Below are positions 1-23,738 of a stretch of DNA of 23,738 bases, piece after piece. This DNA comes from a virus. Position 1 is the stretch's first letter; each line of letters opens with the position of its first letter. Location: positions 1 through 23,738 of IMG/VR virus record IMGVR_UViG_3300044627_001671; one strand, 5' to 3'. Made by a program: the position numbers and the translations under genes. The notes beneath the pieces are model-generated. The model ran no database searches and was not told the DNA's origin. It saw only the letters and a program-made list of their open reading frames with translations.

Positions 1-255
1 AATAGAACTGACCAAGTGCTTCTTGGAGTACGCAACACCTACAACACAAGTGAGAAAGATCCACTTAAGTTTGATCAGGTAAAAGAATATATTGCCAAGG
101 ATGAATTTATGGATGGGGCATTAGTACTAAGATTACCTAACATTACTAACATTGTTTATGGTCGTGATGTAGGATATAAAATTGAACAAGTAGATTTGGG
201 CGCAGACATTCATTCTATTTCTGCTACACAAAAGCGTAAGGAACTAGGAATTTGA
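1..255 (+). CDS. Nucleotidyltransferase-like protein, C-terminal part (cut by left edge)
   Basis: The frame is open to position 1, so the start lies outside the window; a GTG at 16 is probably internal. The visible 84 residues end in an ISATQKRKEL segment, which resembles the ISxTxxR signature of the HIGH-type nucleotidylyltransferase fold (cytidylyl-, NMN- or sulfate adenylyltransferases). That motif contacts the nucleotide triphosphate. The N-terminal HxGH motif that would confirm the family is not visible. The stop overlaps the next gene's TTG start by 4 bp, so the two are probably co-translated. Phages carry such enzymes for cofactor or nucleotide metabolism; the exact substrate cannot be read here. 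Confidence 0.6.
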   Translation, partial: NRTDQVLLGVRNTYNTSEKDPLKFDQVKEYIAKDEFMDGALVLRLPNITNIVYGRDVGYKIEQVDLGADIHSISATQKRKELGI

Positions 256-455
256 ACGTAACAAAACAAAGATCAGCATTAAAAGCAATTACCTGGCGTA
301 TAATTGGAACAGCAGATACTTTTGTTATTTCATGGGTTATAACCAAAGAGCCAGTTACAGCAGGAGCAATTGCAAGTTTTGAGGTATTAACAAAAACAAT
401 TCTTTATTACTTCCATGAGCGTGGTTGGAATAAAATTAAATGGGGGAGAAAATAA
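252..455 (+). CDS. DUF2061-family small membrane protein
   Basis: A 67-residue protein with the DUF2061 layout: an N-terminal RSALKAITWRIIGT segment, two hydrophobic helices, and a C-terminal YYFHERGWNKIKWG segment. I recognise the family but its biochemical role is not established. It uses a TTG start that overlaps the previous stop (TTGA). Bacterial DUF2061 genes are sometimes found near sulfate-activation genes, and the upstream nucleotidyltransferase could be consistent with that, but this is inference. It is expected in the cytoplasmic membrane. Confidence 0.8.
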   Translation: MNVTKQRSALKAITWRIIGTADTFVISWVITKEPVTAGAIASFEVLTKTILYYFHERGWNKIKWGRK

Positions 456-862
456 TGTATGAATACTATGTAAGAAAAGTAGAGAACGTAGTGGATGGAG
501 ATACCATCGATGTTCTTATTGATTTAGGGTTTGATATACTATTTGCATCCCGCGTTAGACTGGCGGGTATTGATACCCCTGAGTCTCGTACAAAGGATCT
601 TGCTGAGAAGGCTCTTGGCCTTGAGTCTAAGGAATACCTAAAGAAGGCTCTAAAAGATGCCAAATCTGTCGTGATCAAGACTGAGAAGATGAACTCAACT
701 GAAAAATTTGGTCGTGTCTTAGGCTGGGTATATATCAATGGAGACACAGTATCTCTAAACGATATGATGATTAACGATGGTTATGCTTGGGGATACCTAG
801 GAGATACCAAGGTAAAAGATTTTGATGAACTTGCAAAGGCTAGAAAGAAATCTGGTAAGTGA
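455..862 (+). CDS. Staphylococcal nuclease-like (thermonuclease) protein
   Basis: A 135-residue SNase-fold protein. VVDGDTI (residues 12-18) supplies the first metal-binding aspartate. RLAGIDTPE (35-43) carries the Arg, Asp, Thr and Glu of the calcium and catalytic site. A later GRVLGW segment holds the second catalytic arginine. The family cleaves DNA or RNA phosphodiester bonds. I chose ATG 455 because it overlaps the previous TAA and has a GGGGGAG ribosome site just upstream; an in-frame ATG at 440 would add five residues. No signal peptide is visible, so it probably acts in the cytoplasm, for example in host DNA breakdown or recombination. The thioredoxin gene follows with a 4-bp overlap. 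Confidence 0.85.
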   Translation: MYEYYVRKVENVVDGDTIDVLIDLGFDILFASRVRLAGIDTPESRTKDLAEKALGLESKEYLKKALKDAKSVVIKTEKMNSTEKFGRVLGWVYINGDTVSLNDMMINDGYAWGYLGDTKVKDFDELAKARKKSGK

Positions 863-1116
863 GACACATTCTTTACTTTACTGCTGAGTGGTGTAACCCA
901 TGCAAGAAGGTAAGGCCAATTGTTGAAGAACTTAATCGTGAATCTGCTGATATAAGGTTTCAAATTGTTGATGCTGACTCTGAAATTGATCTGGTAAAAT
1001 CATTTGAAGTAAGGTCAATTCCTACATTTATTCTTATTGAAGATGGTAAAGAGATAAAAAGACTCTCTGGAGCACAGACAAAAGATCAACTGTTAGGGTT
1101 AATGAACAATGAGTGA
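859..1116 (+). CDS. Thioredoxin-like protein
   Basis: An 85-residue thioredoxin fold. WCNPCKK (W11, C12, C15) is the redox-active CxxC, FxxxxxP-type strands follow, and the cis-proline is in the RSIPTFIL segment. It begins with GTG overlapping the nuclease stop (GTGA). Phage thioredoxins can serve as electron donors to ribonucleotide reductase or as polymerase processivity factors; neither partner is visible in this window. The CNPC centre differs from the classical CGPC, which would shift its redox potential. Confidence 0.88.
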   Translation: MRHILYFTAEWCNPCKKVRPIVEELNRESADIRFQIVDADSEIDLVKSFEVRSIPTFILIEDGKEIKRLSGAQTKDQLLGLMNNE

Positions 1117-1438
1117 AGACTATACTGATATTTTTGATATGCTCATTTTAAATGGAGCAATTGAGGTTATAGGTCTTGACCCTATATCAGGTGAATTTTT
1201 ATATTCAATGACAGAAAAGATGATTGAAATCATGCCTGAAGTTTATCAGGAACATCTTAACCAGGTAAACCACCAGATAATGGGTCTTTGGGAAGATGGC
1301 TTTGTTACTGTTGATTTGCTAGATGAGAACCCTATGGTCAATCTAACAAATAAGGCATTCATTCCAGAAGAATTATCAAAAATGAGCATAGAGTCCCTAG
1401 AATGTCTAAATGAGATAAAGAGAGTTCTAGCAAAGTAA
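1109..1438 (+). CDS. Conserved phage protein, function unknown
   Basis: A 109-residue acidic, soluble protein that starts at an ATG overlapping the thioredoxin stop by 8 bp. It has no membrane segment or cysteine motif. The pattern of helices followed by a short beta-like segment (MGLWEDGFVTVDLL) is compatible with a small winged-helix-type fold, but that is only an impression. It is the last gene before a candidate promoter at 1443-1451. Confidence 0.65.
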   Translation: MSEDYTDIFDMLILNGAIEVIGLDPISGEFLYSMTEKMIEIMPEVYQEHLNQVNHQIMGLWEDGFVTVDLLDENPMVNLTNKAFIPEELSKMSIESLECLNEIKRVLAK

Positions 1439-1442
1439 ATTC

Positions 1443-1451
1443 TGCTATAAT
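1443..1451 (+). promoter_or_regulatory. Extended -10 promoter upstream of 1478 gene
   Basis: TGC-TATAAT is a perfect extended -10. No convincing -35 lies 17 bp upstream. Transcription would start near 1458 and read into an AGGAGG ribosome site at 1466-1471 and the ATG at 1478. Confidence 0.6.
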
Positions 1452-1477
1452 CAGTATATAGGTCTAGGAGGATCGTC

Positions 1478-2230
1478 ATGCCATATAAAGTGGGAGCAAA
1501 AGGTTCGTTCGGGTGCTCTGGCTACCCTGCCCTTAAAGAGGGTACAAATGAAGTAATGGGTTGCCATACTTCAAGAGCAGAAGCAGCAGCACAAATTTAT
1601 GCAATTAATCGCAGTGAAGGTAACATAGGTAAAGCAATGCCTAACCTTAAAGAAGGCGACTTTGCTATGACCGCACATGGTGGAGATGAAGAATTTCACA
1701 TTGGACAGGTAGTCCATGTTATGCGTGAAGGTATGCTTGGTTTGCCTGGTGGAGAATATACACTTGAAGCAACTGCAGAAAATCCAGCAGTACTTATACA
1801 ATTATTTGAACAAGATGAAAGTGGACTATGGGAAGCAACAAGAACGTATTCTGCATGCACAATGAATTTATTTATTCCAATTGATCCACTTCCAGTAGAA
1901 CCAGAATTAACAGTTGAAGATATGCCTAACATGAATTCACAGCCAGACCTTATGGATGCTTATGATGCCTCAATTGGAAAAGCAAAGAAGCCTAACTATG
2001 GAGCAATGATTAAGCCACGCAGTGGTGGATCTTCTCCTGCAAACCCAAAGTTGTATGCAAGAGTTGTTCAGGCAGCAAAAGATAAGTTTGATGTGTATCC
2101 TTCTGCAGTGGCAAACTCTTGGGTAGTTCAAGAGTATAAGCGTCGTGGTGGAACTTACAAGGCTGACCAAGCATCTACAACAAAAAGCATTTGGAATGGA
2201 TTTTTTGATCCGAAAGGATTTAATAAGTAA
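1478..2230 (+). CDS. Phage protein with N-terminal Cys motif and C-terminal DUF5872-like domain
   Basis: A 250-residue protein in three parts. Residues about 1-45 (KGSFGCSGYPALKE, then MGCHTSRAEA) match a short motif common next to actinophage head genes. The middle (about 55-150) is an acidic beta-rich domain beginning LKEGDFAM. Residues about 180-235 (NPKLYARVVQAAKDKFDVYPSA, then YKRRGGTY) look like DUF5872. A strong AGGAGG site precedes the ATG. No enzyme motif is evident. Both terminal domains often occur in capsid-maturation neighbourhoods, so a virion or head-assembly link is plausible but unproven. Confidence 0.75.
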   Translation: MPYKVGAKGSFGCSGYPALKEGTNEVMGCHTSRAEAAAQIYAINRSEGNIGKAMPNLKEGDFAMTAHGGDEEFHIGQVVHVMREGMLGLPGGEYTLEATAENPAVLIQLFEQDESGLWEATRTYSACTMNLFIPIDPLPVEPELTVEDMPNMNSQPDLMDAYDASIGKAKKPNYGAMIKPRSGGSSPANPKLYARVVQAAKDKFDVYPSAVANSWVVQEYKRRGGTYKADQASTTKSIWNGFFDPKGFNK

Positions 2231-2370
2231 TGCCAAAGAAAAAAGCAGGAGCATTTAATGCAACACAAATTAAAGATGGAAAGATTGTTCGTATGAATAA
2301 AAACGGTACAGTCAAGTCTGTAATTGGCGACTATTACGTAACACACAAGAAGGCAAATAACAATGGCTGA
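2230..2370 (+). CDS. Small basic phage protein, 46 aa
   Basis: The ATG overlaps the preceding TAA by 1 bp and the gene ends 8 bp inside the next gene, so translation is coupled on both sides. The product is lysine-rich (MPKKKAGAFNATQIKDG) with a hydrophobic VIGDYYVTH patch near the end. No known domain is recognised. The gap-free fit between neighbours is the main evidence that it is a gene. Confidence 0.7.
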   Translation: MPKKKAGAFNATQIKDGKIVRMNKNGTVKSVIGDYYVTHKKANNNG

Positions 2371-2737
2371 TACATACTCACCTACTTCAGGAATGAAGGC
2401 TGCTGCACGTCGTGCACTTAAGTGGAAAGAAGATGGTAAGGCAACAGGTGCTGGAACTCCAGTAGGCTGGGGTAGAGCAACAGATATCGTTAATGGTTCT
2501 GCAATGTCTCTTGATACTGTTAAGAGAATGTTTTCTTTCTTTTCTCGTCACGAAGTAGATAAAAAAGGAAAAGGCTTTTATGATGGTCCAGAGTTTCCTT
2601 CCAATGGTCGCATTATGTGGGATGCTTGGGGCGGAGATGCTGGATTTTCTTGGAGCAGAAGCATTGTAGAAAGAGAAAAAAATAAAACTGAAAAGTTGTG
2701 GGCTGGAAGTCCATTTAGTATAAGGGGTAGACAATAA
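2363..2737 (+). CDS. Conserved phage protein (YSPTxGMKxAAxRAL type)
   Basis: A 124-residue protein with strongly conserved-looking blocks: SGMKAAARRALKWKEDG, AGTPVGWGRATDI, TVKRMFSFFSRHEVDKKGKGF and GRIMWDAWGGDAG. I recognise this pattern from phage structural-region proteins, where it also occurs as a domain of larger prohead-protease-like proteins. Its biochemical function is unknown to me. It overlaps the previous gene by 8 bp and the next by 1 bp (TAATG). Confidence 0.75.
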   Translation: MADTYSPTSGMKAAARRALKWKEDGKATGAGTPVGWGRATDIVNGSAMSLDTVKRMFSFFSRHEVDKKGKGFYDGPEFPSNGRIMWDAWGGDAGFSWSRSIVEREKNKTEKLWAGSPFSIRGRQ

Positions 2738-2886
2738 TGGAAGATCTAACAATAGATGAACTAAAACAATTAGTTATCTTTTACAGACAAAAGTCTAATG
2801 ACTTAGAGTTTGAAGTACTAAAGTTTCAACTAAAGAATGCAAGAGTGCCCGAAAGTATTCAGGTAGATAAAAAACCCAAACCATAG
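2737..2886 (+). CDS. Small coiled-coil-like protein, 49 aa
   Basis: The ATG shares its first base with the previous TAA. The sequence is amphipathic and charged (LTIDELKQLVIFYRQKSNDLE), predicted as a single helix or short coiled coil, with a basic proline-containing tail (VDKKPKP). It fills the space between its neighbours exactly. Function unknown. Confidence 0.65.
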   Translation: MEDLTIDELKQLVIFYRQKSNDLEFEVLKFQLKNARVPESIQVDKKPKP

Positions 2887-2895
2887 GAGGACTTA

Positions 2896-3315
2896 GTGCT
2901 ATATGTCATAACCTTTGGCTTGACAATACTTGCTTCTTGGCTTATAATTAGAGTAGTAACAAAAAATAAGTACAGAAAATCTCATAGAATTATCTATCGC
3001 CAAAGCGATATGCATAAAATGATGAAAAAGTTTTTTACTTATGAGTTACCAGAAAAAGAAGATCCTTCTTCTCAGTTGCAAAAGCGAAGAGAAAAGGACA
3101 CAATTAAGGTATTGGTTATAGAAGATCAAGCCTATTGGGTTACTAGCAATATATTTTATGTTGCTAATGTAGAAAATGGTACACCTGTACCAGAAACTGC
3201 AAAGCCAGTAGACACAGCCAATATGTCCAAAAAAGATATTCAAAAGATGTTATCTATATTAGATAACTTAAGGGGTGGAAACAAAAATGATAGTGGCAGT
3301 TCAAGGAACGACTGA
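2896..3315 (+). CDS. Single-pass membrane-anchored phage protein
   Basis: A 139-residue protein with a GTG start 5 bp after a GGAGG ribosome site. Residues 1-21 (LYVITFGLTILASWLIIRVV) form one membrane helix, followed by a basic stop-transfer segment and a long cytoplasmic domain. The RREKDTIKVLVIEDQAYWV stretch looks like a beta strand pair. No enzymatic motif is seen. It overlaps the next gene. Confidence 0.65.
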   Translation: MLYVITFGLTILASWLIIRVVTKNKYRKSHRIIYRQSDMHKMMKKFFTYELPEKEDPSSQLQKRREKDTIKVLVIEDQAYWVTSNIFYVANVENGTPVPETAKPVDTANMSKKDIQKMLSILDNLRGGNKNDSGSSRND

Positions 3316-3637
3316 CTTTAATGACTACCAAATTTTTTTGCGTGCAATGAGCGTTGCTCTTTCTGGCATGAAAGAAGATGATAAAGAGTTTGTTATTTAT
3401 TCGGTTGGCCCAGCAAAAGTCAACTCTTTTGTTTCAGAATTTTCTAATCTTTCTGAAAGAGGCATGAAGGCTCGTGGGAAAAAGATTAAGTTCTATAAAG
3501 CACCTCAGTCATGGATAGAAGAAAATATGAGTTACATTAATTACTTTGCATTTTTAACTACTACTAAACAACAAAATTTAAAACTTGTTGAACAAGCAGA
3601 ACTTAATAATGTTGAAGTTGGAATTTTTAGATACTAA
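3287..3637 (+). CDS. Rossmann-like phage protein (SLOG/DUF2493-like)
   Basis: A 116-residue protein opening with MIVAVQGTTDFNDYQIFLRA. This is the strand, GT/S and helix pattern of small SLOG or DUF2493 nucleotide-binding proteins, followed by a second strand EFVIYSVGPA and a third KKIKFYKAP. Such proteins are thought to bind nucleotides or sugars. I chose ATG 3287 because AGGGGTGG at 3271-3278 is well placed for it; a GTG at 3275 would add four residues and overlaps that same site. Assignment rests on pattern only. Confidence 0.6.
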   Translation: MIVAVQGTTDFNDYQIFLRAMSVALSGMKEDDKEFVIYSVGPAKVNSFVSEFSNLSERGMKARGKKIKFYKAPQSWIEENMSYINYFAFLTTTKQQNLKLVEQAELNNVEVGIFRY

Positions 3638-3648
3638 AAGGGGTAAAG

Positions 3649-3858
3649 ATGATCATAAAAGACTTAGGTACAATGGAAAAAATTGTATCAAAAAATAGCG
3701 ACCTAAAGTGGGTTGGCTGGGATGTTCTAGAACTCAAGAAATCAAATCTTGGCAGAACTGACGTAAATGGTATTCGCATAAACAATCAATGGTACATCAA
3801 AAAAACTTTTAGTCCTTCTCGCAATGGCTGGGAGATTCCAGGCAAGTACAAGGAGTAA
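3649..3858 (+). CDS. Hypothetical protein, 69 aa
   Basis: The ATG at 3649 follows an AGGGGTAAAG ribosome site. The product has tryptophan-rich beta-type segments (WVGWDVLEL, NNQWYIKKTF, NGWEIPGKY). No known family. It lies 2 bp upstream of the WhiB-like gene and shares its transcript. Confidence 0.6.
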   Translation: MIIKDLGTMEKIVSKNSDLKWVGWDVLELKKSNLGRTDVNGIRINNQWYIKKTFSPSRNGWEIPGKYKE

Positions 3859-3860
3859 AC

Positions 3861-4145
3861 ATGAAGCAGCATCTATGGAAAGACGATGCTCCGTGCAAAG
3901 ACCTTGATACTAATATCTTTTTTGATAAATATGAAGATGAGCCAGATTCTAGATTTTTAGTTGATGCCTTGTGCATGCAGTGTCCATTAGCAAGAAAATG
4001 TTTTGCTAACGGCGTATCTGGTAAAGAGTGGGGAGTTTGGGGTGGTGTATACCTTGAAGATGGTAAAATATCTAGAGAATTTAATAATCACAAAACTAAA
4101 GCAGACTGGGCAGATACGTGGCAAATTTTAACAACGGACAAATAA
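3861..4145 (+). CDS. WhiB-like iron-sulfur transcription regulator
   Basis: A 94-residue protein with the complete WhiB signature: C12, then C38-x2-C41-x5-C47 for a [4Fe-4S] cluster, then the GVWGG turn at residues 58-62. The family is confined to actinobacteria and their phages. It binds the principal sigma factor to redirect promoters, and phage copies are known to act on host WhiB functions such as septation or superinfection. It has an AAGGAG ribosome site. The usual basic DNA-contacting tail is weak here (only scattered Lys and Arg), so it may act mainly through protein contact. It is the best evidence in the window for an actinobacterial host. Confidence 0.93.
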   Translation: MKQHLWKDDAPCKDLDTNIFFDKYEDEPDSRFLVDALCMQCPLARKCFANGVSGKEWGVWGGVYLEDGKISREFNNHKTKADWADTWQILTTDK

Positions 4146-4148
4146 GTG

Positions 4149-4154
4149 TATACT
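4149..4154 (+). promoter_or_regulatory. Candidate leaderless -10 for 4161 gene
   Basis: TATACT ends exactly 6 bp before the ATG at 4161, the spacing that recurs in this window. The -35 side is poor (TTAACA at 4128-4133 would give only a 15-bp spacer), so this is a weak member of the set. Confidence 0.35.
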
Positions 4155-4160
4155 GATTCA

Positions 4161-4376
4161 ATGAAGAGAGCATTCCATGCGGTCCAAGCACCTAAAGGTT
4201 TTTCGGTTCAACTTATTGACAATGAGCACTTCCTTACTATTAAATTAGATGAAAGACATTTTGCTGGTCTTACACATGATGAAAAGATCGCAGCATTGCA
4301 ATATGTAGTCCAACTAAAGAATGCTTTAGAGATGGAAGGCGCTATTGTGCTAGTAACTAGAGAGGTTCTAAAATGA
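4161..4376 (+). CDS. Conserved small phage protein, 71 aa
   Basis: The product (MKRAFHAVQAPKGFSVQL, then LDERHFAGLTHDEKIAALQY) resembles short actinophage proteins of unknown function. I favour ATG 4161 because the sequence looks family-like from there and a TATACT lies 6 bp upstream. A GTG at 4146, directly after the WhiB stop, is the coupled alternative and adds five residues. A C-terminal ALEMEGAIVLVTREV segment suggests a beta strand. The stop overlaps the next gene (ATGA). Confidence 0.6.
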   Translation: MKRAFHAVQAPKGFSVQLIDNEHFLTIKLDERHFAGLTHDEKIAALQYVVQLKNALEMEGAIVLVTREVLK

Positions 4377-4804
4377 TTTATAAACTTGCAACTGTTTCTT
4401 TGTTGGTAGCATCTGTAGTATTTTTATTGTCATATATTTATACTTTAAATAAGTTAGTGGTAAGTAAAAAAGTTGCCAGCAAACTGTATGTTGATAATTT
4501 TGCATTAGAACAATACATAAAACTATTGCAAGACTCTAAGTCTAACAACACAGATCAAGAGGTTCACAAGGAAAACTTTTTAAAGTTCTTATCTGATTCT
4601 AGAGATTGGGCATTTGCATATATAGAAGAGGTTCAGACTGGTCTAACAGAATTTATTGAAGATGTTAAGCCAGAAATAGAATACTTTAGAGAATATGGTG
4701 ACATTATTTCTATGCAACCAAATTACCACTCAATGAAAAAGATTTCAGAATCATATGATAAACTTATTAAACTATTGCCAAAGGAAGAAGAGGAAGTAAA
4801 GTGA
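4373..4804 (+). CDS. Membrane-anchored helical protein
   Basis: A 143-residue protein. Residues about 5-24 (LATVSLLVASVVFLLSYIYT) form one membrane helix, followed by a long charged, helical domain rich in Glu, Asp and Lys. Its position two genes before the holin-like gene makes a lysis or membrane role conceivable (for example a spanin-like or antiholin partner), but no motif supports this directly. The start overlaps the previous stop by 4 bp. Confidence 0.6.
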   Translation: MIYKLATVSLLVASVVFLLSYIYTLNKLVVSKKVASKLYVDNFALEQYIKLLQDSKSNNTDQEVHKENFLKFLSDSRDWAFAYIEEVQTGLTEFIEDVKPEIEYFREYGDIISMQPNYHSMKKISESYDKLIKLLPKEEEEVK

Positions 4805-4959
4805 AAGATATTTTGTTATCTACACTAACAGGTTTTGGGTGCGGTGTCGTGTTCGCAGCATTCAAATTGCCAGTTCCAGCACCACCAGTTTTTGCGGGAG
4901 TCGCAGGAATTATTGGTCTATGGATTGGCTTTACAATACTAACACGAGTTATATCCTAG
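4801..4959 (+). CDS. XapX-domain small membrane protein
   Basis: A 52-residue GTG-started protein overlapping the previous stop (GTGA). It matches the XapX family (DUF1427): TGFGCGVVFAAFKLPVPAPP, then GVAGIIGLWIGF. That gives two membrane helices separated by a proline-rich turn. The family's role is not known; its name comes from a xapAB-linked gene in Escherichia coli. Here it immediately precedes the holin-like gene, so a membrane role in lysis is a reasonable guess only. Confidence 0.75.
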   Translation: MKDILLSTLTGFGCGVVFAAFKLPVPAPPVFAGVAGIIGLWIGFTILTRVIS

Positions 4960-4969
4960 GAGGAATAAA

Positions 4970-5245
4970 ATGAATACAGAACAACTAAAGGGAATGCTAG
5001 CATCATATGGTCGCTCAGTTCTCGCATCAGGTCTAGCACTCTACATGGCTGGCGTAACAGATCCAAAGGATCTATGGACAGCACTTGTTGCTGCTATCGC
5101 ACCAGTAGCAATCAGAGCAATCAACCCTAATGACAAGGCGTTTGGCGTATTGCCAGATGCTAAGGAAGTAGAGAAGGCTCTCAAGTCTGCTAAGGCACCT
5201 GTAAAGAAGAAGGCTGCAGTCAAGAAGGCAGCACCAAAGAAGTAA
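4970..5245 (+). CDS. Putative holin
   Basis: A 91-residue protein with an AGGAGG ribosome site 7 bp before the ATG. Two hydrophobic segments (about 12-28 and 33-50, SVLASGLALYMAGV and LWTALVAAIAPVAIRAI) are followed by a strongly basic tail rich in KKAA repeats (residues 75-91). Small size, paired membrane helices and a charged C-terminus fit r1t-type or related holins, which permeabilise the membrane for endolysin release. No endolysin is visible nearby. It is the last gene before the terminator at 5261-5290. Confidence 0.7.
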   Translation: MNTEQLKGMLASYGRSVLASGLALYMAGVTDPKDLWTALVAAIAPVAIRAINPNDKAFGVLPDAKEVEKALKSAKAPVKKKAAVKKAAPKK

Positions 5246-5260
5246 ATAGTAAAAATAGTT

Positions 5261-5290
5261 AGGGCCAGTCTATTTAGGCTGGCTCTTTCT
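5261..5290 (+). terminator. Rho-independent terminator after the holin gene
   Basis: A 10-bp stem (AGGGCCAGTC with GGCTGGCTCT, using two G-U pairs) with a TATTTA loop is followed by TTCT. It closes the first plus-strand gene block. Confidence 0.75.
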
Positions 5291-5291
5291 A

Positions 5292-5300
5292 TGCTACGAT
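5292..5300 (+). promoter_or_regulatory. Extended -10 promoter for the GT2 gene
   Basis: TGC-TACGAT lies directly after the terminator, and its hexamer ends 8 bp before the ATG at 5309. The transcript would be leaderless or almost so, although AGGA at 5301-5304 could also act as a short ribosome site. Confidence 0.5.
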
Positions 5301-5308
5301 AGGAAAAT

Positions 5309-5995
5309 ATGTCAACAACAGCGCTAATAATGTGTACGTATATTAGGTTTGAAAACCTGAGTGCTACATTGGCCTGCATAAATAATCAAACAGATAAAGA
5401 TTTTGATTTTTATATTGTTGATAATTCAAATCAAAACGAAAAACTTTTAAAGTATTTAGACAAGTTTAAAGGCAACTTAAATATCTCTGTTCACAATTAC
5501 TCAAATTACTTTAAGCAGTTTGCTAGGTTTCTATTAGCAAGAGATCTCGCTGAAGAAGGATATGAAAAAATAATATTTATTGATGACGATGAAATAATTC
5601 CAAACACCTTTATCCAGGAATGTCATAGACAATATGAAAGCGATTGTGTAAAATCTTTTTGGGCACATAAGGTTAACTCAAGATATAAAAGAAAGATTAA
5701 AATTGTTGGCAATGAGTTAGGTAACTATGCTGGTACTGGTGGGCTTATTTGTGATGCTAAACTTTTTCTAAATGAAGACTTCTTTGACTGCCCTGAAGAG
5801 TACTGGATCATTGATGATCTGTGGTTATCTTATTATGTATTAAAGTTTACAGACTATAAGATTAAAGAACTCAGAACAGATATTAAATTTATTAAAGATA
5901 GAAAAGCAACATTTTTAACTCTTGGAGACTTGAAACAAAAGTTTTCCGAAGAGTTTATCCTTCCAGAATCTGAAGGTATTGATCCCTTAGAATAG
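5309..5995 (+). CDS. Family 2-type glycosyltransferase
   Basis: A 228-residue GT-A enzyme. It begins with the classic strand and turn MCTYIRFENL, then VDNSNQNE, and has a metal and nucleotide-sugar DxD site in FIDDDE (residues 90-95). A DDLWLSYY segment near 170 corresponds to the catalytic acidic region. It transfers a sugar from an activated donor to an unknown acceptor. It is the only plus-strand member of the glycan cassette, and its 3' end overlaps the opposing glycosyltransferase by 41 bp. AT-rich codon use resembles its neighbours. Confidence 0.85.
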   Translation: MSTTALIMCTYIRFENLSATLACINNQTDKDFDFYIVDNSNQNEKLLKYLDKFKGNLNISVHNYSNYFKQFARFLLARDLAEEGYEKIIFIDDDEIIPNTFIQECHRQYESDCVKSFWAHKVNSRYKRKIKIVGNELGNYAGTGGLICDAKLFLNEDFFDCPEEYWIIDDLWLSYYVLKFTDYKIKELRTDIKFIKDRKATFLTLGDLKQKFSEEFILPESEGIDPLE

Positions 5996-6986
5996 ATGGG
6001 TCAAAGTTTTCAAAGCCAATTGTTGCAGCCTTTTCTTTTTGTGCCTGTTTGTCACTGTTAACATATCTATCAATTCTTTTGCCAAGTTCTCTAGCATCAG
6101 CCTCATATACATCTAACTTAACTCTTGTCATAAGTGTATTAATCTTATTTGATGGTATTAGCCAATCGGATGGAAGTACTTGATTATTGGGGGATATGTC
6201 AGTCATAAATACTGGAAGGCCACTCATAAGCGCTTCATTCATTGGCAAGCATAGTCCAGCGTATCTTCTTGGAAGAACCATAGCATCAAAACCATCATAC
6301 ATTGAAGACCTACTATCAACGTTACCTATTTCAACAGTAAGCCTAGAGTCTTGACAATTAATATCAAGTTCACTTTGGCTTCTAATTACTAATTCATAGT
6401 CGGCCTTTGAATGCCTCAACATATCAATTACGGTTTGAGTACCGTTCCTATCTTTGGAAGCAACTTTCCCACCAATATGAAGAATTCTTTTATGATCTTT
6501 TGCAAGATTATTATTTCTAACAGTGGCAAACTCTTCTGAGTCAATTGGCGGCGGTATATGAACAACAGTCGTATCATTACTAAACTTACTAATAACCTCA
6601 TCTATCTTCCAGTAACTAGGAGAAATCATATAGGTTGGCAAAGGCATATCTGGTTTATTTAGATGATCAAGAAACTCATAGTTATACTGCATTAAGGTTT
6701 TGACCTTACGCCTTTGGGCCAAATTAATAAAGTGTGGATGGTAGAAAGTTTCACAGGTTAAAACAGAATTTAATCCATCCATAAATATAGCAACCTCTTG
6801 CTTAGTTGGAAAACCATTGGTCATTGTTACGTTATATCCTTGATACCATTCAGGATATTGCTTATTGTTATTAAATTTTGCAGAGTTAATTAAAAGAATC
6901 CTATCTGGATTTAACATTTTAACTAAATCCCTTGTCTGATTTCCTAATCCAGTGTTGTCACACCTTGCAATTATTCCAAATGTCAC
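5955..6986 (-). CDS. GT-B glycosyltransferase (group 1/GT4-like)
   Basis: A 343-residue GT-B enzyme. The N-terminus FGIIARCDNTGLGNQTRDL has the conserved glycine loop. The C-terminal half has KRILHIGG, then PRRYAGLCLPMNEALMSG, which is the donor-binding E-x7-E-like region of GT4 enzymes, and GLPVFMTD. I chose GTG 6986 because it forms a GTGA overlap with the upstream stop and the family-like sequence begins there; a TTG at 7001 would add five residues. It is the last gene of the minus-strand operon. Confidence 0.85.
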   Translation of the reverse strand: MTFGIIARCDNTGLGNQTRDLVKMLNPDRILLINSAKFNNNKQYPEWYQGYNVTMTNGFPTKQEVAIFMDGLNSVLTCETFYHPHFINLAQRRKVKTLMQYNYEFLDHLNKPDMPLPTYMISPSYWKIDEVISKFSNDTTVVHIPPPIDSEEFATVRNNNLAKDHKRILHIGGKVASKDRNGTQTVIDMLRHSKADYELVIRSQSELDINCQDSRLTVEIGNVDSRSSMYDGFDAMVLPRRYAGLCLPMNEALMSGLPVFMTDISPNNQVLPSDWLIPSNKINTLMTRVKLDVYEADARELGKRIDRYVNSDKQAQKEKAATIGFENFDPSILRDQYLQILEG

Positions 6987-7714
6987 TCTGTGTATCCCCA
7001 AGCATCATCGTCTGATGTAAACTTTCTCGTACCTGCACGACCATCAAGGTGATATGAACGCTTAATACTTCCTTCTGGATGATAGATCCACAACTTGTGC
7101 TTATCCCATCCATCATCTTGGACTACTCCGTGAAATTTATCTTCAATAAAAGTTTTCTCATCACAAGCAGGAAGAACCACTTCTCTATAGTATTTAGTTA
7201 GACTAAGGTGTGGCCTTTGACTCCACTGAATGGTTTTCATAAAGCCATCTTCAAGACCAAGCATAAGGTGATCATGTTCAAAAGGAATAGATGTTTCAAA
7301 GTGAAACCTAATAGTATTAGCCTTCTCATATTCAAGCATGTCTAAACAGTTCTGCCAATCAATCTCAATGTCAGGAGTTAGTGGAGCATCTCCTTCAACA
7401 TAAAGTATTGCTGCTGTTTGAATATCATCAATAGTTTTTTTCATCATGTCTGTCTGATGGCTATGCTCATCAAATATTATAGGTAAAACATTTTTCCATT
7501 CATGTAAACACTTCCAGAGAACCCTACTTTTAAATTCATCGTAGTCATCCTTACGGGCTAATCTTTCTTTTCTGAGACCATCAAGTTGCAGAATGATTTC
7601 ATTGTCCGTAAAGTGTGATCTTATTGAGGCTATCGTCTCATCAAGAATAAAAGTATCTGGATGACTTGGAATAACTGAACTGACTACTATAATTGTTACA
7701 TTATCTTTGTTCAT
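6983..7714 (-). CDS. GT-A-like glycosyltransferase family protein
   Basis: A 243-residue protein. It has an N-terminal TIIVVSSVIPSHPDTF strand, IILQLDGLRKE, and YVEGDAPLTPD near residue 108, where DxP-type acidic residues occupy the place of a DxD motif. FIEDKFHGVVQDDGWDKHKLW near 193-213 looks like the catalytic loop. The overall pattern is a GT-A glycosyltransferase, more distant than its neighbours. It overlaps both flanking genes in the operon. Confidence 0.65.
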   Translation of the reverse strand: MNKDNVTIIVVSSVIPSHPDTFILDETIASIRSHFTDNEIILQLDGLRKERLARKDDYDEFKSRVLWKCLHEWKNVLPIIFDEHSHQTDMMKKTIDDIQTAAILYVEGDAPLTPDIEIDWQNCLDMLEYEKANTIRFHFETSIPFEHDHLMLGLEDGFMKTIQWSQRPHLSLTKYYREVVLPACDEKTFIEDKFHGVVQDDGWDKHKLWIYHPEGSIKRSYHLDGRAGTRKFTSDDDAWGYTE

Positions 7715-8555
7715 AAATGTCCTTCATTATCTCAATAGAAAAATCTCTCTTGTATTTAATCCACCAACACACAACCTGATGCATATTGTTTGGATAATCA
7801 CTAATAAGGTTAGGAAGCATTTCTTTTAAGTTATTCCAGTTATCAACTTTTTCAATTGGAATTCCTGCAGGGTAAACATAATTAAAATAATCAATCATTT
7901 CACCTTTAGAATCAATAAGATCACCAACAGGTAAAGCCAGCATTTCAATGGCCTCAAAAAATCTGAAGGTGTCTATAACTTGGGCACCAGCGGGGGCTGG
8001 AACAACTCTAGCCTTTGATAGGGTGCGGTAGTACTCTTTAGGCTGTTCTCCCTGTGCAAAGCCCTTTGTAGGCTTATAGAGGGCATTGGGAAGGTCTGGC
8101 ATAACCTCTGCTAACTGTTGTCTACGCTGATGGGTTATTTGTCCACCAAAATAAATGTCATATTCTTTAACAGGATAATCAGGTAGGTTAGACTTTAAGT
8201 GCTGAGGTGGACCAATAAAAAATTTATTATATTTTTCATGTTTTTGATGTGGGTATTGAACCCAAATAGAAATATTAGAGTGACTAATTTTATCTACATT
8301 AAATTGAGCGCTTTCATCACCAGTTATAAACAAGACAACTCTATCAAGGTTTTTTAATTGGTTTGATATTTCTTTTTCTTTACCAGCATTTCCATGTCCA
8401 GGAATAACAACAAACCCACGATCTGCTTTTGGTATTTCTTTTACAACTATCTGACTAACATTATTTTTTTCAAATGTTTCTTTAAGTAATCCATAGTCCC
8501 ATTTACCATCCGCAGCATCAAGCGGATCAATAGAATATATGTATGCATTAGTCAT
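7701..8555 (-). CDS. Exostosin-like (GT47-type) glycosyltransferase
   Basis: A 284-residue protein. The C-terminal half has EYDIYFGGQITHQRRQQL, then YYRTLSKARVVPAPAG and DTFRFFEAIEMLALPV. These match the donor-binding half of exostosin/GT47 GT-B enzymes, in which a conserved Glu and Gly follow the F-R-F-x-E segment. The N-terminal half (VVIPGHGNAGKEKE) is more divergent. Start and stop both overlap neighbours by 4-14 bp, giving tight translational coupling. Acceptor unknown. Confidence 0.7.
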   Translation of the reverse strand: MTNAYIYSIDPLDAADGKWDYGLLKETFEKNNVSQIVVKEIPKADRGFVVIPGHGNAGKEKEISNQLKNLDRVVLFITGDESAQFNVDKISHSNISIWVQYPHQKHEKYNKFFIGPPQHLKSNLPDYPVKEYDIYFGGQITHQRRQQLAEVMPDLPNALYKPTKGFAQGEQPKEYYRTLSKARVVPAPAGAQVIDTFRFFEAIEMLALPVGDLIDSKGEMIDYFNYVYPAGIPIEKVDNWNNLKEMLPNLISDYPNNMHQVVCWWIKYKRDFSIEIMKDIYEQR

Positions 8556-9100
8556 TTTGTAGCCCTAACAAACATCCATTCAGGATGCATATGATTTGTA
8601 AATATTAAGTTTTTAAATCCTGCATCACTTAATATTCTGTCAACTTCAAACCTTGATGTTTGATAAGAGTATGGAGAGTTCTCTTCCCCAACAACAAACT
8701 GAAAGAATAAAATACCATCAACTTTTAATTTTTCATAAGCAAGTTTTATGTAGTTAATCTTTTCTTGGTGTTCAATATGTTGAAAGACTAACATTGAATA
8801 TACAAGATCAAGGTTGTCTGCAAGTTCTTGATACTTTATGTTATCTCTTTTAGGTGCAAGGTTTATCATTTCATCAGATATGTCTATCCCATAGAAGTTA
8901 CAGTCTTTGTGCATATCTGCAAAAGGAACTAGCAGTCTGCCTATTCCGCAACCAATTTCTAAAACATTGTTCCATTCGTCATTATTATTTTTTATAAGAT
9001 CCAAAAATGTTTCAGTAGTTGCCCACTCATCTGCAATATATTTATACCTTACATCTGGATCTTTAGCAGCGTTATCCCAAAAAGTTTTAGCATGATTCAT
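8552..9100 (-). CDS. Class I SAM-dependent methyltransferase
   Basis: A 182-residue Rossmann methyltransferase. VLEIGCGIG (46-54) is motif I, which binds S-adenosylmethionine. YGIDISDEM is motif II, with the ribose-binding aspartate. LVYSMLVFQHI is motif IV. The N-terminus FWDNAAKDPDVRY is typical of small-molecule or sugar methyltransferases. I chose ATG 9100 because AGGTG precedes it and the overlap with the upstream gene is short; ATG 9118 would add six residues. Within a glycosyltransferase operon, a sugar O- or N-methylation role is likely. Confidence 0.85.
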   Translation of the reverse strand: MNHAKTFWDNAAKDPDVRYKYIADEWATTETFLDLIKNNNDEWNNVLEIGCGIGRLLVPFADMHKDCNFYGIDISDEMINLAPKRDNIKYQELADNLDLVYSMLVFQHIEHQEKINYIKLAYEKLKVDGILFFQFVVGEENSPYSYQTSRFEVDRILSDAGFKNLIFTNHMHPEWMFVRATK

Positions 9101-9800
9101 AATAAAGATGCACCTCATGCTGGTAGTCTAAAATTATTTCAGTATATCCTAATCCCTTGATCCAGTGTCTAAGATTATATAAAGATTCATCCCATTGCTG
9201 TAACATAAACTCAGGGTGTCCAGATAGCCAAATCTTTGGTTTGTACTCTCTAAGCACCTTCTCTGCACCTCCTAGCACCCTCCATTCACTACCCTCTACG
9301 TCCAATGAAATAGCGGTAGGTGGTTTAATTCCATGATCATATACACAAGAATCTATAGTGATTTGCCCATAGGTATCTCCTTCAAGATACAATTCTTTAA
9401 ATCCATGTGCTGCTTCAATTACATCATTAACTTCTGGGGGCCATTCATTGTAATATATTCTAGAAAGTTTATTTATCTTGTCAGATGCAAATCCAGGAAT
9501 ACATACCATGGGAATTTCTAAATTATTTGCAGTCCATGTTGCAGGAAAGTGCGACCAAACTTTAGGGTTTGGCTCAAATAAAACTACTTCTGCACCCCAC
9601 ATTTGACATAGTGCTGGAAATTCTCCTTCTTCAGCACCAACGTAGTAAACAACATCTTCAGTACCAATGTTCTCAGACATATGTTTTAATCTTGGTTTTT
9701 CCCACCCATGTGGTTCATACCAGTCTGGTCTATCTGCACGATGCTTAGGCAAGATCATTTCAAACTCTCCGTTTAAAACTGCTTTAACCATTTCTGTCAT
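9087..9800 (-). CDS. FkbM-family methyltransferase
   Basis: A 237-residue SAM methyltransferase of the FkbM type. VVYYVGAEEGEF is a modified motif I. AEVVLFEPNPKVW is the acidic loop that binds the SAM ribose. ISLDVEGSEWRVLGGAEKVL is the family's hallmark D-x-E-G-x-E block. FkbM enzymes O-methylate sugars and polyketides. ATG 9800 gives an ATGA overlap with the epimerase stop; an in-frame ATG at 9839 would add 13 residues that also look protein-like, so the start is uncertain. Confidence 0.85.
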   Translation of the reverse strand: MTEMVKAVLNGEFEMILPKHRADRPDWYEPHGWEKPRLKHMSENIGTEDVVYYVGAEEGEFPALCQMWGAEVVLFEPNPKVWSHFPATWTANNLEIPMVCIPGFASDKINKLSRIYYNEWPPEVNDVIEAAHGFKELYLEGDTYGQITIDSCVYDHGIKPPTAISLDVEGSEWRVLGGAEKVLREYKPKIWLSGHPEFMLQQWDESLYNLRHWIKGLGYTEIILDYQHEVHLYYESC

Positions 9801-10681
9801 TTTTGCAACCATTCTATTAGTGATACCTTTGGCATCCATCCAGTTAAATTTTTAAACTTAGAGTTAGACGCAAGAGTTTCTTGAACCTCTCCAACTCTTG
9901 ACGGGATAAACTTAACATCATTTGAAATCATATTAGCAATATCAAGTATAGAGTAGTTATTTCCATACCCAATATTATATACTTCACCAAACCCATCTTT
10001 TGTCTGAGATGCAAGGATGTTTGCTTCTACTACATCAGATATGTGTGTAAAGTCTCTGCGTTGAGATCCATCTCCAACTACCGTTAATGGCTTTCCTTCG
10101 TGGTATTGTTTTAAGAATAACCCTATTACTGGTGCATACTGACCTTTAAGGGGCTGTCTATTTCCGTAAACGTTAAAATATCTAAGGGATATAGTTTCTA
10201 AACCATACAAGTTATAATACACTCTTGCTAAATTTTCCCCAAAAACTTTTGCTGCGGAATAAGGTGTTAGTGGATCAGACTGCTGAGTTTCTGTGTTTGG
10301 AATAAAGGACTTTTTTCCATATGCAGAAGATGTGCTTGAATAAATTAGTCTACCTACCTTGTTAACCCTACAAAGTTCAAGAACATTGGCTGTTCCTACT
10401 GCGTTTGATTGAATAGATTTTTTAGGATTTAGTATTGCTGGCTGTATTCTTGCATCAGATGCAACGTGAAATACGCAGTCAATATCTTTAAAGAGTGGGG
10501 CAATCAGATCATAATCACAAATATCATACTTATAGTTTTGTGCTTTATCATTCCAATAGAATTGTTCATGACACTCTGCAGACTCATCATCAACACAAAT
10601 AACATCATGACCAAGACTAATTAACTTATCAACAAGGTTTGATCCAATAAATCCAGCACCACCCGTCACTATACAGTTCAT
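9797..10681 (-). CDS. NAD-dependent NDP-sugar epimerase/dehydratase (SDR)
   Basis: A 294-residue extended short-chain dehydrogenase. GGAGFIG (7-13) is the NAD-binding glycine motif, SSTS (115-118) supplies the catalytic serine or threonine, and Y141-x3-K145 (YSAAK) is the catalytic pair. RYFNVYG and GDGSQRRDFTHISD are nucleotide-sugar recognition blocks of the UDP-glucose/UDP-GlcNAc 4-epimerase and dehydratase group. It makes an activated sugar for the surrounding glycosyltransferases. It overlaps both neighbours by 4 bp. It is slightly short at the C-terminus relative to typical 310-330 residue relatives. Confidence 0.9.
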   Translation of the reverse strand: MNCIVTGGAGFIGSNLVDKLISLGHDVICVDDESAECHEQFYWNDKAQNYKYDICDYDLIAPLFKDIDCVFHVASDARIQPAILNPKKSIQSNAVGTANVLELCRVNKVGRLIYSSTSSAYGKKSFIPNTETQQSDPLTPYSAAKVFGENLARVYYNLYGLETISLRYFNVYGNRQPLKGQYAPVIGLFLKQYHEGKPLTVVGDGSQRRDFTHISDVVEANILASQTKDGFGEVYNIGYGNNYSILDIANMISNDVKFIPSRVGEVQETLASNSKFKNLTGWMPKVSLIEWLQK

Positions 10682-11637
10682 TGTATTCCTAACTCACTCA
10701 TAATGATTTTCCATCTATGGATGTATGTATGCTCTTGCTTAGTTTTTTCATGGCCACTTAACCTGATACGCTCCCTATCAACACCATTTTCAAGATACTT
10801 GTCTATCTTAGTTCTTAGATCTTCTAAGTTACCGTGTTCATAAAAAACAATTTCTTCTTCATCAACAAAGTAATCTTCTAAACCTTTGATGCGAGGGTAG
10901 ATAGTAAATCCTCCACGACCAGTACTCTCAAACAACCTATCACTAGTGTAATAAGGATAGTTAAAGTTAATGTTAAGGCTATCTCCTACTGCCACCTTAC
11001 TTTGTGCGTATATCTTATTTAACTCATCACCACGCACAGTCCCAGTATCTCCATCTCCACCAACGTGAAGAAATCTACTTCCATAAGTCTTTCTTAGAAA
11101 ATCTATAAGGTCTGATCTATACTTATGCTCGTGGTGATATCTCTTGCTACCCACAAATATTACGTCATACTTAAACTTATCTGGGTCATAATCCTTATGA
11201 ATATAACATTCTTTATCATAAACTCCTGCAGGAACAAAGTGTCCCTTTACCTCTGTGTTTTCGTTAAACCAGTCAGCCATCAATTTATCTACTGTAAAGA
11301 AGTGACCAATAGTTTTATAGAAGTTGTCATTATCAAGATCTTTCTGGCGATCAAGTCCAAACCATAAATCAAGGTGATAGGTAATTGTTTCTACCCCTGC
11401 CTGCTTTAACTGAAGTAGTACATTATCCATTGTAACTCTTCCGCTTGTCTCCCAGCCATGCGTATGTACCCAGATAAATAGGTCTGAGTTCAAGGCTTGG
11501 TCAAGAATTACGTGGCTTTTTGCTTGCTTTTCTTGCAATTTTACAACGGTATGCCCAAGAGATTCAAGACTCTTAGCATGATGATTTTCACTACTATAAG
11601 AAACCTCAAAGTTTCCTAGAAAAACAATTTTAGCCAA
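10678..11637 (-). CDS. CgeB-like GT-B glycosyltransferase
   Basis: A 319-residue protein. The N-terminal KIVFLGNFEVSYSSENHHAK and SDLFIWVHTHGW segments form the acceptor domain, and ETITYHLDLWFG ends it. YDVIFVGSKRYHHEHKYR and TSDRLFESTGRGGFTIYPR form the C-terminal donor site, as in spore-maturation CgeB-like and Glyco_trans_1_2 proteins. It starts with TTG behind an AAAGGGG ribosome site and is the first gene of the minus-strand glycan operon, with a TATAAT promoter at 11664-11672. Confidence 0.8.
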   Translation of the reverse strand: MAKIVFLGNFEVSYSSENHHAKSLESLGHTVVKLQEKQAKSHVILDQALNSDLFIWVHTHGWETSGRVTMDNVLLQLKQAGVETITYHLDLWFGLDRQKDLDNDNFYKTIGHFFTVDKLMADWFNENTEVKGHFVPAGVYDKECYIHKDYDPDKFKYDVIFVGSKRYHHEHKYRSDLIDFLRKTYGSRFLHVGGDGDTGTVRGDELNKIYAQSKVAVGDSLNINFNYPYYTSDRLFESTGRGGFTIYPRIKGLEDYFVDEEEIVFYEHGNLEDLRTKIDKYLENGVDRERIRLSGHEKTKQEHTYIHRWKIIMSELGIQ

Positions 11638-11663
11638 CGAATTACCCCTTTTAGTTTCATTCT

Positions 11664-11672
11664 ATTATAGCA
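11664..11672 (-). promoter_or_regulatory. Extended -10 promoter of the glycan operon, abutting tRNA-Arg
   Basis: On the minus strand TGC-TATAAT is a perfect extended -10. Its TG bases are the last base of the tRNA acceptor stem and the discriminator base. Any -35 would sit in the tRNA T-arm, where no good hexamer is seen. The transcript would have a leader of about 20 nt with an AAAGGGG ribosome site. Confidence 0.55.
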
Positions 11673-11742
11673 TCTCTGGTAGGATTTGAACCTACGACCT
11701 ACACCTTAGAAGGGTGTCACTCTTCCGCTGAGTTACAGAGAT
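11671..11742 (-). tRNA. tRNA-Arg (anticodon TCT)
   Basis: All four arms fold. The acceptor ATCTCTG pairs with CAGAGAT, the D stem ACTC with GAGT, the anticodon stem ACACC with GGTGT around a CTTCTAA loop, and the T stem GTAGG with CCTAC around TTCAAAT. The discriminator is G and no CCA is encoded. It would read AGA codons, common in this AT-rich phage but probably rarer in the host. Confidence 0.93.
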
Positions 11743-11746
11743 TTAG

Positions 11747-11820
11747 TACACCAGGTAGGACTTGAACCTACGATAGCCGAATTATGAGTTCGGTGCCTTA
11801 ACCAACTTGGCTACTGGTGC
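11747..11820 (-). tRNA. tRNA with CAT anticodon (Met, or Ile2 after lysidine modification)
   Basis: The acceptor GCACCAG pairs with CTGGTGT (G-U at the first pair). The D stem is GCC/GGC, the anticodon stem CCGAA/TTCGG holds a CTCATAA loop, and the T stem GTAGG/CCTAC is intact. The discriminator is A. Position 1-72 is not the initiator-type mismatch, so it is an elongator Met or an Ile2 species. Its 5' end carries the last 10 bp of the upstream CDS, and it is 4 bp from tRNA-Arg. Confidence 0.92.
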
Positions 11821-12080
11821 TTAATTTTAGGCTTGGGCATTCTTTCTTTAATCAACTTAATAACTTCATCAATGCCCTCAGCATATGCTTCAGCATCATC
11901 TTTAGCCCACATTAAATTACCATCCTGATCAAATGATGAACCACGATAAACTAAGTAGTCATACTTATGTTTTTCAAATAATTCAATCAGTTGTTTGCGT
12001 TCTGCTGCAATAGACTTTGAACATCCACTACAAGGACAGAGCCAGTCGCCACGAGCAGAGGTTTGATTTGGATCAGCCAC
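11811..12080 (-). CDS. Hypothetical protein with CPCSGC motif
   Basis: An 89-residue, GTG-started protein. Residues about 15-20 (CPCSGC) form a compact cysteine cluster that could bind zinc. The rest is helical and acidic to basic (ERKQLIELFEKHKYDYLVY, AYAEGIDEVIKLIKERM). Its stop codon lies inside the adjacent tRNA gene. It overlaps the upstream membrane peptide by 8 bp. Function unknown. Confidence 0.7.
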   Translation of the reverse strand: MADPNQTSARGDWLCPCSGCSKSIAAERKQLIELFEKHKYDYLVYRGSSFDQDGNLMWAKDDAEAYAEGIDEVIKLIKERMPKPKIKHQ

Positions 12081-12210
12081 CTATTAATGCTCCCAACAAT
12101 AGACCAATTAAAAACATTCCAAGACCAATTGTCCAATGATAAGACTTCATCATATAATCTTTAATAATCTTATCACGAACTTCATTTGGCACATCATAAT
12201 TGTTTTCCAT
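12073..12210 (-). CDS. Small single-pass membrane protein, 45 aa
   Basis: An ATG-started peptide: a polar N-terminus (MENNYDVPNEVRDKIIKDY), then one membrane helix (WTIGLGMFLIGLLLGALIGG) that runs to the end and contains a GxxxG-like pattern. GGGG lies about 11 bp upstream of the start. It ends 8 bp inside the next gene. Function unknown; the topology suggests an accessory membrane peptide. Confidence 0.65.
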   Translation of the reverse strand: MENNYDVPNEVRDKIIKDYMMKSYHWTIGLGMFLIGLLLGALIGG

Positions 12211-12218
12211 AATTAAAG

Positions 12219-12356
12219 TTACCCCACTGGCTGTCTTGGAATCATCATACTACATTTTTCACAATAATCATATAGCAACCCAGTAAATGGGCATGCACCA
12301 CCATAGGCTAGTCTGTGGCCGCTTATCTTACACTTAATAAATTTAATAACATTCAT
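12219..12356 (-). CDS. Short Cys/His protein resembling DUF1660
   Basis: A 45-residue protein with C9-x4-H14, C22 and C32-x2-C35 (KCKISGH, then YDYCEKC). This resembles the zinc-binding layout of DUF1660-type phage peptides, where a CxxxGH start pairs with a later CxxC. It sits 2 bp downstream of the 12359 gene and 8 bp upstream of the membrane peptide. Function unknown. Confidence 0.65.
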   Translation of the reverse strand: MNVIKFIKCKISGHRLAYGGACPFTGLLYDYCEKCSMMIPRQPVG

Positions 12357-12358
12357 AA

Positions 12359-12574
12359 TCATTTGATTTCGTTTTGTCCTCTCGCAATAGCAGCAGATAT
12401 AGTAAATGCTTTTTGTGTACGACGGGACTTATTTAAACCCTTTGCTGCCCAAAGATCAGATGTAGCAAGAATATCAACTGCTATCTGTTCTCTGATTTCT
12501 TTTACAGTAAACACAATAAAGTCCCATACCTGCTTCTTTTGTTCATCGGTAAGTTCTTCTGTCCAGTTACTCAT
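12359..12574 (-). CDS. Hypothetical helical protein, 71 aa
   Basis: I chose ATG 12574 because AGAGGAG lies just upstream and it overlaps the previous stop; a TTG at 12589 would add five residues. The protein is helical (WTEELTDEQKKQVWDFIVF, then KEIREQIAVDIL) with a basic C-terminal third (NKSRRTQKAF). No family recognised. Confidence 0.65.
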   Translation of the reverse strand: MSNWTEELTDEQKKQVWDFIVFTVKEIREQIAVDILATSDLWAAKGLNKSRRTQKAFTISAAIARGQNEIK

Positions 12575-12671
12575 CTGACTCCTCTTCAAATTCTTTTAAT
12601 GCATTTTTATTTTTAAAACAATAGTTGCAGTCTCCATTAACTATTTTAGATCCGCAATCTATACAAAACAT
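12567..12671 (-). CDS. Zinc-ribbon micropeptide, 34 aa
   Basis: A tiny protein with two Cys pairs: FCIDCGS at the start and CNYC at residues 15-18, giving a four-cysteine zinc ribbon, followed by an acidic helix (LKEFEEESDE). The ATG sits 1 bp after the upstream stop and the gene ends in an 8-bp overlap. One of many such peptides in this region. Confidence 0.7.
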   Translation of the reverse strand: MFCIDCGSKIVNGDCNYCFKNKNALKEFEEESDE

Positions 12672-12672
12672 A

Positions 12673-13137
12673 TTAGTCTCTACTTCCATCCCAATCGCCA
12701 ATTTTTGTAGTTGATATGCCGTGCTCAAACCATAACTTTAATACTGCTGGATTATCATCAATAGCATGAATGACATTCCACTGCTTCTTAATCTTAGCAA
12801 GGATCTCACTCTTTACTTCATAGTCAGGTCTAAAGTCACCATCTTTACGCATATACAAAGCGTGGTGTCCAATATCATTTTTTGCTAGCCAATATGAGGT
12901 AATGCCCCGCCAGTATTCATTACGAGAAGTAACAACGATAACATGATTCTGATCAAAGAAAGTTTGATTAACCATCTCAACTACTTCTTGATTTGGTTCA
13001 GCATTAACTGATTCAGAATGAAACTTATCGTAATCCTTCTTAAAGTCAGGACTCTTGTGTATATTTCTAATGTAGTGTAGGTACGGCTCAACATTTGCTA
13101 AGGTACCGTCAACATCAAATATAACTGCATTATGCAT
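12673..13137 (-). CDS. HAD-superfamily phosphatase (Pnk 3'-phosphatase-like)
   Basis: A 154-residue haloacid dehalogenase-fold hydrolase. FDVDGTLA (7-14) has the nucleophile D8 and acid/base D10. VVTSRNEYWR holds the motif II serine or threonine. AIDDNPAV carries the motif IV aspartates that bind magnesium. The pattern is close to the phosphatase domain of T4 polynucleotide kinase, but the kinase domain is absent. It could remove 3' phosphates during nucleic-acid repair, or dephosphorylate nucleotides. It overlaps its upstream neighbour by 8 bp. Confidence 0.82.
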   Translation of the reverse strand: MHNAVIFDVDGTLANVEPYLHYIRNIHKSPDFKKDYDKFHSESVNAEPNQEVVEMVNQTFFDQNHVIVVTSRNEYWRGITSYWLAKNDIGHHALYMRKDGDFRPDYEVKSEILAKIKKQWNVIHAIDDNPAVLKLWFEHGISTTKIGDWDGSRD

Positions 13138-13585
13138 TTTTTAAAACCCTTACTATATCGTGGAACTTGTCAAAGTCACAAACATTTCTGCCAAAGTTAG
13201 CAAACCTAGTTGTGATAACAATATTCTCTTTTGTATAATCTCCATTAACATCAATCTTATCTATGCTAGGACACATAGGGTGCTTTGGCATCCAATCAGG
13301 GTGTGACTTATAGAGTAGTTCTAAGTCTAAGTCTACACCAAACCAGTAGCATTTGCCAAGTTGTCTATCCCAAATCTCTTTTAGTTCATCTGGTGTTACA
13401 TAAATTTTAGCGGGGATCCATTGATGCTGATTAGGACCAGATAAACCACCCACACTAGAGCCTTTACCTTCCATCCTACGCTTATTGGTAGAAGAGTTTA
13501 TAACATTCCAGTTACCCTCAGAGTCTTGGCGAACACCGTTTGACAAGATGGTTGACCATAACTTTTTAAAGTAATCACGACTCAT
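13130..13585 (-). CDS. HNH/endonuclease VII-like protein
   Basis: A 151-residue protein. The block GKCYWFGVDLDL, then SIDKIDVNGDYTKENIVITT and FANFGRN, matches HNH-type nucleases of the recombination-endonuclease VII group. There the D-x-I-D and later Asn position the metal and substrate. Only part of the usual zinc-binding cysteines are visible (CYW and MCPS). The N-terminal half is basic. It probably cleaves branched or foreign DNA. Whether it is an active mobile endonuclease cannot be told. Confidence 0.7.
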   Translation of the reverse strand: MSRDYFKKLWSTILSNGVRQDSEGNWNVINSSTNKRRMEGKGSSVGGLSGPNQHQWIPAKIYVTPDELKEIWDRQLGKCYWFGVDLDLELLYKSHPDWMPKHPMCPSIDKIDVNGDYTKENIVITTRFANFGRNVCDFDKFHDIVRVLKNA

Positions 13586-13787
13586 CTTTTCTCCAGTGCA
13601 TAAATGATTTAATATAAACTATTCCATATGCTACCGCTGCAAATATAAAACCATATTGCTTTGTTGTGAGGGCATAGACAATCCATAGGATCTCATTTAA
13701 GCACAGAACTAACCATCCCCAGATAGTCTTGCGACCAACAAGGAAGATTCCAGAAACGCCAATAAAGGCTAATACCCACGACCACAT
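13575..13787 (-). CDS. Small membrane protein, PnuC-like half
   Basis: A 70-residue, very hydrophobic protein with about three membrane helices: WSWVLAFIGVSGIFLVG, WGWLVLCLNEILWIVYAL and FIFAAVAYGIVYI. It ends in a basic tail. The Trp-rich W-x-N-x2-W pattern is reminiscent of PnuC/SWEET-type transporters, but it is only about one third of a PnuC length. It overlaps the next gene by 11 bp. Confidence 0.65.
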   Translation of the reverse strand: MWSWVLAFIGVSGIFLVGRKTIWGWLVLCLNEILWIVYALTTKQYGFIFAAVAYGIVYIKSFMHWRKDES

Positions 13788-13788
13788 A

Positions 13789-13914
13789 TTACTTGGAAGA
13801 CTCTAGCGGCATTACCGTTTCGCAAGGACATATAATTGATTCTGGTAATTCGTGAACCTTGGTATTAATAATTATAGAGGTTTTGCAATCTGGACATTTA
13901 TAAGTGTTTTTCAT
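13789..13914 (-). CDS. Zinc-ribbon micropeptide, 41 aa (leaderless start)
   Basis: A 41-residue protein with CPDC (7-10) and CPC near residue 32, separated by a basic strand (SIIINTKVHELPE). A longer in-frame opening exists upstream, but ATG 13914 is chosen because TGC-TATACT ends exactly 6 bp before it. It is divergently transcribed from another zinc-ribbon gene at 13968. Confidence 0.72.
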   Translation of the reverse strand: MKNTYKCPDCKTSIIINTKVHELPESIICPCETVMPLESSK

Positions 13915-13920
13915 ATACTC

Positions 13921-13949
13921 AGTATAGCAAACTTTGGCTTCAGGTGCAA
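13921..13949 (-). promoter_or_regulatory. Leaderless promoter for 13914 gene
   Basis: On the minus strand TTGCAC at 13944-13949 is a weak -35, followed after 17 bp by an extended -10 (TGC, TATACT). The hexamer ends exactly 6 bp before the ATG, so the transcript would start at or next to the start codon. It overlaps the divergent promoter. Confidence 0.65.
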
Positions 13950-13952
13950 GTG

Positions 13953-13961
13953 TGGTATGAT
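13953..13961 (+). promoter_or_regulatory. Leaderless extended -10 promoter for 13968 gene
   Basis: TGG-TATGAT ends 6 bp before ATG 13968. TTGGCT about 16 bp upstream could be a -35. It is back-to-back with the promoter for 13914. Confidence 0.55.
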
Positions 13962-13967
13962 TAAAGT

Positions 13968-14126
13968 ATGTGTAATACTTGTGGTTCAAGACTAACACCC
14001 ATAGCCTATGGAGTTCTTAATCCTGATATTTTAGAGATGGCAAGATCTGGTCATGTTATTATTGGTGATTCAGATGCTATTGATAGACCCGAATTTTATT
14101 GTTCTACTTGTACTGAGGCTTTTTAA
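13968..14126 (+). CDS. Zinc-ribbon protein, 52 aa (plus strand)
   Basis: MCNTCGSRL at the N-terminus and YCSTCTEAF at the C-terminus give CxxC pairs spaced as in zinc ribbons. The intervening 35 residues (AYGVLNPDILEMARSGHVII) contain a short helix. It is an isolated plus-strand gene among minus-strand genes. It has a leaderless extended -10 promoter and a 23-bp tail-to-tail overlap with the 14104 gene. Confidence 0.72.
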   Translation: MCNTCGSRLTPIAYGVLNPDILEMARSGHVIIGDSDAIDRPEFYCSTCTEAF

Positions 14127-14304
14127 AATAGTTTAAAGATTGATTGGCCATCTCGTTGGCTTCCTCTTCTGTATGACAATACCCAAACCCAAGAACTTTG
14201 CCTGACTTAGTTAATGTCCACTTCCAAGGAATTGGCGGTAGATAGAATGCATTTTTTTTAATGCTACTGTAATCAAACTCTTCAATCTTTATCTGGAATG
14301 TCAT
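14104..14304 (-). CDS. Hypothetical protein, 66 aa
   Basis: A soluble protein with a beta-type N-terminal half (TFQIKIEEFDYSS, then PWKWTLTKSGKVLGFGYC) and a helix (TEEEANEMANQSLNYF). The strand-helix pattern with GKVLGFGYCHTEEEA resembles DUF-type phage proteins that pair a beta hairpin with one helix. Function unknown. Its start overlaps the upstream membrane peptide by 23 bp. Confidence 0.62.
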   Translation of the reverse strand: MTFQIKIEEFDYSSIKKNAFYLPPIPWKWTLTKSGKVLGFGYCHTEEEANEMANQSLNYFKKPQYK

Positions 14305-14398
14305 AAACAGACCTATAGCCTTTACTAACTAAATACCTTGCAATTTCAAGGTTTGCTACAAAATACCCAGCAAGCATACCAAATAGGAACTTAAGCAT
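14282..14398 (-). CDS. Small membrane-associated peptide, 38 aa
   Basis: An ATG-started peptide with one hydrophobic helix at the N-terminus (FLFGMLAGYFVANLEIARYL), followed by a polar tail (YRSVYDIPDKD). It overlaps the upstream zinc-finger gene by 8 bp. Function unknown; it may be a phage membrane micropeptide. Confidence 0.58.
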   Translation of the reverse strand: MLKFLFGMLAGYFVANLEIARYLVSKGYRSVYDIPDKD

Positions 14399-14507
14399 TT
14401 ACTTGCTTATGATCTTTTTTAAGATGGTTTGTCAAAGTTTCGTGTGCAAAGGCGGATCTAGACTCAATTTGTTTTTTACAAATATAGCATATAACTATCC
14501 TAGCCAT
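14391..14507 (-). CDS. C2H2-like zinc-finger micropeptide, 38 aa
   Basis: CYICKKQI (C7, C10) is followed by H22, H28 and H33 in HETLTNHLKKDH, a Cys2-His2-like spacing rare in bacterial proteins and known in Ros/MucR-type and some phage zinc fingers. It has a TAGGAGA ribosome site. The protein is basic, so nucleic-acid binding is possible. Confidence 0.68.
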   Translation of the reverse strand: MARIVICYICKKQIESRSAFAHETLTNHLKKDHKQVNA

Positions 14508-14509
14508 AA

Positions 14510-14584
14510 CTATCTCCTACCTAATAAAATCCACAGTCCCAAAGACATGCAGAATAAACCAAACAATACAGAACTTAGTGTCAT
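14510..14584 (-). CDS. Membrane micropeptide, 24 aa (leaderless)
   Basis: A 24-residue peptide that is almost entirely one membrane helix (LSSVLFGLFCMSLGLWILL) ending in GRR. Its promoter is the best in the window (TTGACA, 17 bp, TATACT), with the -10 ending 6 bp before the ATG. That makes it a credible translated gene despite its length. Confidence 0.6.
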   Translation of the reverse strand: MTLSSVLFGLFCMSLGLWILLGRR

Positions 14585-14590
14585 ATACTA

Positions 14591-14619
14591 AGTATAACAA
14601 TGTTACTTAGGTTTGTCAA
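14591..14619 (-). promoter_or_regulatory. Consensus sigma70-type leaderless promoter
   Basis: On the minus strand TTGACA (14619-14614), a 17-bp spacer and an extended TGT-TATACT (14599-14591) end 6 bp before ATG 14584. The -35 is embedded in a CAAACCT repeat (TTGACAAACCT) and in the last codons of the upstream gene. It is the clearest evidence for the leaderless architecture and for operator overlap. Confidence 0.8.
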
Positions 14620-14845
14620 GCCTATATACTGTACCCCACCTAAGATAGGGCTTATAAAACCAATATGATACACGTGCATGGTATCTACATACAATGCCAT
14701 AGTCATCATGATCACTATAATGTAAGAACTTTCCTAGATGGTAGTGTGCAGGCTTTTCGCATAGATTAGCAAACCACCTAAGAGGTAGGTTGTTCGTCTT
14801 GTGTTCCTTTGTAGACTTCCCTAGGAACCCATCTGACTTTTCCAT
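14603..14845 (-). CDS. Hypothetical protein, possibly frameshift-linked to 14891 gene
   Basis: The frame runs from ATG 14845 to 14603 (80 aa). The C-terminal 58 residues (RWFANLCEKPAHYHLGKF, then DYGIVCRYHARVSYWF) look like a genuine aromatic-rich domain. The first 22 residues look like an out-of-frame shadow of the upstream 37-aa gene. No start codon lies between. Either this start is used with a 68-bp overlap, or ribosomes enter by a +1 shift at the upstream stop. Weak GAGAG precedes ATG 14845. Confidence 0.55.
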   Translation of the reverse strand: MEKSDGFLGKSTKEHKTNNLPLRWFANLCEKPAHYHLGKFLHYSDHDDYGIVCRYHARVSYWFYKPYLRWGTVYRLDKPK

Positions 14846-14891
14846 CTTTATACTCTCTTTCATAACCAAGGGACTTCCAGTCCATCTTCAT
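14778..14891 (-). CDS. Hypothetical protein, 37 aa
   Basis: The ATG at 14891 is 13 bp after the stop of the membrane peptide. The product (MKMDWKSLGYEREYKDGKVR, then WVPREVYKGTQDE) has a natural composition with strand-like segments. It ends in TCT-TAG-G, where a +1 slip would continue into the 14603 frame. It may be one half of a split or frameshifted gene. Confidence 0.5.
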   Translation of the reverse strand: MKMDWKSLGYEREYKDGKVRWVPREVYKGTQDEQPTS

Positions 14892-14904
14892 AATCTTTGG
14901 CTCT

Positions 14905-14994
14905 TTAATCTTGCTTCACCTTATATGTCATTGCAACATAGCAAGCGACATATCCCATAAAAAATGCGGGAATAAGAAATAATACATTAATCAT
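14905..14994 (-). CDS. Membrane micropeptide, 29 aa
   Basis: A 29-residue single-helix peptide (INVLFLIPAFFMGYVACYVA) with a basic end (YKVKQD). It has an AGGAGG ribosome site 7 bp before the ATG and an 8-bp overlap with the upstream zinc-ribbon gene, which together make a strong case for translation. Confidence 0.65.
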   Translation of the reverse strand: MINVLFLIPAFFMGYVACYVAMTYKVKQD

Positions 14995-15103
14995 TTTGAA
15001 CCTCCTTTATCATATAAGTATAGCACTCTGCACAGTAGGCACCACTCTTTACTACCTGAGTAGCATTAGTACCATAACAGTTTACACAGGTAATGCCAGT
15101 CAT
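14987..15103 (-). CDS. Zinc-ribbon micropeptide, 38 aa
   Basis: CVNC (6-9) and CAEC (24-27) are spaced as in a rubredoxin-like zinc ribbon. The peptide overlaps the upstream stop by 4 bp and the next gene by 8 bp. Like the other ribbons here, it carries no other domain. Confidence 0.7.
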   Translation of the reverse strand: MTGITCVNCYGTNATQVVKSGAYCAECYTYMIKEVQND

Positions 15104-15222
15104 TGTCTATGCCGTTTCTTGTTTCCATACTTAGCCTTAACATCAGACTTGGCCTGATCTACAATAGCCTTCGTAATCTCTTCAACTGTAAACTCTTGGT
15201 CAAAAGTTTGTTCAGTATCCAT
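15100..15222 (-). CDS. Hypothetical protein, 40 aa
   Basis: An acidic N-terminal half (MDTEQTFDQEFTVEEITKAI) and a basic C-terminal half (KAKYGNKKRHRQ) form a probable single amphipathic helix. It overlaps both neighbours. Function unknown. Confidence 0.6.
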   Translation of the reverse strand: MDTEQTFDQEFTVEEITKAIVDQAKSDVKAKYGNKKRHRQ

Positions 15223-15421
15223 TTAAACACTCATTTCTTGTATGGTATAAACGTATTTTTGTCATAGTTTTTTTGTTCGGGGCATACAATTCTTCACCAC
15301 AACAAGCAGTCTTAAGATACCACTCTTTGGCAAAGAAGTCATAGACAAGACCCTTAGCATTAGCATATTTCTTAGTTACAAAGGTTTGGAATGGGTCGGG
15401 GATTTCAAGGTTTTCTAGCAT
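15212..15421 (-). CDS. Hypothetical cysteine-containing protein, 69 aa
   Basis: I chose ATG 15421 (MLENLEIPDPFQTF), which lies behind GGTGTG and gives a 17-bp overlap with the preceding gene; ATG 15442 would add seven residues and overlap more. ACCGEELY and NEC near the end supply three cysteines. No family is recognised. Confidence 0.6.
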   Translation of the reverse strand: MLENLEIPDPFQTFVTKKYANAKGLVYDFFAKEWYLKTACCGEELYAPNKKTMTKIRLYHTRNECLNGY

Positions 15422-15521
15422 AAGCACACCATATCCTACCATCAGTCATAGTCTGGTGAGTCTCCCAAAATAAAGGATCTTTATGTGCCATCTCACATTT
15501 AATGCATTCGTTCGGATTCAT
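15405..15521 (-). CDS. Cys-rich micropeptide, 38 aa (leaderless)
   Basis: CIKC (6-9) with H13, H22 and C32 (IWCAY) could form a zinc site. It is the first gene of the minus-strand micro-gene block. A TTGCTT, 17 bp, TGC-TATACT promoter has its -10 ending 6 bp before the ATG. Confidence 0.65.
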   Translation of the reverse strand: MNPNECIKCEMAHKDPLFWETHQTMTDGRIWCAYARKP

Positions 15522-15527
15522 ATCTTT

Positions 15528-15556
15528 AGTATAGCAAGGTTTGCCAAAAAAAGCAA
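15528..15556 (-). promoter_or_regulatory. Leaderless promoter for 15521 gene
   Basis: On the minus strand TTGCTT (15556-15551), a 17-bp spacer and extended TGC-TATACT (15536-15528) are seen. A CAAACCT repeat sits between the -35 and -10. It is divergent from the promoter at 15570-15578. Confidence 0.7.
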
Positions 15557-15569
15557 TACGGAACTATTA

Positions 15570-15578
15570 TGGTATAAT
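15570..15578 (+). promoter_or_regulatory. Leaderless extended -10 promoter for the fibre genes
   Basis: TGG-TATAAT ends 6 bp before ATG 15585. No -35 is apparent, so the extended -10 probably carries recognition. It would drive the plus-strand virion genes 15585-17933. Confidence 0.7.
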
Positions 15579-15584
15579 GTTTAA

Positions 15585-16259
15585 ATGGCTGTGTTGAGTA
15601 TAGAAACCCTTTTAATTAAGTTTGGATCAGGAAAATCTCCAAGATCCCAAGACTACCTTGATCTTATAGATACCCTTGCTGACGATAGAAATGCTGTATA
15701 TTTTTCAGGAACTGCCCCAGCAGATACGGCTGCTAATCCTCTTTGGTTTAACACTACAACTAATGTTCTTAGTGTTTATGATGGTGAGTGGATAACTGCA
15801 GGTGGTGCACAGGGTCCAGAAGGACCAGCAGGTGCACAAGGAGCAACAGGTGCAGCGGGAGCCACTGGTCCACAAGGCGAACAGGGTATCCAAGGTGTAA
15901 AAGGTGATACAGGAAATACAGGAGCCACAGGTTCGGCTGGTACTAATGGTAGCAATGGAACAGATGGCAAAACTATTTTAAATGGTAGCGGAACTCCATC
16001 AGCAGAAACAGGTGTTAATGGTGACTTTTACATTGATACTGCAAATAATTTAATATTTGGTCCAAAAACTTCAGGTATATGGGGTTCTGGTACATCCATA
16101 GTAGGACCTACAGGTGCTCAAGGAAGTACAGGTGCTCAAGGTCCGCAAGGAGAAACAGGTGCAACGGGAGCCACTGGCGCTGCAGGAGCCACGGGTGCAA
16201 CTGGAATGATTCTTGCAGATGATGACCAAAGCATTTTAGCACATCAGGTATTCGGATAA
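15585..16259 (+). CDS. Collagen-like tail fibre protein
   Basis: A 224-residue virion fibre. Residues 1-70 are a globular head (AVLSIETLLIKFGSGKSPRS) that probably docks to the tail. Two Gly-X-Y collagen-like runs follow (about 76-130 and 168-206, such as GPEGPAGAQGATGAAG). They are separated by a beta insert (GDFYIDTANNLIFGPKTSG), the collagen-linked short domain known from phage fibres. It should form a trimer. The start is leaderless, and the gene heads a four-gene plus-strand block. Confidence 0.88.
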   Translation: MAVLSIETLLIKFGSGKSPRSQDYLDLIDTLADDRNAVYFSGTAPADTAANPLWFNTTTNVLSVYDGEWITAGGAQGPEGPAGAQGATGAAGATGPQGEQGIQGVKGDTGNTGATGSAGTNGSNGTDGKTILNGSGTPSAETGVNGDFYIDTANNLIFGPKTSGIWGSGTSIVGPTGAQGSTGAQGPQGETGATGATGAAGATGATGMILADDDQSILAHQVFG

Positions 16260-16269
16260 AGGAGAACAA

Positions 16270-16623
16270 ATGGCAACATATTCAAAACAACTTCTTAGCG
16301 GAAGTACAAATGGTAAAGGAATTAAGGTTGCAGCAACTGCAACAGCAGGAACAGTTATTCATACTGCCGTTGCTGGCACATCTTCATTTGATGAGGTTTG
16401 GCTCTATGCTCATAATACTTCAGCAACTGCAGTTAAACTAACTCTTGAGTGGGGCGGAGTAACCGCACCTGATGATCACATTGAGATAAATATAGGTGCC
16501 GAAGGAACAGGCATGATTCTTGTTTCCCCTGGCATATTACTACAAAACGGTCTTGTTATTCGTGCCTTTGCAGGTACAGGAAACGTTCTTAATATATTTG
16601 GATATGTAAATCGGATTGCATAA
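16270..16623 (+). CDS. Virion-associated beta-sandwich protein
   Basis: A 117-residue protein with an AGGAGA ribosome site. Alternating strands (KGIKVAATATAGTVIHTAV, DEVWLYAHNTSATAVKLTLEW) suggest an all-beta jelly-roll-like head or fibre decoration protein. Similar short proteins occur beside fibre genes of aquatic phages. It is separated from the next gene by no bases (TAA then ATG). Confidence 0.7.
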   Translation: MATYSKQLLSGSTNGKGIKVAATATAGTVIHTAVAGTSSFDEVWLYAHNTSATAVKLTLEWGGVTAPDDHIEINIGAEGTGMILVSPGILLQNGLVIRAFAGTGNVLNIFGYVNRIA

Positions 16624-17583
16624 ATGAGCAGATATGGGCAAAGAACGCAGTTGATAAAATCAGCAGGCAACGCTAACCAAGTTGGTTCTTGGTTTGGAAT
16701 TGATTCTACCCCCCCTCCTACCGTTCCAACAACCGTTGATTATCTAATTGTTGCAGGTGGCGGTGGTGGTGGTGGAAGTTTTTCTAACACAACAACTGGT
16801 GGAGGAGGAGGTGCTGGAGGTTTATTAAGTGGTTCAGCAAATGTTTCTGTTCAAAACTATACTATTACTGTTGGCGCTGGTGGTGCAACTACTACTGGAT
16901 CTGCTGGAACTAATACAAATGGAGCAAACTCTTTAGCATTTGGACTTACAGCAATTGGCGGAGGGCGCGGTGGTTCTTGGGAAGGACCTTCAGAAACTAC
17001 AAGAAGAGCCTTTTCTGGAGGATCTGGTGGAGGTCAGTCTGATACATCTAACCCATCTGCCCAATCTGGCGGTGCTGGAACATCTGGCCAGGGTAATGCT
17101 GGCGGAAACGGACCTGCTTATGCTGGAAGTACTCAGATGGGTGCAGGTGGCGGCGGAGGTAGTGGAAGTGTTGGTGGAAGTGGTACTGGTAATGCCAATG
17201 GAGGAAATGGTGGAAGTGGAACCTCTTCAAGCCTAAGCGGAACAAGTCTTATATATGCAGCAGGTGGTGGCGGAGGGGTCGGAAATGGCGGTACTAATGG
17301 TCTTGGTACTGCTAATGTTAGTGGAAACGGTGGAACCTATTTAACTAATGGCGCAAGTGCACCTGCTAACCGTGGCGGTGGTGGTGGAGGTGGCGGTGGT
17401 ACACGAGTAAGTGATGACGCTTTTTCTGGAGGAACTGGTGGTAGCGGTATTGTTATTATTCGTTATTCTAATATATTTTTTGATTTGGCATCTATTGGAG
17501 TTGGTCTTACATATACATACCAAAACATAGATGGTTTTAAAATTTATACATTTACAGCAGGAACAGGAACGGTGAGTTGGTAA
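16624..17583 (+). CDS. Glycine-rich tail fibre/adhesin-like protein
   Basis: A 319-residue protein. After a polar N-terminus, VDYLIVAGGGGGGG (about 38-51) begins the glycine-rich domain typical of phage receptor-binding tips. Many G-rich turns follow and end in GGSGIVIIRY (about 276-285), the usual closing strand. In T-even-like adhesins such glycine helices present variable receptor loops. The remaining C-terminus (YTYQNIDGFKIYTFTAG) closes the domain. Host range determinant likely. Confidence 0.82.
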   Translation: MSRYGQRTQLIKSAGNANQVGSWFGIDSTPPPTVPTTVDYLIVAGGGGGGGSFSNTTTGGGGGAGGLLSGSANVSVQNYTITVGAGGATTTGSAGTNTNGANSLAFGLTAIGGGRGGSWEGPSETTRRAFSGGSGGGQSDTSNPSAQSGGAGTSGQGNAGGNGPAYAGSTQMGAGGGGGSGSVGGSGTGNANGGNGGSGTSSSLSGTSLIYAAGGGGGVGNGGTNGLGTANVSGNGGTYLTNGASAPANRGGGGGGGGGTRVSDDAFSGGTGGSGIVIIRYSNIFFDLASIGVGLTYTYQNIDGFKIYTFTAGTGTVSW

Positions 17584-17933
17584 TGGCACACTATGCTTTT
17601 TTAGATCAAAACAATATTGTTACTGATGTTATTGTAGGGCGCAATGAAGATGAAATTGTTGATGGCATTTCCGATTGGGAACAATGGTACGGCGATTTTC
17701 GTGGGCAAGTCTGCAAGCGCACAAGTTACAACAATAACTATAGAAAAAATTATGCAGGGGTTGGGTATTACTTTGATGAAGCACTTGATGCTTTTATACC
17801 ACCAAAACCTTTTGACTCTTGGATTTTAGATGAGGAGACCTGCCGTTGGCAAGCACCCATTGATTACCCTACAGATGGCTTTTTATACAGTTGGGATGAA
17901 GAAAATCAAAATTGGGTAGCCGTATTAAGTTAA
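17583..17933 (+). CDS. Aquatic-phage structural protein (tail-associated)
   Basis: A 116-residue protein of a type common in cyanophages and pelagiphages: MAHYAFLDQNNIVTDVIVG, then PFDSWILDEETCRWQAP and TDGFLYSWDEENQNW. The repeated aromatic W-x-E blocks form short beta domains. ATG 17583 overlaps the previous TAA; a GTG at 17577 is the longer alternative. It is probably a virion or fibre accessory protein. Confidence 0.75.
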   Translation: MAHYAFLDQNNIVTDVIVGRNEDEIVDGISDWEQWYGDFRGQVCKRTSYNNNYRKNYAGVGYYFDEALDAFIPPKPFDSWILDEETCRWQAPIDYPTDGFLYSWDEENQNWVAVLS

Positions 17934-17979
17934 GCAGTTTTTAAGTTCGGCGCAAAATAGAGGCTACAAAACCTTTCTT

Positions 17980-17994
17980 TGCACCAAAGGTGCA
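17980..17994. other. Perfect hairpin between convergent gene blocks
   Basis: TGCACC, AAA, GGTGCA forms a 6-bp stem with a 3-nt loop in the 85-bp gap between convergent genes. There is no T-run on either strand, so it is not a classic terminator; it may be a weak bidirectional stop or RNA-end structure. Confidence 0.4.
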
Positions 17995-18018
17995 CTAGCG
18001 GTTCTATCCCAAGTATGC

Positions 18019-18228
18019 TTAGATATTCCTATGTTTCCAATTTAGCAGGGTATACAAAGCATAGCCGTACCAAGTCTTACTACAAACCTTAATACCATCT
18101 CCCCCATAATGATCCATCATAAATAGGATTAGTCTGGTTTTGTCATTTGTTCTAATAAATTTACCACAGTCAATACAGGTTTCAAAGATATATTTGGATA
18201 GTGGTTTGTCAAAGTTTACATCGTTCAT
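18019..18228 (-). CDS. Hypothetical protein, 69 aa
   Basis: An AAGGAGAG ribosome site precedes the ATG, which shares a base with the upstream stop (TAATG). CIDCGKFI at 18-25 is a single CxxC and a later C49 lies in KVCSKTW; too little to prove a zinc site. The C-terminus is hydrophobic-aromatic (YGYALYTLLNW). Function unknown. Confidence 0.62.
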   Translation of the reverse strand: MNDVNFDKPLSKYIFETCIDCGKFIRTNDKTRLILFMMDHYGGDGIKVCSKTWYGYALYTLLNWKHRNI

Positions 18229-18692
18229 TATCTCTCCTTATGGGTAGGCCAATAGTATAAACATTTATCGCAGCAAGGTTTGGCGGTATATGAATTAAAC
18301 TGATTATACAGCACAGAATCCTTCCTATAAAGATTAGCCTTATGGCTATCTACAACTCTGGATAAGTGTTCTGGCTTTTGCCAAATAGGTTTATCCTTAC
18401 CCCACATATGGCTAAAGGATTGCTTTAGGGTTTTAAGGTTTGATACATTTTTGTCAGTCTTAATGCCACGAAAGTCTGCTTCATAAACCATATGATCAAT
18501 GTAGTCCATAAGGCTATGTTCGGCATCCTTCCACATAAGAACTGCTGGATGGTTTCGCCAAGCACCAGACTCAGATGCGCCAGATAAAACCTTCATAATC
18601 TGGTAGCCTTCTAGGATTTGTTTATTAAGGCGCTTGGAGTCCAGAGTCTGGGCAGTGTATTCGTAATCTGCTGAAGGTAAGAAGGTTTGCAT
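18228..18692 (-). CDS. Pyrimidine-dimer DNA glycosylase-like (Pyr_excise) protein
   Basis: A 154-residue protein opening with MQTFLPSADYEYTAQTLDSK, then RLNKQILEGYQI and WRNHPAVLMWKD. These blocks match the phage Pyr_excise-type family, in which an N-terminal residue serves in glycosylase/lyase chemistry (as in T4 endonuclease V, a distant relative). The C-terminal CCDKCLYYW adds a possible zinc site. It may repair UV lesions, sensible for a surface-water phage; that last point is inference. Confidence 0.75.
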   Translation of the reverse strand: MQTFLPSADYEYTAQTLDSKRLNKQILEGYQIMKVLSGASESGAWRNHPAVLMWKDAEHSLMDYIDHMVYEADFRGIKTDKNVSNLKTLKQSFSHMWGKDKPIWQKPEHLSRVVDSHKANLYRKDSVLYNQFNSYTAKPCCDKCLYYWPTHKER

Positions 18693-18694
18693 AC

Positions 18695-18859
18695 TTATAG
18701 CCCATGCCTTCTGCGATACTTACTAGCATGTTTGTGTGCTTCTTTCTTTGTGTTCCATTCTTCTAAAGAATAAACTCCAAGTTGAGTATCTAAAAATCTC
18801 CACTTGCTGGTTTTAACATTTATCTCCACTTTAGTGAGAGATTTTGTTTTTGTAGTCAT
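18695..18859 (-). CDS. Small basic protein, 54 aa (leaderless)
   Basis: A basic product (MTTKTKSLTKVEINVKTSKW, then EAHKHASKYRRRHGL) with a strand-strand-helix pattern. It precedes the Pyr_excise gene by 2 bp. Its promoter (TTGACT, 17 bp, TGA-GATAAT) has a -10 ending 6 bp before ATG 18859. Function unknown; basic character suggests nucleic-acid contact. Confidence 0.68.
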   Translation of the reverse strand: MTTKTKSLTKVEINVKTSKWRFLDTQLGVYSLEEWNTKKEAHKHASKYRRRHGL

Positions 18860-18865
18860 AAAACC

Positions 18866-18894
18866 ATTATCTCAAATTTTGCGGGGGAAGTCAA
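18866..18894 (-). promoter_or_regulatory. Leaderless promoter for 18859 gene
   Basis: On the minus strand TTGACT (18894-18889), a 17-bp spacer and TGA-GATAAT (18874-18866). The hexamer ends 6 bp before the ATG. A TTCGTAAT repeat lies 7 bp upstream of the -35. Confidence 0.72.
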
Positions 18895-18987
18895 GAGGCG
18901 TTCGTAATCCCTAGTATAAGATATAAGCCCTATAGCGACATATGCCCCATAGCCAGAACAACCCCAGAGAATTATCTATCCCCTGGT

Positions 18988-19116
18988 TTATTCCTCAAAT
19001 GAGGTTTGTTCCTCAAACATCTTGTCCTGACATTTAGGACAGGCAGATGTTGGCTTTGAGGTTTGATAGGATACTTCAAACATACCCCCACAGTTAAAGC
19101 ATAATACGTTAGGCAT
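18988..19116 (-). CDS. Zinc-ribbon micropeptide, 42 aa, next to DnaA boxes
   Basis: CFNCGGMF (C6, C9) and CPKCQDKM (C26, C29) give a complete four-cysteine zinc ribbon. The ATG at 19116 has TGC-TACAAT ending 6 bp upstream. A longer overlapping minus frame through the DnaA boxes is rejected. Confidence 0.72.
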   Translation of the reverse strand: MPNVLCFNCGGMFEVSYQTSKPTSACPKCQDKMFEEQTSFEE

Positions 19117-19122
19117 AGGTAA

Positions 19123-19131
19123 ATTGTAGCA
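19123..19131 (-). promoter_or_regulatory. Extended -10 for the 19116 zinc-ribbon gene
   Basis: TGC-TACAAT on the minus strand ends 6 bp before the ATG. The first DnaA box starts 4 bp upstream, inside the core promoter, so DnaA binding could repress it. No -35 hexamer is clear. Confidence 0.5.
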
Positions 19132-19134
19132 TAG

Positions 19135-19185
19135 TTATCCACAATATGAGATGAGTTATCCACAGGTTTGGCATAGTTATCCACA
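19135..19185 (+). other. Three phased DnaA boxes (putative origin core)
   Basis: TTATCCACA, a perfect DnaA-box consensus, occurs at 19135-19143, 19156-19164 and 19177-19185. All are in the same orientation and start exactly 21 bp apart, about two helical turns, so bound DnaA would line up on one face. AT-rich DNA (about 19187-19220) follows and could be the unwinding element. Confidence 0.75.
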
Positions 19186-19270
19186 GATAAATCTTACTGA
19201 TATTTTTTAGATATGGTTTACGTGGAGTGAAGTGGAGCATAGTGGGGAATGGAGCATTTAGACAGATGCG

Positions 19271-19777
19271 TTCGTAATGTCCAACCGCCCAAACCTCCTA
19301 CCACACAAACCTTCATATGTCAAACCTTCAAACCTTTATAGCCGAATTATACTCCCAAACCTCCATATTGTCAAACCTTTATAGCCTAAAAACCCTAGAC
19401 AAAATGTAGCAAAATGTCCAGTATTTGTGATAAAAAGAATAAAAAGGTTTGGATAATATCTAAAAACCAGGGAAAAAGGTTTGATATCGTAATCTTTTAT
19501 TTGGGTGTAGTTATACTAGGGGATTTGGTATATGATTCCTGGATCCCCTGGTTTGTATACCGTGGATCGTAATGTCTGATAGGATAGTGAGTGATCGTAA
19601 TGTCGGGGATCGTAATAAAAGACTTGACAAACCTTAGTATCTAGAGTATACCGTGCCCCGTATATGGGGATATAAGGTTTGGGATCGTAATGTCTAAAAA
19701 GTCCAGTGAATTTTTTTGTTGGGTTCGTAAAGGAGGTTTGGCTAGAGGCCCCGTGATTTTTTTTCGAAGGTTCGTAA
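19271..19777 (+). repeat. Iteron-like (A/T)TCGTAA(TGTC) repeats
   Basis: Full GATCGTAATGTC copies start at 19565, 19593 and 19683. Shorter forms are at 19271 (TTCGTAATGTC), 19486, 19608, 19724 and 19771, with one more outside at 18901. All are in the same orientation. Spacing is irregular, unlike classical iterons. Confidence 0.7.
19624..19652 (+). promoter_or_regulatory. Plus-strand promoter candidate inside the non-coding region
   Basis: TTGACA (19624-19629), a 17-bp spacer and TATACC (19647-19652). No gene follows on the plus strand, so a short RNA would begin near 19659, right at a CCCC-GTATAT-GGGG hairpin. The -35 carries the same TTGACAAACCT overlap seen at 14610-14619. Confidence 0.45.
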
Positions 19778-19799
19778 AGGACGTTTTTGGGGGCTTCGA

Positions 19800-20069
19800 C
19801 TATTTCTTGAAATCGGCAGCGTCAAACATCTCATCCAATGATTCATAAGACTCTTTGTCATCAATGCCTAGTGCAGCAACTAAAAAGTTAAAGGTTTCAT
19901 TTATGTATGCCTCTGCTGCGGGGGTAGGCACAACAATATTTTCATTAATAAAATAAGCAAGAGGCAAACCTAAATCATTATAGGCAACGAAGTCTACCAA
20001 ACCTTCTTCATCTCTATACTCAGCCCAGAACTCAGAGAGTATCTCACACATAGATTCAAAGGTGGTCAC
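19800..20069 (-). CDS. Acidic phage protein, 89 aa
   Basis: An acidic helical protein (FESMCEILSEFWAEYRDEEG), then a VVPTPAAEAYINETFNFL segment and an ESLDEMFDAADF end. The PT-x-I-x-T pattern and final L-x-E-M/F-F-x-A block also occur in the upstream neighbour, which suggests paralogy. It starts with ATGA overlap. It is the last gene of its operon and abuts the non-coding region. Function unknown. Confidence 0.7.
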   Translation of the reverse strand: MTTFESMCEILSEFWAEYRDEEGLVDFVAYNDLGLPLAYFINENIVVPTPAAEAYINETFNFLVAALGIDDKESYESLDEMFDAADFKK

Positions 20070-20344
20070 TCATCTACCTCTTGTGCTCTAAAGAACTCCT
20101 CAATGGTCTTGAAGTCCATACTAGGGTCTATCTCTCTCATATCACATAGCATATCATAGGCATACTCTATTGACTTTGTACCGCTCAAAGTAGGTGTTGC
20201 CCATTGGCTAGATACAAACCCTGATAATGTAAGAACATCCTCAAACTGATGCCAAAAGTCTACAGGTAAATAATCTACGGCTTCTAGTTCTAGATAATGA
20301 TCTCCGATATAAGCAAGGATATCTGCCTTGGTTTCTATTCTCAT
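20066..20344 (-). CDS. Acidic phage protein, 92 aa (probable paralogue of 19800 gene)
   Basis: Layout like its downstream neighbour: an N-terminal helix (KADILAYIGDHYLELEAVDY), a central ATPTLSGTKSIEYAYDML and an end with TIEEFFRAQEVDE. Overlaps both neighbours by 4 bp (ATGA). No known domain. Confidence 0.7.
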   Translation of the reverse strand: MRIETKADILAYIGDHYLELEAVDYLPVDFWHQFEDVLTLSGFVSSQWATPTLSGTKSIEYAYDMLCDMREIDPSMDFKTIEEFFRAQEVDE

Positions 20345-20592
20345 TCTTGTTCCATTCTCCAGTTTCTATAGTCGTGGTGTAACTTAGGTTCTTCTCTTAC
20401 CTTGGTTCTTTCGTGTTGAGCACTCTCTAATACTACCATAAGGCGATTGAAGGTGAGTTCGGGTAATACCCTTGCTACCATTATACCAACCTGCTCCAAA
20501 TCAAGGTTTAGGTCAGATACTATAACATTAAACTTTTCTGCTAATCTTTCTTCTTTACCGATACCGCCAACTCTGCGTATACTGTAAGCCAT
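20341..20592 (-). CDS. Hypothetical protein, 83 aa
   Basis: First gene of a three-gene operon, with AGAGGAG before the ATG. A charged, helical protein (IGKEERLAEKFNVIVSDLNL, then PELTFNRLMVVLESAQHERT) with a basic-acidic C-terminus. No family recognised. It is transcribed from a promoter that begins inside the preceding terminator. Confidence 0.7.
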   Translation of the reverse strand: MAYSIRRVGGIGKEERLAEKFNVIVSDLNLDLEQVGIMVARVLPELTFNRLMVVLESAQHERTKVREEPKLHHDYRNWRMEQE

Positions 20593-20609
20593 AGTACTCC
20601 TCTCTATCC

Positions 20610-20638
20610 ATTATACCAAAAAGAAGGGGAGAGGGCAA
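20610..20638 (-). promoter_or_regulatory. Promoter for the 20592 operon
   Basis: On the minus strand TTGCCC (20638-20633), 17 bp, then TGG-TATAAT (20618-20610). The -35 lies in the terminator stem and the TGG follows its T-run. The leader contains an AGAGGAG ribosome site, so this one is not leaderless. Confidence 0.72.
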
Positions 20639-20667
20639 GCCCACCACAGTCTCGCCCCCTCACCCCT
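20618..20667 (-). terminator. Rho-independent terminator after the 20688 gene
   Basis: On the minus strand AGGGGTGAGGGGGC and GCCCTCTCCCCT form a GC-rich imperfect stem with an 18-nt loop, followed by TCTTTTT. It ends the long upstream operon and is unusually GC-rich for this region. Confidence 0.72.
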
Positions 20668-20687
20668 AGACAGGGATGACCCTACCC

Positions 20688-21050
20688 CTAGTCTTGCTCA
20701 GCCAAAACCTTAGTAGTGTGATAATTAATAAAATCATCCCACTTATGTTCGCCTGACTCATCTTGTACCCACCACGCCTGCATATCAACAATAACAGGAT
20801 AATCTAGGAATGACAGGTCCTCACTGTTAGCAAGGAAAATACCGTGGCCAGTCTCACTGTCACGAGAATCTTTAGTTAGTTGATCAATGACAATACGCAA
20901 TGCGTAGGAAGGGTCCTGCCACCTAGGGCGTGCTGCCGCTAGCGCTGCGGCAAGATCTGTATGCCAGGAGGTTTCCCCCCAGTGTGAATACAGTACGATA
21001 TATGGCTGGTCCATATTTGTCTTGAATACGTAATTAATGCGTGCTCCCAT
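20688..21050 (-). CDS. Conserved actinophage-type protein, 120 aa
   Basis: GARINYVFKTNMDQPYIVLY, then SHWGETSWHTDLAAALAAAR and DPSYALRIVIDQL. This pattern recurs in mycobacteriophage and actinobacterial plasmid proteins of unknown function. Base composition is more GC-rich than neighbouring genes (GCTGCCGCTAGCGC), consistent with a different history. Ends at the terminator; the start overlaps the upstream stop by 1 bp. Confidence 0.75.
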   Translation of the reverse strand: MGARINYVFKTNMDQPYIVLYSHWGETSWHTDLAAALAAARPRWQDPSYALRIVIDQLTKDSRDSETGHGIFLANSEDLSFLDYPVIVDMQAWWVQDESGEHKWDDFINYHTTKVLAEQD

Positions 21051-21211
21051 TATTCTTCAACTCCCTCTTTATAGTCTAAAATTACAACTGACATATCAGC
21101 CCAAATTTCTTTGGCTAATTCAATCTCATCTTCGTTAGTTTCACTAAACATAACAAAGTTCATATAAGCGCCACTTGGTTCGTGGATTACTTCAACTTCA
21201 TATTTATTCAT
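21050..21211 (-). CDS. Small acidic protein, 53 aa
   Basis: Strand-type N-terminus (MNKYEVEVIHEPSGAY), then an acidic helix (SETNEDEIELAKEIWADM) and a final strand (SVVILDYKEG). The sequence fits a small alpha-beta domain also suggested for the 22042 gene (both are beta-helix-beta with a D/E-rich helix). TAATG overlap downstream, 8-bp overlap upstream. Confidence 0.68.
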   Translation of the reverse strand: MNKYEVEVIHEPSGAYMNFVMFSETNEDEIELAKEIWADMSVVILDYKEGVEE

Positions 21212-21635
21212 CTTGGTCCTCATCTTGTAGGGTCTTTAACTCTTCAATTGTAGCGCACTTAGGGCATTTCCCCAACTCGCTAAATACATCACTAATCTCA
21301 TAATTGTCATCTTCCCATTCAGTCTGACAGTTCTCACAGTAATACCACGGAACGCTTACCTGAATCTGAATCAAGGTATCTGCAGGGCAGGGCACCTCAG
21401 TGATAAAGTATCCTAATCTATTTACAAATCCCCAGCCGCTCCAGATGTAGGAGCCGCTATCACCGTCGCCATACATCCAGATATTGGCGGGGGACTGAGA
21501 CTTAACAAACTCTACTTCCTCCCCATATGTCTCAAACATATAACCATCAAAGGATGCATTTAAATCTAAATGGTTAGTGATTGGTTTGTAGGTTTGGATA
21601 AAGTCTTCATATTCCATCTCAATAAACTTATCCAT
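21204..21635 (-). CDS. Phage protein with C-terminal zinc ribbon, 143 aa
   Basis: The middle (WMYGDGDSGSYIWSGWGFVN, then RLGYFITEVPCPADT) is a conserved-looking beta domain known from actinophage proteins. The C-terminus has CENC and CPKC (YYCENCQTEWEDD, GKCPKCATI), a zinc ribbon. Role unknown; the W-x-D motif suggests a beta-sandwich. Overlaps neighbours by 8 bp. Confidence 0.74.
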   Translation of the reverse strand: MDKFIEMEYEDFIQTYKPITNHLDLNASFDGYMFETYGEEVEFVKSQSPANIWMYGDGDSGSYIWSGWGFVNRLGYFITEVPCPADTLIQIQVSVPWYYCENCQTEWEDDNYEISDVFSELGKCPKCATIEELKTLQDEDQDE

Positions 21636-21894
21636 TGGCTTTGCTCCTATCTGAAATAGCGAATGCTAATTGATATGTAAGGGCGTATACTTCTACATAA
21701 GCGTCAAGCATACCCTCTAGATGTAGACGGTCTACGGTTTGGTCATACTGTTCATTTTCGTGGTCAGTATACTCAGCCAGTTTCTGTTCTGTTTCATACG
21801 CAAGGTTCTTAAGTTCCCCGTGCAGGATATCTGTTCCTGATTCACCTAAGTCAACCAGTTTTTGTAGTCGTGGGTCTAGTGTTTTATTCATCAT
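21628..21894 (-). CDS. Helical protein, 88 aa
   Basis: I chose ATG 21894 because it overlaps the previous stop (ATGA) and TATGAT ends 6 bp before it; an in-frame start at 21939 exists. Mostly helical (KLVDLGESGTDILHGELKNL, then TEQKLAEYTDHENEQYDQ). No family recognised. Confidence 0.66.
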   Translation of the reverse strand: MMNKTLDPRLQKLVDLGESGTDILHGELKNLAYETEQKLAEYTDHENEQYDQTVDRLHLEGMLDAYVEVYALTYQLAFAISDRSKANG

Positions 21895-22061
21895 TGTTCT
21901 ATCATACCCTCTGCCACTGACAAAAGGTGGTCCATACAAACAATGGCTCCAGTTATATAATTATAGGAAGCATCATTGCTTGGCAAGTCTTCAAGTTTCT
22001 CTCTATCTTGAATTAAAGATATCCTATGAATCTTAATATACTCAATCAGTTGATTCATCAT
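21891..22061 (-). CDS. Small helical protein, 56 aa
   Basis: Amphipathic protein (MNQLIEYIKIHRISLIQDRE, then YNYITGAIVCMDHLLSVAEG). Several stacked ATGs (22067, 22061, 22058) make the start uncertain. The last residues (SVAEGMIEQ) are similar in protein and DNA to the end of the 23040 gene. Function unknown. Confidence 0.62.
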   Translation of the reverse strand: MMNQLIEYIKIHRISLIQDREKLEDLPSNDASYNYITGAIVCMDHLLSVAEGMIEQ

Positions 22062-22269
22062 CTTCATCCGTAATTAACTCAGCCACGTCAATGCTATCAA
22101 TCTCGGCGGTAAAGGAATAGTCTGAGTAATCATAACTAGCAATCTCTTCTGCTTGCTCTGGACTATCAGCCTCTACAATAAAGTAATAGGTGACGGCTAC
22201 TTGGACTTCGTACTGCTTGGTTTCTAGTTCGGACACGGCGATTTTTTCTCCTTGGTTCTTAATGGTCAT
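22042..22269 (-). CDS. Acidic alpha-beta protein, 75 aa (leaderless)
   Basis: TKQYEVQVAVTYYFIVEADS, then PEQAEEIASYDYSDYSFTAE and a very acidic end (TDEDDESTD). The ADSPEQAEEIA helix is common in small phage proteins of this fold. TTGTCA, 17 bp, TATAAT ends 6 bp before the ATG. Function unknown. Confidence 0.7.
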   Translation of the reverse strand: MTIKNQGEKIAVSELETKQYEVQVAVTYYFIVEADSPEQAEEIASYDYSDYSFTAEIDSIDVAELITDEDDESTD

Positions 22270-22272
22270 ATA

Positions 22273-22491
22273 CTAATTATAGGGGTTTGAGTCTATTCTG
22301 ACAACTGTACGGGGTGTGATGTTGCTCACATCCGTAATGATAGGGGCATTGCCATCTGATACCCCAATATAAATAATACTAGTAGATCCACAAGGACACT
22401 GAGGCTCAAAGCATTCAGGCAAACTGTCCAGGGTAGTGATCTCAATCAATGCATCACAATGAGTGCATACGTAATCGTGTTTATACCACAT
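22273..22491 (-). CDS. Zinc-ribbon protein, 72 aa
   Basis: CTHC near residue 9 and CPCG near 32 (YVCTHCDALIEI, PQCPCGSTS) form a zinc ribbon; the rest is beta-rich. It overlaps the upstream stop (TAATG). A CRP-like palindrome (22315-22330) lies in its coding sequence. Confidence 0.7.
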   Translation of the reverse strand: MWYKHDYVCTHCDALIEITTLDSLPECFEPQCPCGSTSIIYIGVSDGNAPIITDVSNITPRTVVRIDSNPYN

Positions 22492-22649
22492 TAGTCAAAG
22501 TACCCTTCTACTTGCAAACCTTGAAGTAACTCTTTTGCTCTCCAAGTATTGTTATATAGCCAAGGGTCGTCATCTGAATTTATCGTGGTAAGTACAGAAT
22601 CCAACGCATAAACCATATCATCTACATCAGTGCTAATATAACCTAGCAT
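22491..22649 (-). CDS. Small acidic protein, 52 aa
   Basis: GYISTDVDDMVYALDSVLTT, then DDDPWLYNNTWRAKELL. A single helical domain is likely. GGGGTGAG lies upstream of the ATG, and both ends overlap neighbours by 1 bp. Function unknown. Confidence 0.66.
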   Translation of the reverse strand: MLGYISTDVDDMVYALDSVLTTINSDDDPWLYNNTWRAKELLQGLQVEGYFD

Positions 22650-22810
22650 TACTCACCCCAATACTTTAAGATAGTTTCCATAGTGATATGGAGATTACAG
22701 TCACAAGGGTCTCCCCCCATATTCTCCTCAAATTCAAAGTGCGATAGGTTATCCTCATAGATTTCTTCTACGAGTTCGTGTATTGTGTAAGGTTTAAAGG
22801 TTGTGGTCAT
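22649..22810 (-). CDS. Small acidic protein, 53 aa
   Basis: YTIHELVEEIYEDNLSHFEF, then GGDPCDCNLHITMETIL. Contains a CDC motif but no clear zinc site. ATGA overlap with the upstream gene. Function unknown. Confidence 0.66.
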   Translation of the reverse strand: MTTTFKPYTIHELVEEIYEDNLSHFEFEENMGGDPCDCNLHITMETILKYWGE

Positions 22811-23043
22811 TGCTCAAACCAACTTCCTGTTGTAGGGTCATATACATTTTCAGCAATATCCCAATCGGCTTCGTGCCAACGGATTTGGTCGTCCATAATT
22901 ACGGCAATCTCATCTATGAACTTTTGCATAATTGCTTCTGCGTGTTGCTTGCTTTTTGCCTCAATATTTACAATAGGAATACTAAGGTCGCAAGAGTAGT
23001 AGGGTTGTAGCATTGGGTCTTGTGTGTTTTGTGTTGTTGTCAT
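22807..23043 (-). CDS. Phage protein, 78 aa
   Basis: I chose ATG 23043 (ATGA overlap; TACAAT ends 6 bp before it). The protein has LQPYYSCDLSIPIVNIEAKS, then KQHAEAIMQKFIDEI and DIAENVYDPTTGSW. The strand-helix pattern resembles the 22042 gene's fold. An in-frame start at 23085 would overlap the upstream gene by 46 bp. Confidence 0.66.
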   Translation of the reverse strand: MTTTQNTQDPMLQPYYSCDLSIPIVNIEAKSKQHAEAIMQKFIDEIAVIMDDQIRWHEADWDIAENVYDPTTGSWFEQ

Positions 23044-23465
23044 ACTACTATTGTATCCTCTACCACTGACATTTTGGATTGCCACAGGGAACAGTTATTG
23101 TCTAGTCTATCTCCAAAGACACGGATATAGTCTGAGATATCCTCTGTTTGATCTGTTAGACATTCCTTGACTGTATCTACTGATATAAATACTCTGCCAT
23201 TCCATAGACCCATTTGGCCAATGTTTGTTGGTACTTCTAAACATCCGTAAGTATCCTGCTCCCAGCCTACTCCTTCTGAGCAAACCAAGGCATACTTGTT
23301 GTCGCCAAATACATTTTTTTCTTCAAGGGTAATGAATAATAGATTATCTACTGTGCACTCACTAAACTCACTACTATACTGTAGATCATATATCTTGTTA
23401 GCAATAGTGGCTAACTTCTTACCGTCTACGATTTGTCCTACATATCCCTTAGTTCTATCTCTCAT
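23040..23465 (-). CDS. Hypothetical protein, 141 aa, first gene of the operon
   Basis: An AAGGAA ribosome site precedes ATG 23465. A beta-rich product (NLLFITLEEKNVFGDNKYAL, then DTYGCLEVPTNIGQMGLW). No family recognised. It heads an eleven-gene operon that runs to 20688; candidate regulation comes from the two CRP-like sites and a TTGCTT-17-TAAAAT promoter upstream. Confidence 0.68.
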   Translation of the reverse strand: MRDRTKGYVGQIVDGKKLATIANKIYDLQYSSEFSECTVDNLLFITLEEKNVFGDNKYALVCSEGVGWEQDTYGCLEVPTNIGQMGLWNGRVFISVDTVKECLTDQTEDISDYIRVFGDRLDNNCSLWQSKMSVVEDTIVV

Positions 23466-23498
23466 TGGGTTTCCTTACTGTTTGGTGGTTTATATTTA

Positions 23499-23527
23499 AT
23501 TTTACCGTAATGTGGTTCATAAAGCAA
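23499..23527 (-). promoter_or_regulatory. Promoter for the 23465 operon
   Basis: On the minus strand TTGCTT (23527-23522), a 17-bp spacer, TAAAAT (23504-23499). It starts about 35 bp before the gene, leaving room for its ribosome site. Confidence 0.5.
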
Positions 23528-23579
23528 GTCTACGTAATAGTAAAATGTCCGATTTGTGAGGTTTGGTACGTAATCCAGG

Positions 23580-23595
23580 TGTGATTTCACTCACA
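23580..23595. promoter_or_regulatory. CRP/GlxR-like operator 1
   Basis: TGTGA-TTTCAC-TCACA is a perfect match to the CRP-family consensus TGTGA-N6-TCACA. It lies in the 171-bp gap between tRNA-Asp and the 23465 gene. Confidence 0.62.
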
Positions 23596-23602
23596 TCGTA
23601 AA

Positions 23603-23618
23603 CGTGATTTGGGTCACA
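23603..23618. promoter_or_regulatory. CRP/GlxR-like operator 2
   Basis: CGTGA-TTTGGG-TCACA matches the consensus at nine of ten arm positions. Its centre is 23 bp from operator 1. Confidence 0.58.
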
Positions 23619-23636
23619 CCGTTCGAAAAAATCTTG

Positions 23637-23710
23637 CGATTCCAACGGGACTTGAACCCGCAGCCTCTACCGTGACAGGGTAGCGATCTAACCAATTGAT
23701 CTATGGAATC
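23637..23710 (-). tRNA. tRNA-Asp (anticodon GTC)
   Basis: GATTCCA pairs with TGGAATC, the D stem is GATC/GATC, the anticodon stem CTACC/GGTAG holds CTGTCAC, and the T stem GCGGG/CCCGT has one G-U pair. Discriminator G, no encoded CCA. A T6 run follows 5 bp after the 3' end. Confidence 0.94.
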
Positions 23711-23738
23711 TTGCGAGCAGTTTTTATTCTTGCTCAGG

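Follow-up and report, generated by a model that had tools for sequence, protein, structure and literature searches.

A conserved single-copy element with helically phased DnaA boxes in freshwater phages: a candidate replication origin

The window, a viral fragment of 23,738 bp from IMG/VR, was analysed over its full length; contig G004 is 99.97% identical to it and extends 10 kb further rightward. A WhiB gene is present, which points to actinobacterial hosts. Three copies of the DnaA-box 9-mer TTATCCACA lie on the + strand with their starts 21 bp apart, and mark the left boundary of a longer element (approximately nt 19123-19790) that extends beyond the part picked out in an earlier, sequence-only reading. 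In an alignment of the window with three relatives, the boxes are followed by GATWAATCTTACTGAT, then by a stretch that is rich in AT and melts easily, and then by GTGGAG repeats, GAGCAT and TCGTAAT; the element also carries two diverging sigma-70 promoters (Table 1). The zinc-ribbon gene next to the boxes is not a fixed part of the element, as an insertion of about 120 bp separates the two in relative G001. A -10-like TACAAT (nt 19123-19128) lies beside the start of this gene, the transcript of which would possibly be leaderless if read from there. A pyrimidine dimer DNA glycosylase homologue (PF03013) is found at nt 18228-18692.

Table 1. Features of the element and related sites (window positions unless another record is named).
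Feature	Position	Strand	Remarks
Zinc-ribbon gene, 42 aa, unannotated	18988..19116	-	neighbour of the element
DnaA box 1, TTATCCACA	19135..19143	+	exact match
DnaA box 2, TTATCCACA	19156..19164	+	exact match
DnaA box 3, TTATCCACA	19177..19185	+	exact match; adjoins conserved core
Conserved core GATAAATCTTACTGAT	19186..19201	+	one copy per genome in 12/12 records
AT-rich candidate unwinding element	19187..19226		lowest duplex stability at 19190-19219
GTGGAG-type repeats, 10-bp period	19222..19254	+	GTGGAG 19222, GTGGAG 19232, GTGGGG 19242, ATGGAG 19249
TCGTAAT motif	19272..19278	+	nearest copy to core
Other TCGTAAT copies	18902, 19487, 19567, 19595, 19610, 19685	box strand	
TCGTAAA variant	19725, 19772	box strand	
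Leftward sigma-70 promoter, TTGACA-17-TATAAT	19346..19374	-	perfect consensus; reads through repeats, core and boxes
Rightward sigma-70-like promoter, TTGACA-17-TATACC	19624..19652	+	no rightward gene behind
DnaA-box pairs with perfect CRP/GlxR-type palindromes (TGTGATTAAATTCACA and similar)	G004 23803-23862, 27794-27849, 30754-30810; G016 8684-12890		upstream of early leftward operons; G004 sites lie past the window's right end
Boxes of Lactococcus phage AM4	L507 418-488		TTATCCACA at 418, 439, 460; TTATACACA at 480, 20 bp on

The three boxes described in the sequence-only reading were confirmed, as was its estimate that such a 9-mer should occur less than once in the window: under a dinucleotide model 0.19 (+ strand) and 0.16 (- strand) exact copies are expected, and a same-strand triple in such a span about 1e-8 times by chance. 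A search of both strands of the entire window returned no further exact copy. Sequences with one mismatch are not enriched window-wide (14 found, 9.1 expected), so the signal is one of exact, clustered, same-strand copies and not of a general enrichment. The AT-rich stretch said to follow the boxes was borne out to a moderate degree, nt 19187-19226 being 75% AT (40 bp; 93rd percentile within the window). The easiest-melting 30-mer comes directly after the last box (nt 19190-19219), and melts more easily than 97.8% of the 30-mers of the window (top 2.2%).

An exact box joined to the core was found in at least 120 IMG/VR contigs, whereas 84,980 species genomes of bacteria and archaea (genome_contigs) contained none. 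An origin of the core by copying from a host oriC was rejected, there being no exact match in genome_contigs; a looser core pattern gave eight scattered matches there, in unrelated taxa, which were read as chance. Among 83 distinct copies of the element, all boxes upstream of the core are on the same strand and essentially none lie downstream. The core is single-copy, with exactly one per record in the 12 longer records. Loci selected by sequence pattern are biased towards the element, and conservation was therefore re-tested on loci chosen by DUF932, a gene unlinked to the pattern (n = 54 loci, each with 8 kb or more downstream; up to 3 mismatches allowed in the element). The element was detected in 49 of these, always on the same strand, once per locus and in synteny with DUF932, at a distance of 3.6-5.4 kb. 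The boxes belong to a compact, single-copy control region of about 1 kb that most members of a large freshwater phage family retain. No DNA-level match to named phages was obtained with the 2.7-kb region, and only weak, box-driven matches with 301 bp. A literature search returned nothing on this element; Ori-Finder-type predictions of DnaA boxes in a phage do exist (PMC11512268). Box clusters are also present in G016 (98 kb), a distant relative whose available record lacks the exact core.

The sequence-only reading had drawn attention to the exact 21-bp spacing of the boxes, and this was not conserved: the final two boxes are 21 bp apart in 4 of 115 distinct elements, the remaining distances being 11 bp (35), 12 bp (60), 23-24 bp (5) and, more rarely, 33, 44-45 (4) or 67 bp, with no second box in 5. 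The 11-12 bp class thus makes up 95 of the 115. Among box pairs sampled from IMG/VR with gaps of 0-30 and without regard to this phage family, those on the same strand cluster at spacings of 11-13, 20-24 and 29-34. Spacings are phased to approximately 10.5-11.5 bp with p ~1e-40 overall, a significance inflated by related contigs in the sample; leaving out the dominant 11-13 bp class gave p values of 1e-12 to 1e-15, which are too small for the same reason. The conserved feature is a set of spacings near multiples of one helical turn rather than 21 bp; the two-turn spacing seen in the window is one of those permitted and does not serve as a signature. Several consensus boxes are clustered and phased, as in an oriC-like region.

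Three TTATCCACA copies at exact 21-bp spacing also occur in a noncoding, AT-rich stretch of Lactococcus phage AM4 (Audreyjarvisvirus), an unrelated phage that has no core in common with the element. In a second phage group (L024, L069, L075, L110 and L132-L134), 21-bp-spaced box pairs are found within repeated hairpin-like elements, CCAGGGGGTTGTGGATAACCCCCGTAACCCTGTGGATAACCCCGC. The 9-mers might be operators for some other phage or host protein that reads TTATCCACA, as could be suggested by the zinc-ribbon gene, which starts beside the boxes with its -10-like TACAAT and in relative G003 (L126) is preceded by a separate single box. This is very improbable: TTATCCACA matches the bacterial DnaA consensus exactly, phasing is evident in the IMG/VR sample of box pairs, which was drawn without regard to the family, and the word is found in unrelated large phages such as AM4.

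Five of the 54 DUF932-selected loci (L458, L468, L480, L485 and L492) carry TTACTGAT at the same place with no TTATCCACA there, so that boxes are not the constant component they would be in an oriC-like region. Four of the five retain the GTGGAG repeats. In L498, TTGTTCACA stands alone in the box position. The stretches examined of L458, L468, L492 and L498 contain no exact box anywhere; three occur elsewhere in L480 and two in L485. A second TTACTGAT occupies the box position in L485. Strict dependence of the element on DnaA is unlikely, given that its other parts persist in five or six relatives that lack the boxes. The retention of the core without exact boxes means that these are best seen as a near-universal accessory, and the role of DnaA at the element is most likely accessory rather than essential.

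The core itself resembles part of a bacterial oriC basal unwinding system (BUS) of the B. subtilis type (PMC6669920, PMC8287927), in which consensus boxes also lie by a low-stability stretch. After a spacer of five bases, the window has a run of six in-frame NTN (DnaA-trio-like) triplets on the box strand (ATC TTA CTG ATA TTT TTT, from nt 19191), and most copies of the element have a tandem box pair. Runs of at least six triplets occur in most of the 83 copies against 1.9% of random stretches, four triplets of each run being dictated by the search pattern. The formal search rule asks for a DnaA box 0-16 bp from at least three NAN DnaA-trios (PMC8287927), an arrangement that is present in the window. 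A further rule, quoted in PMC7561715, has a GC cluster preceding the trios; triplets of the 3'-GAT-5' type after a GC cluster were not found, the triplets here being ATC TTA CTG ATA and the spacer, GATWA, AT-rich. Because the triplets are atypical, lack a GC cluster and are kept in box-less relatives, a DnaA-trio reading of them is possible rather than established. The element also differs from a BUS in being phage-borne, in having triplets that are mostly not 3'-GAT-5' and no GC-rich spacer, in adding GTGGAG repeats and two strong promoters, and in keeping its triplet core box-less in some relatives.

Most relatives have three GTGGAG repeats, and in the 83 distinct copies these peak at +47, +57 and +67. 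The GTGGA of the repeats (nt 19222-19254) is the reverse complement of the TCCAC in the DnaA box, and it is a speculative idea that the repeats act as weak, oppositely oriented DnaA sites. TCGTAAT is strongly strand-specific, with 344 copies counted downstream over 96 loci, an enrichment of about 36-fold, and none on the opposite strand. Direct repeats near an AT-rich stretch and a DnaA box are among the features by which iteron origins are recognised, and the 10-bp-period GTGGAG repeats and strand-specific TCGTAAT provide them here. In the iteron plasmid origins that have DnaA boxes, such as P1 oriR, F ori2 and RK2 oriV, DnaA assists a dedicated initiator. These origins share with the element the combination of DnaA boxes, an AT-rich stretch and phased short repeats in a compact region, but their iterons are about 17-22 bp rather than repeats of 10-bp period, and the present element is located in a large tailed phage.

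A leftward promoter (TTGACA-17-TA[T/G]) was found in 74 of 75 relatives, those also ending in T lying 140-240 bp from the last box, and the rightward promoter has a counterpart in 64 of 75; control stretches contained such promoters in 8 of 230 cases. Promoter-driven phage origins such as T4 oriF and lambda ori with pR likewise have a host-type promoter close to the unwinding stretch, but they do not rely on DnaA-box arrays beside the core. The region nt 19624-19790 has a conserved rightward promoter without a rightward gene, and a short noncoding RNA with UCGUAAU motifs may possibly be produced from it. Comparison with known RNAs gave only sub-threshold chance matches, and a conserved RNA structure was also rejected, the weak consensus pairing of CUCCAC with GUGGA being unconvincing.

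The early region of the same genomes holds further box clusters, most of which adjoin CRP/GlxR-type palindromes (TGTGA-N6-TCACA), and the DUF932-associated cluster lies at a nearly fixed distance upstream of its gene. The combined palindrome and DnaA-box sites may be promoters that read both CRP and DnaA. As these clusters have a promoter context, next to CRP-type palindromes and ahead of early operons, a box cluster alone does not indicate an origin in these phages, and the occurrence of boxes in promoter settings keeps alive the main rival explanation, that the element is a transcription control region with no replication start. In it, DnaA, together with a phage regulator that acts at the core and the GTGGAG repeats, would serve as roadblock, repressor or activator of a pair of divergent host promoters, and the leftward promoter would feed the leftward operon through a leader of about 220 nt that holds the boxes. 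The perfect consensus of this promoter and the conservation of the rightward one agree with such a scheme, as do the nearly fixed distance of other box clusters and CRP-like sites upstream of early operons, the dispensability of the boxes in some relatives, and the known activity of DnaA as a transcription factor (PMC8203912). The scheme leaves unexplained that conservation is higher in the core than around the promoters, that a stretch of low stability holds a fixed place next to the last box, that each genome has a single copy, and that no gene follows the rightward promoter; the CRP-type palindrome of the other clusters is also missing from the core element (present in 1 of 70). Transcription control without a replication start is, on balance, rather unlikely.

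Replication genes were annotated in one relative genome, G020 (119 kb), which encodes a DnaB-like helicase, a DnaG-like primase (CHC2/Toprim), DNA polymerase III alpha (DnaE) and RecA. This DnaE shares 51-55% identity with the DnaE of Streptomyces phages of the Stanwilliamsviridae, and the DUF932 protein of G020 shares 52-54% with their counterparts. No Pfam DnaA domain was detected in the ten relative records searched (several fragmentary; positive controls detected), and no Rep initiator was recognised among 30 proteins scanned with Pfam, most of the small genes having no family. Six related named Streptomyces phages (BillNye, Wakanda, Annadreamy, Jay2Jay and NootNoot of the Stanwilliamsviridae, and the unclassified Byblos) have related DnaE or DUF932 proteins and carry TTATCCACA clusters near the right end, in gene-poor stretches of about 0.3-0.7 kb beside early genes. 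They differ from the present family in having neither the GATWAATCTTACTGAT core nor a GTGGAG array, and their boxes are mostly in mixed orientation.

The reading of the boxes as a site of host-DnaA-dependent initiation was upheld in part: the conserved, single-copy, origin-like element, the phased boxes and a set of replisome genes without DnaA speak for it, but strict dependence is unlikely and there is no GC-skew switch at the element. Skew tracks gene strand in all whole contigs read, and was dropped as support for an origin in the window and its long relatives; a skew switch is a weak test of origins in phages. DnaA titration, which had been offered as the other possibility, would make the element a sink or state switch (datA- or DARS-like) through which the phage would stop host initiation, either by tying up DnaA or by resetting the nucleotide state of this protein. 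The exact box occurs three to nine times per record and the reversed control word once at most, phage DNA at high copy could titrate, and ColE1 offers a precedent in a 70-bp DARS with three boxes (PMC5835720). Set against these points, the boxes per genome are few, and titration needs no fixed core, phasing by a melting stretch, strand-specific motifs or promoters; titration by three boxes explains none of the other conserved parts of the element. A role as DnaA sink is accordingly improbable.

The interpretation that fits best, with a probability of roughly 0.55, is that the element is a phage replication origin at which host DnaA would be a near-universal but non-obligatory accessory. It is favoured because it would account for the single copy, the conserved position, the phased boxes by a melting stretch, the phased repeats, the host promoters and a set of phage replisome genes that includes none for DnaA. 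The lack of a skew switch, the box-less relatives, the rarity of exact 21-bp spacing, the missing exact core in the G016 record and the box clusters in promoter settings count against it, and strong promoters within the element fit a regulatory region too. In the proposed mechanism, host DnaA would bind the same-strand, helically phased boxes and cooperate at the adjacent AT-rich core, or spread onto it. The essential work would be done by a putative phage initiator that reads the core and the 10-bp-spaced GTGGAG repeats. Transcription from the strong host sigma-70 promoters, both through the element and away from it, would aid melting or priming, and the phage DnaB helicase, primase and DnaE would then take over, so that replication would start at the element.

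More tentatively, the element may represent an undescribed class of phage origin in a widespread lineage of freshwater actinophages, in which a phage melting core and GTGGAG repeats would be coupled to host DnaA and sigma-70 promoters; together with the CRP and DnaA-box sites, this might enable the phage to read the growth and replication state of its host both at the origin and at early promoters. The box-less relatives would allow initiation with and without the help of DnaA to be compared at one core in naturally occurring genomes. The lineage is found in many IMG/VR contigs and, if the element is an origin, it would be a ready marker of the replication start in such uncultured phages, and would suggest continued use of the host initiator even by large virulent phages that encode a polymerase themselves.
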